Source of the DNA: Acidobacteriota bacterium
GTDB taxonomy: Bacteria; Acidobacteriota; Blastocatellia; Chloracidobacteriales; Chloracidobacteriaceae
DNA length: 64,000 nt
NCBI GenBank assembly: GCA_016208495.1
Contig: JACQXX010000077.1
Location: 1-64,000 of the forward strand
Reading direction: 5' to 3'
The notes below the pieces were generated by a model. It had not been told where the DNA came from, searched no databases, and was given only the letters and a program-made list of their open reading frames with translations. Numbering within the stretch: position 1 is the stretch's first letter; each line of letters opens with the position of its first letter. Shown piece after piece: positions 1 to 64,000 of the stretch. The position numbers and the translations under genes are program-made.

Positions 1-1
1 C

Positions 2-124
2 TTTGCCTGGGAAGACAAATTCAGGCGTGTTCTTCTTCGCTTTGAGCGCTATGCCCAACGTCATTTAGGCTTCAAACTTCTGGCCTTTACCCTCATCAAC
101 TTACGGGAGTTTTGTAAGGCTTAA
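2..124 (+). mobile_element. C-terminal end of an IS5-like DDE transposase (5' part outside the window)
   Basis: An open frame enters from the left edge and reads to a TAA at 122-124. Its roughly 40 residues include FAWEDKFRRVLLRFERYAQ and end LINLREFCKA. This matches the C-terminal signature of IS4/IS5-group transposases: a catalytic-Glu helix region of the form ERTFAWxxKFRRLLxRyER, then HLGFKLLAFTLIN. The rest of the element lies upstream. The same reading frame resumes after the stop, in the interior of an ATPase gene at 146, so the element probably ends between 125 and 145, with its right inverted repeat there. Family assignment is by motif memory; the exact IS group is uncertain. Confidence 0.72.
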
Positions 125-145
125 AACTCGCAACCAGTTCGAGGG

Positions 146-2551
146 ATGGTTCTCTTTATTGATGATTTGCAGTGGGGAGACCTGGATAGTGTGGGATTGT
201 TAAAAGACATTCTACAGCCGCCGGATGCTCCTGGAATGTTGTTTATCGGGGCCTATCGAAGTGAAGAGGTTGAAAGCAGCCAGTTTCTCCAGGGTTTCTT
301 TTCAACTCAAACGGTATTGGACAGGCAATTTCCATATTGGGAAATTGATTTACAACGATTGTCCAGGGTTGAAGCTAAGCAACTAACGACACTCCTGCTC
401 GGAAAGGAAAGCAGTGAACACCAGGTTGAAAAAATTGCCCAGGAATCAGATGGCAGTCCGTTCTTTATCAGTGAACTTACCAAATATCTGATGGAGAAAA
501 ACCTGCTCAATCGACCGGAAGCTGAAAATGAAAAAATGACGCTTGAGCGGGTTATTCGCTCGCAGGTCGAGAGTTTGTCAGCCTCTGCACGCACGTTACT
601 GGAAGTCGTTGCCGTAGCCGGCCAACCAGTTACCCATCAAGTTGCCAAAGAGTCCAGTCATTTGGAAAGCATTGAAAATCTGTTTTCTTATTTGCGCAAC
701 AGTCATTTACTTCGCTCCACCGGCCAAAGCGGCTCTCAGGAGATTGACACCTATCACGATAAAATTCGCGAGGTTGTCACAGGCCATTTAGAACCAGGAT
801 TAGTCAAAACCTATCATCACAGTTTGGGTCAAGCGTTGGAAGGCGCCATAGAGGTTGATTTGGAGCGTCTGGCAAAACATTTCAGGCTCGCCGAAGAACT
901 GGAAAAAGCCTTTGAGTACACGATTCGGGCGGCCAAACAGGCCGAAAAATCGCTGGCATTTGAGCGGGCAGTCGAGCTTTATCGGCAGCTCTCAAGCTTA
1001 AAAGTGACCATTGAGCCGGTGCAAATGAAGGAGATCCAAATCGGGATGGCAAATGCGTTGGCAAATGCCGGGAGAGGTGCTGAAGCAGCCAGGGTATATC
1101 TATCAACTGTAGCTCATTGTAATGGAGCAGAACAATTGCAGTTACAGCGTAAAGCAGCCGAACAGTTTCTTAACGCCGGTCAGATTGAGCACGGGCTGGA
1201 GATCCTCAATCAAGTATTGGAGAAAGTAGGTGAAAAGCTCTCAAAGAATACCTTGCAAAGCCTGGTATCAATTGGAATCGCACGGACAAAACTGTGGTTG
1301 AGAGGGATAAATTACCGGGAAAGATCTGAATCAGAAATCGCACATCAGGAATTACTGCATATCACCGCACTCTTTACTGCCATTGATTCCCTGGTAGGTG
1401 TCAATCCACTCCAGGCATATGATTTGCAGACGAAACATTTTTTACTGGCATTAAAAGCAGGTGAACCCTACCGATTGACCAAAGCCTTGATGTACGAAAG
1501 CATATTTTTAGCCTTTAGCGGAACACGAAAGAACAAAACATCATTAAAATTTATCGAAATGGCTGAGGAGTTAGCTCAACGGATAGCGAACTCAGAATTA
1601 TGTGCCATGGTTCATTTTGGAAGGTGTATGACTTCATTTTCTCAGGGCAACTGGAAAGAGGCATGGCATTCCTTTCGTGTCGGAGAAGAAATTACCCAAA
1701 AAGAATGTATCGGAGAAGATAATGGATCCGCCATACGCGGAATAGAAAACATTGTGACCTGGGGACTAAGATCCCTTTATTATCAGGGAAATGTGAATCA
1801 ATTACTGGAAAAGCTCCCACAGTATCTTGTCAGTGGAAAAGCCAGGGACAATTTATTGATGCTGACAAATTTAGGCACTTATGTTGTCTATCTGAATTAT
1901 TTGGCTGAAGACAAACCGGAAAAAGCCCTGAATGAATTAGAGCACACCAGTAATTTGTGGAGTCAACACAGCTTTCACCTCCACGACTACTGGAAACTAC
2001 TTGGACAGTCTGAAATTGGGCTTTATTGCTCAAATCCAGGCCCAGCCTGGGCAGAAATGAATACCAGATGGCCTCATATTCTGCGTTGGGGAATCCGATC
2101 TATTCAATTGATATTTATCGAGACATTACATTTTCAGGCACGCCTGGCCCTGTCGCTGGCACAACATCAACGACATGCCAGCGGTTTTCTCAAGATTGCC
2201 CAGACGAATGCCAGACGAATAAAGCGGGAAAAAATCGCCTATGGCGATGGCTGGGCAGAGTTGATTTTCGCCGGGGTTGAGGCTACCCGAGGGAGAACCA
2301 CTGCTGCTATCAACCATTTACATTTGGCAGAGACAAAATTGGCCGGGGCCGATATGAAGCTCTATGCCGCTGCTGCAAGCCGCAGACGAGGTGAGTTACT
2401 TGGCGGTGAAGAGGGGAGCGCGTTGATTCAGCAGTCGGAAGAATGGATGACTGGGCAGCACATCAAAAACCCTGCTCGAATGGCTGATATGCTTGCTCCA
2501 GGCAGGTGGAAACCCCCTGGGGCGAACAAACTTTGCGAGCTTGGATTGTAA
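146..2551 (+). CDS. 5'-truncated AAA-type ATPase with TPR-like C-terminal region (multidomain regulator remnant)
   Basis: The 801-residue frame opens directly on a Walker B motif (VLFIDDLQWGDLDS), where a complete protein of this class would be several hundred residues in. A winged-helix-like stretch follows (about residues 130-200), then a long alpha-helical, TPR-like region to the end. This is the central and C-terminal part of the large ATPases often fused to Ser/Thr kinase or adenylate cyclase domains in Acidobacteria (predicted ATPase/PknK-like). The Walker A half is missing, and a transposase tail lies immediately upstream. No ribosome binding site precedes the ATG at a sensible distance. 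I infer that an insertion sequence split the gene and that this 3' part is no longer a functional ATPase, although the frame is still open for 2.4 kb, which suggests a recent event. Confidence 0.7.
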   Translation: MVLFIDDLQWGDLDSVGLLKDILQPPDAPGMLFIGAYRSEEVESSQFLQGFFSTQTVLDRQFPYWEIDLQRLSRVEAKQLTTLLLGKESSEHQVEKIAQESDGSPFFISELTKYLMEKNLLNRPEAENEKMTLERVIRSQVESLSASARTLLEVVAVAGQPVTHQVAKESSHLESIENLFSYLRNSHLLRSTGQSGSQEIDTYHDKIREVVTGHLEPGLVKTYHHSLGQALEGAIEVDLERLAKHFRLAEELEKAFEYTIRAAKQAEKSLAFERAVELYRQLSSLKVTIEPVQMKEIQIGMANALANAGRGAEAARVYLSTVAHCNGAEQLQLQRKAAEQFLNAGQIEHGLEILNQVLEKVGEKLSKNTLQSLVSIGIARTKLWLRGINYRERSESEIAHQELLHITALFTAIDSLVGVNPLQAYDLQTKHFLLALKAGEPYRLTKALMYESIFLAFSGTRKNKTSLKFIEMAEELAQRIANSELCAMVHFGRCMTSFSQGNWKEAWHSFRVGEEITQKECIGEDNGSAIRGIENIVTWGLRSLYYQGNVNQLLEKLPQYLVSGKARDNLLMLTNLGTYVVYLNYLAEDKPEKALNELEHTSNLWSQHSFHLHDYWKLLGQSEIGLYCSNPGPAWAEMNTRWPHILRWGIRSIQLIFIETLHFQARLALSLAQHQRHASGFLKIAQTNARRIKREKIAYGDGWAELIFAGVEATRGRTTAAINHLHLAETKLAGADMKLYAAAASRRRGELLGGEEGSALIQQSEEWMTGQHIKNPARMADMLAPGRWKPPGANKLCELGL

Positions 2552-2560
2552 TACCAGTTT

Positions 2561-2584
2561 GTAGTCAGTAGTCAGTAGTCAGTA
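2561..2584. repeat. Heptamer array, unit GTAGTCA (about 3.4 copies)
   Basis: GTAGTCA repeats in tandem just after the truncated ATPase gene. The same unit recurs at 45815-45836, next to a foldback element. The rest of 2585-2800 is AT-rich and non-coding and contains a short AAAAACACG repeat near 2690-2715. Confidence 0.85.
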
Positions 2585-2801
2585 ATTCACTAAGTTTATT
2601 TGATTGAACTATTTGACTGTTTTCTAATACAAAGGTCTCATTGCAAATTGGTAAGTACCTTACCGAAAATTTCCAGACATTTTAACCACGAAAAACACGA
2701 AAAACACGAAAAAGATCAAACACTTACCAAACCCAATATCTTCGGGAAACTTATGACAAGGTACTTATAACAGTTGAGAAAGGTGACAATTTGAGAATTC
2801 A

Positions 2802-2877
2802 TCACTTTGTCACCTTGTCACCCTGTCACCTTGTCACCTTGTCACCCTGTCACCCTGTCACCTTGTCACCTTGTCAT
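2802..2877. repeat. Octamer array, unit TCACCTTG/TCACCCTG (about 9 copies)
   Basis: Nine consecutive 8-bp units alternate between TCACCTTG and TCACCCTG and end in TCATCTG. The same family occurs at 36943-36993, 62386-62434 and 62514-62553. There are no unique spacers, so it is a simple tandem array rather than CRISPR. It ends exactly where homology to an NHL-repeat gene begins on the minus strand. Confidence 0.9.
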
Positions 2878-3410
2878 CTGATCTTGATGGTGCCCGGACC
2901 CCTGGCCTACCCCAGATCCGGTGGTTGCTGATTGGGGTGGGTTCGGTGTACCGGCAACCAATGTCCATGCCCCTCCCGGCAATTTCCTGGCCTGAACCCG
3001 GTTGTTGGCCGTGTCGCCCACCACCAGAGTCATTCCTCCGGCAAACATTCCGGTGGTAAACCCTGCAAATACCACTCCTTCCGGATTCCGAAATTGCCCG
3101 GCGAGTCCTCCAATGCCCGACCCGGTTCCACCATATGTTATGGCCAGCCCGGCATTGCCCCCGGCAAACTGGAGAATCCGATTATTTCCGGTGTCGGCTA
3201 CATAGAGCCTTCCAGCAGCGTCAATCTTAATCCCCTGCGGAGCACTGACCTTGTGAACGCCGTTCCCGCCGTTGCTACGTTGGCAATCCGCAACACCCGG
3301 CTGTCTCCGGCATCGGTGACAAAGAGCCGGAAGGTCAAATCGACAATCAGTCCCAGTGGCGTTTCCGTTGGTCGCCGGGCTATAAACGACCTGTGCCCGA
3401 ACAAATTGCC
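2878..3410 (-). pseudogene. Frameshifted fragment of an NHL-repeat protein gene
   Basis: Minus-strand translation in shifting frames gives NHL propeller blades, for example LYVADTGNNRILQFAGG at about 3150-3210 and LVVGDTANNRVQA at about 2998-3040, with FRLFVTDAGDSRVLRI near 3290-3340 in another frame. Blade order and wording match the C-terminal blades of the intact gene at 7447-10698 (FRLFVTDESNSRILRI, LYVADTGNSRILRW, LVVGDTSNNRIQ). At least one frameshift near 3255-3270 separates the blades, and no start or signal peptide is present. Nucleotide similarity to the intact gene is clear but well below identity, so this is an old paralogue remnant and not a fresh duplication. Confidence 0.8.
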
Positions 3411-3484
3411 CAAAACTGCGATGGAATGTATTCGTCCCACCCTGACAAGTTGAGAGTTGTGATCGATAAAGTCAATGCATCTCC

Positions 3485-3512
3485 TTGTGACAAAGGGAAA
3501 GAAGGGTATAAT
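3485..3512 (+). promoter_or_regulatory. Sigma70-type promoter of the restriction-modification gene
   Basis: TTGTGA at 3485-3490 and a perfect TATAAT at 3507-3512 are separated by 16 bp. Transcription would begin near 3519. That excludes the in-frame ATG at 3475 and supports the TTG start at 3547, which has AAGGGAG at 3532-3538, 8 bp upstream. Confidence 0.7.
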
Positions 3513-3546
3513 CCGCAAGTTCAATCAATCCAAGGGAGTAACCATT

Positions 3547-6500
3547 TTGTCACGAAAAACAGCTTCTTCGGAACGTCAGCACGAAGTCACCTTTTGCAAT
3601 ACTGTCACGAAATGGGCGGTTGGGTTGTTTGCCCGACACCCGGCACTCCCATTTGGAGATGCCTCGATTGAAGAATATGGACAAGGCAGCCTGCAACGGC
3701 AGGATTTGCGTTTTTACGAACGCGGTCAGGGTACTGAAGAACGCGGGCGACTCGCTCTCTGCGGCGAAGTCAAACTCCCCGGTACCATTCAAGGCAAATC
3801 ACCTTTCTTCCCAAGCCTCCTTGAAGATGCCTTTGGGAAAGCGACCAGGGTTGGATGTCGTTATTTTTTCACCTGGAACATCGAACACCTCGCCCTCTTT
3901 GATTGTTCGTTATGGGACAAACCTTTGCACGAACGATGTATCGGCGAGTGGAAACTGGGCCTGCAACTGGACCGCTCGGAACAGGTTACACGAGCAGAGG
4001 TGGTTGCCAAACTGCGTGATGAATTCCTGCCGAAATTTCTGACTGACTTTGCGGAAATATTGACCGGACGCCGTGAAAATTTTGCCCTGCCGCCATCGGA
4101 TTTTTACATTTCGGTTCTGGAGACACATATTGCCGGTCCCTTGGGTCCGGTTCGCGAGTTGAGAGACTACTTGAGTCTGCGAGCTGACAGCGATTCGGCT
4201 TTCGATTCCCGATTGCGGGAATGGATGACGAGCGAGCAACAATGGAACTTTGACCGCAACGACTTAAATTCATGGCGCGAAGCGGTTGACCGTGCCGCGC
4301 GAACCATGGCGTATGTACTGAGCAACCGGATCCTCTTTTACCAGGCGGTACGAGCCAGAAATGCATTGCCCGAACTGCATTTTCCGTCAACTGCCGATAC
4401 GTCCTTAAAAGCGCTTCGCTATTTGTGCAAACGATTCCGGGAAGCGGTTGAAGTGACCGGCGACTACGAACCGGTATTTTTTCCGAACGACAGTCGTCTT
4501 GAAACGGAGGAACAGAGGGAATGGGCGGCTCTGACGGCGCTTTCCGGCACACATTCGCTTGAAGCCTGGAACAGCTTCATTACAGCGGTTGAAAAGTTCA
4601 ATTTCAAGGAGATTCCCAGCGATATTCTCGGTGGAGTCTTCCAAAAGCTCATCAGTCCGGAAGAGCGGCATAAGTTCGGCCAGCATTACACCGATGAAGA
4701 TATTGTGGATGTCATCAATGCCTTCTGTATCCGCAAGGCCGAAGATATCGTCTTTGACCCGGCCTGCGGGAGCGGCAGCTTTCTGGTTCGCGCCTACTAT
4801 CGCAAAAACCATTTAAACCCGACCCTCGGCAACCAGATTTTGTTGGAAGGTCTCTACGGATGCGACATCAATCCTTTTCCGGCACATTTGGCAACGCTCA
4901 ATCTGGCGGCCCGCCACATTTCGAACGAACAAAATTATCCCCGAATCGCCCGGAAGAATTTTTTTGCCGTTCCAACCGATGCCGATTTCTGCCGGCTTCC
5001 AACCGGGTTCACCGATGCCGACAAAAAACCCGAATACCAATCAATCAAAATTCCTCTTTTGGATGCCGTGGTCGGAAATCCTCCCTATGTTCGACACGAA
5101 GCCATTCCCCAATCGGGAGCCACAAAGTTTGTAGACCAAACCAAAAACTATATTCACCAGGTGGCGGCCAAATCACGGCTTCCGGGCGACTTTTCCAAAC
5201 AAAGCGATTTGCATGTCTACTTTTGGCCGGTCGCTGCCCAGTATTTGCGGGAAGACGGGTGGTTCGGATTTTTAACCTCTTCAAGCTGGCTGGATGTCCG
5301 GTATGGATTTGCCCTTCAAAGCTGGATACTTCAACATTTTCGGATTGTAGCGATTTTGGAAAGCACCAATGAACCCTGGTTTGAGGATGCACGTGTCAAA
5401 ACCTGCGTCACCATTTTGCAACGGTGCAAAGACCCGAAAAAACGGGACGACAATCTGGTTCGATTTGTCCGCCTGACGAAACCGATTGCGGAACTGCTTG
5501 GGCCTCGCGCCGATGAAGTGCAACGCCAAAAAGCCGCCGAAGCCTTGCGCGACTCGATTTTACAAACCAAAAAGGATACCCATACCGAACGAATGCGCAT
5601 CCTGCTCAAAAAACAGGGTGATTTGTGGACGGACGGCCTTTCGGTGGCTGAAATGTTTGAGCGCCTCAAACACAGCGGCGCGGAACTTGAAGAGGACAAT
5701 GAACCGGAAAACCCTGTGAAACTCCGTAAAGGCCGCAAAGCGCCGGGTTCCGCCTCTCTTCCCCCAACCTCGCCTGAAGGTGACGGAACCTCATCGCGGG
5801 CTTATGGAGGCGGGAAATGGGGACGCTACCTGCGGGCACCCGATTTGTATTTTGACCTCATGCGCGAATTCGGAAGCCGGTTTGTCCGTTTGGGAGACGT
5901 GGCTACCATCCGGTTTGGCATTAAAAGCGGCTGTGATGATTTCTTTATGCCGCGCAATGTGAGCGCCAAAGTGCTGGAGCAGTATCCGACCGACTCGGGC
6001 TGGAACAACGCCCCACTGATGCAGGGCTGCCAGCGAACCGATGTTGAGAATGGAAAAGTGGTCATTGTCGAATGCGGCGACGGCACCTGGCATCCGATTG
6101 AGGCGCAGTTTGTTCGCCCTGAAGTGCATAACCTGATGAGAATTGACCGTCCAATCGTAACGCCCGAGCAACTTGACCGGGTTGTGTTGTGGGTCAATCA
6201 ACCATTGGAAGAATTGAAAGATACGCTTGTCCACCAATTCATTACTTGGGGAAGCACGCAAACATTCGCTTCAAGCAAATCAAAAGCGGTTCCTGTTCCG
6301 GAACGCGCAACCTGTGCGGGGCGATCACTTTGGTACGATGTAACTGGACTAAAACCAGGAATCGGGTTTTGGCCGATGGCACAACAATATAGACACATCA
6401 TCCCAGCGAATCCATTTCAATTGGTTTGCAATCACAATTTATTTGATTTGCACGCACCAAATCTTGAACTTCAGACAGCACAAGCGTTAATGGCAATTCT

Positions 6501-7395
6501 GAACTCAACGTTGGTTGCATTTTTCAAAACGTTCTATGGTCGGTATGCCGGAACGGAAGGCAATTTGAAGACTGAAGTGGTGGATGTTGTCTTGCTGGAA
6601 ATCCCGGACCCTCACTGTACCACGCAAGCCATCACACAACGTCTGAAATCGGCATTCGCACGAATGCAAAAACGTGAAGTAACCCATTTGCTGGAAGAAA
6701 CTTTCCGCAATTGTAAAAACGCGACCGCCATTCGCGAAATAGCGCAACTTCCCCTTGGTCTTCCGCTTGAGCTTCAACATCCGGACCGGCGTGAATTGGA
6801 TGATGCCGTTTTTGAACTGCTTGGGGTTGCCGATGCTTCCCGTCGCCGTCAATTGCTGGACAAACTCTATGAAGAAGTAACACGCTTTTTCCGTGCCGTT
6901 CGCATTGTCGAAGTCCAAAAAATGGAGCAGCGCAAAGGTGGAGGACGGACCAATGTTTCTGCCAACGATTTGGCGGAAGAAGCCTGGAAGCAGCTTGACG
7001 TGGATTTTCAAACTCCGCTGGCTCAATGGATCCAACGTGCCAACCCTACCGCAAAAACAGTCGAACTTCCCACTGGAGCCGTCCGGTTGCCACCCGCAGA
7101 TAATTTTCTGGAATCAACCACGCTTTCTTTTGGGAAAAAGCCGGTTGTCCGGCTGGAATGCAAAAGTCGGGCGGAAGTGGAATTGCTTTTTGGTCTGGCT
7201 CATGAAGGAATCCGTGGAAAAGTCACCATTCCGGATTCCGAAGCAGGCTGTAAGGAAATAGTCGATAGAATGCGTCTTCGCATGCAACAGGCCAGAGAAG
7301 CCATTAATGAGCAAGTTGGAAACTATGCCGGATCCGACAAAATGCGTGAACAAGTCGCCCGAATTTTGTGGCAATGGTTTATTCACGGCAAATAA
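3547..7395 (+). CDS. Single-chain type IIG-like restriction enzyme / N6-adenine DNA methyltransferase
   Basis: The product of about 1282 residues combines cleavage, methylation and target recognition in one chain. Seen, numbered from the TTG start: an N-terminal nuclease-like segment with GEVK at 73-76 and a downstream FFTW core strand, which could be a PD-(D/E)XK fold; a helical linker; the methyltransferase with FGQHYT, motif I DPACGSGSF at about 404-412 and motif IV NPPY at 511-514; and a TaqI/Eco57I-like specificity region beginning at GKWGRYLRAPDLYFDL (about 750). NPPY with DPACGSGSF is the N6-adenine class. The TTG start is chosen from the RBS and promoter described separately. No partner specificity, restriction or BREX/DISARM genes lie beside it. 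It sits between a decayed and an intact NHL gene, consistent with acquisition as a defence cassette. Cleavage activity is inferred; a methyltransferase-only role remains possible. Confidence 0.85.
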   Translation: MSRKTASSERQHEVTFCNTVTKWAVGLFARHPALPFGDASIEEYGQGSLQRQDLRFYERGQGTEERGRLALCGEVKLPGTIQGKSPFFPSLLEDAFGKATRVGCRYFFTWNIEHLALFDCSLWDKPLHERCIGEWKLGLQLDRSEQVTRAEVVAKLRDEFLPKFLTDFAEILTGRRENFALPPSDFYISVLETHIAGPLGPVRELRDYLSLRADSDSAFDSRLREWMTSEQQWNFDRNDLNSWREAVDRAARTMAYVLSNRILFYQAVRARNALPELHFPSTADTSLKALRYLCKRFREAVEVTGDYEPVFFPNDSRLETEEQREWAALTALSGTHSLEAWNSFITAVEKFNFKEIPSDILGGVFQKLISPEERHKFGQHYTDEDIVDVINAFCIRKAEDIVFDPACGSGSFLVRAYYRKNHLNPTLGNQILLEGLYGCDINPFPAHLATLNLAARHISNEQNYPRIARKNFFAVPTDADFCRLPTGFTDADKKPEYQSIKIPLLDAVVGNPPYVRHEAIPQSGATKFVDQTKNYIHQVAAKSRLPGDFSKQSDLHVYFWPVAAQYLREDGWFGFLTSSSWLDVRYGFALQSWILQHFRIVAILESTNEPWFEDARVKTCVTILQRCKDPKKRDDNLVRFVRLTKPIAELLGPRADEVQRQKAAEALRDSILQTKKDTHTERMRILLKKQGDLWTDGLSVAEMFERLKHSGAELEEDNEPENPVKLRKGRKAPGSASLPPTSPEGDGTSSRAYGGGKWGRYLRAPDLYFDLMREFGSRFVRLGDVATIRFGIKSGCDDFFMPRNVSAKVLEQYPTDSGWNNAPLMQGCQRTDVENGKVVIVECGDGTWHPIEAQFVRPEVHNLMRIDRPIVTPEQLDRVVLWVNQPLEELKDTLVHQFITWGSTQTFASSKSKAVPVPERATCAGRSLWYDVTGLKPGIGFWPMAQQYRHIIPANPFQLVCNHNLFDLHAPNLELQTAQALMAILNSTLVAFFKTFYGRYAGTEGNLKTEVVDVVLLEIPDPHCTTQAITQRLKSAFARMQKREVTHLLEETFRNCKNATAIREIAQLPLGLPLELQHPDRRELDDAVFELLGVADASRRRQLLDKLYEEVTRFFRAVRIVEVQKMEQRKGGGRTNVSANDLAEEAWKQLDVDFQTPLAQWIQRANPTAKTVELPTGAVRLPPADNFLESTTLSFGKKPVVRLECKSRAEVELLFGLAHEGIRGKVTIPDSEAGCKEIVDRMRLRMQQAREAINEQVGNYAGSDKMREQVARILWQWFIHGK

Positions 7396-7446
7396 ATGGG
7401 TTCGGCATTTTGCACGCATCCGTCATCCGTGAAGGAACAAATGCTC

Positions 7447-10400
7447 CTACCGGATTTTGGACGGTGCTCGGAACTGGCCCACCCCAGAGCCGACACCGTT
7501 GGGAGCACCGACCAGCATCCAACCGCCAGTCGGGACAAACCGTCCCTGGATGCGGTTATTTGAGGTATCGCCCACCACCAGCAACGGTCCACCGGAAAAT
7601 GGTCCGGTGGTAAATTCACTCACCGTAACACCTTCAGGCCGGTTGACCTGACCCAAACCTGAACCAGTCAGCGCCAGCGTCGTGCTGTTATTCGGATTGG
7701 CGTTGATCCACCGCAAGATTCGGGAATTCCCAGTATCAGCCACATAGAGGTTGCCATCTTCATCAAGGGCCACTCCCTGCGGATTTCTGACTTTGTTCGA
7801 GGCTGATCCAATCGTGGCAATGATGACACCTGAGGTCGAAGTTATCACCGTGTTGGCGTTGTTGATGCGCAAAATACGACTGTTGGATTCATCGGTGACA
7901 AACAGCCGGAACGTGGCATCCACGGCCAGACCACGCGGGCTACCAACCTGACCGCTGGCGGCCCCGTTGGAGGCGATGATCACTGCATTTCCAGGTAGCC
8001 CTCCATCAAACCGCATCACTCGCCCATTGCCGGTGTCTGAAACATACAGATTTCCATCAGCGTCAATGACCAGCCCCTGTGGTGACCGCACCTGATTTGA
8101 TCCTGACCCAATCGTGGCAAAATTGGCCCAGGTCATTCCGCTGTCGGTTGACCATTGAATGCGGTTATTGCCGGTGTCGGCGACATAGATCCGGTTATTC
8201 ACGTCAAAAGTGACGGCTTCGGGCAATCGGAACTGACCATTTCCAGAACCCACCGTCCCAACTCCAACAAGGGACCAGACCATGCCATCAAACATTTGAA
8301 CCCGGTTATTACTGGTGTCGGCGACATACAGGCTGGGGCAGGTGGTGCAGGGTGTGATGCAACAGGTTGGTCCCGGTGTCCCCAGTGTGAAGTCGTAGGT
8401 CAGCGTTCCCAAATCAGTGGTGCTATCCTGACATTGGAGCGAGGCGGTCAGCATATCGCCGCAGGTCCCTGTTGCTGTAAAAGTAAACTCAGCACAAACG
8501 GCAGAGCCTCCGGCAATAACCACTCCATAGAGTTGTGGATTTGGCGCCTGAATATCGGTCACGCCGCCCGTGGCCTGTAACGTGCCCATCAGCGCTGAGG
8601 TATTTGCGCTTCCGATATTTTGAATACACAAACTGACGGTCACCGTCTCACCGGGGTCAATGGCGCCGTTTCCTGGGTTACAGCCTTCGGTGACAATGGT
8701 GGCGCCGGCGGCGACAAGCTCGGGAACCTTACACTTGCCCCCAGTGCCGGCATTAAAAATGGCCTGAATTTCTGAAGCACCCAGCGCCCGGTTAAAGATT
8801 TCAACTTCATCAATCAATCCAGGGAAAGTATTCCCACAGGTGCCCGAGGCCCCGATTTCAAGCGGAGCGGCATTGGTTGGCCCCAGCGTACCGCCAGCGT
8901 TGGTGTTGGCGGCTTCGGTGCCATTGATATAAAAGCGCCAGGTCGTTCCATCAAACGTGGCTGCCAGATGCGTCCAGGTATCAAGCGGCAAGCTGACATT
9001 GGTATTGACTCCAGATCCGGTATCTCCGGCAAAGTACAAACCGCGGGTGGCGTCCTGACCAAGTTGATAGTTGATGCTGCCACAAGCCGTTTGTTTTCCA
9101 AGCAGATACATCACCGGATTGGCCGCCGTTCGAAAGACCCACATATCAACCGTAATCGGACCGGTTGGGCTAAAATCAAGATTGGCCGCATCAGGTACGT
9201 TGACGAAATCATCAACCCCATCGAGGCTAAATGCCTGGCCGACAAAGCCAGGGGCAAAACCAGCGCCATTCTGCACGCTGCCAGGGTTGCCATCTTCAAT
9301 ATCGCCAGCATTGCCATCACCGGGAAACCAGCTCACTAAATTTGCAGGTGCTGGTGTGCAGAGCGGTTCACAGGCATCAAGCAAGCCATCGCTATCGGTG
9401 TCGGCCAGCGCCGTTGTCTGGAATGGCGCAAAATCAAGGTTGGCCGCGCCCACCCCGGCGATCCGATCTCCCGTCCCACCTGGATTCCCGGCCACCGTCG
9501 GCCCGGTGGCATTTCCCCACCAGTTATTTTCAACATCAATGAGTTCGACACCGGTGTAGCGGGCACCGGCAAAATTGCCTGAGATATTGTTGGTGTTGGT
9601 ATGGTTGGTGGCAATGGAGCCGACGACTTGAGTGGCACTAAAAGTAATGCCACCACCAGCCGTATCGCCCGAATTTTGGGTAAAGCCGTTATTTGTAAAA
9701 GTGTTGCAGGTAATGGTGCAGTTCTGGGCGCCACGATCTGCCCCCATATTTCCAAATGAAGTCAACGCCAGGCCGCTCCGGCCATTGTTATGAAACACGT
9801 TGCCGGTAATCAGGGTGTTTTGAATGCCGCCCTGTAAGCCGTCGAATCCACTATTCTGAAACGTGTTCCCACGAATAGTCCCGAACTCAAATGCCCGACT
9901 GCCCAAATTCATCCCCGTTTGAATATCCGTGATCAAATTTCCACCAATCAATGGTGACCGGGTGGCGCTCAGACCGACATTGTGATTGCCATCCACAAAG
10001 AACCCCGTCGCCGTGGGACCAGTTCGGATGATGTTACTGGTAAAGCGGAAGCCATCGAAATTATCCGTGTCGAGATGAAACAACCCGCCACTCCCGGTCT
10101 TTGATGTCCCATCAATCACATTCTGGTTCACAGTAATGTCAATGCCGGTATCGTTGAGAAAAATCCCGTTGCCGGTAAAACCAGCAACGTGGTTGTTGAG
10201 GAGGCGAATGCGATCAATCGGCCCTGAGCTAGACTCAACAGCCCGATTTCCACCCTGAAAAGCAAATCCATTGATGATGGCGCCGGCAGCTCCGGTTTGA
10301 AGTTGGATCAGAGTGCCGCTCCCGGCAGTGATAATAGATTCAACCGCCGGGTTGGGGGCACCGACGACACGTCCTCGGGCATCCACACCGGCTTGCGCGC

Positions 10401-10698
10401 CGTTGAGGGTGACACTTTTGTTGAGAACGATGTTTTCCGTGTATGTGCCGGGAGCCACATTGATAATGTCACCTGGATTGGCTGCCGTAATTGCTGCCTG
10501 AATCGAAGCAAAACACCCACTGGTTCCGCCAGGATTAACACATAAGGTGGCTGAATAAACCGGGGGGGTCAGGTGCAATCTCTGGTCAGTCAAAAAGGCA
10601 GTGCCAAGCGCCAGGGTGGTAACCAGTACCAGATATAAACCTTTTACACGCTTGAGATTCAAAGTGAAATGCCTGGAATGGGGGGAAGGATTCGACAT
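7447..10698 (-). CDS. Secreted parallel beta-helix / LamG / NHL-propeller protein
   Basis: The 1083-residue product begins with a charged region and a hydrophobic segment (GLYLVLVTTLALGTAFL) acting as a signal peptide. About residues 60-430 form a right-handed beta-helix of NosD/pectate-lyase style (ASIQAAITAANPGDIINVAPGTY opening). A LamG/concanavalin-like domain follows at about 440-640 (FPGDGNAGDIEDG; WRFYINGTE), then a CARDB-like Ig domain with paired cysteines (about 650-770) and six or so NHL blades to the end (LYVADTSNNRVQMF and relatives). The start is the internal ATG at 10698, because GGAG lies 8 bp upstream at 10707-10710. The longer frame has no such site. It is probably cell-surface or extracellular. 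The substrate is unknown; the fold mix suggests carbohydrate or surface-polymer binding. Confidence 0.82.
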   Translation of the reverse strand: MSNPSPHSRHFTLNLKRVKGLYLVLVTTLALGTAFLTDQRLHLTPPVYSATLCVNPGGTSGCFASIQAAITAANPGDIINVAPGTYTENIVLNKSVTLNGAQAGVDARGRVVGAPNPAVESIITAGSGTLIQLQTGAAGAIINGFAFQGGNRAVESSSGPIDRIRLLNNHVAGFTGNGIFLNDTGIDITVNQNVIDGTSKTGSGGLFHLDTDNFDGFRFTSNIIRTGPTATGFFVDGNHNVGLSATRSPLIGGNLITDIQTGMNLGSRAFEFGTIRGNTFQNSGFDGLQGGIQNTLITGNVFHNNGRSGLALTSFGNMGADRGAQNCTITCNTFTNNGFTQNSGDTAGGGITFSATQVVGSIATNHTNTNNISGNFAGARYTGVELIDVENNWWGNATGPTVAGNPGGTGDRIAGVGAANLDFAPFQTTALADTDSDGLLDACEPLCTPAPANLVSWFPGDGNAGDIEDGNPGSVQNGAGFAPGFVGQAFSLDGVDDFVNVPDAANLDFSPTGPITVDMWVFRTAANPVMYLLGKQTACGSINYQLGQDATRGLYFAGDTGSGVNTNVSLPLDTWTHLAATFDGTTWRFYINGTEAANTNAGGTLGPTNAAPLEIGASGTCGNTFPGLIDEVEIFNRALGASEIQAIFNAGTGGKCKVPELVAAGATIVTEGCNPGNGAIDPGETVTVSLCIQNIGSANTSALMGTLQATGGVTDIQAPNPQLYGVVIAGGSAVCAEFTFTATGTCGDMLTASLQCQDSTTDLGTLTYDFTLGTPGPTCCITPCTTCPSLYVADTSNNRVQMFDGMVWSLVGVGTVGSGNGQFRLPEAVTFDVNNRIYVADTGNNRIQWSTDSGMTWANFATIGSGSNQVRSPQGLVIDADGNLYVSDTGNGRVMRFDGGLPGNAVIIASNGAASGQVGSPRGLAVDATFRLFVTDESNSRILRINNANTVITSTSGVIIATIGSASNKVRNPQGVALDEDGNLYVADTGNSRILRWINANPNNSTTLALTGSGLGQVNRPEGVTVSEFTTGPFSGGPLLVVGDTSNNRIQGRFVPTGGWMLVGAPNGVGSGVGQFRAPSKIR

Positions 10699-11399
10699 GG
10701 TATTTTCTCCTGGGGGTAACTCCAGCTTTACATTGGAGTTTGAGACAACCTGCAACATTTCCGGTAATTCCTTCTGTGAGTTTTCTCATAATCAGTCTGG
10801 CTGATTGGGGAAGCACTGGAATTTCCACTTGTTGTTTTAGGGCAACAAAAACACAGCCCCGTCACTGCCCACATGGGCAAGATAACTGAGTTGGCCGTGC
10901 TATAGAAAAATCCCGGTTCGCGGGTACCAGGAAAGACGACACCTTTTAAGTGGTGGTGAAGTTAGAAAGAGATCACCACACTGAATTGGTTTGATTGGAT
11001 GAACAACAAAATAAATAAGGAATGGAAGCGAAAGATAAGGGGGCTTGGCTTCCCTCCTGAAACGCAATTGGGGTTACGTCTAAAGCAATAACCAATCAGC
11101 TTTAAGGCATTGGCTTGAAACAAAGGAGGCTTCGTTGAACTGGTTGAGAATTTTTAGAATGTTCAAAACTGAGGCTGACCATACTTTTTTCATTTGGGTA
11201 AAGTCAAGAAAAATCTGGTTTAGGGCAGAAAATTTCAGTCATCCAGATGTGATAGCGTTTCAGAAAATGATTTCGGTTCAGAGTAACGTCTTCAGGCAGG
11301 AGACATGACGAGTAGGACGCCAAAAAACGCTCTCGTCTAAAGACGATACTCTGAACCTTTTACCTGAAAGGCTATAGCCAGAAACCGGAAGACAGATGA
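10699..11399. other. Intergenic region with no recognisable gene
   Basis: About 700 bp separate two minus-strand genes. I see no convincing coding frame. A 30-codon frame starting near 10998 has no ribosome binding site. The stretch should hold the promoter of the NHL gene, but I could not identify clear -35/-10 boxes. The only strong structure is the inverted repeat at 11275-11357. Confidence 0.5.
11275..11357. repeat. 19-bp inverted repeat pair enclosing a 45-bp loop (foldback)
   Basis: GGTTCAGAGTAACGTCTTC at 11275-11293 pairs with the reverse complement at 11339-11357 with one mismatch. The right arm overlaps a small CGTCTAAAGACG palindrome at 11334-11345. It lies just downstream of the sialidase-like gene on the minus strand. 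It could be a stable 3'-end hairpin or a very small non-autonomous element. No T-run follows on either strand close enough for a classical terminator. Confidence 0.7.
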
Positions 11400-12407
11400 C
11401 TATTTTTCAGATTTTTCAGGCTTGAGCGTACAGGTCTGAAGTTGGAAAACACCCGTTCGACTATCGGACCACACCAGTTGAAAGCTCCCATCGGGTTTGG
11501 CCGCCATCGCAAGGTAATGCCCACCACCAGGAAACTTATTGGCGACGTCCGCATTCCCTGGCGTTGCCGGGTCACTGCTGATATCAGTGACGCGCACAGG
11601 TGCGATAAAAGTCTTTCCACCATCCAGGGAGAGCGTGGCATACAGGTCATTTTTCCGGGGATCATGCCGGCGGTCAACCCACGATACACACAGGACTCCG
11701 GCGTTATTCACGGCGGCAGAAGGCACAATCGCCTGGCCTTGAGGTTGAGACGCCACCGAATCAACCCGGATGTCACTCGACCAGGTTTGTCCACCGTCAC
11801 TCGAAGCATTCACCCAAATGCCATCATATTGCCCGGCGGGCCCCGCCGCACGAATAAAGTAGACGCGATCCCTGGTTGGCGACTGGCTCTGATCCACAAC
11901 CAGTTGGAAGTACCCTTTTGCCCGGCCCAATTTCTTTGTCACTGGAAACGGTCCGGAAAACGTCTGGCCTTCGGTGGTTGAAACATACACCCAGGCTTCG
12001 CCGCTTTCCCCAGCCATTGGCACGACCAGGGTGCCATTGCTCAAGACGACCGGTTGCGTAAAGCTCCTCATTTTTCCCTGACTGTCAATCACGGTCGAAC
12101 GGCCAATCCCGTCACCTTTCCCACAGGTCGTGAGAAAAACATCAACCTTCATATCTTCAGTAAATTTAGCAGCCGCGAAATAAACTTTCGATTGTGACGG
12201 ATGAATTGCCATTTTCGTGCCGTCAAATTCACCCGCGATGGTCTGGACGCCAGGTGACCAGGATTTGCCGCCGTTGTCCGAAGAAAATATCTGAACGGCC
12301 ATCTGGCCGGTAAATTTCTTTGGCTGCCCTAACCATGTTCCACGCCGGGAAGGCTTTGAACAAGTTGAATGCGAGTGGTGATTTCCAAGTTTCACCTCCT
12401 CCAACAC
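11400..12407 (-). CDS. Sialidase/BNR-repeat protein, 5' end damaged
   Basis: The product of up to 335 residues carries Asp-box (BNR) motifs: SSDNGGKSWSPG near residue 43, SSDGGQTWSSD near 205 and SLDGGKTFIAPV near 262. These are typical of six-bladed exo-sialidase-like propellers. The frame starts inside the propeller with no signal peptide. In the overlapping minus frame above 12300 another BNR-like GGGETWKSPL reads out of register, so the 5' part appears frameshifted and cut off by about 12430. I regard it as a truncated gene or pseudogene. A functional shorter protein cannot be excluded because the remaining frame is clean. Confidence 0.65.
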   Translation of the reverse strand: MLEEVKLGNHHSHSTCSKPSRRGTWLGQPKKFTGQMAVQIFSSDNGGKSWSPGVQTIAGEFDGTKMAIHPSQSKVYFAAAKFTEDMKVDVFLTTCGKGDGIGRSTVIDSQGKMRSFTQPVVLSNGTLVVPMAGESGEAWVYVSTTEGQTFSGPFPVTKKLGRAKGYFQLVVDQSQSPTRDRVYFIRAAGPAGQYDGIWVNASSDGGQTWSSDIRVDSVASQPQGQAIVPSAAVNNAGVLCVSWVDRRHDPRKNDLYATLSLDGGKTFIAPVRVTDISSDPATPGNADVANKFPGGGHYLAMAAKPDGSFQLVWSDSRTGVFQLQTCTLKPEKSEK

Positions 12408-12543
12408 CGTAGGGGAGTGTCAATATCATTGAGGGCAGGGTCAGGTAATATCATTTTGGGCTGAGGGTATCGGGCTAAGGAAAATACAATTTTTTCAATT
12501 CATCCCCGCCCTACCGCTTCGCGGTTGAGGTCGGGGCTTTCTC

Positions 12544-13389
12544 TCATTTTTTCTGGTAAAACTGCTCGAGTGTCTGGACGATGCGTTCATTTTCGCGAAC
12601 CAGTTGTTTGTGGTTGCGCAGGCCGATTTCAGTCGCAATGGCATTGATCACAACCGCAAACGCCGCGAAAGAATTGGTAAACAAAATATTCTCGTTAGTA
12701 ATAAACAGCTTGTATTCGGCAATCAATGCCATCGGAGACGTGGCTTTATCGGTAATCGTCATCAACGGGATATTTTCACGCCGGGCCAGTTCGGCAAATT
12801 GCAGCGTGGTGACTGAATAGGGCGGAAACGAAAATCCAATCACCAGATCCTGGCGCTTGAGTCGCAGGATTTTTTCTTCGATGGGCGTCACCTCGGCATC
12901 AGAGGAAATCGCTTCGACCCCAACCTGCTGGAGTAAATAAGACGCCAGCCGTGCCAGGGATGCCGACAATCCAACGCCCAGAATCAACACTTTGCGCGAA
13001 CGGGCAATGCAGTCAACGATTTCGCGAAATTCCTCACTGTGAATCCGCGCAATCGTGTGATTGATGTTGTACACATCCTGCTTGGCCACCCGGATCAGCG
13101 TGTCTTCCTGCCCGCGTTTGCTGGCCAGCTTAAAGCGCTCTTCGGGTTTGAGTTCCTCACGCAAGTCACGGAGCAGGTCAGTTTTCAGGTCGGGATATCC
13201 TTCGTAGCCCAGCATCTGGGCAAACCGCACGACCGTGGCATTGCTGACCCCGACCCGATTCCCCAGTGCCGCGCTTGAGAGCAACGGCACTTCAGTTGGT
13301 GAATTGAGCAGAAAGTCAGCCAGCTTCTTAAAGTTGTCAGTGAGCTGGTCATAGCGGGTGAGTATCCGAGTGCGAAGGGTGTGTTCCAT
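12544..13389 (-). CDS. MurR/RpiR-family transcriptional regulator (HTH + SIS)
   Basis: The 281-residue product has an N-terminal RpiR helix-turn-helix (about residues 1-80; AALGNRVGVSNATVVRFAQM) and a C-terminal SIS domain (about 125-250; KVLILGVGLSASLARLASYL). SIS domains normally bind phosphosugar-type effectors. The start ATG at 13389 excludes about 48 upstream codons that read through a heptamer repeat array; no strong ribosome binding site is visible. It is the distal gene of the minus-strand series cyanophycinase, transporter, receptor, regulator, and is the natural candidate to bind the GTAATG-TT-CATTAC palindrome at 19607-19620. Related family operators (for example HexR, TGTAAT/ATTACA type) look similar. 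The regulatory link is inferred. Confidence 0.88.
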   Translation of the reverse strand: MEHTLRTRILTRYDQLTDNFKKLADFLLNSPTEVPLLSSAALGNRVGVSNATVVRFAQMLGYEGYPDLKTDLLRDLREELKPEERFKLASKRGQEDTLIRVAKQDVYNINHTIARIHSEEFREIVDCIARSRKVLILGVGLSASLARLASYLLQQVGVEAISSDAEVTPIEEKILRLKRQDLVIGFSFPPYSVTTLQFAELARRENIPLMTITDKATSPMALIAEYKLFITNENILFTNSFAAFAVVINAIATEIGLRNHKQLVRENERIVQTLEQFYQKK

Positions 13390-13405
13390 AATTTTGAGGG
13401 TTGCA

Positions 13406-13430
13406 GGGTTCGGGGTTCGGGGTTCGGGGT
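13406..13430. repeat. Heptamer array GGGTTCG upstream of the RpiR gene
   Basis: Three to four GGGTTCG units end in GGGTATG about 20 bp upstream of the regulator start. A GAGTTTCGAAAAGG sequence follows that resembles the TTCGAA cores beside the CCCTGAA arrays at 20890 and 54735. Confidence 0.85.
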
Positions 13431-13585
13431 ATGGGAGTTTCGAAAAGGCGCAATGATTTGAATGACTTAAAATGACACAATGGAAATAGCGTAACGGCAA
13501 CGTCCATTGAGTCATAAAAACTATCACGATCAATCATAATAAGTCGAAAAATCCATTCGATTGCCCTCACGGGAGAGGGCTGAAG

Positions 13586-13696
13586 ACTTTCGGGCTGAGG
13601 GTATTTAAACCCGTTGTCTTCAGCCCCAAGCCCCAAGCCCTGGTTTTCTCAGCCCACCTTCTTCAGCCCCAAGCCCTGGTTTTCTCAGCCCCGGTT
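13586..13696. repeat. CTTCAGCCC-family repeat cluster
   Basis: GGGCTGAAG and its complement CTTCAGCCC recur five or more times, with the phrase AAGCCCTGGTTTTCTCAGCCC occurring twice. The cluster ends at the stop codon of the TonB receptor gene. The same word family occurs near 12460, 31775-31885, 38996-39050, 48770-48845, 49148-49195, 57341-57435 and 59041-59161. Confidence 0.8.
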
Positions 13697-13697
13697 T

Positions 13698-16600
13698 TTA
13701 AAACGTCAACTTCAAGGCAAACTGAATCCGACGCGGACCGCCTGATGACAGCGGGTTGCCGCGATCAGCCGTGTCGCCCAGACGACCGAACTGCGAGTTC
13801 AGCAAGTCGCCGCGTGGCTGGGCAAATTCTGGATTGTTGGCAATATTGAAGAACTCTGCCCGGAACTGCAATCGCAACCGCTCAGTGATTTGAGTGTTCT
13901 TGGTCACCGAAAAATCCACAATCGTGAAGCCTGGTGCCGTCAGAATATTGCGACCAGCATTGCCAAAGGTTCCAAAATCGGGGGCGGCAAACACCTGGTT
14001 CAGAATATTGCGATCCAGCCGTTGACCTGGTCGGAATTTGATCAGGCTCAAATCGCCGATGATGTTTGGACGGTCATTGAATTCAAAGAACCCTGAGAAA
14101 TCATCGCCATAGAACACATCCACCGGACGACCAGTCTGGAACGTCATCAATGTGTTGACGGTCCAGCCTTTGCCAACCACTGTCGGCAAGAACGTCATGG
14201 TTGGAATTTCATATGACACGCTGCCGGTAAAGCGGTGTTTGACGTCAAAGTCCGAGCGGGCGCGTTCGGCGCGGATGTTGTTTGAATTCTGTGGGTTGAC
14301 CGGGCGATTTGACGATGCCGTATCCATTGATTTGGCATAGGTATACCCAACCAGGGCTGTCACCCCGCGCCAGTTGCGCTGGGTAAAGGTGGTCTGCAGG
14401 GCGTTGTAATTTGAATTTCCTGTTGAGGTCAGGAAGTTGACATACTGGAATAGCGGGTCACCATCGGCGTTGAGCAACTGATTGTCAAACGGACGAAGTT
14501 CGTTTTCGACGTCGAAAATCTGGTTGATGTCTGACAGCGAATAGAGCCGCGTCCCACGGTTGCCAACGTAGGCCACTTCGAGTGAAGCATTATCCCAGAG
14601 TTTCTGCTGGATGTTGAGGCTGTAGCTGTGGGTAAACGGCGTGCGGATGTTCTGATCAATTCCGAGCACGTCCAGGAAACTATCTGGAATTTCCAGCGAT
14701 GGGAAGATTTGCTCGCCCAGTCTCCAGTTCAGGCTCGAACCACGTGGACGCACAATGTAGCTGTTGATGGAACCCACCGGGTTGAAGTTTAGACCCAGGG
14801 TTGGGGAAACCGCATTGACCGTGCCGGTTTGACCGATGAAGGCCGAGAGTGCCGGCGGATCATAGTACATCCCCCAGTTGGCGCGAACCACGGTCCGGCC
14901 AGTGCCCTTCACATCCCAGGCAATCCCAAGGCGTGGCGCAAAGTTGTTCAAATCATTTTCATACGGCTTGTCGAGATCAGCCCCAACCTGTTGCAAACCG
15001 ACACCTGGAATGAAATTGGCCAGCAGGTTGTTGGCTTCGTTGAGCACGCCGAAGAATTCATAGCGCACCCCAAAGTTCAGGGTCAGGTTTGGACGGATTT
15101 TGAAATCATCCTGGGCAAACAATGACCAGCTCGTCTGGCTCACTTCACGCAGGGTGCTCCCGGTCAGAACTGACGCCCGGTCCACCCGACCGGCCAGAAA
15201 ATCACTCAGCGAGCGGAAGCGAAATTCACCACGCGCCGCCAGGTCACGGGTATTGACCGCCCGGTCATAGCGGAAATCACCACCGAACTTGAACGAATGA
15301 CGACCACGCGTCCAGGTAATGTTGTCCAGAATTGAATAGGTTTCGCTTGGATCGGAAATCAGATTGGTGGCACGTCCACCAAAGGTATCAAACCCGCTGA
15401 TTCGAATCCGCGGCATCCCACCACGGGTTGGATCGGTAATCCCGGTCACAAATCCGATGTCTGCTGGATTGAAGTCTTTATTGAGCGGAGCGATTTCCTG
15501 GAACAACCGGGTGTAGCCAAACCGAACTTCGTTGACGATTTCCGGTTTGATGACCGATGTGTAGCTCAGCCCCAGACTCTGTGACCGCTGATCATTGGAC
15601 GCAATGTCTTCCGGGCGCAGATAAAAGTTATCCACTTCAGACTGGCTGGTGTTGCCCAACAGGTATTTGCCGTTGATCGTGTTATTGGCGTTGATGTTGT
15701 AGTCGAGTTTGACAATGTAGTTGTCAATATCGCTAAACGATGGAAATGTTACCACCGCGCTGTCATTGGCATCACCCAGCGGAAACAGTGACAGCAACCG
15801 GGCGCTTAATGGGTTGATACCACCATTTGGGGTCGCCCGGGCAATTGAAGCCGCACCGGGTGAAAACACGGTCAAACTTTCGGCCTGACGCACGCGCTGG
15901 CCTTCGTAGTTGCCAAAAAAGAACAGCTTGTCTTTGACAATCGGACCACCAAGGGTAAAGCCAAACTGGTTCATCCGAAGGGGGTTTTTGGCCAGCGGCG
16001 CCCCCGTGTTTGAATCGCGAGTGGCATTAAAAAAGGCCCGGGCATCGAGTTTGTCATTGCGGAAGAATTCATAGAGCGAACCGTGGAACTCGTTGGTGCC
16101 CGACTTGATCGCCACGTTGACCACCCCACCAGCTTTCGACCCATACTGGGCTGACGGCGCATAAGTCAGCGTGAATTCCTCAACTGCATCCACCGGCAAA
16201 AACCCGCCCGACTTGACGTTGACGCCTTCCTGTCCCTGCGCAACTGTTCCGGAATAGTTATCGTTGTTGCTGATCCCATCCAACTGGAAGTTGTTTGAGG
16301 TATTGCGCGACCCGTTGACGTTGGTTGTGCCAAACCCGCCGCCCGGCTGACGCTGAAATCCAGGGCGCAGCCCAATCAGGTCCTGGAAATCACGACCGTT
16401 GAGCGGCAATTCGATCAATTGTTTATTGTCGAGTGTTCCACCCAGATCGGTGTTGGTGGTATTGATCAAGGGTGACCCGGCTTCAACGGTCACCACATCA
16501 GAGGAGGCACCGACTTCGAGCGCAATTTCCGTGCGCGTGTCACGGGCAATATTGATCTCTACGGTTTGCGTGGCCTTTTTAAAGCCTTCAACTTCGACGG

Positions 16601-16883
16601 TCACGGTATAGGTCCCAGGCGGTAATTCCACAATCGTGAAATCACCACTCTCACTGGTTGTAGCCGTTCGTGAAAAATTGGTCGCCATGTTAGTGGCCGT
16701 CACGGTGGCACCAGCCAGCGCCAGATTCTGAGCGTCGGTGACAGCACCAACCAGACGTCCACGTGCGGTCTGGGCCAACGAATTCATCGAAACAACCCCA
16801 ACCAGTGCGATGGCCAGCAGCCCCAGGGCGCCGGTTCGAACAAGCTGCTTCGCCAGTTGAATGAGGGGGGTGAGATACAACAT
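13698..16883 (-). CDS. Oar-like TonB-dependent outer-membrane receptor
   Basis: The 1061-residue product begins with a hydrophobic signal sequence (LGLLAIALVGVVSMNSLAQ). A carboxypeptidase-regulatory beta-sandwich follows (about 40-125: GRLVGAVTDAQ...ATVTATN), then a plug domain (about 130-270: LPLNGRDFQDLIGL, FQLDGISNNDNY) and a beta-barrel ending in the aromatic FALKLTF expected for outer-membrane insertion. AGGGAG lies 7 bp before the ATG at 16883. Such receptors import large ligands across the outer membrane in Acidobacteria and Bacteroidota. Its position between a transporter and a regulator suggests that the ligand is the polymer or peptide handled by the neighbouring peptidases. No TonB/ExbBD is encoded here. 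Confidence 0.93.
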   Translation of the reverse strand: MLYLTPLIQLAKQLVRTGALGLLAIALVGVVSMNSLAQTARGRLVGAVTDAQNLALAGATVTATNMATNFSRTATTSESGDFTIVELPPGTYTVTVEVEGFKKATQTVEINIARDTRTEIALEVGASSDVVTVEAGSPLINTTNTDLGGTLDNKQLIELPLNGRDFQDLIGLRPGFQRQPGGGFGTTNVNGSRNTSNNFQLDGISNNDNYSGTVAQGQEGVNVKSGGFLPVDAVEEFTLTYAPSAQYGSKAGGVVNVAIKSGTNEFHGSLYEFFRNDKLDARAFFNATRDSNTGAPLAKNPLRMNQFGFTLGGPIVKDKLFFFGNYEGQRVRQAESLTVFSPGAASIARATPNGGINPLSARLLSLFPLGDANDSAVVTFPSFSDIDNYIVKLDYNINANNTINGKYLLGNTSQSEVDNFYLRPEDIASNDQRSQSLGLSYTSVIKPEIVNEVRFGYTRLFQEIAPLNKDFNPADIGFVTGITDPTRGGMPRIRISGFDTFGGRATNLISDPSETYSILDNITWTRGRHSFKFGGDFRYDRAVNTRDLAARGEFRFRSLSDFLAGRVDRASVLTGSTLREVSQTSWSLFAQDDFKIRPNLTLNFGVRYEFFGVLNEANNLLANFIPGVGLQQVGADLDKPYENDLNNFAPRLGIAWDVKGTGRTVVRANWGMYYDPPALSAFIGQTGTVNAVSPTLGLNFNPVGSINSYIVRPRGSSLNWRLGEQIFPSLEIPDSFLDVLGIDQNIRTPFTHSYSLNIQQKLWDNASLEVAYVGNRGTRLYSLSDINQIFDVENELRPFDNQLLNADGDPLFQYVNFLTSTGNSNYNALQTTFTQRNWRGVTALVGYTYAKSMDTASSNRPVNPQNSNNIRAERARSDFDVKHRFTGSVSYEIPTMTFLPTVVGKGWTVNTLMTFQTGRPVDVFYGDDFSGFFEFNDRPNIIGDLSLIKFRPGQRLDRNILNQVFAAPDFGTFGNAGRNILTAPGFTIVDFSVTKNTQITERLRLQFRAEFFNIANNPEFAQPRGDLLNSQFGRLGDTADRGNPLSSGGPRRIQFALKLTF

Positions 16884-17117
16884 GGTCTTTCTCCCTAAAG
16901 TCTTAAAAATGTTAATGTTTGATCGCCATGAGCCAAATTATGAATTATGAAAAAATCAGACTCCGCTTTCTCTGGACGTCGTCATTTCGTTCAGGGCAAA
17001 GCTTCCGCTCGACTGCCGTCAGGCAATCTTTCTTTTGCATTGTAATGTCCGATTGATCTTCTGACCCCAGCAGGCCATCACTGAGTTAAATGATTCTTCT
17101 CAAACTATTTAACTCAC

Positions 17118-17145
17118 TCATAATTCATAATTCATAATTCATAAG
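17118..17145. repeat. Heptamer array TCATAAT (4 copies)
   Basis: Four tandem TCATAAT units, the last one TCATAAG, end 8 bp from the stop of the transporter gene, within the 270-bp gap before the TonB receptor. Confidence 0.88.
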
Positions 17146-17153
17146 TTCAAAGA

Positions 17154-18629
17154 CTATTGCCAGTTGGTGAGAACTGGCCAAATCAAAAGCAGACTCCCGC
17201 AGATGGCCAGGATGACTTGCAACGGCCACATAAACTTAAACCAGTCTTTCCAGGGGATTTTCGCCAGCGACAAAACACTCATGGTCACGCCGGAAGTCGG
17301 CACCACCAGCGTCGTAAACCCTTCGCCAAATTGAAACGCCAGCACTGAAGTTTGCCGGGTAACGCCCACCAGATCAGACAGCGGCCCCATCAACGGCATC
17401 GTCAGTGCGGCGTGCCCGCTCCCAGATGGAACCAGAAGATTCAACAGGGTTTGAACCACAAACTGCATCTGGGCGGCAAAGAGTGGCGACCCAGAGCCAA
17501 TCAAACCGGAGAGCGAATACAAAATCGTGTCGAGAATATTGCCGTCCTGGGCAATCACCAGGATGCTGCGTGAGAGGCCAACCACCAGCGCGGCACCGGC
17601 AATGTCTTTCACACCCGCCACATAACTTTCCGCAATCTCATTGGCGGGCATTTTGCCCAAAATCCCGACCAAAATGCCGGTTCCCAAAAAGATGGCGGCC
17701 ATTTCCGGGATGTACCAGTGAAACTTGATCACACCCAACACCAGAATCACCAGCGCTGACAAAAATGTAACCAGCACCAGAAAGTGCGAGGTTTCAAATT
17801 GCTGGGGACCGATTTCAACCGTTTTGGCTTCCCGGCGACGTTCTTCATCAATATAGAAGACCGGGCTCAACTCGGGATTGGCCTTAATCCGCCGGGCATA
17901 CCACATCACATAGCTGATGCCGACAATCACAATCACAAAATAGACAATTGTTCGATAGCCCATACCTGAAAATGGCTTGAGTTCACAAATTCCCTGAGCG
18001 ATTCCAACGGTGAACGGGTTGAGCATGGCGCCGGCAAAGCCAAGGCCCGCACCGACAAAACACATTGAGACACCAACAATCGAGTCATAGCCAAGCGCCA
18101 TCGCGAGCGGAATAAAAACCAGGACAAAGGGAATGGTTTCTTCGCTCATCCCGATAATGGCGCCGCCCAGTGAAAACAGTCCCATCACAATCGGAATCAG
18201 AAGTTCGCCCCGGTCCTTGAGCCGCTCGACCACCCAGTAAATGCTGACATCAATGGTTCCGGTCTTGTTTAAGACTGCGAAGGCACCGCCGATGATAAAA
18301 ATAAAGCTTATGATTGGAATGGCCTGGGCAATCCCTTTGATCGGCGCTTGCAGGAGCTTGTCCACACCCTGCGGGGTTTGTTCGACCCGATGAAACGAAC
18401 CAGCCACCACAATTTCACGGCCTTCTTTGTCTTTGGCGCGTTCGTATTTGCCGCTGGGAATCACCCAGGTGGCCATCGCCGTGACCACCAGCACTGAAAA
18501 AATCAGCACATAGGTATTGGGAAACCCCCAAAATCTGGGAGCGTCCGGTGCGGTTGATCGAAACAGGAACCCTCCCACAACGAGGAGAATCACCAGCAGT
18601 GAAAGCATCAGGGGAATATTGGCAAGCAT
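17154..18629 (-). CDS. YfcC-family (arginine/C4-dicarboxylate-type) membrane transporter
   Basis: The 491-residue product is strongly hydrophobic with about 12 membrane segments. It carries the conserved GMSEETIPFVLVFIPLAMALGYDS block of the YfcC/DcuC-like ion-transporter superfamily (about residues 165-190) and the PSGSGHAALTMPLMGPLSDL signature near 400. Members are annotated as putative basic amino acid antiporters or dicarboxylate carriers. Its start lies only 3 bp after the cyanophycinase stop, so the two are almost certainly co-transcribed. Transport of aspartate, arginine or their dipeptides fits the context, but substrate and direction are inference. Confidence 0.87.
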   Translation of the reverse strand: MLANIPLMLSLLVILLVVGGFLFRSTAPDAPRFWGFPNTYVLIFSVLVVTAMATWVIPSGKYERAKDKEGREIVVAGSFHRVEQTPQGVDKLLQAPIKGIAQAIPIISFIFIIGGAFAVLNKTGTIDVSIYWVVERLKDRGELLIPIVMGLFSLGGAIIGMSEETIPFVLVFIPLAMALGYDSIVGVSMCFVGAGLGFAGAMLNPFTVGIAQGICELKPFSGMGYRTIVYFVIVIVGISYVMWYARRIKANPELSPVFYIDEERRREAKTVEIGPQQFETSHFLVLVTFLSALVILVLGVIKFHWYIPEMAAIFLGTGILVGILGKMPANEIAESYVAGVKDIAGAALVVGLSRSILVIAQDGNILDTILYSLSGLIGSGSPLFAAQMQFVVQTLLNLLVPSGSGHAALTMPLMGPLSDLVGVTRQTSVLAFQFGEGFTTLVVPTSGVTMSVLSLAKIPWKDWFKFMWPLQVILAICGSLLLIWPVLTNWQ

Positions 18630-18632
18630 GGG

Positions 18633-19502
18633 TTATTTCGCGCCTCCAGCGGTCTTTTTCACCAGCGATGTCGGAAAACTTCTGACTGGCTGGCGTTTGA
18701 CCAGATCAAATTTTTCCCCTGAGTGTACCAGATAGACTGTCAGCGCCCCACGCCGGGCTTTCCCATCCACCATCATCACCTGGGTTGGGCCAATGGCTTC
18801 GGCATAACGGTTTTCCATGACCAGGAGCGCATTGTCTTCGTCCACCCCAATTCCAAGGGCTTCCGGATGTTGAAGCACCAGCCCAAAGAGCCGATTCTCA
18901 CGCTGCCGTTTGATAAAGTGTTGATCCACAATCGTGTTGGGCAGCAGTCCCAATCCTTCGCGAGTCACGACCTTGCCACCGTCAATCACTTCGAAATCAC
19001 CATCACCGGTCAACATAATGCGCGACATAATGGCAGTCCCAGCGCTGGTACCGCCAAAAACCGTGCCCTCGGTGTAACGGTGGCGCAGTTCGGCCAGTAA
19101 TGTTGCGTCCGTGAGCACGTCCATAATTCGGCTCTGGTCGCCGCCAGTGAAAAACACACCACCAGCCGTTTTCAACTGAGCCAGGAATCGGGCTTTTGAC
19201 TCGGCGGTGAGCGGTGCAAAGGGGGCACATTCAACCACGGCTGGATGGTGCTCATTGATTTCTTTAGCCAGCGCATCATAACTTTCCTGCGGCTCGCCGC
19301 TTGCCCAGGGGATAATCACAATCCGGGCCTGGGGGCCACCAGCCCATTCCACAAACCGGGCCACGGCCTGGGCTGGTCGCTTTCCACCACCAACCAGGAC
19401 CAGCCGTTCGCCGGCCAGCACACAGGGAGACGCCACCAGCATCAGGCAACACACAAAACACCAGAAAACGGCAACCAACGGCCACAACCGAAAGGATTTC
19501 AT
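18633..19502 (-). CDS. Exported cyanophycinase (serine peptidase family S51)
   Basis: The 289-residue product has a clear N-terminal export signal (MKSFRLWPLVAVFWCF, hydrophobic to VLA at 28-30). The peptidase domain shows FTGGDQSRI (about 118-126), the nucleophile motif GGTSAGTAIMS with Ser153, and NTIVDQHFIKRQRENRL (about 189-205), the family's His/acid region. Cyanophycinases cut multi-L-arginyl-poly-L-aspartate into beta-Asp-Arg dipeptides. The ATG at 19502 is preferred over the longer frame because GGGAAG lies 6 bp upstream and it begins the signal peptide. It leads a tight pair with the YfcC transporter and sits opposite an isoaspartyl peptidase that would split its product. Export implies use of polymer from outside. 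Some S51 members cleave other substrates. Confidence 0.9.
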   Translation of the reverse strand: MKSFRLWPLVAVFWCFVCCLMLVASPCVLAGERLVLVGGGKRPAQAVARFVEWAGGPQARIVIIPWASGEPQESYDALAKEINEHHPAVVECAPFAPLTAESKARFLAQLKTAGGVFFTGGDQSRIMDVLTDATLLAELRHRYTEGTVFGGTSAGTAIMSRIMLTGDGDFEVIDGGKVVTREGLGLLPNTIVDQHFIKRQRENRLFGLVLQHPEALGIGVDEDNALLVMENRYAEAIGPTQVMMVDGKARRGALTVYLVHSGEKFDLVKRQPVRSFPTSLVKKTAGGAK

Positions 19503-19574
19503 GGGACACTTCCCGAAAAGAAAGATGGAGTGAAAGATGAGTCTTGGAGGACTGAGAAAAGTCTGTATCAATAC

Positions 19575-19604
19575 TTGAATTAAACATTACGCTTGAGCTA
19601 TATT
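19575..19604 (+). promoter_or_regulatory. Candidate promoter toward the isoaspartyl peptidase gene
   Basis: TTGAAT at 19575-19580 and TATATT at 19599-19604 are 18 bp apart. Transcription would start inside the palindrome at 19606-19621 and leave a leader of about 300 nt. A CATTAC half-site lies in the spacer at 19585-19590. The boxes are imperfect, so this is a weaker call than the opposing promoter. Confidence 0.4.
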
Positions 19605-19605
19605 C

Positions 19606-19621
19606 CGTAATGTTCATTACA
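19606..19621. promoter_or_regulatory. Candidate operator: perfect GTAATG-TT-CATTAC palindrome
   Basis: GTAATG (19607-19612), TT, CATTAC (19615-19620) is a perfect 14-bp inverted repeat within CGTAATGTTCATTACA. A third CATTAC occurs at 19585-19590. It covers the expected start site of the cyanophycinase promoter and abuts its -10 box, the classic position for repression. The resemblance to TGTAAT/ATTACA operators of RpiR-family regulators makes the RpiR gene at 12544 the leading candidate binder. Confidence 0.65.
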
Positions 19622-19649
19622 AGTATAGAAACTTTTGTCTTACTGTCAA
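19622..19649 (-). promoter_or_regulatory. Strong sigma70 promoter of the cyanophycinase-transporter operon
   Basis: On the minus strand a perfect TTGACA (19644-19649) is followed after 16 bp by TATACT (19622-19627). Initiation is expected near 19615, about 110 bp upstream of the cyanophycinase ATG. Lower-strand reading continues straight into the GTAATG/CATTAC palindrome. Confidence 0.75.
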
Positions 19650-19909
19650 GATAAATTATTCAGGTGCTGGCAATCTGGGGCAATCAAGGGGAATCCATTG
19701 AAATCAAAGGGAAAAAACTTGATTACCGGTGGTTGACGGTGAGCAGGCGATGAAAATTCATCCACGACCAGGACTCATCTTGTTTCGGGCTCGGGGCCTG
19801 GGGCTCCGGGCTCAGGGAAAAATAAATTGTTCAATCATTCAGCCTTTTGCTCATCCAGGGCGGTGATTTGAAGATGGTGTCATCATCATCATAGACGAAG
19901 GAGAATCTC

Positions 19910-20785
19910 ATGAAGCCAGTTCTCATTGTTCACGGTGGCTGTGGAACGCCACCTCCGGAAGAAGAAAAACCACGTATGGATGCCTGCGAACGGGCGGCTG
20001 ATGCCGGATGGCAGGTGTTACGTCAGGGCGGGAGTGCGATTGAAGCCGTTGAGATCGCTATCCGCCAGCTTGAAGACGAACCACTGTTAAACGCTGGTAC
20101 TGGTAGTTATTTGCAGGCTGACGGCGTCGCCCGCATGGACGCCAGTTTGATGGCAAGCGATGGTCGAGCCGGGTCAGTGGCCCAGATTCCAGGGCTCAAA
20201 AATCCAATTCGCCTGGCACGGTATTTATTAGAGCAGGATGCCCACGTCATGCTTTGTGGCCAGGAAGCCCTGAATCTGGCCCTGCGCCTGGGGTTTGACC
20301 CGGCGGTGGTGGCCACCGAAGCCAAAATTACCTACTGGCGGGAGCATTTGACCGAACACAACATACGGCTTGACTACCAGAAAATGGCTGATAACTGGAA
20401 ATCTGAAAACCCACGCCTGGGCACGGTCGGCTGTGTTGCTCTCGACACAGAAGGCCGCCTGGCCGCCGGAACATCAACTGGTGGTACGGGTCAGTGCTAC
20501 CCTGGACGAATTGGCGATACATCCATCATTGGTGCTGGAACCTATTGCACCCCACAGGTTGGGGTGTCACTGACCGGGGTTGGCGAACGGATTATGGTCC
20601 TGCTCTCGGCCAAGCGGTTGAGTGATCTGGTGAAGGACGGAAAATCGCTTGAGACGGCAGGCCAGATGGTCCTGGCTGAAGTTGATGAACTGGCCAGCTT
20701 TGCTGGTTTAATTGCCATTGACCATCAGGGAAATGCCATTGCCCACCAAAACACGCCCTTTATGGCAACCGCGATTCGATCCTGA
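19910..20785 (+). CDS. iaaA: Isoaspartyl peptidase / L-asparaginase (Ntn-hydrolase, plant type)
   Basis: The 291-residue precursor has the family opening VLIVHGGCG, the LNAGTGSYLQADG loop (about 60-73) and the autoprocessing site NPRLGTVGCVALD, where cleavage before Thr172 exposes the catalytic N-terminal threonine. The beta subunit then carries AAGTSTGGTGQCYPGRIGDTSIIGAG (substrate loop; about 185-210). The enzyme hydrolyses beta-aspartyl dipeptides and asparagine in the cytoplasm. No signal peptide is present. AAGGAG lies 6 bp before the ATG. It stands divergent to the exported cyanophycinase, whose beta-Asp-Arg product is a textbook substrate of this family. Asparaginase activity alone is the alternative. 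Confidence 0.92.
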   Translation: MKPVLIVHGGCGTPPPEEEKPRMDACERAADAGWQVLRQGGSAIEAVEIAIRQLEDEPLLNAGTGSYLQADGVARMDASLMASDGRAGSVAQIPGLKNPIRLARYLLEQDAHVMLCGQEALNLALRLGFDPAVVATEAKITYWREHLTEHNIRLDYQKMADNWKSENPRLGTVGCVALDTEGRLAAGTSTGGTGQCYPGRIGDTSIIGAGTYCTPQVGVSLTGVGERIMVLLSAKRLSDLVKDGKSLETAGQMVLAEVDELASFAGLIAIDHQGNAIAHQNTPFMATAIRS

Positions 20786-20870
20786 AGAACCGGGTTCAGG
20801 GTTCTTTCAAGGGATGAGGGATGAAAAAAATCCCCTTGTCCCCTTGTCATCTTGTCCGGGGTTTAGAGAT

Positions 20871-20981
20871 CAGGGTTCAGGGTTCAGGGTTTTCGAACTT
20901 ATGTCCTTTTCGTCCTTTTTGTCCTTTTCGTCCTTTTTGTCCCTTTCTGCCCCGAACCCCGAACCCCGAACCCCGAACCCT
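20871..20981. repeat. Composite repeat: CAGGGTT heptamers, TTCGAA core, 9-mer GTCCTTTTY array, CCCCGAA heptamers
   Basis: Three CAGGGTT units (20871-20891) lead into TTTTCGAACTTATGTCC (20889-20907), then five GTCCTTTTC/T nonamers (to about 20940) and four CCCCGAA units (20950-20981). Reversed, the junction AGTTCGAAAACCCTGA matches the repeat at 54727-54803 upstream of murF-alr. A short CCCCTTGT array precedes it at 20831-20857. The array fills most of the 315-bp gap before the trigger factor promoter. Confidence 0.85.
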
Positions 20982-21020
20982 ATTTTCCCCGATTTATACC
21001 CCAAACTGCGGAGTTGGGGT

Positions 21021-21050
21021 TTGCAGAGTGCAAACGGCTGTGCCTATAAT
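21021..21050 (+). promoter_or_regulatory. Promoter of the trigger factor gene
   Basis: TTGCAG at 21021-21026 and a perfect TATAAT at 21045-21050 are 18 bp apart, giving initiation about 45 bp before the tig start codon. Confidence 0.6.
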
Positions 21051-21100
21051 GCCAGGCACTTACCTACTTTTAATCCGTTTCAATAAATAGAGGAAAATCG

Positions 21101-22510
21101 TTGAGAGTCGAAGTCAGTTCTACATCCGCTTGCAAAAAACAGGTACACATTGAGCTTCCGGCTGAGGAAGTTTCACGTGCATTCAACCAAACCTATGCGC
21201 AATTTGCCCGCAAAGTGACGGTTCCAGGGTTTCGCCCTGGGCGCGCTCCCCAGAGCGTGATCCGGAACCGATATGGCAAAGAGGCGCGCGACGAAGTCAT
21301 GCGCACCCTGCTCCCACGCGTGGTGCAGGACGCATTCGTCGAACAAAAACTCGCCGTCGTGGGCGAACCAGTGATTGATCAACTGGTGCTGTCTGATGGG
21401 CAGCCATTGAAAATCCAGCTTCAGGTGGAAGTGCTGCCTGAGTTTGAAGTCAAAGACTATCGCGGAATGGCAGTCACCAAGAAAGTTCAGGCGGTGACCG
21501 ATGACATGATCGAGTCAACGCTGAACCGCATGCGTGAGTCCCAGGCATCGCTGATGCCAATCGAGGAAGACCGCCCGGCCCAGGATGGTGATTTCGCCGA
21601 ATTTGCTCTGACCATCTTCAACCTGGCTGAAGGTCAGGACACCCCTGCGGAAAACGCCTCGCCCGTGTTTGATCGCCAGGTTCAGGAAATCCAGATTGGT
21701 GAACCAAACGTGTTGCCGGTCTTTAGCGAGAACCTGCGCGGCCTCAAACCCGAGGAAACCCGTGAATTTGCGACTGAGATGGAAAACAACCCCCAGCTCT
21801 CGACGTCAATTCGCGGCAAACGTGTTTTCTGTAAGATCGAACTGCTGGCACTTCGCGCCCGGGAATTGCCTGAATTGGATGATGCCTTTGCTCAAGGCTT
21901 GCCCGGTGAATTTGCCGGCCTTGAGGAATTGCGCCAAAAGATGCGTGAGCAGTTTGAGAAAAACGCTGATCGAAAAGCCACCGAACAGGCGCAAGAGGCT
22001 TTGCTGGATCAACTGGTTGAACAAACCGGCATTGAAGTTCCCGAGTTTCTGATTCAGAAGCGGGTTCAGGAACGCGCCCAATCCTTTGTTCAAAACCTGG
22101 TCTCCCAGGGAGTTGACCCTCGAAACCTCAAGCTTGATTGGGATCATTTCGCCAAAGATCAGGCCGAACCAGCCGCCCGTGACATCAAACACACGCTGCT
22201 GATCGCCAAGATTGCCGACTTAGAGCAAATCGAAGCAACTGACAAGGAAGTTGACCATGAGATCCATCACATGGCCGAACATTCCGGTGAAACCCCGGCT
22301 CAGGCCAAACAGCGCCTGGTCAAAGAGGGCGAACTGGATGGGCTCCGTCAGGTCCTGCGTCATCAAAAAGCCCTGCGGCTCCTCTACGATCAGGCCCAGG
22401 TAACCACCGAAACGATCACTCCCGCCACAGAAGCCAGCTCGGCTGACGACCAGCCCGTATCTGCCGAAGAATCCAGCCCGGCAGACGCCCACTCCGCATC
22501 CGCCGAATAA
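21101..22510 (+). CDS. tig: Trigger factor (ribosome-associated chaperone / peptidyl-prolyl isomerase)
   Basis: The 469-residue product begins MRVEVSSTSACKKQVHIELP and contains the ribosome-binding signature VPGFRPGRAPQSVIRNRYG (about 40-58), a central PPIase-like domain (about 150-245; DGDFAEFALTIFNL) and the helical C-terminal arms. The last 40 residues are an acidic, low-complexity Ala/Glu/Ser tail, longer than usual. The start is TTG at 21101, with AGAGGA 6 bp upstream. It heads the conserved order tig-clpP-clpX-lon, linking folding of nascent chains with ATP-dependent proteolysis. Confidence 0.96.
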   Translation: MRVEVSSTSACKKQVHIELPAEEVSRAFNQTYAQFARKVTVPGFRPGRAPQSVIRNRYGKEARDEVMRTLLPRVVQDAFVEQKLAVVGEPVIDQLVLSDGQPLKIQLQVEVLPEFEVKDYRGMAVTKKVQAVTDDMIESTLNRMRESQASLMPIEEDRPAQDGDFAEFALTIFNLAEGQDTPAENASPVFDRQVQEIQIGEPNVLPVFSENLRGLKPEETREFATEMENNPQLSTSIRGKRVFCKIELLALRARELPELDDAFAQGLPGEFAGLEELRQKMREQFEKNADRKATEQAQEALLDQLVEQTGIEVPEFLIQKRVQERAQSFVQNLVSQGVDPRNLKLDWDHFAKDQAEPAARDIKHTLLIAKIADLEQIEATDKEVDHEIHHMAEHSGETPAQAKQRLVKEGELDGLRQVLRHQKALRLLYDQAQVTTETITPATEASSADDQPVSAEESSPADAHSASAE

Positions 22511-22701
22511 CCTACAAGGGAACCAAAATATTATGTATGATGGGGCCAACGCCCATTGAACATTTTTTGAAATTATGTGGAATGAATGAGAATTATGAAT
22601 CAGCAAACCATTTTTCCTTCAATGGGATAGCCTCTTCATTCTGCATTCTTTCACTTATTTTGGTTCTCCACTCCACTCACTTTTGATTTAGGTAGACGTC
22701 C

Positions 22702-23301
22702 ATGATCACCCCTGTACAAACCCTCGTTCCCATGGTCATTGAGCAAACCGGTCGTGGTGAACGTGCATATGACATTTACTCCCGGTTGTTGAAAGACAAC
22801 ATTATCTTCATCGGCACCCCAATTGACGACATGATCGCCAATCTGGTGGTTGCGCAACTTTTGTTTTTGGAAGCCGAGGATCCGGACAAGGACATTTCGC
22901 TCTATATCAACAGCCCTGGCGGCTCCATCACCGCTGGAATGGCTATTTACGATACCATGCAGTTTATCCGGCCTGATGTGACCACGATTTGCGTTGGCCA
23001 GTGCGCCTCGATGGGTGCGTTGCTGCTGGCTGCCGGAACGAAAGGCAAACGCTTTGCCCTGCCCAATTCGCGCATCCTGATCCACCAGCCATCCGGCGGC
23101 GCCCAGGGCCAGGCCACCGACATCCGGATTCAGGCCGAAGAAATCCTGCGCATGCGGGAACTCACCTCCAACATTTTGTCCAAGCACACCGGACAGCCCT
23201 TCGATGTGATTGAACGCGACGTTGAACGCGACCGGATTATGTCAGCCGTCCAGGCGAAAGAATACGGTTTGATTGATCAGGTCTTAGCCCATCGCGAATA
23301 G
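22702..23301 (+). CDS. clpP: ATP-dependent Clp protease proteolytic subunit
   Basis: The 199-residue product is of normal ClpP length. It has the catalytic serine in [14 protein letters not shown] (about 102-115), the histidine in [10 protein letters not shown] (about 126-135) and the aspartate in [12 protein letters not shown] (about 175). [10 protein letters not shown] forms the handle/oxyanion region. ClpP makes the tetradecameric chamber fed by ClpX, encoded next. The 125-bp gap to clpX holds a GC-rich inverted repeat (GCCCCCG at 23315-23321 with CGGGGGC at 23344-23350) without a T-run, perhaps an attenuator. The 191-bp gap upstream, after tig, shows no gene. Confidence 0.97.
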
Positions 23302-23426
23302 TCAACCCTGGCTTGCCCCCGCGGTCCCTGGTTGATTGCCAGCCGGGGGCCATTCGGGTGGGCGTTTTGACGCTAAACCCGACTTTCACGGTTCATTAAT
23401 TATTATTCTTCCCCCTGGAGCTACGT

Positions 23427-24659
23427 GTGAGAAGAGAAGAGACACTCCGCTGTTCTTTTTGTGGAAAAACCCAGAATGAAGTCAAAAAACTCATCGCCGG
23501 GCCCACCGTCTATATCTGCAATGAATGTATTGATATCTGCAACGAAATCATCTCTGATGACGCCCATCAGGAAGCCACCGCCCAGCGTCCCCAGCTTCCC
23601 AAACCGGTCGAGGTCAAAGCCTTTCTCGATGATTATGTGATTGGGCAGGATGAAACCAAGAAAAAACTGGCAGTGGCCGTCTATCAGCACTACAAGCGGA
23701 TGGATATGCTCAAGCGCCGGACCTCGGGCGATGTTGAAATCCAAAAAAGCAACATCTTGCTCATTGGACCGACCGGCACGGGCAAAACATTGCTCGCCCA
23801 AACCCTGGCCCGGATGCTCAACGTGCCCTTTACCATCGTTGATGCCACCACGCTGACCGAAGCCGGGTACGTGGGTGAAGATGTCGAAAACATCATCTTG
23901 AAACTGTTGCAGGCGGCCAATGGCGATATCGAACGAGCTCAACAAGGGATCATCTATATTGATGAAGTTGATAAAATCTGCCGCAAAGATGAAAACCCCT
24001 CCATTACTCGCGATGTCTCGGGCGAAGGGGTCCAGCAGGCACTGTTGAAAATTCTGGAAGGCACCATTGCCAACGTTCCACCCCAGGGCGGACGCAAACA
24101 CCCACATCAGGAGTTTTATCCGGTTGATACGTCAAACATCCTGTTTATTTGCGGTGGGGCGTTTGTGGGCATCGAAAAGGTCGTCGAACGCCGGGTCGGG
24201 AAGAAATCGCTGGGATTCAATGCCAAACTGGAGTACAAACGGTTTCACCGCAACTCTCAGATTTTGGAACTCACGCAACCGGAAGACTTGATTAAGTATG
24301 GATTGATTCCGGAATTCGTCGGACGCCTTCCCGTCATGGGCACGCTCCACGAACTGGATGAAGCCGCCATGGTTGATATCCTGACCAAACCCAAGAATGC
24401 GTTGATCAAGCAGTATCAAAAGCAGTTTGAATGGGATAACGTCAAACTCCGGTTTACCGAGGAAGCCTTGCAAACCATTGCCCGCATGGCGTGTGAACGC
24501 AAAGTCGGCGCCCGTGGCTTGCGGATGATCCTCGAAGAGTTGATGCTCGACTTGATGTATAGCCTGCCGAGCCAGAAAAAAATCAAGGAATTTACCATCA
24601 CCCGTGAAATGGTGGAAACCCGGCGCATTACCTTACCCTTGCTTGAAAAAGCTGGATAA
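23427..24659 (+). CDS. clpX: ClpX, AAA+ unfoldase subunit of ClpXP
   Basis: The 410-residue product has an N-terminal four-cysteine zinc finger (CSFCGKTQ...CNECIDIC, residues 9-37). The AAA+ module carries Walker A GPTGTGKT (about 112-119), Walker [11 protein letters not shown] (about 175-184), and the sensor and D2 regions ([16 protein letters not shown] near 355-370). The pore-type GYVGEDVEN loop is intact. The GTG start at 23427 is preceded by GGAG at 6 bp. It unfolds tagged proteins and threads them into ClpP. Confidence 0.97.
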
Positions 24660-24818
24660 TAAGGGAAGGCGCATCCGTGCCGACTGGTACATATCAATCA
24701 AGCACTCACTTGCTTTCTTTGACAGATCCATTCGGGCCAAACACCTGCTGTTGTCAATCACACACCGTGTCTGCCTGATGTGGAAGAACTATTAGAAAAA
24801 AAATTGATAGAGAGATTT

Positions 24819-27248
24819 ATGGAAGAATATCATGACAGTACGCCGGAAGATGTGGCCCTGTACCCCATGGTGCCAATTCGGGATGTGGTGGTTTTCCCGC
24901 ATACAGTCGTCCGGTTCAAGATTGGTCGGCCACCCTCAGTCAACGCCATGGTGCAGGCCCTGAAAGGGGATCGCATTATCTTTCTCGCCACTCAACACGA
25001 TGCGACCATCGAAGAACCTAGCATGGAGCAGGTCTTCAAGATCGGAACACTGGCTCGTATTTCACATCACCTCCAACTGGCCGATGGCAACATCAAGGTC
25101 CAGTTCGAAGGGCTTGAACGGGCCAAGTCAGTCCGCTTTGAAGAGCATCCGGATGGCTATTGGGTGGCAACCGTCAGACGCTCACCGGCAATGGTTGACC
25201 GGAGCCCGCGAGTCAACGCCCTGATGAGCAAGCTCACCTCCCTGGTTGATCAGTATGCCCGCCAAAATCCGGAAAATCCGGAAAACCTGCACGCGGATCT
25301 TCAGATCGAGGATCCGTCACGCCTGGCTGATGCCATTGCCAATCACCTCAAGATCAGTGTCGAGGAAAAACAAAGCGTCCTGGAACTGTTTTCGCTCTCG
25401 GACCGACTCAACCGGTTGATTGAAATCCTGGACATCGAACTGGAAAAAATTCAGGTTGATCGTTCGGTTCAAAATCGAGTGAAAAAGCAGATGGAGCGGG
25501 CCCAGAAAGAGTATTACCTGAACGAAAAGATCAAGGCCATCAACAAGGAACTCGGGCGCAAGGACGAAAAAGCCGAACTCGAAGAACTCAAAAAGAAAAT
25601 TGACTCGGCTGGCATGAGCACTGACGCCTACAACAAAGCCATGACGGAACTGCGCCGTCTTGAGCAAATGCCCCCAATGTCGGCTGAATCCGCCGTGTCG
25701 CGCAACTACCTGGAATGGCTGCTGGCCGTGCCCTGGAAAGAGCGTTCGGAAGAAGTGACCGACCTGAAATTTGCCGAAGAAATACTCGAAAGCGACCATT
25801 ATGGGTTGGAAAAGGTCAAGGAACGCATTCTTGAATTCCTGGCCGTCCGCCAGTTGATTGAAAATCCTAAAGGTTCCATTTTGTGCTTCGTTGGCCCTCC
25901 AGGCGTTGGAAAGACCAGTCTGGGTCGCTCAATTGCCCGTGCCACTGGCCGCAAGTTTGTGCGCCTGTCGCTGGGCGGCGTGCGTGACGAAGCCGAAATC
26001 CGCGGCCACCGTCGAACCTATATCGGCGCTCTGCCCGGCCAAATCATTCAGATGATGAAGAAAGCCGGCACCGTCAACCCGTTGATTTTGCTTGATGAAA
26101 TCGACAAGCTCGGCATGGATTTCCGTGGCGACCCGTCATCAGCCCTCCTTGAAGTCCTTGACCCAGAACAAAATAACTCGTTCCAGGATCACTACCTCGA
26201 TGTCGAATATGATCTGTCCAAGGTGATGTTTATCGGCACGGCCAACGTCCTGCACACCATTCCTGCCGCCTTGCAGGATCGCCTGGAAATCATTCGACTC
26301 TCAGGGTATACCGAACGCGAAAAAATTGAGATTGCCAAACGCTATCTGGTGCCCAAACAACGGGAAGCCACCGGGTTGAAGTCGGATATGATTGACTTCA
26401 GCGAAGGCGCCATCACCACCGTCATCGAGAACTACACTCGTGAAGCGGGGGTGCGAAGCCTGGAGCGTGAGTTATCTTCAGTCTGCCGCAAGGTCGCCCG
26501 AAAAGTTGTGGTGACGCCGGAAAAAGCAGCCTTTCACGAAACAGTCACCTCTGAAGCCATCCTCAACTATCTAGGTCCGATCCGATTCCGATCCCAAATG
26601 ATTGAAGAAGAAAGTGAAGTTGGGCTGGCAACCGGTTTGGCCTGGACTGAAGTCGGTGGTGAAGTGCTGCATATTGAAACCACCCTGATGCCGGGCCGGG
26701 GACAACTCACACTGACTGGAAAATTGGGCGAAGTGATGCAGGAATCAGCCCGAGCCGCCATCAGTTATGTTCGCTCGCGGGCCAATCAGCTTGGCATCTC
26801 CCCCAATTTTTACAAACGTTATGACCTGCACATCCACATTCCGGAGGGCGCCATTCCAAAAGATGGACCATCCGCCGGAATCACAATGGCAACGTCAATT
26901 GTGTCAATTTTGACCGATACCCCCATCCGCAAGGATGTGGCGATGACCGGTGAAATCACCCTGCGTGGCAAGGTGCTCCCCATCGGTGGCTTGAAAGAAA
27001 AACTGCTGGCCGCCCACCGGATTGGCATTCGAACGGTGATCATCCCACGTGAAAATCAGAAAGACCTGGTTGAGGTGCCCAAGGAAATCCTGGAACTGCT
27101 GACCATTCATCTGGTTGACCACGTTGATCAGGTCCTGCGACTGGCCTTAAAACCAGGTAAGACCAAAAATGAAACCGCCGAAGTGTCACCCTTGTGGAAT
27201 CCCAGTGTGACGGAAAGCAATCAAATTTCACCCCCGCCGGTTGAATAA
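24819..27248 (+). CDS. lon: ATP-dependent protease Lon
   Basis: The product of about 809 residues contains the LON substrate-binding domain (LYPMVPIRDVVVFPHTVVRF at the N-terminus), a coiled-coil linker, the AAA+ domain (Walker A GPPGVGKTS, Walker B LILLDEIDKL) and the Ser-Lys protease domain (PKDGPSAGITMATS and GGLKEKLLAAHRIG). An in-frame GTG at 24780 would add 13 residues but lacks a ribosome binding site. ATG at 24819 has AGAGAG 4 bp upstream, so I prefer it. It follows clpX by 159 bp and completes a proteolysis cluster. A 12-bp inverted repeat follows its stop. Confidence 0.96.
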   Translation: MEEYHDSTPEDVALYPMVPIRDVVVFPHTVVRFKIGRPPSVNAMVQALKGDRIIFLATQHDATIEEPSMEQVFKIGTLARISHHLQLADGNIKVQFEGLERAKSVRFEEHPDGYWVATVRRSPAMVDRSPRVNALMSKLTSLVDQYARQNPENPENLHADLQIEDPSRLADAIANHLKISVEEKQSVLELFSLSDRLNRLIEILDIELEKIQVDRSVQNRVKKQMERAQKEYYLNEKIKAINKELGRKDEKAELEELKKKIDSAGMSTDAYNKAMTELRRLEQMPPMSAESAVSRNYLEWLLAVPWKERSEEVTDLKFAEEILESDHYGLEKVKERILEFLAVRQLIENPKGSILCFVGPPGVGKTSLGRSIARATGRKFVRLSLGGVRDEAEIRGHRRTYIGALPGQIIQMMKKAGTVNPLILLDEIDKLGMDFRGDPSSALLEVLDPEQNNSFQDHYLDVEYDLSKVMFIGTANVLHTIPAALQDRLEIIRLSGYTEREKIEIAKRYLVPKQREATGLKSDMIDFSEGAITTVIENYTREAGVRSLERELSSVCRKVARKVVVTPEKAAFHETVTSEAILNYLGPIRFRSQMIEEESEVGLATGLAWTEVGGEVLHIETTLMPGRGQLTLTGKLGEVMQESARAAISYVRSRANQLGISPNFYKRYDLHIHIPEGAIPKDGPSAGITMATSIVSILTDTPIRKDVAMTGEITLRGKVLPIGGLKEKLLAAHRIGIRTVIIPRENQKDLVEVPKEILELLTIHLVDHVDQVLRLALKPGKTKNETAEVSPLWNPSVTESNQISPPPVE

Positions 27249-27256
27249 CTTCACGA

Positions 27257-27288
27257 CAGAAGTGCGTGGCAAAATTCACGCACTTCTG
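27257..27288 (+). terminator. Hairpin after lon, possible terminator
   Basis: CAGAAGTGCGTG (27257-27268) pairs perfectly with CACGCACTTCTG (27277-27288) over an 8-base loop. The following CCTTCCTCCTTG is pyrimidine-rich but not a clean T-run, so termination may be partial. Confidence 0.6.
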
Positions 27289-27388
27289 CCTTCCTCCTTG
27301 AAAAATTTTCGAGTGCAGAGTACATTTGCGTCGAGAATCCGCTTCCCAACTGCCGTTGACTCCCCACACCACTCAAAATAAAAAGGTT

Positions 27389-27994
27389 ATGAAACCAGTT
27401 GTTGCGCAGTTTGTGTGTAGCGCCGTTTCTCCGCACCAATACCCTACAGACAGACTTCCTGAAATTGCATTTCTTGGACGCTCAAACGTTGGCAAATCAA
27501 GCCTGATCAATTCCCTGCTTCGGGTCAAAGGACTGGCTCGCACCAGCAGCACCCCAGGCCGAACACAGCTCATCAACTTCTTTCGCATTAACAACGCATT
27601 GTATTTTGTCGATCTGCCTGGGTACGGATATGCCCGTGTTCCCACCGAAATTCGGCAACAATGGGCACCGATGATTGAAAAATATCTCATTGACCGGGCC
27701 CCACTGGCGCTGGGAATTGTGATTGTTGACAGTCGGTTGAAACCAATGGATCTGGATCGGCAAATGGTTGAATGGTTGGATGCCCAACACGTTCCACTGT
27801 GCGTGGTGGCAACCAAAGCGGATAAGCTCTCAAACAACCAGATGGCGACTCAGTTAAAAGTACTCCGAGAGACATTTGGCCAATCCGTCATCCCATACTC
27901 TGCTTTAACCCGAAAGGGCGCCGATGAAGTTTGGCGGATGATTCGACAGGCGGGCGAACCAAAACCACCCGCAGTCATCACCGCCACCAGTTAA
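27389..27994 (+). CDS. engB: Ribosome biogenesis GTP-binding protein EngB/YsxC
   Basis: The 201-residue product has G1 GRSNVGKSSLIN (about 33-44), a G2 TPGRTQ region (about 61-66), G3 DLPGYGYA (about 80-87) and G4 TKAD (about 147-150), in the order and length typical of EngB, which assists large-subunit assembly. The listed longer frame would add 21 residues overlapping the lon 3' hairpin zone. ATG at 27389, shortly after AAAGG, fits the family N-terminus. The 275-bp gap to rho shows no gene. Confidence 0.93.
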   Translation: MKPVVAQFVCSAVSPHQYPTDRLPEIAFLGRSNVGKSSLINSLLRVKGLARTSSTPGRTQLINFFRINNALYFVDLPGYGYARVPTEIRQQWAPMIEKYLIDRAPLALGIVIVDSRLKPMDLDRQMVEWLDAQHVPLCVVATKADKLSNNQMATQLKVLRETFGQSVIPYSALTRKGADEVWRMIRQAGEPKPPAVITATS

Positions 27995-28269
27995 AGCACC
28001 AGACCGTTTGCACCTGATACCCAGACCACTCAACTGGCACCCCATGTGCTGCTCGCGGAATTCGATTTGTGATCTCCCAACACCATTGTTTATGCGTCCG
28101 TAAAACGCAGACCATCTCACGTTAACGTCAAAGGCATCAGTAACCTCGCCTACCTTGTTTGAACTTGTGACCTGCCTGAATACCAAGTTCCACTTCGCAC
28201 GATTTCAGTCTTGAAACCTGCAATCTGAAACCATTTACCAAATTAATTGTTCAAGGGCTTGAATTGTAT

Positions 28270-29553
28270 ATGGATGAACCCATTGACACATCTACCAACG
28301 GGCTAATGGATATCGCAACGCTCAAGGAGATGAACATCTCCCAGTTGACCAAAATTGCCCAGGAGTATGACATTCCCGGCGCCACCGGGATGCGCAAGCA
28401 AGAGCTGATTTTTAAGATTTTGCAGGCGCAGACTGAAAAATCCGGATTGATCTTTTCAGAAGGTGTGCTGGAATGCTTGCCGGACGGATTTGGCTTTCTC
28501 CGTGCCCCGGATTACAACTACCTGCCGGGGCCGGATGATATTTATGTCTCACCCTCGCAAATCCGGAAATTTGATTTGCGGACCGGAGACACCATTTCTG
28601 GACAAATCCGCCCCCCAAAAGAAGGCGAACGCTATTTTGCGCTGATCAAGGTTGAGGCAATTAACTTTGAACCACCAGAAGTCAGGCGCGAAAAGATCTT
28701 TTTCGACAACCTGACTCCACTCTATCCCCACCAGCGACTGGTGATGGAAACCAGCCCCGATAACCTGTCGGCTCGGGTGCTGGATTTGATCACCCCGATT
28801 GGCCGTGGGCAGCGTGGACTCATCGTGGCACCACCTCGAACCGGGAAGACGATGTTGCTCCAAACCATTGCCAATTCGATCACTCGAAATCACCCAGAAG
28901 TTATGCTGATTGTGTTGTTGATTGACGAGCGTCCCGAAGAAGTGACGGACATGCAGCGCAGCGTCCAGGGAGAGGTCATCAGTTCAACCTTTGATGAACC
29001 GGCAACCCGTCACGTTCAGGTGGCGGATATGGTGATTGAAAAGGCCAAACGCCTGGTCGAACACGGTCGCGATGTGGTGATTTTGCTTGATTCCATTACC
29101 CGCCTGGCCCGCGCCCATAATGCCACCGTCCCACCATCAGGAAAAATCCTCTCCGGCGGCGTTGACTCAAACGCCCTGCAACGGCCCAAACGGTTTTTTG
29201 GTGCCGCCCGAAACCTCGAAGAAGGTGGCAGCCTGACCATTATTGCCACGGCCCTGATTGACACTGGATCCCGAATGGACGACGTCATCTTTGAAGAATT
29301 CAAAGGGACGGGCAATATGGAAATCCACTTGGATCGCAAACTGGTTGAAAAACGCATCTTCCCGGCGATTGACATCAACAAGTCGGCAACCCGTAAGGAA
29401 GAACTGCTGATTCCGAAGGAAGATCTGAACCGAATCTTTGTGATGCGTCGGGTGCTCAGCCCGCTTTCAAGTGTCGAATCAATGGAACTGATCACCGAAC
29501 GACTTGAACGGACGAAGAGCAACACTGAATTTCTGGCTTCAATGAATACCTAA
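28270..29553 (+). CDS. rho: Transcription termination factor Rho
   Basis: The product of about 427 residues contains a Rho N-terminal helical domain ([29 protein letters not shown], about 20-48), a cold-shock-like RNA-binding fold ([35 protein letters not shown], about 60-97), Walker A APPRTGKT (about 185-192) and the Q/R-loop ATPase core to the C-terminus ([21 protein letters not shown]). ATG 28270 is taken rather than the TTG two codons earlier. It is a hexameric RNA-dependent ATPase that ends transcripts. Confidence 0.97.
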
Positions 29554-29557
29554 AACT

Positions 29558-29599
29558 GGTTCTTTGTTCTTTGTTCTTCGCAAATATTGGTTCCTAAGC
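29558..29599 (+). repeat. Degenerate copy of the heptamer/TTCGAAAATATTG composite element
   Basis: GTTCTTT/GTTCTTC heptamer-like units (29558-29580) run into TTCGCAAATATTGGTTCCTA (29577-29596). The same order, a GGTTCTT-type array followed by this core, is present at 52779-52879, and in reverse orientation at 34471-34510. It lies just upstream of the glgA start. Confidence 0.65.
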
Positions 29600-29627
29600 T
29601 CCACGTACCAGGTACAAAACACCACCT

Positions 29628-31067
29628 ATGCACATTTTACTTGCGGTTTCTGAAGTTGCTCCCTATGCAAAAACTGGTGGACTGGCTGATGTTGCCTCAG
29701 CATTGCCCAAAGCGCTGGCCGCTCTGGGTGAACAGGTCACGGTGGTCATGCCTCGCTATGGATTCATCCATACCGGCGAAGAAGTCTGGTATAACCTGCC
29801 GGTGCCATTTGCCCACACCATCAAACACATCCGCCTTTTTCGGGAAAGCCTTGGCAAAGCCACCATTTACTGGATTGATACCCCAGAGTATTTCTCACGC
29901 GGAAAAGCCATTTATGGTGAATCGGATGATCCGGAACGATTTGCTTTCTTCTGTCGCGCCGTTCTTGAGGTTGCCCGCTGGCTTGGAACCCCGCCTGATA
30001 TCATTCATTGCAATGACTGGATGACGGGCCTGATCCCGGTGTATTTGCGGACGGTATATGCCACGGATCCATACTTTGCCGGGACGGCCACACTGCTCAG
30101 CATCCACAACCTCGCGTTTCAGGGACTGTTTAGCCCATCACAGTTACCCAGGTTTGGTCTGTCAATGGAACTCAACACCACGGATGGCGGCCTTGAATTC
30201 CGGGGCACGGCCAGCATGCTGAAAGGTGGGCTGGTGGCAACTGACGCCATCTCAACCGTGAGCAAGAAATATGCCCAGGAAATCCAGACCTCTGAATACG
30301 GCTTTAAAATGGAAGGACTGCTCCATGCCCGCCGCCATGACCTGATTGGCATTCTCAATGGCGTGGATTATGACGTCTGGAACCCAGCCACCGACAAAAA
30401 CATCGCCGCCAATTACTCGATGGGAGACCTGTCAGGCAAACGGATGTGCAAAGCTGATCTGTTAAGCCACTTTCACCTGCCCCACGAACTGGATCGCCCA
30501 TTGATTGCGGTGGTATCGCGCATTAGTGATCAGAAAGGGTTTGATTTAATCCGGGATGTTTCTGGTCGAATGCTGCAGGCTGGGGCCTTCTTTGTACTGC
30601 TGGGGTCGGGGGATTCCCAATATGAGAACTTCTTCCAACGCCTGCGGGACTTTGCTCCACACCGCGTTGGGGTCTATTTTGGCTTCAACAATGAGCTGGC
30701 GCATCGGATCGAAGCGGGCGCGGATATCTTTTTGATGCCGTCCTGGTTTGAACCCTGTGGCCTCAACCAGATTTATAGTCTTAAATATGGCACCATCCCG
30801 ATTGTGCGTGCAACTGGCGGGCTTGATGACACCATTCAGGATTTTGACCGAATAACCCGGACTGGAAACGGGTTTAAATTCCGTGCGTACCGGGCAGATC
30901 GGCTGATTGAAAAAATTTACGAAGCCTTGCTGCTCTATAACGATCAGGATCTCTGGAAGTCAATTATGCTCAATGGGATGAAAGCCAATCACTCCTGGGA
31001 AGTGGCGGCTCATGAGTATTTGGATGTCTATCGGATCTTGAAACACACGATTCGTGAACGCATGTAA
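29628..31067 (+). CDS. glgA: Glycogen (starch) synthase, ADP-glucose type, GT5
   Basis: The 479-residue product has the N-terminal sugar-nucleotide loop KTGGLADVASALPKAL (about 15-30), the SIHNLAFQGLF block near 160 and the C-terminal GT-B catalytic half with SRISDQKGFDLI (about 297) and PSWFEPCGLNQIYSLKYGTIPIVRATGGLDDT (about 370-402; E-x7-E-type site). It adds glucosyl units to a growing alpha-1,4-glucan. No other glycogen gene is adjacent. Confidence 0.95.
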   Translation: MHILLAVSEVAPYAKTGGLADVASALPKALAALGEQVTVVMPRYGFIHTGEEVWYNLPVPFAHTIKHIRLFRESLGKATIYWIDTPEYFSRGKAIYGESDDPERFAFFCRAVLEVARWLGTPPDIIHCNDWMTGLIPVYLRTVYATDPYFAGTATLLSIHNLAFQGLFSPSQLPRFGLSMELNTTDGGLEFRGTASMLKGGLVATDAISTVSKKYAQEIQTSEYGFKMEGLLHARRHDLIGILNGVDYDVWNPATDKNIAANYSMGDLSGKRMCKADLLSHFHLPHELDRPLIAVVSRISDQKGFDLIRDVSGRMLQAGAFFVLLGSGDSQYENFFQRLRDFAPHRVGVYFGFNNELAHRIEAGADIFLMPSWFEPCGLNQIYSLKYGTIPIVRATGGLDDTIQDFDRITRTGNGFKFRAYRADRLIEKIYEALLLYNDQDLWKSIMLNGMKANHSWEVAAHEYLDVYRILKHTIRERM

Positions 31068-31311
31068 CGCCTGCGTGCAGTTCTTGCGTTCATTCCTTAA
31101 ATCTTGTATGCAACATCATGCACAACCGCTATTGAAAAAGCCTGGAAAGGTTGAGCTGGGTCGAAATCCTTTCCAACTGCGTTTTCCCGAATTCAAATCC
31201 ATGTTTGAATTTCGCAAATGATCTGGATTCCAGGGTTACGGCACAGCTTTTGAACGGCAGGTGAGCAATTCGCAATCAATTTGGATTTGAACAATATTAG
31301 GAGGATGAACC

Positions 31312-31662
31312 ATGAGTGGTAGCATTGTAGAACTTACTGACGGCACCTTTAAAAATGAAGTGTTAGCCTCAGATATTCCGGTGTTGGTGGACTTCTGGGC
31401 GCCGTGGTGTGCGCCTTGTCGGATGCTGTCCCCAACTATCGAAGCTCTCGCGGATGATTATCAAGGCCGCGCCGTCGTCGGAAAAATGAATGTTGATGAA
31501 AACAACATCACACCAGGAAATTATAAAGTTCAAGGGATTCCAACCCTGATTCTTTTCAAAGCTGGTGTTGAACAGGAACGACTGGTCGGAGCGACATCAA
31601 AAGATAATATTGCCCGTATGATTAACAAGCACCTGGATGTCCCCTCAAGTAAGTTGGGATAA
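31312..31662 (+). CDS. trxA: Thioredoxin
   Basis: The 116-residue product has the thioredoxin fold with the active site FWAPWCAPCRM (Cys35/Cys38 region) and the cis-proline loop VQGIPTLILF. The redox motif is WCAPC instead of the usual WCGPC, which also occurs in genuine thioredoxins and tends to alter redox potential. AGGAGG sits 7 bp before the ATG. The gene is monocistronic, with a strong terminator downstream. The preceding 244-bp gap has no other feature I can support. Confidence 0.95.
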   Translation: MSGSIVELTDGTFKNEVLASDIPVLVDFWAPWCAPCRMLSPTIEALADDYQGRAVVGKMNVDENNITPGNYKVQGIPTLILFKAGVEQERLVGATSKDNIARMINKHLDVPSSKLG

Positions 31663-31715
31663 CTCAACCAGGAACGACGAAATCAGACGTTTGTGCCTTT
31701 GCAGTAAGTTTTTCG

Positions 31716-31765
31716 AAAACCGCCAGTAATTGCGATTGGTTGCACGCAGTTACTGGCGGTTTTTC
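31716..31765 (+). terminator. Rho-independent terminator of trxA
   Basis: AAAACCGCCAGTAATTGC (31716-31733) pairs with GCAGTTACTGGCGGTTTT (31746-31763) with one mismatch, followed by T residues. CTTCAGCCC-family repeats and a CATCCTT/CATCCCT heptamer array (31828-31855) follow immediately. Confidence 0.88.
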
Positions 31766-31885
31766 TTTGGTTGGGGCTGAGAAAACACGGGCTTGGGGCT
31801 GAGGGCTGAAGACATTGGTTTTATTTCATCCTTCATCCTTCATCCCTCATCCCTTTCTGTGCTCCGAGCCTGCGAGTCTTCAGCC

Positions 31886-32758
31886 CTAGGTTTCAACCAC
31901 CCATCGCTCATCGGCTTCAGAGAGAGTGGGACGTTGCCACTGAAGGAAAAATCGTGCGATGACCGCTTCGGGAACCTGACGACTTCGGGTCTGGTTGCGG
32001 CGAAGCGCTTCAGAGAATGGCGTAGCCAAAACCACGGCAATTGACCTGGCGCCACAGGTACGCCCAATTCGCCAGACTTGTGACCGGTGCTTTTTCAAAA
32101 GGTTGGTCGCGTCAAAGATGACTGATATCCCGGCACGAAGCGCCCTCCGAACTCGTGAGTGGGCGGTCTTGAAGATTTTGAGATTAGCACCCTGGTCAGT
32201 GGCATCTCCGAGGAGTTCCGCCCGCAAATCATCAGTTGAAACAATCACAATCGGTGAAGTGGCTGTTGCGGTAAAGGTTGAGATCCAGGTGCTTTTGCCG
32301 CTGCCTGGAATTCCGGAGACAACCCACAACGATGGGGTTCCGGGTTCCGGGTTCCGGGTTCCGGGTTCCATATCCGTTAACCTCTTTGTACCCCTCAATT
32401 GCCGACCTGGAAAAAACTGCTTGATTTTGGATTCAATTTCCTCATAAGTAGCTGCAGTCGTTTGGGATCCAGAATTTCTGGTTGGAGTCTGGTCAGTTAG
32501 TGTTTCAAGGGCGCCCCAGAGTAAATTGCGCTTCACCTGTCCACTTCGACAGGAAGCAAATTCAGGTATCGCTAGCAATGTTTGAGTTGATTGCCCTAAA
32601 ACCCGATTGAGCCGTGCTCGTGAACAGCCTGGCCGGTTCAATTCGGCTCCAACCCGATTGAGTTGCTCGATAAGGACTTGTACCGGATTTAAACCGGAAC
32701 GGGCATCCAGGCTGGACGCACTTCCTTTTTCATCATAACTAGAAAAATCTTGCGTCAT
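31886..32758 (-). CDS. P-loop ATPase/kinase of the AAA_33 (polynucleotide kinase-like) family
   Basis: The product of about 290 residues ends in a compact P-loop domain: Walker A VSGIPGSGKSTW (about 145), STDDLRAEL, then VIFDATNLLKKHRSQV near 215 and an Arg-rich lid (SEALRRNQTRSRQVPEAVIARF). These are the hallmarks of AAA_33/T4 polynucleotide-kinase-like phosphotransferases acting on RNA or small molecules. The N-terminal 130 residues are not recognised. ATG 32758 (MTQDFSSYDEKG) is chosen over the longer 341-residue frame, but no good ribosome binding site is seen for either. A 35-bp heptamer array lies inside the gene just before the P-loop. Substrate unknown. Confidence 0.72.
   Translation of the reverse strand: MTQDFSSYDEKGSASSLDARSGLNPVQVLIEQLNRVGAELNRPGCSRARLNRVLGQSTQTLLAIPEFASCRSGQVKRNLLWGALETLTDQTPTRNSGSQTTAATYEEIESKIKQFFPGRQLRGTKRLTDMEPGTRNPEPGTPSLWVVSGIPGSGKSTWISTFTATATSPIVIVSTDDLRAELLGDATDQGANLKIFKTAHSRVRRALRAGISVIFDATNLLKKHRSQVWRIGRTCGARSIAVVLATPFSEALRRNQTRSRQVPEAVIARFFLQWQRPTLSEADERWVVET
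32335..32369. repeat. Heptamer array GGGTTCC (5 perfect copies) inside a coding region
   Basis: Five uninterrupted GGGTTCC units lie within the P-loop kinase-like gene. On the coding strand they read MEPGTRNPEPGTP, a flexible linker just N-terminal of the Walker A domain. Thirty-five bases is not a multiple of three, yet the frame is open on both sides, so gain or loss of one unit would shift the frame. Confidence 0.9.
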
Positions 32759-33154
32759 ACGAATGTTGTTTTTTAATGCGGCGAGATTTGTTTTTACTGC
32801 TTTTCTTTCGTGCTTCAGCGTGATTTCATTGTTAAAATGCGTTTGCTCAGTTTGTCTCCTGCGGATCCAAATTTTTATCAAAATTGTGTACGGCGAATTT
32901 TCACAAAGCAATCAGATTCCTTACTGAGTTGCGATTGGCTGTTCTTTGTAACCGGCAACCCGGCAATTGAGCACCCGCTCCTCTGGTCAATCACAGTTGA
33001 ACAGTGTACGGTCACCCTGGTCATCAGGCCCTTTCACTGTGCCAAAACTGGCCCTCCTGGGCCTTCAATCGTCGGACCCAGTTCAATTTGAATCAGTTCC
33101 AGTCGCCAGGCACCAGCGTGAAACCACTATCCCGGAAATGAACATACACTTCAA
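32759..33154. other. Intergenic region between divergent genes
   Basis: The 396 bp separate the P-loop gene (minus) from cutA (plus) and should hold both promoters. I see no coding frame, strong hairpin or array here, which is unusual for this window, and no clear paired -35/-10 boxes. Confidence 0.4.
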
Positions 33155-33529
33155 ATGGAACTTCACGAATTACGACTTGTTTTTATCACCATTGATTCAG
33201 TTGAAGCAGGACGCATACTGGCAGAACACCTTGTTTCCAATCATCTTGCCGCCTGTGTCAATATCATTCCCGCCATTGAATCAATTTATTTTTGGGAAGG
33301 ATCGCTCCACCGGGACCCCGAGGTTCTGCTCATCGCCAAAACCACGGCTCAGGTGTTTCCACAACTTGAAGTCGCGGTCCGCGCAAACCATCCTTACACC
33401 ACGCCAGAAATTCTGGCTTTTCCGGTAAGTCAGGTATTTCAAGGTTATGCCGATTGGGTGATTACATCGGTCACACCTCAGTCTGGGGACACCTCCAAAT
33501 TGAGCGCAACTGACCCATCTGGGCAATAA
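33155..33529 (+). CDS. cutA: CutA1-like divalent-cation tolerance protein
   Basis: The 124-residue product matches the ferredoxin-like CutA trimer family: VFITIDSVEAGRILAEHLVSNHLAACVNIIP at the N-terminus, SIYFWEGSLHRDPEVLLIAKTT in the centre and HPYTTPEILAFPV near 80-92. The last 20 residues are a low-complexity extension. CutA proteins are trimeric and bind copper or other ligands; the physiological role is poorly defined. The neighbours do not help. Confidence 0.9.
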   Translation: MELHELRLVFITIDSVEAGRILAEHLVSNHLAACVNIIPAIESIYFWEGSLHRDPEVLLIAKTTAQVFPQLEVAVRANHPYTTPEILAFPVSQVFQGYADWVITSVTPQSGDTSKLSATDPSGQ

Positions 33530-33647
33530 TCAATGACGGCTGAACCACCAGTCATTCGCTTCATGAGTCAACTTTTTTAAGCTTGATCTGTTTTTGCCCC
33601 GCTGCACGCTGAGAAAGCAATAAAAGACGAGAAGAGGATTAACTTTC

Positions 33648-34433
33648 ATGCAACCCAATCGCCCAGATGCCGAAGGAGTCATTCTTGATGCTGAACTCCT
33701 TCTGAAATACCGAATGTTTGATCGTGCCCTGACAACGCTTGAGGGTGCATTGGCCGATTTGCCTCGGAGTATCCCTTTACGCGAAAAACTCTGTGAAATC
33801 TGTGTGGACCAGGGGCTGAAAGAAAAGGCGATTGAGCACTTGCTGGCGCTTTCTTCCCTCTATTTGGAAGGCGGAAAACTGGATCGAGCGAATTATGTTC
33901 TGATGCAGGCCAAACGGCTCAACCCGCAACTGTCTATTACCGCCCGACTCAACGCCATTAAGGAAGCTGAAAATCCCCGTCCTCGTCAAATGATGCCTCA
34001 ACACCCCCAACCCGGACTGGTGATGCCTGGATACGCCGCTCCCATTCCCATGGCTGGGATGTATGGCCGGCCAAGCGTGAAGGTTATTTCTGGCGACCTG
34101 AGCAGCGTCAGCCTTTTTGATGTGGTTCAAGTGATTGAAAACAGCCGAATTACAGGTATCCTTGGACTTCACTCACCTCAGGTGGTGGGACGCATTTACT
34201 TCAATAGCGGTCAAATTGCCGATGCAGATACCGGAAACCTGCGTGGAATTGACGCCTTCCGAAAATTTGTTGACGTCAACGAAGGAATGTTTGAAGTCGA
34301 AAAGTCCGCCGTCGAGTTTAAGCAAAACATCAATGCCATGAGCAACACCAACTTGATTCTGGATGTCTTGCGCGAACTCGATGAAGAGCGCTCTGGAATG
34401 ACCGGCGCCCACGACGAAGGCCATGTTCACTAA
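33648..34433 (+). CDS. TPR + DUF4388 protein
   Basis: The 261-residue product has two or three TPR-like helical hairpins (about 10-105; ALTTLEGALADLPRSIPLREKLCEI), a Pro/Met-rich linker (about 108-145) and a DUF4388 (PATAN-like) domain from about 150 (SGDLSSVSLFDVVQVIENSRITGILGL...GRIYFNSGQIADA). DUF4388 proteins occur in gliding, chemosensory and two-component contexts in Myxococcota and Acidobacteriota. A partner response regulator is not encoded here. GAAGAGGA lies upstream of the ATG. Function is inferred only at the level of protein interaction or signalling. Confidence 0.8.
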   Translation: MQPNRPDAEGVILDAELLLKYRMFDRALTTLEGALADLPRSIPLREKLCEICVDQGLKEKAIEHLLALSSLYLEGGKLDRANYVLMQAKRLNPQLSITARLNAIKEAENPRPRQMMPQHPQPGLVMPGYAAPIPMAGMYGRPSVKVISGDLSSVSLFDVVQVIENSRITGILGLHSPQVVGRIYFNSGQIADADTGNLRGIDAFRKFVDVNEGMFEVEKSAVEFKQNINAMSNTNLILDVLRELDEERSGMTGAHDEGHVH

Positions 34434-34445
34434 AGAATGAAAAAA

Positions 34446-34582
34446 GTGGTTAGTGGTTAGTGGTTAGTGGTTAGAAATCAATAATTTCGAAGAAAAACCA
34501 GGAACCAAAAACGAATCACTAACCACTAACCACTAACCACCAACCACCAACCACCAACCACTAACCACCAACCACCAACCAC
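34446..34582. repeat. Inverted heptamer arrays (GTGGTTA / TAACCAC) with internal core between convergent genes
   Basis: Four GTGGTTA units (34447-34475) face about nine CACTAAC/CACCAAC units (34517-34582), so the transcript of either strand can fold into a long stem. Between them lies GTTAGAAATCAATAATTTCG (34471-34490), the reverse of the core found at 52854-52879 and 29574-29599. The arrays occupy the entire gap between the DUF4388 gene (plus) and the glutaredoxin gene (minus), where a two-way terminator would be expected. Confidence 0.88.
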
Positions 34583-34598
34583 ATTCTTCATTCGCCTT

Positions 34599-35120
34599 CT
34601 ATCTCATCCCCAGGAAATTCCCAAAAATCTGGGTCCCAGGATTAAAGAAGAGGATTTTCTCCCCTAGCCGAACGGTTGGAATGACCCGCCGGCCACCGCT
34701 CCATTGAATGATTTTTTCTGGCGCTCCTGGTGTTGATTCAATATCCACCTTGGCAAACGATTTTCCAGCCCGTTGCAAATAGCTTTCTAAAAATCGGCAG
34801 TCCGGGCACCATCCGGCGCTAAAAACCGTGATCGGTAGCCGGTCAATGTCGCTGTCTTCAACCAGGCTTCCCCGCTCAAACATCCGCGACAATACATCTG
34901 GTGCTGGCTGCAGAAAAAGTGCCAGGATTTTTTCACCGACTCGAACCAGTGGGAAAACATCGCTTTGGCCTTCGGTCCAGCGCTCGACATTGGCCTGAGC
35001 GTTTTTGTCTTCGCGGACATCAACTTCAGTGAAGCGAATCGCCTGGTTTTGAAAAAAAGTTCGTATCGTTTCAACCTCCAGAGTCAATTCGGCACGATAC
35101 AGATATACCGGAAAATTCAT
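34599..35120 (-). CDS. Tandem glutaredoxin-like protein
   Basis: The 173-residue product consists of two glutaredoxin-fold halves. The first (about 1-85: [31 protein letters not shown]) has no cysteine at the active-site position. The second (about 95-173: [31 protein letters not shown]) has WCPDC and a VIPTV cis-proline loop. The intact half suggests thiol-disulfide activity, with the degenerate half perhaps structural or substrate-binding. Both halves keep the xVPxVR(V/L)GEKIL strand. No partner gene is adjacent. Confidence 0.8.
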
Positions 35121-35345
35121 AAATACTCCTTATCTAAACACATACTCCACATAAGAAACTCTTACCACCATACACGTAAAACCGGGGAGCCAGGTATCTT
35201 TGCTGAAAGACAGGGGAAGATCAATCCCAAGTCCCCATTGACATTTTTTATCACTCTCCGTAACATCCTGCCAGATTTAGCCTTATGTCGTACAAGGGGT
35301 CATCACTTATCCCTCATCATATTCACCATCCAACACAGGTGCGAC

Positions 35346-35900
35346 ATGACGCAACCCAAAGTGCAAATCAATAAGCAGATTCCGGACAAACTGTTTTTCA
35401 AAATCGGCGAAGTGTGCGAGTTGGTTGAGGTTGAACCACACGTGCTCCGCTATTGGGAACAGGAGTTTCCGCAACTCACACCACAAAAAAATCAGGCCGG
35501 ACAACGGGTCTATCGGCGGCGTGATGTCGAAATCGCCATGCGAATCAAGGCATTGCGCGAAGAAGAAGGCTTTACCATCGCCGGCGCGAAAAAACGGCTG
35601 GCGCAGGAAATGCGGTCTGGCTCAAAACTGAAGGTCGTCCCAATGGAGCGCCCAACAGAAGTTGCCCGCCCGGCACCGCCAGTTGAGCCGCCACCGCCAG
35701 TGACGATTGAAATGGCGGGACCAGTCGCTGAAATCGCCAGTGAACCTCCCTTGCCCACACCTCCGGCTGAATTGGAAACACTCACGATTGTAGGGTCGGA
35801 ATTTGAGGAAACACCCCCAGGCCAGTTCTCGGTAGAACAAAAAGCCGCATTACGCAAGATTCGGACCGAACTGGAAGCTTTATTGACATTGCTGAGGTAG
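35346..35900 (+). CDS. MerR-family transcriptional regulator
   Basis: The 184-residue product has an N-terminal MerR winged helix (about 14-85: [27 protein letters not shown], then [32 protein letters not shown]). A Pro-rich linker and a short C-terminal helix follow, with no cysteine cluster, so metal sensing is unlikely. This architecture is widespread as a single MerR protein near ihf/phe genes in many phyla. The larger frame starting at 34965 overlaps the opposite gene and is not real. The 225-bp gap upstream holds its promoter, not pinpointed. Confidence 0.88.
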
Positions 35901-35947
35901 GAGTGCTATAAGCCAAAGTTCTCTTTGTCATCCTGGATTTTCCTTGT

Positions 35948-36024
35948 CGGGACGTGGCGCAGCCTGGTAGCGCGCACGCTTGGGGTGCGTGAGGTCGCTG
36001 GTTCGAATCCAGTCGTCCCGACCA
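35948..36024 (+). tRNA. tRNA-Pro (anticodon GGG)
   Basis: A complete cloverleaf: acceptor CGGGACG (35948-35954) pairs with CGTCCCG (36014-36020), D-arm GCGCAGCCTGGTAGCGC, anticodon stem CACGC/GCGTG around loop TTGGGGT giving GGG, and T-arm CTGGTTCGAATCCAG. A-CCA is encoded at 36021-36024. It reads proline codon CCC. Confidence 0.95.
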
Positions 36025-36059
36025 TCAAATTTGCACACACAACAGTGGTAGTTTTCTTG

Positions 36060-36100
36060 AGGTGAGCTACGGGCAATTCTTCGCGCGGCTCACCTTTTTT
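36060..36100 (+). terminator. Rho-independent terminator after tRNA-Pro
   Basis: AGGTGAGC (36060-36067) pairs with GCTCACCT (36088-36095), followed by an uninterrupted T-run to 36100. It lies between the tRNA and the surE ribosome binding site. Confidence 0.8.
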
Positions 36101-36118
36101 ACTTTCAAAGGGTGTTCG

Positions 36119-36877
36119 ATGACTCGCATTCTGGTTACCAATGACGATGGGATTTTTTCTGAAGGCATTGTCCGGTTGGCTCAGGAACTGGAACAACTCG
36201 GAGACGTCATGGTGGTGGCGCCTTCTTCTGAAATGAGCGCCGCCTCGCATTCGCTGACCTTGATCCGGCCACTCCGGATTATTGAAGTTCGCCCCAACTG
36301 GTATCGGGTGGACGGCACTCCCACGGACTGTGTCGTTTTAGCCCTCAATCAAGTTTTGAAAGACCAGCCCTGGCCGGATTTGGTGGTGTCGGGAATCAAC
36401 CGGGGCGCCAATCTGGGTGACAACGTGACCTATTCTGGCACGGTGGCGGGTGCCCTTGAAGGTTCGATTTACGGCCTCCCCAGCATTGCCATCTCACAGG
36501 TTGGGCGTGAGAAATTCAATTTTGAAAAGGCCGCCAAATTTGCCCGCCAGATTGCCCAAAAAGTCCTGACCGAAGGCTTACCCAAAGGCACCCTGCTCAA
36601 TGTCAACATTCCACCTGGTGACATCAAAGGCGTGAAAATCACCCCAACCGGCAGCAAAATCGCCGCCACCGCGATTGTTGAAGGTCGTGACCCGCGTGGG
36701 ATGAAATATTTTTGGATTGGGGAAGACAGTGTATCCTGGCACGAAGTGCCTGGCGTTGACTTTGAAGCCATTCACGAGGGCTTTATTTCAATCACGCCGC
36801 TTCGCAATGATTTGACCGATCATCAGGCACTGGCCAAACTCAGGCATTGGGGCGACATTACGCCGGAACTTGACTAA
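36119..36877 (+). CDS. surE: 5'/3'-nucleotidase SurE
   Basis: The 252-residue product starts with the SurE hallmark ILVTNDDGIFSEGI (metal-binding Asp pair at about 8-9), followed by VVAPSSEMSAASHSLT, VDGTPTDCV and the VSGINRGANLGDNVTYSGTVAGALEG block. It hydrolyses nucleoside monophosphates and exopolyphosphate with a divalent metal. The ATG at 36119, after AAAGGG, is preferred over the longer frame, which would read through the tRNA terminator hairpin. Confidence 0.95.
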   Translation: MTRILVTNDDGIFSEGIVRLAQELEQLGDVMVVAPSSEMSAASHSLTLIRPLRIIEVRPNWYRVDGTPTDCVVLALNQVLKDQPWPDLVVSGINRGANLGDNVTYSGTVAGALEGSIYGLPSIAISQVGREKFNFEKAAKFARQIAQKVLTEGLPKGTLLNVNIPPGDIKGVKITPTGSKIAATAIVEGRDPRGMKYFWIGEDSVSWHEVPGVDFEAIHEGFISITPLRNDLTDHQALAKLRHWGDITPELD

Positions 36878-36882
36878 ATTGA

Positions 36883-36993
36883 GCGAAATAGCGAAATAGC
36901 GAGTAGCGAGTAGCGAGTAGTCAATCAAAGAGCCAGAACAAATCACCTGGTCACCTTGTCACCTTGTCACCTTGTCACCTTGTCACTTTGTCA
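36883..36993. repeat. GCGAGTA heptamer array followed by TCACCTTG octamer array
   Basis: GCGAAATA/GCGAGTA units (36883-36921) are followed by TCACCTTG octamers (36943-36993). The two families filling this gap recur together in the same order at 62299-62434. The array ends 15 bp before the plsC start, so repeat DNA forms most of its 5' leader. Confidence 0.88.
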
Positions 36994-37008
36994 TACAGGG
37001 GGAATCAC

Positions 37009-37851
37009 ATGAAATTCATTACTGCCATCCGACTCGCGGTTATGATGGTGCTCTCGGCCATCTTCTTTTCGATTCCACTGGTGATTGCCCTGCCTCTTTC
37101 GCCTAAAGGGCGGCGCAAAGTCATGTTTTACCCGTGGTTTGGATTTGCCAATTCATTAAAGCTGCTTTTTGGAGCCACGGTTCAGGTTACGGGTCGCGAA
37201 TATATCGGAGGCGAGTATGAACAACATCACCTCTATATTTGCAACCACCTGAGCATGGCGGATATCCCGATTCTGGTCACGGTGTACCCACTTCCGTTTG
37301 TGGCAAAAAAAGAAGTCATGAAGGTGCCGATCATTGGCTGGGCGGGTTGGATGTCGGGAAATGTGTCGTTTGATCGATCAGACCCGATTGCCCGCAAAAA
37401 GGTAGTCTATGAAACCCTCCGGCGAATCAAAAATGTAAATTCGATTTATATTTTCCCTGAAGGCACCCGCAGCAAAACCGGAATTCCCAAAGCTGAACCG
37501 TACCTCTCGATGATGGCAGCGGCCTGGACGGAGAAGGTTGATGTGATTCCCATGGCCATTCATGGCTCAAAAAATGTGCTCACCGACTTGACCAGTGATG
37601 TCCGCATCAAGCTGGATCCCCCCATGCGATGTGCCGACTATCCGACGGCTGATCGGTTTGCCCAGGCGTGCTGGAGTCGGGTGATTGAAATGTTTTATGA
37701 ACTTAACGCTGACGCCAAAGCGGCTGGCAGCCGAACTGCAATTCCAGCCGAAATGGTACCGCCGACCCCGGTTACAGCCTCAACCCGATTCAACGAAGTC
37801 TTTGAATCAGTTTCCCAGGAAATCCATGACGAACCCTCCACAACCGAATGA
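37009..37851 (+). CDS. plsC: 1-acyl-sn-glycerol-3-phosphate acyltransferase
   Basis: The 280-residue product has an N-terminal membrane segment (AVMMVLSAIFFSIPLVIALPL), the catalytic NHLSMAD motif (HX4D; about 77-83), the VSFDRSD block and FPEGTRSKTG (about 149-158) that binds the phosphate. It makes phosphatidic acid at the inner membrane. The ATG at 37009 follows AGGGGGAA; the longer frame begins inside the octamer array. The 3' end overlaps era by 26 bp, so the two are translationally linked. Confidence 0.92.
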   Translation: MKFITAIRLAVMMVLSAIFFSIPLVIALPLSPKGRRKVMFYPWFGFANSLKLLFGATVQVTGREYIGGEYEQHHLYICNHLSMADIPILVTVYPLPFVAKKEVMKVPIIGWAGWMSGNVSFDRSDPIARKKVVYETLRRIKNVNSIYIFPEGTRSKTGIPKAEPYLSMMAAAWTEKVDVIPMAIHGSKNVLTDLTSDVRIKLDPPMRCADYPTADRFAQACWSRVIEMFYELNADAKAAGSRTAIPAEMVPPTPVTASTRFNEVFESVSQEIHDEPSTTE

Positions 37852-38935
37852 TTCACCCGAAGTCGAACTCACTGACACCGAACCAGCAGTTGAACTCGAA
37901 GTTGAACCCGACCAAACCGAGGAAATTGAAGTTGAGGCCGATGACGCTGATGAGGCTGAGGCTGAGGATCTCGAAGATGAAGATGAACCCTCAGAAGTTG
38001 AAATGGATGAGGATGAGGAGACCACTCCGGCTTCATTTCGATCTGGCTTTGTTGGCATTCTTGGCCGCCCAAACGCTGGTAAATCAACGCTGATCAACCA
38101 CCTGGTCGGTGAAAAAATCGCCGCTGTTTCCGATAAACCCCAAACCACCCGAACGCGAATCCAGGGCATTGTGACCTTGCCTGATGAAGGTCAAATTGTG
38201 TTTGTGGACACGCCCGGCGTTCACAAACCAGGCTATAAACTCAACAAACGAATGATGCAGGCAGTGCTTGATACCATTCAAACCGTTGACCTTTTGCTCC
38301 TGCTGCGTGATGCGTCGGTTTCAACCGGCAATGGCGATAAGTTTGTCCTGGAAATGGTCAAAGAGGCTGGCAAACCGACATTTTTGCTGCTCAACAAAAT
38401 TGACAAGGTTGTTGATAAAACCGCCCTTTTGAAGTTGATGGAGTTCTACCGAAATGAATACGAATTTGCGGAATTCATTCCACTTTCAGGTCTCAAAGGC
38501 GACAATACCAAACTCCTGACCCAGAAAATCCTTGAATACCTGCCAGTTGGGCCGCACTTGTTTGAAGAAGATGCGCTGACCGACCAGACCGACCGCATGC
38601 TGGTGGCCGAATTGATTCGCGAGCAGGCCCTGCGGGCGCTCTCACAGGAACTTCCCTTCTCGATTGCCGTGATGACCGAACAATGGGAAACCCGCCCAAA
38701 TGGCGTGGTTCATCTGGCCTGTGTGATCTATGTCGAACGCGAATCCCAACGCGCCATTGTGCTCGGCAAAGGCGGTGCCAATATGAAAAAAATCGCCATT
38801 GCGGCTCGCAAAAACATTGAGGCAATGCTCGACACCCGAATCTTCCTCGAACTCTTTGTCAAAGTTCAACCACACTGGCGCAATGACGAACGCATGCTGG
38901 ATCTGATGGGAATTGAGAAGCTTGGCAGCGAATAG
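37826..38935 (+). CDS. era: GTPase Era with an acidic N-terminal extension
   Basis: The 369-residue product carries an Era GTPase (G1 GRPNAGKSTLIN about 79-90; TTRTRIQGIV; DTPGVHKP; NKIDKV) and a C-terminal KH domain (IVLGKGGANMKKIAIAARKNIE about 312-333). It binds 16S rRNA during small-subunit maturation. Unusually, about 68 residues precede the GTPase and are almost entirely Glu/Asp with Thr/Pro. A start nearer the domain would lack the AGGA at 37816-37819, so I accept the extension. It overlaps plsC. Confidence 0.93.
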   Translation: MTNPPQPNDSPEVELTDTEPAVELEVEPDQTEEIEVEADDADEAEAEDLEDEDEPSEVEMDEDEETTPASFRSGFVGILGRPNAGKSTLINHLVGEKIAAVSDKPQTTRTRIQGIVTLPDEGQIVFVDTPGVHKPGYKLNKRMMQAVLDTIQTVDLLLLLRDASVSTGNGDKFVLEMVKEAGKPTFLLLNKIDKVVDKTALLKLMEFYRNEYEFAEFIPLSGLKGDNTKLLTQKILEYLPVGPHLFEEDALTDQTDRMLVAELIREQALRALSQELPFSIAVMTEQWETRPNGVVHLACVIYVERESQRAIVLGKGGANMKKIAIAARKNIEAMLDTRIFLELFVKVQPHWRNDERMLDLMGIEKLGSE

Positions 38936-38954
38936 CAGACTTGGGGCAATTGAA

Positions 38955-38982
38955 GGGATGAGGGATGAAGGATGAGGGATGA
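38955..38982. repeat. Heptamer array GATGAGG/GATGAAG
   Basis: Four tandem units lie just after era. Their reverse complement family (CATCCTT/CATCCCT) is found at 31828-31855. CTTCAGCCC-family words follow at 38996-39050. Confidence 0.85.
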
Positions 38983-39130
38983 AATAAAACCAATGCTTCA
39001 GCCCGATTTCTTCAGCCCGGTGCCTTTAGCCCTCAGCCCTATACCCCATAAACGCCAGGATAAGGAAAATTTGAACCATCCGTTTGTCTTTTATGTCGCC
39101 CTTGCAGGGCTTGGATCTCGATCTGACCGG

Positions 39131-39187
39131 GACCGTGGGCTTCGCACCACGGCTATTAAACGACGACCCTTCGGGCCTCAAACCCTT
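39131..39187. repeat. REP-like element: CCGTGG-GCTTCGCA-CCACGG hairpin unit
   Basis: GACCGTGGGCTTCGCACCAC starts a 57-bp unit with a CCGTGG/CCACGG stem, then a second small hairpin CCCTTCGGG, ending AAACCCTT. Near-identical units are at 62445-62501 and 62563-62620. Here it lies upstream of the MFS gene, and the open frame that runs into that gene through the repeat is not native coding sequence. Confidence 0.82.
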
Positions 39188-39248
39188 ATCCTGGCGCTTA
39201 TGGCCCTATACCCTCAGCCCCGTTCTTCAGCCCAATGGGTTTTTCATT

Positions 39249-40427
39249 GTGCGCAAATACTTTCCCCACATCACCAAACCCATCCTGATTCTCGGACTGG
39301 TGAGCCTCTTTACTGACATTGCCAGTGAGATGCTCTATCCGGTGGCACCGCTTTTTTTGAAAAGTCTTGGTGCTTCAACAGTCTTAATTGGTGCATTGGA
39401 AGGGTTTGTTGAATTTATCTCCGGGCTTTTGAAAGGCTATTTCGGCGCACTTTCAGACCGTAAAGGGTCGCGGGCCGGATTTGTCCGGGCTGGATATGCC
39501 CTGTCGGCACTGGCCAAGCCGCTTCCAGGCATCTGGACAACAGTTGGAGGTGTCGTCACCGGAAGAATCACTGACCGGCTTGGAAAAGGGATGCGCTCGG
39601 CGCCAAGGGATGCACTGCTGGCCAGCTATGGAGGGAAGAAATCTCAAGGCGCCGTCTTTGGATTTCATCGGGCAATGGATACGCTGGGCGCCGCACTTGG
39701 ACCGCTTCTGGCGCTTGGGTTTCTAGTCCTGTATCCAAACGCCTTTCGTGAATTGTACCTGCTGGCGTTTATCCCCTCGATTCTGGCGGTAATCGCCACC
39801 TTTTTTGTCTCCGAAGTTCCCTTCACTCCCAAATCCGACACCAAACCTTTTGCTCCGTTTGCGGTTTTTTCCTACTGGTCAGCGTCACCGGCGGCCTATA
39901 AACGCATCGTCATTGGCCTGACGCTCTTTGCCTTCGTCAACAGCAGCGACGTGTTTTTGATTTTGAAAGCTGGAAAAGTTGGATTTTCGACGGCAGCGGC
40001 GATTGGCGGGTATGTCTTTTATAATCTGGTGTATGCACTGGCGGCTTATCCACTGGGCGTACTGGCGGATTCATTTGGAAAACGACGCGTGCTGGTGAGT
40101 GGACTGGTTCTCTACGCCGTGGTGTATGCCGGCTTCGCCTTGTTGACCCAATCCTGGCACGCCTGGGTGCTCTTTGCCTTCTATGGTCTGTATGCGGCAG
40201 CAACTGAAGGAATTGCCAAAGCCTGGATGGCAGATCTTGTACCGAACGAAGACCGTGGCAAAGCGATTGGACTGCAAACCATGCTTGCCAGCTTTGGGAC
40301 GCTCGTTGCCAGTCTGGTCGCTGGAATTCTGTGGGATTACATCAGCCCTAACGCGCCATTCTGGCTCGCGGCAGTCGGTGCCATCGCTGCTATTCCCCTT
40401 CTCAAAAAGTCAGTACCGCCTGCGTGA
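39249..40427 (+). CDS. Major facilitator superfamily transporter
   Basis: The product of about 392 residues has 11-12 membrane segments. It begins ILGLVSLFTDIASEMLYPVAPLFLKSLGAS and has the loop-2 motif GALSDRKGSR (about 62-71), the typical MFS G-x-x-x-D-R-x-G-R signature, and GVLADSFGKRRVLV in the second half. The start is uncertain: GTG at 39249 opens the conserved region, whereas the 55 residues before it come from repeat DNA. Substrate unknown; relatives include drug and sugar exporters. Confidence 0.8.
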   Translation: MRKYFPHITKPILILGLVSLFTDIASEMLYPVAPLFLKSLGASTVLIGALEGFVEFISGLLKGYFGALSDRKGSRAGFVRAGYALSALAKPLPGIWTTVGGVVTGRITDRLGKGMRSAPRDALLASYGGKKSQGAVFGFHRAMDTLGAALGPLLALGFLVLYPNAFRELYLLAFIPSILAVIATFFVSEVPFTPKSDTKPFAPFAVFSYWSASPAAYKRIVIGLTLFAFVNSSDVFLILKAGKVGFSTAAAIGGYVFYNLVYALAAYPLGVLADSFGKRRVLVSGLVLYAVVYAGFALLTQSWHAWVLFAFYGLYAAATEGIAKAWMADLVPNEDRGKAIGLQTMLASFGTLVASLVAGILWDYISPNAPFWLAAVGAIAAIPLLKKSVPPA

Positions 40428-40477
40428 GCGGGTGGGGATTTTTTCTCAACCCACTCGCTGACACAAGTGGTACTGAC
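40409..40477. terminator. Two-way terminator hairpin between convergent genes
   Basis: GTCAGTACC (40409-40417) pairs with GGTACTGAC (40469-40477), and inside it AGCGGGTGGG pairs with AACCCACTCGCT around a T-rich loop. The outer arms overlap the last codons of the MFS gene and abut the stop of the CHAT gene, so one structure can serve both strands. Confidence 0.75.
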
Positions 40478-43400
40478 TTATCTGAATTCCCCCTGAATCA
40501 TAAACGGCGCCCAGTAAAACGGGGCTTTCCACTTTGGATTTTTAAGCATTTCCAGTTGAGCCGCTCGCAAAGCCGCTGCCGGAGATTGTTTCTGGTTGAT
40601 CATTTTTCGATAAAAACTGGTCATCAAGCTGGCAGTGGCTTCGTCATTGACGCTCCAGAGACTCACAATAACCCGTTTGGCACCGGCGTACATAAAACCA
40701 CGCGTCAATCCAACCATCCCTTCGCCCTTAATCTGTTTCCCAAGCCCGGTTTCACAGGCGGAAAGCACCACCAGTTCGGCTGGAAGCGACAGGTTATAGA
40801 TATCAAGCGCCCGTAAATAGCCGTCCACCGGCTTTCCAGTTTCATCAATCAGTGAAAAAACCAGGGCTGAAAGATCAGGCCGATCAGCATCAATTAACCC
40901 GTGAGTTGCCAGATGGATGTAGGAATATTTACTTAATTCTCCGCTGGTAATTGCCTGACGATTGGCGGCAAAGCTCACCAGACGGGTGCTGTTTTTGGCG
41001 CCGACCAGCTTTGAGATTTGATCAGCTTCGACCCTGGTAAATGGCAACCGGGGAATCTGCAGGTTCACAACCCCTTGCGCCCCTTCGGCTTTACCAGTCT
41101 CTTTTTCGCGCTCCAAGATGCGATTGTAGATGCGCTTTTGGGCTGAAAGCGTCACCGATTCGGCTGATGCCTGGGAGTCAGTCACTGACTTTCCTTGAAA
41201 TCGTTCATCCCGTGGGTCAAAGACCGGATCGGCCACGATAGCCACCGACACCGGTTGGGCGACTCTTCCCGCTGTTTCTTTTCTCAGAATTGAGAGTGCG
41301 GAAGCCGATGGCAACATCACGATTTCGTTCTGAGCCACCAGCAACCGGGAAGCAGTTTGCCTGGAACGCGACGCTTTCTTCACCGGCAGGCAGCCAAACG
41401 GAATGTATTGCAACGCCCCATCCGGCACAATCAGCACCCGTCCACGACCAAGCTTCCCCGCCAGTGGCTGAAGCACCATTCCGGCAAGTTGTTCCAAATC
41501 CTGAGTCATCACAATTGATAACTCATCCCTGTATTTTTTGAGATTTTGCTTCTCTTTTGGAACGTGAAGGGTCGAGCCAGACAACACAAGTTTTCGATCA
41601 GGCAAGAAATCTGACAGTTCGGCTGTTGGGCGGCGGAGGAGTTGATAGACTTCTTCGGCCAGCGCTTCGATCTCGGACTGTTTCGGTAATTCAAAGCTCA
41701 GAAATTCGGTTGGGGTAATCACCCACGCGTAACTGCGGGTCTCAGCCAGTGCGTACTCGACCAGCACCGTTTTAGAATCAAGCAATGAATCCTGAATCTC
41801 CTCAACGTTGAGGGTTTGCGGTTGAGTTAAGGCGGCATAGCGGGGACTTGTAGCGCGAATCTGATCCTGTACCTGCCGGTATTCTGCTGTGACTTCGTCA
41901 ATTTCTTTCTTGGCGGCGATTTCCTGTTCAGGAGTGAACTGAGTGGTAAGCAATCGTGCCAGCCGCTCAAACTTGCCCGTTAACCGTTGCCGGAGTTCGG
42001 TTTCCCGAGTCACCAGCTTTGGGTCAACACCTTCGCGAATGTTCACATTGCTTTCCGACAACAACTCCAGCAGACTCCGCGCCCGCGACTGTTCGCTCAC
42101 TTGAAATGCCTGACGGTCATAGCCCACTTTCGGGTTTTCCTTGTGAAGTTGCATCAACACATCAATGTAAAGCCGGTAATATGGTTGAGATTTCCCAAAG
42201 TAGCTGGTCCGAAACTCCTGGGTCAGTTGGGCCCGTGTGTTTTCGACCAGTGAAATGACCTGTTCAAGTCTGGTGCGAGCATCCTCCTGTTTTCCCTGTC
42301 GCAGGTTCACTTTTGCCAACCCAAACAGCGAATCAGATTGCTCCGCCCGGTCACCGACTTGTTGACTGAGTTCAAGCGCCTTTTGAAATGATTCGGCGGC
42401 TTTTTCCAGATTTCCCTGGGTGAGCAAAGCAATTCCAAGCCGGTTGAGAGAAAAGGCTTGCAAATTCACGTCCCGAACTTCACGCGCAATCCCGAGTGCC
42501 TGTTCGTGATAGGAAACCGCTTCCTGGGCTTTTTGCTCTTTCAGGAGAGCCTGGCCAATAAAATTCAAGGTGAACATAATCCACTTGCGATCTTTGGCGC
42601 CCTCGCTCAAAGCCAGTGATTGCTTGTAGTAATCAAGCGCCTGGGCCGTAAATCCCTGGCTGGCGTAGTAATTCCCAATATGTGCCAGCGTCACCCCTTC
42701 GCCCTGTTTGTTGCCAATTGCCTTCCACATTCCCAGCGCATCTTCGTAATACTCAAACGCTTTTTCTTTATCTCCAAGTGCATCAAAGAGATAGCCTTTC
42801 GCGTCAAGTGCAAAGGCTTTGGGCCGCGACCCTTTGGTATTTTCCAAAATTGCCAGTGCCCGGTTATAGGATTCGAGCGATTTTTGAAATTCACCAACTG
42901 AGCGATACATCACGCCCAGGTTGATGCTGACGGCGGCCACGGTTTGCAATTCACCAAGTTGTTGCAGGGCTTCAAGCGCCTGGGTGTAGTACTCCAGGGC
43001 TTTTACTTTTTCGCCCAGATTGTTGTAAACCTTGCCTAAGTTATTGATGGTAATGGCCTCACCGGTTTTATCACCGACTTTGCGAAAGAGCGGCAAGGCA
43101 AGTTCATAGTTTTCAATGGCCTTCTGTTTCTGGCCAATATCATCAAAAACCTTGCCTGAGTTGGCCAGAACCTCAGCCTGCCCCTGGTCATTGTCGGTTT
43201 CACGCCAGATGGGGAGTGCCTGTCCATACACCTCCAGGGCTTCGGGCTTTTTCCCTAACTCGTCAAGGAGCAATCCGATTTCATTGAGTGTTCGGGCCTC
43301 TTCGGCACGGTTTTTGGCGGTTTGCCAGAGGGTCAGGGCTTGCTGAAACAGCGTGACCGCCCGTTCTAAATTGGGTCGCGTCCGTTCCTGAAGGATCTGT

Positions 43401-43648
43401 TTGGCTTCTTCGACCAGTTTGGTCGCCTTTTGACTGGCTTCATCTGAATCCGACAGAGCCGGTTGTCCTGTTGAATTGGCACTGCTTGCTGGCGAAGTTT
43501 GTCCAAATACACTGTGAACACATCCAATCGTTAGACAAAAAACGATGCTTAAAATAAATAGATTGTTTGATATAGGAATTTGAATCTTTGCCTTTCCATG
43601 AAAATCGGGAAAAGCAATTGGAACGTGTTGGGGGTGAAAATTTGACAT
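40478..43648 (-). CDS. TPR-CHAT caspase-fold protein
   Basis: The 1056-residue product has an N-terminal hydrophobic export or anchor segment (NNLFILSIVFCLTIGCVHSVFGQ), about ten tetratricopeptide repeats (roughly 70-470), a helical linker and a C-terminal CHAT domain. The predicted catalytic dyad is visible: the histidine in YIHLATHGLID (about 914) and the cysteine in VVLSACETGLG (about 962). CHAT proteins are caspase/separase-like cysteine peptidases, and many bacterial ones await a substrate. The ATG at 43648 follows an AAGGAAAAAGAG stretch. It stands alone without a gasdermin or other obvious target, so a defence role cannot be claimed. Confidence 0.88.
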   Translation of the reverse strand: MSNFHPQHVPIAFPDFHGKAKIQIPISNNLFILSIVFCLTIGCVHSVFGQTSPASSANSTGQPALSDSDEASQKATKLVEEAKQILQERTRPNLERAVTLFQQALTLWQTAKNRAEEARTLNEIGLLLDELGKKPEALEVYGQALPIWRETDNDQGQAEVLANSGKVFDDIGQKQKAIENYELALPLFRKVGDKTGEAITINNLGKVYNNLGEKVKALEYYTQALEALQQLGELQTVAAVSINLGVMYRSVGEFQKSLESYNRALAILENTKGSRPKAFALDAKGYLFDALGDKEKAFEYYEDALGMWKAIGNKQGEGVTLAHIGNYYASQGFTAQALDYYKQSLALSEGAKDRKWIMFTLNFIGQALLKEQKAQEAVSYHEQALGIAREVRDVNLQAFSLNRLGIALLTQGNLEKAAESFQKALELSQQVGDRAEQSDSLFGLAKVNLRQGKQEDARTRLEQVISLVENTRAQLTQEFRTSYFGKSQPYYRLYIDVLMQLHKENPKVGYDRQAFQVSEQSRARSLLELLSESNVNIREGVDPKLVTRETELRQRLTGKFERLARLLTTQFTPEQEIAAKKEIDEVTAEYRQVQDQIRATSPRYAALTQPQTLNVEEIQDSLLDSKTVLVEYALAETRSYAWVITPTEFLSFELPKQSEIEALAEEVYQLLRRPTAELSDFLPDRKLVLSGSTLHVPKEKQNLKKYRDELSIVMTQDLEQLAGMVLQPLAGKLGRGRVLIVPDGALQYIPFGCLPVKKASRSRQTASRLLVAQNEIVMLPSASALSILRKETAGRVAQPVSVAIVADPVFDPRDERFQGKSVTDSQASAESVTLSAQKRIYNRILEREKETGKAEGAQGVVNLQIPRLPFTRVEADQISKLVGAKNSTRLVSFAANRQAITSGELSKYSYIHLATHGLIDADRPDLSALVFSLIDETGKPVDGYLRALDIYNLSLPAELVVLSACETGLGKQIKGEGMVGLTRGFMYAGAKRVIVSLWSVNDEATASLMTSFYRKMINQKQSPAAALRAAQLEMLKNPKWKAPFYWAPFMIQGEFR

Positions 43649-43688
43649 CTCTTTTTCCTTTCCAAATTCACGCACTCCAAAAAGGAAA

Positions 43689-43723
43689 CGAGGAGCAAAT
43701 CCCAGTTCGAAATTTGCTCCTCG
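43689..43723 (-). terminator. Terminator of the S9 peptidase gene
   Basis: CGAGGAGCAAAT (43689-43700) and ATTTGCTCCTCG (43712-43723) form a perfect 12-bp stem. Read on the minus strand, a T-rich TTTCCTTTTT follows. Confidence 0.8.
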
Positions 43724-43730
43724 ATGTTGG

Positions 43731-45788
43731 TTACGGTTTCAGGTAGGTTGCAAACCATTCGTGGACGTTTTTGTACCAGAATCGGCTGTTGGCTGGTTTT
43801 AAAATCCAGTGGCCTTCATCCGGATAGACGACCAGCTTTGATGGAACCCCCTGGCGTTGGAGCGCGGTAAACAACTGCATTCCCTGGTCAATCGGCACGC
43901 GATAGTCAAGTTCGCCGTGGATAACCAGTGTCGGGGTCTTAAAGTTTTTGGCTGATTTGTGCGGCGACCATTTTTCGAACAGTTCCGGATTGTCCCACGG
44001 GTTGCCGTTAAATTCCCATTCGGCAAACCAGAGTTCTTCGGTCACGCCATACATGCTTTCGAGGTTATAGACGCCAGCGTGCGACACCAGCGCTTTGAAG
44101 CGGTTTGAATGACCCAGCAACCAGTTGACCATATAGCCGCCGTAGCTTCCGCCAGCCGCGCCCATCCGGTCAGGATCAACAGAGCCCTGTTTGATGGCCG
44201 CATCAATCGCGCCATTGATGTCTGTAACAACTTTACCACCCCAATCCTTGCTGATTTCATTGGTGAATTGCTGGCCGTAACCGGTTGAACCACGTGGGTT
44301 AATCGCGACCACAACGTAGCCGGGCGCAGCAAACAATTGCGGATTCCAGCGGTAGCTCCAGCCGTTGTTCCAGGCGCCTTGCGGTCCGCCGTGAATCAGG
44401 AAAATCGTCGGGTATTTCTTTCCCTCACGAAACTTCGGCGGTTTGACCACCCAGGAGTGGACTTTCGCACCACCGTCACCTTCCGACCAGAGTTCTTCGA
44501 CCTTGCCGAAGTCAATTTCGGCCAGGGCTTCGTCATTAAAGCTGGTCAGTTTCTTTGGCTGGCCGCTGCCATCCGCACTCAGGCTGTAGATTTCTGACGG
44601 GCTGGTCAGCGTGTTGTGGGTGAAATAGACCGTTTTTCCGTCATTCGAAATGTTGAATTCATGGTTTGAGCCCTTGGAAAACACCGGTTTGGCGTCATTT
44701 CCCTTCACCGACACCACATAAATCGGGCCCTGGCCTTTTTCTTCGCAGCCAAAGTAGATTTTTGAACTGTCAGGTGACCAGTTGATTTCATCAACCGAAA
44801 GGTCCAGGGTCTCAGTCAACATTCGTGCCTGTTTCGTGGTCCGGTCATAGAGCACTAGATTGCGTTTGTCGGCTTCAAACTTGGGTGTCGCCTGTGACAG
44901 CCAGGCCAGGTATTTTCCGTCTGGCGAGTAGCGCGGGTTAATGTCTGAACCTTTGCTGGTTGAAATGCGCTTTGGTTCGCCACCAGTGACCGGCACCACG
45001 AAGATGTCGTTGTTGGTGCTCCAGGCTTCTTCACGGCCATCAGTGTTGCGGGCAAAGGCAAGTTCTTTGCCATCGGCTGAAAAGGCATAGTCGGCGCCGC
45101 CGATGCTAAACGGTGGTGAATCAAAATCGCCGGGCGTCACATCTTTGACCTGACCGGAATCAGCCGAAACCACAAAAATATGCGAGCGACGGCCTTCTTT
45201 CCAGCTTGTCCAGTGCCGATAGAGCAACTGCGTGGCAGTTTTGGCTTTGACTTTGCTTTCTTCCGCCTCTTCATATTTCTTCTTGTTGCATTCGGCATCA
45301 TTGAGCGGACAATCTGGATAAATCTCAGCCGTGAAGGCCATTGATTTTCCATCTGGTGACCAGATTAACCCGGAAACATCGGTGAAGAAATCGGTTACTT
45401 TGCGCGGCTCGCCGCCCTGCAGGCTGAGCATCCAGATTTGGGATGAACCGCCACGGGTTGAGACAAACGCGATAGACTGGCTATCAGGTGACCAGCAGGG
45501 TTCGCTGTCAGCTTTTTCGAATGTTGTTAATTGGCGTGCCGGACCGCCACCCGCCGGCATAATCCAGATATCCGAATTTGAACTTTGGGATTTTCGGTCA
45601 ATGGCTGAAACCGAAAATGCCAGCCACTTCCCATCGGGGGACAGGGCCGGGCTGCCGACGCGCTTGAGGCGCAACATATCGCCAAACTCCATTGGTCGCT
45701 GCTTTTGCGCCAGTGCAGTTCCTGTGCTCAAAACAACAGCCAGGCTCAGGCCAAAGGCTGTCACGAGCATTTTGACGCCACGAAACAT
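43731..45788 (-). CDS. Secreted S9-family peptidase (acylaminoacyl/dipeptidyl peptidase type)
   Basis: The 685-residue product has a signal peptide (MLVTAFGLSLAVVLSTGTALAQ) and a beta-propeller of TolB/DPP-like blades (about 45-420; SPDGKWLAFSV repeated). The alpha/beta-hydrolase domain carries nucleophile GGSYGGYM (about 540), acid GELDYRVP (about 626) and histidine DEGHWI (about 660). Such enzymes release dipeptides or N-terminal residues from oligopeptides in the periplasm. AGGAGG lies 6 bp before the ATG at 45788. Confidence 0.94.
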   Translation of the reverse strand: MFRGVKMLVTAFGLSLAVVLSTGTALAQKQRPMEFGDMLRLKRVGSPALSPDGKWLAFSVSAIDRKSQSSNSDIWIMPAGGGPARQLTTFEKADSEPCWSPDSQSIAFVSTRGGSSQIWMLSLQGGEPRKVTDFFTDVSGLIWSPDGKSMAFTAEIYPDCPLNDAECNKKKYEEAEESKVKAKTATQLLYRHWTSWKEGRRSHIFVVSADSGQVKDVTPGDFDSPPFSIGGADYAFSADGKELAFARNTDGREEAWSTNNDIFVVPVTGGEPKRISTSKGSDINPRYSPDGKYLAWLSQATPKFEADKRNLVLYDRTTKQARMLTETLDLSVDEINWSPDSSKIYFGCEEKGQGPIYVVSVKGNDAKPVFSKGSNHEFNISNDGKTVYFTHNTLTSPSEIYSLSADGSGQPKKLTSFNDEALAEIDFGKVEELWSEGDGGAKVHSWVVKPPKFREGKKYPTIFLIHGGPQGAWNNGWSYRWNPQLFAAPGYVVVAINPRGSTGYGQQFTNEISKDWGGKVVTDINGAIDAAIKQGSVDPDRMGAAGGSYGGYMVNWLLGHSNRFKALVSHAGVYNLESMYGVTEELWFAEWEFNGNPWDNPELFEKWSPHKSAKNFKTPTLVIHGELDYRVPIDQGMQLFTALQRQGVPSKLVVYPDEGHWILKPANSRFWYKNVHEWFATYLKP

Positions 45789-45836
45789 AGAATTCCTCCT
45801 GAAAAAAGATTGTGGTCAGTAGTCAGTAGTCAGTAG

Positions 45837-46111
45837 TGCCAGTTAAGAGTTGAAGCCGTTTTGGTTCTCAGCCCACGAAGTGGGCGCCGGCTCGTAGCCC
45901 AGGGCGAGTCTTCGAGCCCTGGGAATTCGGGTCATTTCCCTCCTTTTCCCCGCCCGGCCAGCCGCCGTAGGCGGCGGCTGGCCGGGCGGGGGCAATCTGG
46001 AACTGACCCGCATCCGGTGGTGGCGCGCCCAAAGCGACGCTGACCACCGGCTCACCTGGCTCCATCCCAACGGGGATGAGGACCAACCACCACTTCAACC
46101 CTTAACTGGCA
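45837..46111. mobile_element. Foldback element with 19-bp terminal inverted repeats (possible MITE)
   Basis: The arms TGCCAGTTAAGAGTTGAAG (45837-45855) and CTTCAACCCTTAACTGGCA (46093-46111) match in inverted orientation with one mismatch. Inside is a chain of hairpins: GCCCAC/GTGGGC (45871-45885), CCCAGGGC/GCCCTGGG (45898-45923), a 19-bp perfect GC-rich stem (45948-45966 with 45973-45991) and CCGGTGGT/ACCACCGG (46014-46050). No coding frame is present. GTCAGTA heptamers abut the left end (45815-45836) and a similar GTCAGTAGTC follows the right end, like duplicated flanks. Mobility is inferred. Confidence 0.75.
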
Positions 46112-46667
46112 TCAGTCGTCAGTAGTCAAATGTTGGGATTTTGAAGGTCTGCCAGGTGGATTTGGTTCTATTTGAGTTATTTAGGAACAATGCTTTTCAA
46201 GAAATCCACGGATTCAGCTATCCGGGTTTTGGCTACTGACGACTGACGACTGACTTAGAAGAGCTAAAGTACAGGGTGGCAAGGGCTTCTGGCAAGTCGA
46301 ATCCGGGTTTGCCGCTGGCAGCTAGTGGAAAACCGGGCGACGAGGCCGACATCGCACCAAACCGGCAGTGTTTTTCCAGATATTTTCCGAATAGAAATTA
46401 TGACCTAACCCTTTCAAAAACAGAGAGTTCAATACTTCATGCTTTATGCTTCATACTTCATAATTGGTATGACAACCAGTGCGGGCTGATGTATAGTTGC
46501 GCCGCGTTTCAAAAACTCTCCGACAGTTTCAATTCCGGAAAAAAATCAAATAGTGCCCCTGGAAGAGCAGTGGTGGTTTATAGTAGGATGAATGAACCAT
46601 CATTCAGCTACCAAAGAACCTACAAAATCCAATCCAATCCAATTCGAGAAGGGACGGAGTACCCCGC
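46112..46667. other. Intergenic region with heptamer arrays and no supported gene
   Basis: This gap before the FeS oxidoreductase holds GACTGAC heptamers (46235-46255) and a TTCATGC/TTCATAC array (46434-46461). The candidate promoter is annotated separately. A frame of about 130 codons here has no homology I recognise and a composition unlike the neighbours. Confidence 0.55.
46469..46497 (+). promoter_or_regulatory. Candidate promoter of the FeS oxidoreductase gene
   Basis: ATGACA (46469-46474) and TATAGT (46492-46497) are 17 bp apart. The start of transcription would lie about 165 bp before the ATG. Confidence 0.4.
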
Positions 46668-48767
46668 ATGACTGCAGGAAACTTCATTTTCATTGCTGTT
46701 TTTCTCGCTTCAGTTGGTCTGTTTCTATTCAACAGTCGCAAAATCTTTGAGATTCTACAACTTGGCAAACCTGAGCCTGGTAATCGTCTTGATAACACGG
46801 GCGAGCGCATCAAAAATATGCTCAGCATCGCCATCGCTCAACAGAAAATTTTGCGCGATCCGCTGGCCGGATTTTTGCACTTGCTGATTTTCTGGGGCTT
46901 TATGGTTCTGACCATTGGCACCATCGAGGCTATCCTTGAAGGATTTTATAGTCGGTTTTCCTATCGGCTGGTTTTGGGCAACGACCTGTTTTATGTGCTG
47001 ACCTGGCTCCAGGAAGTATTTGGCGGTTGCGTGCTGCTGGCATCCGTTTTGTTGCTTGCTCGACGGTATGTGGCTCCACCAAAACGATTTAGTGGTGTTG
47101 AAATGAAGCCGGACAGCCGGATGGACGCCACCATCGTGCTTCTGATGATCATTACCTTGATGGTCTCGATGTTTCTGGCCAACTCGTTTGCTCCAACGGA
47201 AGAAAAACGCATCACCCGCGATATTTCGGGGCGCACGGTTTCGCAACAACTGGCTAAAGTCATTGAGCCGAAAATGTCACCCAGCACGACTCACATTCTG
47301 TTTGAAGCTTCGTGGTGGGTGCATATTTTCACGGTGTTCGGCTTTTTGAATTATCTCCCCTTCTCAAAGCACCTTCACGTGCTGACCTCAGTCCCCAATG
47401 TGTTCTTCACCTCGCTCAAATCACGTGGCACGCTGAAGAAAATGGACTTTGAAGCGATGGAAGCCGAAGAAGAACCGGTCTTTGGTGCTTCTGACATTGA
47501 ACATTTCACCTGGAAACAACTTTTCGACAGCCTGACCTGCACCGAATGCGGGCGCTGCACCTCGGTGTGCCCGGCCAATTTGACCGGCAAGCCCCTTTCA
47601 CCGCGCAAAATCATGATGGATATCCGCGACCGGTTGATGGAAAAGGGCCCGATTCTGGTTGATCTGAAAAAAGCGGGCGGGGCATCGGCTGAAAATGGGA
47701 ATGGCGAGTCCAAAAATGGACATTCCGCCAAAGATATCCTGGCTGAAAAACTCATCAGCGAAAAATTTATCACCCCTGAAGAACTCTGGTCCTGCACGAC
47801 CTGCCAGGCGTGTATGCAGGAATGTCCGGTCAACATCGAGCACGTTCCAACCATTCTGGACATGCGCCGGAACCTGGTGATGAACGAAGCCGACTTCCCT
47901 GGGGAACTGCAAACCTTATTTAACAACCTCGAAAACAAATATTCGCCCTGGGCGTTTAGTCACGCCGCCCGGGCCGACTGGTCAGAGGGCCTGAACATCA
48001 AGACCATGGCCCAGGCCCAGAACGAAGATATTGAGGTTTTGTTTTGGATCGGATGCGCTGGTTCCTACGACGACCGCTACCGCAAGGTAGTCCAATCGGT
48101 GGCCCGACTCCTTCAGAAAGCCAATATCAAATTTGCCATTCTGGGCAAAGAAGAAAAATGTACCGGTGACCCGGCCCGTCGCGCTGGAAACGAATATCTC
48201 GCCCAATCGCTGATTCAGGAAAACGTCGAGACCATGAATGGCTACGGCGTGAAAAAAGTCCTGACTTCCTGCCCACATTGCTTTAACACCATCAAGAACG
48301 AGTATCCGGACTTTGGTGGCAACTATGAAGTCATGCACCACAGCCAGTATCTTTCGGAACTGGTCAAGGCTGGCCGCATTACATTGACCCAAAAGATCGA
48401 AGCCACCGCCGTGTATCACGATTCATGTTATTTGGGCCGCTCCAACAACGTCTATGAAGCTCCGCGCCAGACACTGGTCCAGATCGGAGGCATGAAACTG
48501 GTTGAAATGGACCGCTCCCGCGATAAAGGAATGTGCTGTGGCGCCGGCGGTGCCCGGATGTTTATGGAAGAAAATGTCGGTACCCGCGTCAACGTCGAGC
48601 GTGCCAAACAGGCGCTGGACACCAAACCGGATGTTGTCGCTTCGGCCTGTCCATTCTGTATGACAATGCTCACCGATGGCGTCAAAGCCCATGAAAACAC
48701 CCAGGTCAAAGTGTTTGACATCGCCGAACTGCTCGACCAGGCAGCCGGCGGGGAAAAGCGGGTTTAG
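46668..48767 (+). CDS. Membrane FeS oxidoreductase, ETF:menaquinone oxidoreductase type
   Basis: The 699-residue product has an N-terminal cytochrome-b/NarI-like membrane region with about five or six segments (about 1-250). Two [4Fe-4S] motifs follow, CTECGRCTSVCP (about 287) and CTTCQACMQECP (about 375), then two CCG domains (SCPHCFN near 530 and CCGAGGARMF near 624) as in heterodisulfide reductase HdrD. This fusion is the proposed EtfAB:menaquinone oxidoreductase (EMO), which passes electrons from fatty-acid or amino-acid oxidation to the quinone pool. No etfAB genes are adjacent, so the electron donor is inferred. Confidence 0.88.
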   Translation: MTAGNFIFIAVFLASVGLFLFNSRKIFEILQLGKPEPGNRLDNTGERIKNMLSIAIAQQKILRDPLAGFLHLLIFWGFMVLTIGTIEAILEGFYSRFSYRLVLGNDLFYVLTWLQEVFGGCVLLASVLLLARRYVAPPKRFSGVEMKPDSRMDATIVLLMIITLMVSMFLANSFAPTEEKRITRDISGRTVSQQLAKVIEPKMSPSTTHILFEASWWVHIFTVFGFLNYLPFSKHLHVLTSVPNVFFTSLKSRGTLKKMDFEAMEAEEEPVFGASDIEHFTWKQLFDSLTCTECGRCTSVCPANLTGKPLSPRKIMMDIRDRLMEKGPILVDLKKAGGASAENGNGESKNGHSAKDILAEKLISEKFITPEELWSCTTCQACMQECPVNIEHVPTILDMRRNLVMNEADFPGELQTLFNNLENKYSPWAFSHAARADWSEGLNIKTMAQAQNEDIEVLFWIGCAGSYDDRYRKVVQSVARLLQKANIKFAILGKEEKCTGDPARRAGNEYLAQSLIQENVETMNGYGVKKVLTSCPHCFNTIKNEYPDFGGNYEVMHHSQYLSELVKAGRITLTQKIEATAVYHDSCYLGRSNNVYEAPRQTLVQIGGMKLVEMDRSRDKGMCCGAGGARMFMEENVGTRVNVERAKQALDTKPDVVASACPFCMTMLTDGVKAHENTQVKVFDIAELLDQAAGGEKRV

Positions 48768-48919
48768 CTTCGGGCGAAAGACATTGAGCTGAGGGCTTGG
48801 GGCTGAAAATAACGGGTTTCATACCCTGAGCCCGATTTTTCAGCCTTTCCCGTGTAGATTCTTGATTGCGCTCTGCAGGACAAGCCATGGAGTGAATTGG
48901 ATTGAGCATCCCGAAGGGC

Positions 48920-49107
48920 TGCAGTTCGGATAGCCGGTGGTTGCGAGGTTTTGGGAGCTACCACCGGAAAAAGGTTCGCCCCCAACCTTCCCCCGCATCA
49001 TCCGCGCCCCAAGGGGGCGCGGATGATGCGGGGGAAGAAAAATGGTAGTAGCCTGGAGGTCCGGTGGTAGGCCCAAAGCGGCCAACCGACCGGCTATCCG
49101 AACTGCA
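48920..49107. mobile_element. Nested foldback element with a 24-bp perfect central hairpin
   Basis: The outer arms TGCAGTTCGGATAGCCGGT (48920-48938) and its complement (49089-49107) pair perfectly over 19 bp. The middle arms CTACCACCGGA (48958-48968) and TCCGGTGGTAG (49060-49070) pair over 11 bp. The core 48987-49010 pairs with 49014-49037 over 24 bp with a 3-base loop. It is non-coding. It shares with the 45837 element a CCCAAAGCG phrase and paired CCGGTGGT-type arms, suggesting one family. CTTCAGCCC words flank both sides (48770-48845, 49148-49195). Confidence 0.78.
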
Positions 49108-49199
49108 ACGCTTCGCGGTGCAAAACCAAAAACTGACACGTGAAAGAACGTCTTCAGCCCGATAGTCTTCAGCCCGTTTTCTTCAGCCCCAGATTTTCA

Positions 49200-49240
49200 A
49201 GAGGCAGCCAAAGATTGGCTGCCTCTTTTGTCTTTTTAGG
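49200..49240 (+). terminator. Rho-independent terminator
   Basis: AGAGGCAGCCAA (49200-49211) pairs perfectly with TTGGCTGCCTCT (49215-49226), followed by TTTGTCTTTTT. It ends any transcript arriving from the FeS oxidoreductase side before the helicase gene. Confidence 0.85.
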
Positions 49241-49301
49241 TTAGAATGACCAGTTTGGATTTTAAAACCTTAATACCAGTCACACACCCAGGCACTTCAT
49301 T

Positions 49302-52300
49302 ATGCAAATTAAACTTACGGAACTGTTTACCGTTTATTTTTCATTGCCAATCCGAACCCGAGGGGCGCAGTTCACCAGGAATCCCAACTTTGACTTTGAC
49401 CTGATAGAAGAAAATTATTACGCTTCCGACATCCAGGATGGCCGGGAAACCGAGACCGTTACCCTCAGGTTTGAAGTCAAAAAACCAACTGAACTCTCGG
49501 CCTTTGCCCGGTGTTCCTGCCCCAAGTTTCAAAAGGGCCCCTGTGCGCATTTGTGGGCCTTGATGATGGGCATTGATCAATCATTGCCAGTCACGCTTCA
49601 ACAAAAAATTCGGACAGCATCACTCCGCCCAGACTTCTTTGAAGATGATTTTGAAGACGACACCGAAGATGATGATTTTTTTGATGAGAATGAGGACCTG
49701 TTCTTCAATGAGACCAGCGACGCTGGTCTGGTTCGGGAACTTTCACAAAGGTTGGGGCTGTCTTCAGGTTCGAAACTGGCACACCAGAGCAAAAGTCGCT
49801 ACCTTCCCCCGCCACCACCGACCTGGAAAGACTATTTTGTACCGCTCAAGGAAATGATGGTCGCACGGGAGCAGGTCAATAAAACGCCAATCTGGCCTGA
49901 AAACTGGCAACTCCTGTATGTCCTTGATATTGAAACCATTAAATCAACTGGAATCATTGCCGTTGACTTGTATTATCAGGAGCGAAAGAAAAATGGCGAT
50001 TGGGGCAAGGCCAAACAAACCCATTTGAAACGAGAACATTTCCTGGTCCATCCGAACCCACAAGACCGCCAGTTGCTGCTCACTCTGGCTGGGATGAATG
50101 CCCTGGGCAGCAACACCCTCTCCCTGAGCGGCCTCCAGGCATATCTGGGGCGGGAATCCTATAAACCACTTCAGTACTATATCGGTGGCCATGATCTGGA
50201 ACGTGTCTTCCCTCTACTCTGTGCCACCAATCGGTTTTTTATCGTCCAGGAACCGAAAGGTGAGCGAAAATTTATTGGTCCGCTTACCTGGGATCCACAT
50301 GAAAAACCCTGGGAGTTTCATCTTGGCCTCAATCGAGTGACGAACAAGCCATCGGACTTTGAGACCCAGTTGCTGCTCAAACGTGAGGAAAAACAAATAT
50401 CCCCGTCAGAAGTTCTTTTGCTTTTGAGCGACGGCTATTTATTCACCCGCACCCAGGTGTCGAAATTTAATCATTATGGGGCCTTTCCGCTGGTTGCCCA
50501 TCTGCGAGGAGAAGAACCCCTGGTGATTCCTGAGACCGAACTCGATGCGTTTCTCCAGGAAATGACTCAGCTTCCGTCAGCCCCGCCGCTCCAGCTTCCA
50601 GCATCACACCAGGTTCAAATCAGTCAAATGGAACCGCTTCCGTTTCTCTCAATTCGACGAAACCACCCATCAGCCATCCTCAAGGGAGACCTGGAGTTTG
50701 TCTATGATCAACTCCGGTTTAAAGTGGATGATGCCTCAGGCGGACACTATGACCCTCAAGCCAAACATTTTTACCGGCGGAATCGGACGGCTGAAAAACA
50801 AGCGGTGCAAGTTCTCGCCCAGCACCCTGGAGTTGAAGAGCACACCTTCCGCGACACCCACAAAGGCAAAAGCACCTCGTTTCAATTCCCTCCTCAAGAA
50901 CTCCCCCGACTGGTCTCGAAACTGACGGCTCAGGGTTGGCGAGTGGAAGCCGAAGGAAAGTTGTACCGGACGCCAGGGCAGGTTTCAATCCAGGTCAAAT
51001 CGGGCCTTGACTGGTTTGAATTGCAAGCCGAAGTTGATTTTGAAGGCCAGGTAGCCTCTCTGCCCAAACTCCTGGCGGCCCTTCGGCGTGGTGAACGGTT
51101 TGTGCAACTTGGCGATGGTTCGTTTGGGATGCTTCCCGAAGAATGGTTGACCAAATATGGGTTGTTGACCGGGGTTGGTCAGGCCGAAGGAGATACGATC
51201 AAATTTCGGCGGTCACAGGCCGGATTGCTCGATGCGCTCCTCTCGGCCCAGCCTCAAATTGCCGTGGATGAACCATTTATCAAACTCCGCGATCAGATGC
51301 ACCAGTTTGATAAGGTGGCGGCTCAACTCCCACCGCCTGGATTTATCGGGGAACTTCGCCCTTATCAACAGGAAGGTCTTGGCTGGCTTCATTTTCTGGA
51401 TCAGTTTGGGTTTGGCGGCTGTCTGGCTGACGATATGGGACTGGGAAAAACCGTTCAGGTGCTCGCTTTTCTCCAGGCGGCCAAAGAACAAAAAGAAGCG
51501 GCCCCTGGTCGCCCGCGCCCATCACTGGTGGTGGTGCCAAAATCGCTCCTGTTTAACTGGACAGAAGAAGCCCGTCGGTTTACTCCGCAACTTCAGATAC
51601 TCACGCATGTCGGCACCGGTCGTGACCAGGAATTTGATTCATTTCAGGCATTTGACATCATTTTGACCACCTATGGCACCATGCTGCGTGATATTCTCAA
51701 ACTCAAAGACATTCAGTTTGACTTTGTGATTTTGGATGAATCCCAGGCCATCAAAAACGCTTCAACCGAGACCTCCAAAGCCGCCAGGTTGCTCCAGGGA
51801 CGGCGGCGGCTGGCGATGAGCGGAACACCGATTGAAAACCACCTTGGTGAGTTTTGGAGTCTGTTTGAATTTTTGAACCCAGGGATTTTGGGCACGGCCT
51901 CGGTGTTTCAGCAACTCGTGGATGATCCCAATTTGCGCCAGGTCGAGTCGCGCCAGCTACTGGCCAAAGCTGTTCGGCCATTTTTGCTTCGGCGCACCAA
52001 ACAACAGGTGGCCAAAGATTTGCCGACCAAAACCGAGCAAACCATCTATTGTGAAATGGAGCCCGAACAGCGCAAACACTATCTGGAACTGCGCGACTAT
52101 TACCGGGCCACGTTGCTCGGACAAATCGGAACCGAAGGCATTCAAAAAAACAAGCTGCAAATCCTCGAAGGGTTGCTCCGGTTGCGCCAGGCAGCCTGCC
52201 ATCCAGGACTCATTGACTCCAAACAGACTTCCAAACCAAGCGCCAAACTGGATGTGCTGCTGCCCTACATTGCCGAAATTGTTGACGAAGGCCACAAAGC

Positions 52301-52745
52301 TCTGATTTTCTCGCAATTTACCAGCTTTCTTTCGATTGTTCGCAAACAGCTTGATAAAGAAAAGATCCCCTATTTGTACCTGGATGGGAAAACCCAGAAC
52401 CGGGGTGAACTGGTGGAAAAATTCCAGACTGATCCAGAAAGCAAGTTGTTTTTGATCAGTCTGAAAGCTGGAGGATTTGGCCTCAATCTCACCGCCGCGG
52501 AATATGTCTTTCTGCTTGATCCGTGGTGGAATCCAGCCGTGGAAGCCCAGGCGATTGACCGAACGCATCGCATCGGACAAACTGAACAAGTCTTTGCCTA
52601 TCGGCTGATCACTCGCGATACCGTCGAGGAAAAAGTGCTCAAACTCCAGGAAAACAAACGCAATCTGGCGGATGCGATTCTGGGCGAAAACAGCGCCACC
52701 TTGCGTGATCTGGGCCGCGAAGACCTGGAACTGCTGCTTTCCTGA
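49302..52745 (+). CDS. SWIM zinc-finger SNF2-family helicase
   Basis: The 1147-residue product has an N-terminal SWIM finger (CSCPKFQKGPCAHLWAL, about 67-83), an acidic stretch (about 105-135), a middle SNF2-associated region, and the helicase core: LADDMGLGKT (Walker A, about 709), DESQ (about 815), SGTPIENHLGEFWSL, and motifs V-VI SLKAGGFGLNLTAA and DRTHRIGQ near 1090. It is a double-stranded DNA translocase of the bacterial RapA/HepA-like branch, acting on nucleoprotein. It is not within a recognisable DISARM or other defence operon. ATG 49302 is accepted; a clean terminator precedes it. Confidence 0.92.
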   Translation: MQIKLTELFTVYFSLPIRTRGAQFTRNPNFDFDLIEENYYASDIQDGRETETVTLRFEVKKPTELSAFARCSCPKFQKGPCAHLWALMMGIDQSLPVTLQQKIRTASLRPDFFEDDFEDDTEDDDFFDENEDLFFNETSDAGLVRELSQRLGLSSGSKLAHQSKSRYLPPPPPTWKDYFVPLKEMMVAREQVNKTPIWPENWQLLYVLDIETIKSTGIIAVDLYYQERKKNGDWGKAKQTHLKREHFLVHPNPQDRQLLLTLAGMNALGSNTLSLSGLQAYLGRESYKPLQYYIGGHDLERVFPLLCATNRFFIVQEPKGERKFIGPLTWDPHEKPWEFHLGLNRVTNKPSDFETQLLLKREEKQISPSEVLLLLSDGYLFTRTQVSKFNHYGAFPLVAHLRGEEPLVIPETELDAFLQEMTQLPSAPPLQLPASHQVQISQMEPLPFLSIRRNHPSAILKGDLEFVYDQLRFKVDDASGGHYDPQAKHFYRRNRTAEKQAVQVLAQHPGVEEHTFRDTHKGKSTSFQFPPQELPRLVSKLTAQGWRVEAEGKLYRTPGQVSIQVKSGLDWFELQAEVDFEGQVASLPKLLAALRRGERFVQLGDGSFGMLPEEWLTKYGLLTGVGQAEGDTIKFRRSQAGLLDALLSAQPQIAVDEPFIKLRDQMHQFDKVAAQLPPPGFIGELRPYQQEGLGWLHFLDQFGFGGCLADDMGLGKTVQVLAFLQAAKEQKEAAPGRPRPSLVVVPKSLLFNWTEEARRFTPQLQILTHVGTGRDQEFDSFQAFDIILTTYGTMLRDILKLKDIQFDFVILDESQAIKNASTETSKAARLLQGRRRLAMSGTPIENHLGEFWSLFEFLNPGILGTASVFQQLVDDPNLRQVESRQLLAKAVRPFLLRRTKQQVAKDLPTKTEQTIYCEMEPEQRKHYLELRDYYRATLLGQIGTEGIQKNKLQILEGLLRLRQAACHPGLIDSKQTSKPSAKLDVLLPYIAEIVDEGHKALIFSQFTSFLSIVRKQLDKEKIPYLYLDGKTQNRGELVEKFQTDPESKLFLISLKAGGFGLNLTAAEYVFLLDPWWNPAVEAQAIDRTHRIGQTEQVFAYRLITRDTVEEKVLKLQENKRNLADAILGENSATLRDLGREDLELLLS

Positions 52746-52778
52746 GTGAATGAAGAATGAAGAATGTGGTTGGTGCCT

Positions 52779-52985
52779 GGTTCTTGGTTCTTGGTTCTTG
52801 GTTCTTGGTTCTTGGTTCTTGGTTCTTGGTTCTTGGTTCTTGGTTCTTGGTTCTTCTTCGAAAATATTGATTTCTAAGCACCAAGCACCAAATAACTACT
52901 AACCACTTTCTTCATTCTCAATTCTTCACTCTCAATTCTCAATTCTTCATTCTCAATTCTTCATTCTCAATTCTTCATTCTCAAT
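52779..52985 (+). repeat. Best-preserved composite element: GGTTCTT array, TTCGAAAATATTG core, GCACCAA units, ATTCTTC/ATTCTCA array
   Basis: About eleven GGTTCTT units (52779-52855) enter the core TTCGAAAATATTGATTTCTA (52857-52876), then GCACCAA units (52878-52891), and finally a 14-bp period made of ATTCTTC plus ATTCTCA (52909-52985). It ends 6 bp before the DUF1272 start codon. The order array-core-array is repeated, in part, at 29558-29599 and reversed at 34446-34582. Confidence 0.9.
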
Positions 52986-52991
52986 ATCTAT

Positions 52992-53282
52992 ATGCTTGAA
53001 CTTCGACCCAACTGCGAACACTGTGACCGAGACCTTCCCCCCAATGCCATTGACGCCATGATCTGCACTTTTGAATGCACTTTTTGTGTGGATTGTGTTG
53101 ATACTGTTTTGCACAATGTGTGTCCAAATTGCGGCGGCGGCCTGGTTCGACGTCCGATTCGCCCACACCGATTGCTTGCAAAATATCCGCCTTCTGAGCA
53201 ACGGGTGTTCAAACCAGTCAACCTCGAAGAACACCAAACGCGGCTCGAACAACTGCGGGATATCCCTCCAGCCGAACGATGA
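52992..53282 (+). CDS. DUF1272 zinc-ribbon protein
   Basis: The 96-residue product has the DUF1272 pattern: LELRPNCEHCDRDLPPNAIDAMICTFECTFC, then CVDCVDTVLHNVCPNCGGGLVRRPIRP. Four Cys pairs (about 8/11, 25/29, 32/35, 45/48) probably bind two zinc ions. The function of the family is unknown. It lies 28 bp before the HEAT-repeat gene and probably shares a transcript. Its 5' leader is entirely repeat DNA. Confidence 0.88.
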   Translation: MLELRPNCEHCDRDLPPNAIDAMICTFECTFCVDCVDTVLHNVCPNCGGGLVRRPIRPHRLLAKYPPSEQRVFKPVNLEEHQTRLEQLRDIPPAER

Positions 53283-53310
53283 ATTGAATTTCCTCAAAAG
53301 GGTAGGCGGC

Positions 53311-54588
53311 ATGCCTCATTCTCAAAAACCATCCATGTTCTCAGCAGCCGAACTTCAGGAACAGATTGATCAAACCTGCGACACGGTCCGCGCTCATGAT
53401 CACCAATTGATCCATGAAGCGGCGAAAACACTGGCGCTGCTGGGTCCAGCAGCCGTTGAACTCCTGATAGAAAAGCTGCGGGATCCTGACCGTTATGTGC
53501 AGGACGTTGTGGCTCGTGCGCTTGGCCAGATTGGTGACCCGCGTGCCGTGGTTCATCTGCTGGAAATACTCAGTGACTATCACCCTCTTTCCCCTGACAA
53601 CGATGATGAAGACGATCTGTCTGAACCCGAATTTCGGGCGGTTGAAGCGCTTGGAAAAATCGGGGATCCACGTGCCGTCGAACCGCTGCTGGCTGAACTT
53701 GACCGACTGATCGCTCTCTACCCAGGAATTGTGACGACGGAGATTATTTATTGCCTTGGGGAGATTGGTGACCTTCGAGGGCTAGAACCCTGCCTGAGAT
53801 TTCTCAAGCCACCGCTGGTTGATCACACCCACTGGAAGGCCGCTCACTACTCCCTACCGAAATTTGGCGAACCGGCGATTGCTCCGCTCATTCAACTCCT
53901 TAATGAAGTTGATGATCCGCTGATTCCGTATGATTTGGCTGAAATCGGTCATATTTCCGCTATCCCGGTTTTGTTTGAAGTACTCAAAGATTCCTGGCGA
54001 CCTGACCACCTGCGAGCCAATGCCGCCCACGCACTGGGAAAACTCAAGGCGACCAACGCCTTTGAAACACTTTTGAGATTGATCAACCAGTCGGTGGACA
54101 ACCCCAATTTGCTTCGAGGATTGATTCTGGGTCTTGGCAACACCCAGGACGAACGCGCCCTCGAAGTGTTGCTCAAATTGTTTGATCAACCCTTTGATCA
54201 GGCATTGTTCGGCTGGATCATTGAAGCCCTGGGTGAGCTTGGGACGTCAGGGGCGATTGATGTTCTGGTCGTGCTCCTGGAAAGTCAGGATATGCACATT
54301 CGCCAACTGTCCATTCGGGCGTTAGAACGCGGCGGTGACGAACGAGCCATTCCAGCGCTTCAACTCCTGGTGGATGACCACCAGCGGCCAACCAGCCTGA
54401 TGCTGGACGAAACAACCGAAGCCGGAATCAAGAACATGCTTGGCCCAGACGGGGTGGACGAGGTGCTGGATTTATTTGGTGAAGGCACCCGCCGCTGGGC
54501 CGCCAGTGCCATTCGTGCCATTCGTCAGCGCTCCCAGGCTTCGTTTTTCGACAATTCCGGCGAGTTTGATTCGCAATTGACGAATTAG
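53311..54588 (+). CDS. HEAT/PBS-lyase repeat protein
   Basis: The 425-residue product is built from about ten HEAT-like helical pairs, each of the form ALGQIGDPRAVVHLLEIL, ALGKIGDPRAVEPLLAEL or ALGELGTSGAIDVLVVLL, forming a solenoid. Such proteins scaffold protein interactions. No catalytic motif is seen. The start is ATG 53311; the longer frame overlaps DUF1272 and is a shadow. An acidic insertion (DNDDEDDLSEPE) breaks the third repeat. Confidence 0.85.
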   Translation: MPHSQKPSMFSAAELQEQIDQTCDTVRAHDHQLIHEAAKTLALLGPAAVELLIEKLRDPDRYVQDVVARALGQIGDPRAVVHLLEILSDYHPLSPDNDDEDDLSEPEFRAVEALGKIGDPRAVEPLLAELDRLIALYPGIVTTEIIYCLGEIGDLRGLEPCLRFLKPPLVDHTHWKAAHYSLPKFGEPAIAPLIQLLNEVDDPLIPYDLAEIGHISAIPVLFEVLKDSWRPDHLRANAAHALGKLKATNAFETLLRLINQSVDNPNLLRGLILGLGNTQDERALEVLLKLFDQPFDQALFGWIIEALGELGTSGAIDVLVVLLESQDMHIRQLSIRALERGGDERAIPALQLLVDDHQRPTSLMLDETTEAGIKNMLGPDGVDEVLDLFGEGTRRWAASAIRAIRQRSQASFFDNSGEFDSQLTN

Positions 54589-54668
54589 AGTGAAGAGCGA
54601 AACTGAAGAGCGAGTAGCGAGTAGCAAGACTGAAGAGCGAGTAGCGAGTAGCAAGTAGCGAGTCGTCA
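54588..54668. repeat. GAGTAGC/GCGAGTA heptamer array
   Basis: Two blocks of GAGTAGC units separated by ACTGAAGAGC begin right at the HEAT gene stop codon and end in GAGTCGTCAATC. The array at 36883 ends in GAGTAGTCAATC, so the flank as well as the unit is conserved. Confidence 0.87.
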
Positions 54669-54726
54669 ATCCATTTTCAGTCGTGGGGCTGTCATCAAAC
54701 AAATACCAGGAAAAGGATATTAGGAA

Positions 54727-54803
54727 AGGACAAAAGTTCGAAAACCCTGATCCCTGAACCCTGATCCCTGAACCCTGAACCCTGAACCCCAAACCCTGAA
54801 CCC
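54727..54803. repeat. TTCGAA core plus CCCTGAA/CCCTGAT heptamers touching the murF-alr start codon
   Basis: AGGACAAAAGTTCGAAAA (54727-54744) is followed by about eight CCCTGAA/CCCTGAT units running to 54803. The murF-alr ATG is at 54805, so the array replaces the usual Shine-Dalgarno region. The same core-array junction is found reversed at 20871-20907. Confidence 0.88.
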
Positions 54804-54804
54804 T

Positions 54805-57339
54805 ATGAATTCCCTTTCCCTTGCCCAATTTGCTTCAATTACTCACGCTGATTTATCAACTGAAATTATTCAAAATCATATATTTACCAATATTTGCACT
54901 GATTCGCGGCGGGTGCAGCAGGATGCGCTGTTTTTTGCGCTGAAAGGCTCCCAGGTGGATGGTCACGCCTTTGTCGGTCATGCCCTCCGCAACGGCGCCG
55001 TGGCGGCTGTCGTCCGGCGGTCCTGGGCGGCCCAACATCCGGAACTGGCCACCGAACGGCTGATCCTGGTTGATGACCCGCTGGCCAGCCTCCAAAAACT
55101 GGCTGGGTGGTGGCGGAATGAACTCCGAGGCAAAGTCCTGGCCATCACTGGCAGCAATGGGAAAACGATTGTGAAAGATGCGCTCCATCAGGTGCTGTGC
55201 GGGATGTATGAATGTTCGGCCAGTCCAGGGAGCTATAACAATCAACTTGGCGTGCCGCTCTCACTCCTTCGATTCCCTCAGGAAGTTGAACTGGCACTGG
55301 TTGAAGCTGGCGTTTCCGAAAAAAACGATATGCCGGTGCTCGAACGGATGATCCGACCTGACTTTGGCATTTTGACCAATATCGGTCTGGCTCACCTGTC
55401 TTCATTTGGTTCACGGGAGGCCATCGCCCAGGAAAAAATGCAATTGTTTGCCAATATCCCACCTGAAGGCTGGCTGTTGGTGCCCGCAAATGAACCGTTG
55501 CTTGAGCCCTCTCTGTCACTGCTCCGATGTCGCATCCACCGGGTTGGCCAGAAAAATCCTGATCTTCCCTTTGTCGAACAGCGTCACCCCTCCAAGGATG
55601 GCCAGTTATTGACGCTCCATTTTCCAGACCACTCGACGTTTGAATTTTTCGTTGACACCCCATCGCTGGAAATTGTGACGGATCTTGAAATTGCGGCCTG
55701 CGCCGGATTCCTCCTTGCGGTTCCGGAAGCCATGATTGTTGAAGCTTTAACCGGGTATAACCCTGGCTCAACCCGCATGGAAACCTGGAAATCTCCCAAT
55801 GGCGTGACGCTGATCAACGATTCGTGCAGTTCCGACCCGATTTCCGTTCGCTCTGCCCTGCGGACACTGGCCACCATGAGCAATGACCGGGGTAAACGCA
55901 TTTTTGTCTTCGGCGGGATGCGCGAACTGGGACCACTTGAAGCTGTCGAACACGCTCAGGTCGGGTATATCGCCGCCGAAAGCAATGTGGACACGCTGGT
56001 TTTGATTGGAAGTCGGCAACTGGATCAGACTGAAGATGCGTTTCGTGAAAAGGCTGCCGGCCAGGTGCTCCGCTGTCGAAATTTTGAGGAAATCAAAAGT
56101 CGGTTGCTTCCCAGTCTGAAGTGGGGCGATACGATTCTGGTCAAAGGGCCGCGCAATACCGACATCAACGACATTGCCCGCGAAATCACGGAAACGATGG
56201 CGCCCAATCGGTTTATTGTTGATCTGGAAGCCATCAACGAAAATATCACCCGCTTTCAACGCCACGTTGGGCCAAACACCCGAATCCTGGCCATGATCAA
56301 AGCGCTGGCCTATGGCAGCGACGCAACCCGACTGGCCAAAGAACTCCAAAAAATGGGGATTGAATCGGTTGGGGTGGCCAGTGCCGACGAAGGCGTGTCG
56401 CTACGGAAAGTCGGGGTGGATATTCCGATTCTGGTTTTTCTGTGTACTCCGGATGAAGCCGAAAAAGTGGTGCGCTATGCGCTGACTCCGATTGTGTATT
56501 CACCTGAAGGTATTACACCGCTGGCGACTGCCGCTCAAACTCAAGGAAAAACCATCAACGTCCACCTTGAAGTTGACACCGGGATGGGCCGGCTTGGAGT
56601 ACAACCCGAACAGGCACTTGAGGTTGCCCAGGCTATTGCCCAGAGTGGGAGATTGCATCTGGCGGGCGTTCTCACGCATTTTGCCTGTGCCGAAGACCCT
56701 GAAAAAGATGACTTTACCCGCTTTCAAATCAGTCAGTTCAAATCGGTTGTCGCGCAACTCAAAAATGCTGGCTTTACCCGGCTGATTTGCCACGCCGGAG
56801 CAACGGCTGGCGCGGCCCGATTTCCCGAGGCCCACTTTGATATGGTTCGGATTGGACTTGGGCTCTATGGCGTCTATCCGTCGGAAGCCGTCGCACAGGC
56901 AATTGACCTGGATCTGGCGGTATCGCTAGTGAGTCGGCTGGCGGAAGTCCGCACGCTCCCGAAAGGCCACCGCATCGGATACGGCGGAACATTTGAAGTT
57001 CCCCATGACCAGTTTCGCGCCGGGGTCGTCCCGATTGGGTATCACGACGGCATTCCGGTCAGTTTGTCCAATCGCGGCACAGTCTTGATCAATGGGCAAC
57101 GCGCGCCGATTGTCGGTCGAGTTTCGATGGATTCAATGATTGTGGATGTGAGTCAGATTGCGGATGCCGCTGTGGGGTCGGATGTACTGATTTACGGGAA
57201 ATATGCGGGGTATTCCCTTCGGCCTGAAGCAATTGCCGATTCCTGTGGAACGATTGCCTATGAACTACTCGCCCGGCTGGGGCCGCGCATCCAGCGGATT
57301 TTTACCGGGAGCTATCGCTATAACGGGCTGGTGAAATGA
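54805..57339 (+). CDS. murF-alr: MurF-alanine racemase fusion
   Basis: The 844-residue product has an N-terminal MurF ligase (about 1-465: CTDSRRVQQDALFFALKG; ATP loop TGSNGKT at 115-121; GSYNNQLGVPLSLL; NDSCSSDP) fused to a PLP-dependent alanine racemase (about 470-844) with the cofactor lysine in MIKALAYGSD (Lys499) and a catalytic tyrosine in RIGYGGTF. The fusion would make D-Ala and add D-Ala-D-Ala to UDP-MurNAc-tripeptide. The ligase loop normally reads GSxGKT, so GSNGKT is intact. No ribosome binding site is seen because the CCCTGAA array abuts the ATG. Confidence 0.93.
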   Translation: MNSLSLAQFASITHADLSTEIIQNHIFTNICTDSRRVQQDALFFALKGSQVDGHAFVGHALRNGAVAAVVRRSWAAQHPELATERLILVDDPLASLQKLAGWWRNELRGKVLAITGSNGKTIVKDALHQVLCGMYECSASPGSYNNQLGVPLSLLRFPQEVELALVEAGVSEKNDMPVLERMIRPDFGILTNIGLAHLSSFGSREAIAQEKMQLFANIPPEGWLLVPANEPLLEPSLSLLRCRIHRVGQKNPDLPFVEQRHPSKDGQLLTLHFPDHSTFEFFVDTPSLEIVTDLEIAACAGFLLAVPEAMIVEALTGYNPGSTRMETWKSPNGVTLINDSCSSDPISVRSALRTLATMSNDRGKRIFVFGGMRELGPLEAVEHAQVGYIAAESNVDTLVLIGSRQLDQTEDAFREKAAGQVLRCRNFEEIKSRLLPSLKWGDTILVKGPRNTDINDIAREITETMAPNRFIVDLEAINENITRFQRHVGPNTRILAMIKALAYGSDATRLAKELQKMGIESVGVASADEGVSLRKVGVDIPILVFLCTPDEAEKVVRYALTPIVYSPEGITPLATAAQTQGKTINVHLEVDTGMGRLGVQPEQALEVAQAIAQSGRLHLAGVLTHFACAEDPEKDDFTRFQISQFKSVVAQLKNAGFTRLICHAGATAGAARFPEAHFDMVRIGLGLYGVYPSEAVAQAIDLDLAVSLVSRLAEVRTLPKGHRIGYGGTFEVPHDQFRAGVVPIGYHDGIPVSLSNRGTVLINGQRAPIVGRVSMDSMIVDVSQIADAAVGSDVLIYGKYAGYSLRPEAIADSCGTIAYELLARLGPRIQRIFTGSYRYNGLVK

Positions 57340-57340
57340 G

Positions 57341-57435
57341 TTGGGGCTGAAGAATGTGGGCTGAGGGCTTGGGGCTGAAGACTCGAAGGCTCGGGGCTGA
57401 AGACAATGGGTTCAAGACAAAGTTCCCGTTTTCTT
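57341..57435. repeat. GGGCTGAAG-family cluster after murF-alr
   Basis: TTGGGGCTGAAGAA at the murF-alr stop is complementary to TTCTTCAGCCCAA at the far end, with two more GGGCTGAAGAC copies between. The transcript can fold, but there is no T-run. Confidence 0.75.
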
Positions 57436-57495
57436 CAGCCCAAATCGGCATAAGTGGCTGCATTGATTGTTTTTTTCGACGAAGGATTGATAGGA

Positions 57496-58440
57496 ATGAA
57501 TTGGCTAAATGTCTTGAATGTGGTGTGCTTCTGCCTCACTCTGGTTCTTGCCACCGGTCTCAAGCTACCTGGAAGTCCCATGCTTCCAGGTTGTCCTCAG
57601 GAAATCCAGCCTTCAACTCAATTGCATCGCCCAGCAATTGAGTACAACCTTTCGCATCATTCTTCACTTGATCGTGACCCGTCCTGGTCACCGGATGGAA
57701 AGAAAATCGCCTTTGTGAGTGATCGTGATGGAAATTTTGAGATCTACGTCATGAAAACAGATGGCTCAGGGCAAACCCGTTTGACGACAAATTCAGCTTC
57801 AGATCGCAATCCAGCCTGGAGCCCAAATAGCAAACACATCATTTTCCAAAGCAATCGAGACGGAAACGAAGAAATTTACCTGATGAACGCCGACGGCTCC
57901 AAGCAAACCAGACTCACCAAAAACGACAGCGATGATATGTTCCCAGATATATCCTCAGATGGAAAAAAGATCACCTTTACCCAAAATCGAAATGGAAATT
58001 TCGATATCTTTGTGATGAATATTGATGGCAGAAACTCTGTCCAACTTACCAATCATCCTTTGCGTGACCTGTGGTCCAGGTGGTCACCAAACGGTAAAAA
58101 ACTCGTGTTCTTTTCACGCCGAGACACCAGTGATACCAATGACGAAATTTATTCCATGAATGCGGATGGAAGCGACGTGAGGCGACTTACCCACAATAGC
58201 GGGCATGATTTCTGCCCTGACTGGTCACCAGATGGAAAAAAACTTGCTTTTGTTTCAATCAGAGAAGATGGACACATTTATGTCTACCAAATGGATGCTG
58301 ATGGAGGAAAACCAGAGCGATTGACCAGCAAACCAGACAAGGTGAGTTCTCCCACCTGGTCCAGAGATGGAAGGAAACTCGCATTTTCATCACAAAGAGA
58401 TGGAAATTTCGAAGTATATGTAATTGAGCTAAAAAGTTAG
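57496..58440 (+). CDS. TolB-like WD40/PD40 beta-propeller protein, exported
   Basis: The product of about 314 residues has an N-terminal hydrophobic signal ([18 protein letters not shown]) and six PD40 blades of the type [31 protein letters not shown] (about 50-310). These resemble the C-terminal propeller of TolB, but the TolB N-terminal domain and a Pal/Tol neighbourhood are absent. It is probably a periplasmic or surface binding protein. ATG 57496 is preferred because it begins the signal peptide, with AAGGA upstream. Confidence 0.82.
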
Positions 58441-58467
58441 AAATAAAAGAGTACTTGCCGTACAACA

Positions 58468-59019
58468 TTAAGCAAATATGGTTTTTACTGGCAACGACCA
58501 GTTAGGAATAAGCTCTTTTCCATCAAGCACATCATTTTCAGTCAGAACCACAATCTCCGTGAGAGAACGATACACCGTGACCACCCGCTTTCGCGGATTG
58601 ACCACAACGACCATTTTGGTTCCAGCCTCAAGCCAATCAAACACTTTTTCTTCAACTTCGGTGTAAATGTCTCCCGGTGAAATGACTTCAACCACCAAAT
58701 CCGGCGCTCCCGGCCAGTATCCCCGCTGGTCAAGATCAGATTTGACATTTTCAGCCCGCACAAATGCAACATCAGGGGCTCGGACAGTATCTGGATTGGA
58801 CGCAAGCTGGAACCCCGTTTCAGCCGCAAACACCAGCCCAAGCTGGTTGGTTCTGACGTGCGTATCCAGAGGCGTTGAGATATTAATAATGATTCGCCCA
58901 TGAACATGCCCGGCTGGCGCTATTTTTTTCAATTCTCCCTTCACCAATTCACATCGAAAACCATCACCGGGCATTTCAAATAATTCACAAGCCGTAAACT
59001 GTTGGGTTATGAGTGTCAT
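58468..59019 (-). CDS. Uma2-family (DUF820) nuclease-fold protein
   Basis: The 183-residue product has the PD-(D/E)XK-like Uma2 layout: ELVKGELKKIAPAGHVHGRI, AETGFQL, RAPDVAFV (first acid about 83), APDLVVEVISPGD (second acid and motif about 104-116) and a downstream Lys/Trp helix (EEKVFDWLEAGTKMVVVVNP). The family is abundant in Cyanobacteria and Acidobacteriota and has no settled function. AGGAG lies 8 bp before the start. Confidence 0.88.
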   Translation of the reverse strand: MTLITQQFTACELFEMPGDGFRCELVKGELKKIAPAGHVHGRIIINISTPLDTHVRTNQLGLVFAAETGFQLASNPDTVRAPDVAFVRAENVKSDLDQRGYWPGAPDLVVEVISPGDIYTEVEEKVFDWLEAGTKMVVVVNPRKRVVTVYRSLTEIVVLTENDVLDGKELIPNWSLPVKTIFA

Positions 59020-59042
59020 AGCGAAAGCTCCTATAAAAACAA

Positions 59043-59113
59043 GGGCTGAAGAATATCGGGCTGAACAAACCAGGCCCCACGCCCTGGTTTGTTCAGCCTG
59101 ATGTCTTCAGCCC
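59043..59113. repeat. Long hairpin built from GGGCTGAAG units
   Basis: The segment beginning GGGCTGAAGAATATCGGGCT (59043) pairs almost perfectly over about 31 bp with its complement ending at 59113, around a short loop near 59075-59082. More CTTCAGCCC units follow up to 59161, adjacent to the receptor stop codon. Position and structure suggest an intrinsic 3'-end role for the receptor transcript on the minus strand. Confidence 0.78.
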
Positions 59114-59169
59114 CGAGCTTGCGAATCTTCAGCCCCAAGCCCTCAGCCCCAGGTTTTCAGCTCTGGTCT

Positions 59170-62067
59170 TTAGAACCGGAACCGGACGCCAAACTGAGCC
59201 TGGCGTGGTTCGCCAAAGCCCTGACGGACTGTTCCGTCAAAGTTGAACGTCAACGGACGCGGCACAAAGCGCAGGTTGCGGCTGTTGGCAATGTTGAAAA
59301 CTTCGAAAATCGCGTCCAACGCCATCGTTTCAGAGAATTTGAACGTCTTGAGCACGCGCAAATCCAACGTGGTGAACACGTTATCCTGACGACGGGTGTT
59401 GCGGCGAATGGTGGTGCCTGGGCAATCGCTGTTGCTGCGGGCACAGGCTGGATCCGAGAATGGCTGGGCTGATCGTGATTGGAAAATCAACGACAGTTGA
59501 ATGCCATACGGGGCTTCGTAGGTGCTGAAAATATTCACCCGGTGACGCTGGTCGCGGTCCGAGAATGAATATTCCAGGTCCAGATTCTGAATATCGGCAT
59601 AGCGGAAGGTAAATGGATCACGTTCGTTGTCGTCATCCGAGTAATCCCACGCCAGCACGTAGTTTCCCTGCACCTGGAAACGATTGGCAAAGCGACGATT
59701 GACCGAGAAGGTAATGCCTCGGAACAGCGATTTGGCTGAAGATTCGATGCTGCGAATTTCGCCAACCCCTGAACCATCAGCGGCGGCAAATGGAGAAGCG
59801 CCGCCATACAGTTGACCGTTGCCCCGATCCACAAACCGATACTGGCGGGTGGCGTGGGCATAGTTCAACGTGATGCCAACTGAGGTGTTGGTAAAGATTT
59901 CACGTTCAAAGCTGGCCGCAAACTGCACCGTGCGTGGGAATTCAAAGTTGCGTGGGAAAATCGCGATCCCTGGGTTAAAGGGTGAAAATCCTTCGGTTGG
60001 AACGATCCCTGGGAATTGCGGATAGGCTTCAATCGGCAGGCCCAGGAACCCGGCAAAGAAGATGTTTCCGGCAATGGCGCCGTCAGTGTTCCGTGGACCA
60101 GCCAACGGCAGGCCGGGCAAGCGGGCATAATAAATCCCCGCACCGAGCCGAATCGCGGTTTTTCCGTCATTTCCTGGATCCCAGGCCAACCCAACGCGTG
60201 GCTGCCAGCCATCGGTAAAGTCAGGAATGGTGCCATCCGATGGGAACAACGGGTTGTTGAGAAATTGAGCGTACCGGGTCTGGTTTGGAGCATTGAGCGG
60301 ATCTGGAAGGAATTGACCTTCCCATCGCAAACCATAATTCAGGGTTAAATTCGGTTTAATTTTCCAGGAATCCTGCACAAAGAACGCTGGTTCATTCACT
60401 GAAAATGATTGGAAGCCAGCCTGTTCAATGGTACGTCCACCGAGCGGAGCAAACTGCAGGTAGAGGGCCAGACCATTGGCGTTTCGGCCATCAATATAAT
60501 CCTGAAAACCCTGAATGGCGGAATCAATGGTTGGACCAGCAAAAATGTAGCGGCCACGGGCAAATCCGATGAAGGTCTGTTCAGTGGTCGTGCGGTTGTA
60601 TTCACCGCCAAATTTAATGTTGTGGTTGCCCAAAATCAGCGAGAAGTTGTCATTAAACTGCAGCCGGGTATCAACTTCCGGCACGGGCAGGAAGAAGGGG
60701 CGGCCAAAGCGATATGACAATGACCCGTCAAACGTCCCGATGGTGGTATCTGGCAGGTCCGGTCCGTCATAGAATCGGGGACGGGTCTCGCGGGCATACT
60801 GGAAGCGAAATTCATTGAGTGTGGTTGGGGTAATCGTGGTAACCAGTTGGGCGATAAACGCATTGCTGGTGCCTTCTTCGCGTCCGTTGGCGCTCGCCCC
60901 CCAGGTTGGCACGTCAAACGTACCGTTCACCTGTTTGGCCCGGCTATAGTTGTTCCGAAGCGTCAATAAATTACTTGGACTGATAGACCAATCCAGTTTG
61001 GCCAGCACCGCGTTGGCATCGTTGGTGCGTTCGATGTTGCCTTGCTCATTGGGTGATCCAAATCGCGTGGCAAACAACGATACCAGTCGGGGGTCAATCT
61101 GGTTTGGACGACTGCTGCTGCCGTTGTTCTGATCATATGAGACAAAGAAAAACGCTTTGTCGCGTTTGATCGGACCGCCAATGTTGCCGCCAAACTGATA
61201 GTTGTCAAAATCCTGGGTTGGCAAATTGGCCTTGACCGCGTCCGGGTTTTGACTGGCAATTGACTGGTTGCGGAAATACAAAAACGCAGTGCCGCGAAAA
61301 TCGTTGGTCCCTGATTTGGTGATCACATTGATGAACCCGCCTGATGATCGGCCAAACTCAGCCGAGGCACCAATCGGAACGACCTGAAATTCTTTCACTG
61401 ACTCTAACCCAATTGTGAAGGCTGGTCGTTGTCCACCGCGTTGCTCGCCAAAAAATGGGTTATTGGCATCAGCCCCGTCAACTGACAGGTTGTTTTGAGT
61501 CCCGCGTTGTCCGTACAGGGTGGCGACGTCCCCGTCTGGTCCCTGCACCACCGACACACCGGGGGTCAACCCAATGAAATTGGTGAAATCACGTCGGTTA
61601 ATGGGCAATGCCTGAACCGAACGTTCATCAATCAAGGTGCTCTGTTCGGGTCGTCCAGTGTCAACCACTGGTGGTTCAGTGGTAACCGTGATGACTTCAG
61701 ATGCACCACCGGGCTGGAGTTTCAAATTGAGTGTCAGCGTCTGACCAATGGTCAGGGCGATGTCTTCCTGAACTGTTGTCGAAAATCCTGAGGCTTCAAC
61801 AGTAAGTTTGTAAGTTCCAACAGGAAGCAGAGGAAGATTAAACAACCCACTGGTATTGGTTGTGACAGAGCGTTCCAGTCCGGTGCTTTCATTTTGCGCC
61901 GTAACCTTTGCACCCGCCACCACAGCGCCAGAGGTGTCAGTAATCTCACCCTGAATCAAACCTGTGGTTGATTGTGCTTGAGCAAAAACAGGCGTTACCG
62001 CTCCAATTGCCAGCACAATACCCAAAAGCAGCCGCCAAACTAGATTCGTTGCAGGCGTGGGTTTCAT
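59170..62067 (-). CDS. Oar-like TonB-dependent receptor
   Basis: The 965-residue product has an N-terminal hydrophobic signal (LVWRLLLGIVLAIGAVTPVFAQ), a carboxypeptidase-regulatory domain (about 35-120; GLIQGEITDTSGAVVAGAKVTAQ), a plug (ALPINRRDFTNFIGLTPGVSV; SVDGADANNPFFGEQ) and a barrel ending FGVRFRF. It resembles the receptor at 13698 in design but is clearly a separate gene with low direct identity. AGGGAA lies 7 bp before the ATG at 62067. Neighbouring genes do not indicate its ligand. Confidence 0.93.
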   Translation of the reverse strand: MKPTPATNLVWRLLLGIVLAIGAVTPVFAQAQSTTGLIQGEITDTSGAVVAGAKVTAQNESTGLERSVTTNTSGLFNLPLLPVGTYKLTVEASGFSTTVQEDIALTIGQTLTLNLKLQPGGASEVITVTTEPPVVDTGRPEQSTLIDERSVQALPINRRDFTNFIGLTPGVSVVQGPDGDVATLYGQRGTQNNLSVDGADANNPFFGEQRGGQRPAFTIGLESVKEFQVVPIGASAEFGRSSGGFINVITKSGTNDFRGTAFLYFRNQSIASQNPDAVKANLPTQDFDNYQFGGNIGGPIKRDKAFFFVSYDQNNGSSSRPNQIDPRLVSLFATRFGSPNEQGNIERTNDANAVLAKLDWSISPSNLLTLRNNYSRAKQVNGTFDVPTWGASANGREEGTSNAFIAQLVTTITPTTLNEFRFQYARETRPRFYDGPDLPDTTIGTFDGSLSYRFGRPFFLPVPEVDTRLQFNDNFSLILGNHNIKFGGEYNRTTTEQTFIGFARGRYIFAGPTIDSAIQGFQDYIDGRNANGLALYLQFAPLGGRTIEQAGFQSFSVNEPAFFVQDSWKIKPNLTLNYGLRWEGQFLPDPLNAPNQTRYAQFLNNPLFPSDGTIPDFTDGWQPRVGLAWDPGNDGKTAIRLGAGIYYARLPGLPLAGPRNTDGAIAGNIFFAGFLGLPIEAYPQFPGIVPTEGFSPFNPGIAIFPRNFEFPRTVQFAASFEREIFTNTSVGITLNYAHATRQYRFVDRGNGQLYGGASPFAAADGSGVGEIRSIESSAKSLFRGITFSVNRRFANRFQVQGNYVLAWDYSDDDNERDPFTFRYADIQNLDLEYSFSDRDQRHRVNIFSTYEAPYGIQLSLIFQSRSAQPFSDPACARSNSDCPGTTIRRNTRRQDNVFTTLDLRVLKTFKFSETMALDAIFEVFNIANSRNLRFVPRPLTFNFDGTVRQGFGEPRQAQFGVRFRF

Positions 62068-62298
62068 GGCTTTTCCCTTTTCTGTAGTTGAAATTGGTTG
62101 TTTTGGATAGCCGTGGATCAATGGCAAACAGAGTGTTTGCCGAGCTTCGGTGAATCCGAAGTGAGTTCAAGTGTTGAAGGATTTCCTGGAAATGCGAGAG
62201 TACCTGGCGAATGTTAATTGCTTGTAACATTTAGACAATCGCCAATCAAGTTTTTTCAGGCATTTCAATTATTTTTCCAGAACACAGTTGAATACAAG

Positions 62299-62345
62299 AG
62301 TGAGGAGCGAGTGGCGAGTAGCCAGGAGCGAGTAGCGAGGAGCGA
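62299..62345. repeat. GAGTRGC heptamer array
   Basis: Imperfect GAGTGGC, GAGTAGC and GAGCGAG units lie in the upstream region of the TonB receptor. The octamer array follows at 62386, repeating the order seen at 36883-36993. Confidence 0.78.
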
Positions 62346-62385
62346 GCCTGACCTGTATCAGAGAACCGGGTATTTGTCCCCCCCC

Positions 62386-62640
62386 TCTCACCTTGTCACC
62401 TTGTCACCCTGTCACCCTGTCACCCTGTCATTTTGTCTGCTCCAGACCGTGGGCTTCGCACCACGGCTATTACACAACGACCCTGCGGGCCTAAAACCCT
62501 TCGCTTGAAGTGTATGCCCTGTCACCCTGTCACCCTGTCACCTTGTCATTTTGTCTGTTCCAGACCGTGGGCTTCGCACCACGGCTATTACACAACGACC
62601 CTGCGGGCCTAAAACCCTTCGCTAAACCCTTCGCTTGAAG
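62386..62640. repeat. Tandem duplication of octamer array plus REP-like unit (period about 118 bp)
   Basis: TCACCYTG octamers (62386-62434), TTTTGTCTG, then the CCGTGG hairpin unit (62445-62501) are repeated almost identically at 62514-62553 and 62563-62640. The second copy carries an extra GCTAAACCCTTC. The last roughly 110 bp of the second copy are read in frame as the C-terminus of the penicillin acylase gene. Confidence 0.9.
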
Positions 62641-64000
62641 TGAGTTGTCCAAATTTGAGAGATCCACCACCTGCCGCATTGAGACTCCCCACACTTTTCC
62701 ACGGCCATAGGCATTCACCGTGTTGGCGGAACCATTCATGACAAGCACCGGTGGATTCAAAATCGGTTTTAACAGGGAAATCCGAGCCAGTGGATGTGAA
62801 AACTCAAGGGTATTGAGTGCTCCATAATTCCAGGTAGTGCGATATTTTCCGAATTTCTGCTCCAATTCGACAATGGCTTCACGGTAGGTCGCCGCCAGGA
62901 GATCGTCATAGCTCTTAAACTTTTTTGGAAGCCAGTCAGCCGGTCGGTCCAGGATGAGCGAGGCATACACTGTTTCGGCATTTTCCCAGCGGTATTTGGC
63001 TTCAAAAGTGCCGAGCCTGGCCTCCAGTAACTTCTTAATGAATCGCAGCCGCCACGTCGTCACAATCGCAGCCACTCTTGAGTCAGCCTGGAGCTCTCCA
63101 TTCCATTCAGATAAATCCTGGTGGATGCGTTGCCAGGTTTCTTCACTTTTGTGATTGGGAAACAATTTCAAGACTTCTTTGACAAAGAGGTCATCTGGAT
63201 ACGACCAGGAATCAGCATGAATGGTGTTCATGCTGTCCAGCGTATGCTTTTCCTTCATTAAAATCCGGCGTTGAATCGCGGCGGCCCGATAAGGTGCATA
63301 CCATTGATGCGTGTAAAACTCGGGGATTGATTTCCCGGTAATCCGCTGGTTGGCGGTCACGATATACCCTTCCGCCGGATTAAACAGGTGCGGAAGCTGT
63401 TCAAAAGGGATATAGCCCGTCCACTCACCTTCCCCACTGGCACCATCAACCGGGACTGAACCATCCCCTGATTTCCGAATTGGAACCATCCCCGCCGCCC
63501 AATACCCAATGTTGCCATCAACATCGGCGTAAATGAAATTTTGCATCGGCCCGGGATACAGCTTGAGCGCCGCTTGAAAATCCTGCCAGGTGGCAGCTTT
63601 GGAAAGCAGGTCAAAGGTGGGGAACTCTGTCAGGGGGTCAAGGGCTGTCCAGCGGAGCGCATACCGTTTCCCGTTTTCTTCACGCACAATCGGCCCGTGA
63701 CGAGTTGTGGTGACCTGCAACACTTCCTCACGTGTTTCCGTGGACCAGAGTGATTTCCGAACCCGAATGCGCTCAGTTCGGAAACTGGCTTTTTCCCAGG
63801 CGTCTCCAACCCGATATTCGCCAGGGTTGACCGGGTTAAAAGTTTCAACAAAAAGATCCTGAACATCAGGGCCAAAGTTGGTGACACCCCACGCAATTCG
63901 GCTATTGTGACCGATCACAACACCGGGAATACCAGGAAAAACAAAACCGGAGACATTGAACCCGCCATCGGTGGTCATCAAATGCACCATATACCAGATG
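62530..64000 (-). CDS. Penicillin acylase family protein, 5'-partial, C-terminus replaced by repeat DNA
   Basis: The visible 490-residue part corresponds to the large (beta) subunit of an Ntn-hydrolase amidase. It begins in the IWYMVHL region at the right edge, followed by GFVFPGIPGVVIGHNSRIAWGVTN, VTTTRHGPIV and FIYADVDGNIGYWAAGMVPIRK. The gene continues upstream beyond the window; no stop is met. Near the 3' end WGVSMRQVVDLSNLDNS is native. The normal family ending (a GQSG...HY.D motif) is missing: the last 33 residues come from the REP-like unit and octamer array at 62530-62640. It may be non-functional or have a novel tail. Substrates of the family include N-acyl-homoserine lactones and beta-lactams. 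Confidence 0.85.
   Translation of the reverse strand, partial: IWYMVHLMTTDGGFNVSGFVFPGIPGVVIGHNSRIAWGVTNFGPDVQDLFVETFNPVNPGEYRVGDAWEKASFRTERIRVRKSLWSTETREEVLQVTTTRHGPIVREENGKRYALRWTALDPLTEFPTFDLLSKAATWQDFQAALKLYPGPMQNFIYADVDGNIGYWAAGMVPIRKSGDGSVPVDGASGEGEWTGYIPFEQLPHLFNPAEGYIVTANQRITGKSIPEFYTHQWYAPYRAAAIQRRILMKEKHTLDSMNTIHADSWSYPDDLFVKEVLKLFPNHKSEETWQRIHQDLSEWNGELQADSRVAAIVTTWRLRFIKKLLEARLGTFEAKYRWENAETVYASLILDRPADWLPKKFKSYDDLLAATYREAIVELEQKFGKYRTTWNYGALNTLEFSHPLARISLLKPILNPPVLVMNGSANTVNAYGRGKVWGVSMRQVVDLSNLDNSLQAKGLAKGFRPAGSLCNSRGAKPTVWNRQNDKVTG

Follow-up and report, generated by a model that had tools for sequence, protein, structure and literature searches.

A penicillin acylase gene lacks its conserved ending and reads into an Acido-Lenti-1-like repeat in an Acidobacteriota genome

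Analysis of a 64,000-nucleotide stretch of Acidobacteriota DNA (the window; positions 1-64000 of contig C77 in an 8.38-Mb draft genome of 177 contigs, 99.2% complete) suggests that a penicillin acylase gene of the Ntn-hydrolase type, in a Blastocatellia-type bacterium, has lost ~51 conserved codons at its 3′ end together with the native stop, and that its frame became fused to a neighbouring dispersed repeat made up of an Acido-Lenti-1-like element and an octamer array. We put the probability of this reading at roughly 60%. The features of the locus are as follows.

62641-63999, minus strand: native part of the penicillin acylase (PF01804) gene inside the window; the gene runs past the window to ~64965
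62533-62640, minus strand: 36 repeat-read codons (LQAKGLAKGFRPAGSLCNSRGAKPTVWNRQNDKVTG), from the translated frame; junction uncertain by a few bases
62530-62532, minus strand: TGA stop supplied by the octamer array, inside 62517-62548
62517-62548, no strand assigned: octamer array 2 (TCACCYTG), which closes every frame on the strand of the gene
62565-62610, plus strand: Acido-Lenti-1-like core, copy 2 (RF01687, 21.3 bits, model 1-46 of 46), antisense to the acylase and inside its frame
62399-62623, no strand assigned: tandem duplication of a 118-bp unit (62399-62505 compared with 62517-62623)
62447-62492, plus strand: Acido-Lenti-1-like core, copy 1 (RF01687, 21.3 bits), past the acylase stop codon
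62383-62430, no strand assigned: octamer array 1 (TRF)
59170-62127, minus strand: next gene downstream of the acylase, on the same strand; 985-aa reading frame

The lost ending and the repeat-read tail

The acylase gene lies on the minus strand of the contig, from ~64965 to 62530, and its product has 811 aa counted from the ATG; the reading frame inside the window occupies 62530-63999 (-). A PF01804 match of 660 bits (E 7.2e-198; cut-off 21.3) places the protein in the family by profile. The Gly-Ser-Asn-Asn-Trp processing site is present (GLGSNNWV), with S-N-N-W invariant among six aligned relatives, and we take its Ser to be the nucleophile. The product of the downstream 985-aa frame presumably resembles a TonB-dependent/Oar-type receptor. 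Two AlphaFold models gave mean pLDDT values of 46.9 and 50.6, a confidence too low for fold comparison.

After VVDLSNLDNS the acylase leaves the family pattern. The conserved ~51-residue ending that should follow was present in all 29 homologues examined (one per genome, from 38 other genomes searched; the other nine gave weaker rows and were left out). It has the pattern G-x-S-G...S-P-H-Y/W-x-D-Q...W...P and closes on a final Pro ~51 residues past the departure point. G7 is found in 29/29 sequences, S9, S14, D19, W24 and P51 in 28/29, and G10 in 27/29. The PF01804 match covers profile positions 1-635 of 675, and the C-terminal segment of the family (GxSG..SPHY.DQ..W...P) is lacking. A first-pass annotation of this DNA had stated that the family-typical ending after the DLSNLDNS region was missing, and the alignment with homologues from relatives that it proposed bears this out: the native ending is present in all 29.

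A profile built from the 29 tails recovered its positive controls (L068, 5e-23; the genome's own paralogue L002, 7e-11). It found no significant tail remnant in the window (best E 1.3), and none was seen beyond the repeat in three downstream frames; we rejected a native ending displaced past the repeat. The first-pass annotation had also proposed looking for the lost 3′ end elsewhere in the genome. Across the 8.4-Mb assembly the profile returned only the tail of a distant paralogue on contig C128 (1.7e-9; next 0.11; 0.08 in a single-sequence search). A match on contig C2, where a frame of 72 aa lies opposite an open one of 579 aa, was judged to be noise. As the profile finds only the C128 paralogue and nothing in the window, we conclude that the native tail is absent from the assembly, not displaced.

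The new C-terminus reads ...VVDLSNLDNS-LQAKGLAKGFRPAGSLCNSRGAKPTVWNRQNDKVTG-stop. The frame had previously been described as running through a REP-like unit and octamer array for 33 residues; repeat DNA and a stop in the array are indeed what we find, over 36 residues and not 33. The junction can be placed only to within a few bases, since identity with the repeat extends to 62642. Adjoining it is a 12-bp duplication (AAACCCTTCGCT, twice) that is absent from the other printed copies of the unit, and the element is cut there, stopping immediately short of the ...TATG that is found in copy 1, in a near-identical copy on contig C70 and in most copies printed. The stretch 62380-62660 has at least 62 matches in its own genome, itself included (40 of 426 candidates scored), hence a repeat content beyond chance. 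The next best copy, on C70, is 97% identical over query bases 48-176 only, and so is without the gene junction.

The 118-bp tandem duplication noted before was recovered by TRF with a period of 118; the unit is present about twice, and the two copies differ at 3/107 positions. Other same-strand tandem runs of the element, ~51-66 bp apart, occur in the same genome (G000:C146:16629-16805, C128:17692-17803, C99:40563-40659 and C93:3461-3558), and the acylase locus is therefore not alone in being duplicated in tandem. Read on one strand, the octamer TCACCYTG is free of stops in each frame, and on the other a TGA turns up in every frame within 24 bases; orientation therefore decides whether a given array, for example that at 62517-62548, serves as a stop cassette or as an open linker. 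The acylase enters this array on the closing strand, so any frame taken by the fusion would end there. Further TCACCTTG octamer arrays lie in the window at 2802-2876 and 36943-36993, and heptamer arrays at 13406, 32335, 34517, 52770 and 54743.

Origin of the fusion and state of the enzyme

The body of the acylase contains no frameshift or stop over ~785 residues. In a tree of the part before the junction its branch length is 0.333, compared with 0.353 for the intact sister L035, and it departs at 2 of the 94 columns invariant in the 22 closest others (those 22 depart at 0 to 6). One of the two departures is at residue 324, where T replaces P and the NDPHL of relatives becomes NDTHL. With the body unbroken, no branch acceleration and conserved sites mostly kept, a pseudogene by decay is unsupported. 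The undecayed body would mean either that the tail loss is recent or that the shortened product is still under selection, and the sequence data fit both.

We infer the polarity and mechanism of the fusion, taking the ancestral state from the 66%-identical acylase of the nearest relative compared (G001; same family, another genus) and from more distant homologues. Genes around the G001 acylase differ from those in the window on both sides, so synteny with this relative was uninformative. A deletion or repeat-mediated recombination may have joined the acylase gene to the neighbouring repeat, with slippage doubling the 118-bp unit after or before the joining; the shortened acylase would then be impaired or non-functional, and the event, judging from the undecayed body, probably recent. 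Plain insertion is disfavoured, as no tail remnant lies past the repeat. With the element cut at the junction and a 12-bp duplication there as well, deletion or recombination fits better than simple insertion. The locus had been called a direct example of repeat-driven gene remodelling, and its tandem duplication a sign of recent instability. The repeat does supply the C-terminus and the stop, and the 118-bp duplication is there; the repeat may have driven the change, and recency is suggested indirectly, by the undecayed body and the few differences between the copies.

Insertion of the element into the acylase, followed by later deletion of the 3′ remainder, is unlikely: elements of this family do occur inside other reading frames, but no trace of the remainder is found downstream in any frame, and the element is incomplete at its junction end. 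We also regard as unlikely an assembly artefact in which the assembler passed from the acylase through a high-copy repeat to unrelated sequence, the real gene keeping its tail. The genome is a draft with many copies of the repeat, at least one contig (C117) ends inside one of them, and the unlike neighbours of the G001 gene could be read the same way. However, a misjoin through the repeat would need a gene that already touched a copy at codon DNS. The junction lies inside the unit and carries a duplication unseen in the other printed copies, the two 118-bp copies are not identical, and the missing tail is in no contig of an assembly that is 99.2% complete.

Improbable, in our view, is that the shortened acylase with its new tail works, the repeat having given it a harmless or useful C-terminus under continued selection. 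The intact body, its ordinary branch length and the few changes at conserved sites would agree with this, as would the repeat-derived peptide found in frame in two other proteins of the genome, a nonribosomal peptide synthetase (NRPS) and a DUF11 protein. Yet the segment lost is conserved in every homologue examined, with G7 invariant, nothing in the new tail visibly resembles it, and a recent null allele would give an identical picture. Loss of the ending with fusion to the adjacent repeat is the reading we prefer.

Identity and distribution of the repeat

Within the 118-bp unit is a core of hairpin, linker and hairpin, and this core matches the Rfam family Acido-Lenti-1 (RF01687). The match is full-length with both hairpins (model 1-46 of 46; E 0.0048 in a 181-base search), with a single pair (two letters) of hairpin 2 flagged as non-standard; at 21.3 bits each, the two copies at the acylase do not reach the gathering score of 37. 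A third copy in the window, at 39133-39178 (+), scores 24.8 bits. Five other copies in the same genome lie above the gathering score, at 37.5-45.9 bits. In a search of this genome at E up to 1, at least 120 of 128 rows cover model positions 1-46, a lower bound, as 150 of 1554 candidates were scored, and one in which weak rows may include chance matches; of 14 control genomes, 4 also gave matches in this loose search, none of which passed the family cut-off. Judged by its shared flanks (CTTATCCTGGCGCTTATG) and by the intermediate scores, the window unit is a divergent relative of Acido-Lenti-1, grading into the above-cut-off copies of its own genome. Eukaryotic miRNA matches in the Rfam searches were dismissed, all being below their cut-offs.

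The earlier label "REP-like" does not survive this comparison. An element served by a RAYT was rejected, since the core was absent near all nine Y1_Tnp (Y1/RAYT-type transposase) loci of the genome (0/9; core sought at 68% or better, ungapped, in fetched flanks of up to ~1.5 kb). Among five genomes of relatives searched with RF01687, three have copies above the cut-off and two none at E 0.01. One relative, G002, has 77 matches that include 25 close pairs, all inverted, 22 of them spaced 131-144 bp and three 208-219 bp; no direct or opposite-type pairs within 300 bp were seen among the 77. This layout resembles that of MITEs or REPINs; the family itself is catalogued as RNA. The acylase locus has two direct copies 118 bp apart and not an inverted pair at fixed spacing.

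We compared the element with open frames at 108 loci of its own genome, holding 122 copies. Ninety of the 122 fall in none of the three frame-overlap classes used. In 18/122 copies same-sense octamers lie downstream of the core, at most 80 bp away, and in 4/122 upstream of it; core and octamer array are sometimes, not usually, linked. Nine reading frames end in the core or within 100 codons past it. The idea that many genes are cut like the acylase was rejected, as the acylase alone among these has a Pfam family and the eight others have none. Twenty-four further frames begin at or near the core, and most look by eye like upstream over-extension of ordinary genes. At two loci the core lies inside a longer frame. 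Entry of the element into coding sequence thus occurs but is rare among the loci sampled.

One of these two longer frames (L101, G000:C118:56406-59163) encodes an NRPS with Condensation and AMP-binding domains, which contains two in-frame 111-bp Acido-Lenti-1-type units (cores at contig positions 57706-57752 and 57817-57863, minus) and is unbroken. Its residues 424-508 (about 85) have only ~14 counterpart residues in a homologue of known structure, linear gramicidin synthase; we take the insertion site to lie between the A2 and A3 regions of the adenylation domain. The other (L103, G000:C122:2762-5407; frame 3-1691, minus) is the DUF11 protein, which carries the element in the frame of the acylase tail (ELRPAGSLFNSRGAKPTV), with repeat-read RVPGTES/RVQGTET runs beside it.

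Comparison with known systems and significance

Terminal fusion of a small element to a gene is already in print; the acylase differs by the loss of a conserved segment. As described in PMC2759123, the Erwinia carotovora amidase ECA3499 carries ERIC/RU-1 as a fusion at its 3′ end; there, as in the acylase, a small dispersed element replaces the native stop of a conserved hydrolase with its own, adding ~34 residues. The conserved domain of ECA3499 is intact in that description and the protein only extended, whereas the acylase loses ~51 conserved residues, and the element families differ. In Coxiella burnetii Dugway (PMC5896051), QMITE2, a REP/MITE-type element at the 3′ end of enhC, likewise provides the C-terminal 33 residues, and the stop lies just past it; in the account used, EnhC has an extension that varies between strains, and loss of a conserved ending is not described. 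Rickettsia palindromic elements (RPEs), as treated in a MITE review (PMC10969869), are short dispersed palindromic elements found in frame in unrelated genes, and the in-frame units of the NRPS resemble them. The review presents RPE fusions as compatible with the protein, whereas the acylase is altered at its end and has lost a conserved segment. The account of the Acido-Lenti-1 motif itself (RF01687; PMC2864571) lists it as a likely RNA. The two hairpins and linker of our unit align over the whole 46-position model; the unit differs in its score (21.3 versus the gathering 37) and in being a high-copy dispersed DNA repeat. No mention of this acylase locus was found in the literature searched, a statement limited to the locus itself.

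A broader reading, which we offer as tentative and somewhat doubtful, is that Acido-Lenti-1 in this bacterial family is a mobile-type DNA element, occurring in inverted pairs and repeatedly entering coding sequence (the acylase end, the NRPS tandem pair between A2 and A3, the DUF11 protein), and that linked octamer arrays stop every frame when read on one strand and serve as open linkers when read on the other. Of greater interest than the acylase is the behaviour of Acido-Lenti-1 as a dispersed inverted-pair element that is also found in frame within an NRPS. The acylase would be a clear instance of a conserved enzyme deprived of its ending by a dispersed repeat and not yet eroded elsewhere, so that the locus offers a testable view of gene damage linked to repeats. 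It also suggests that a repeat listed in databases as an RNA of unassigned role is a DNA element, and shows how predicted proteins in such genomes may bear repeat-read tails.
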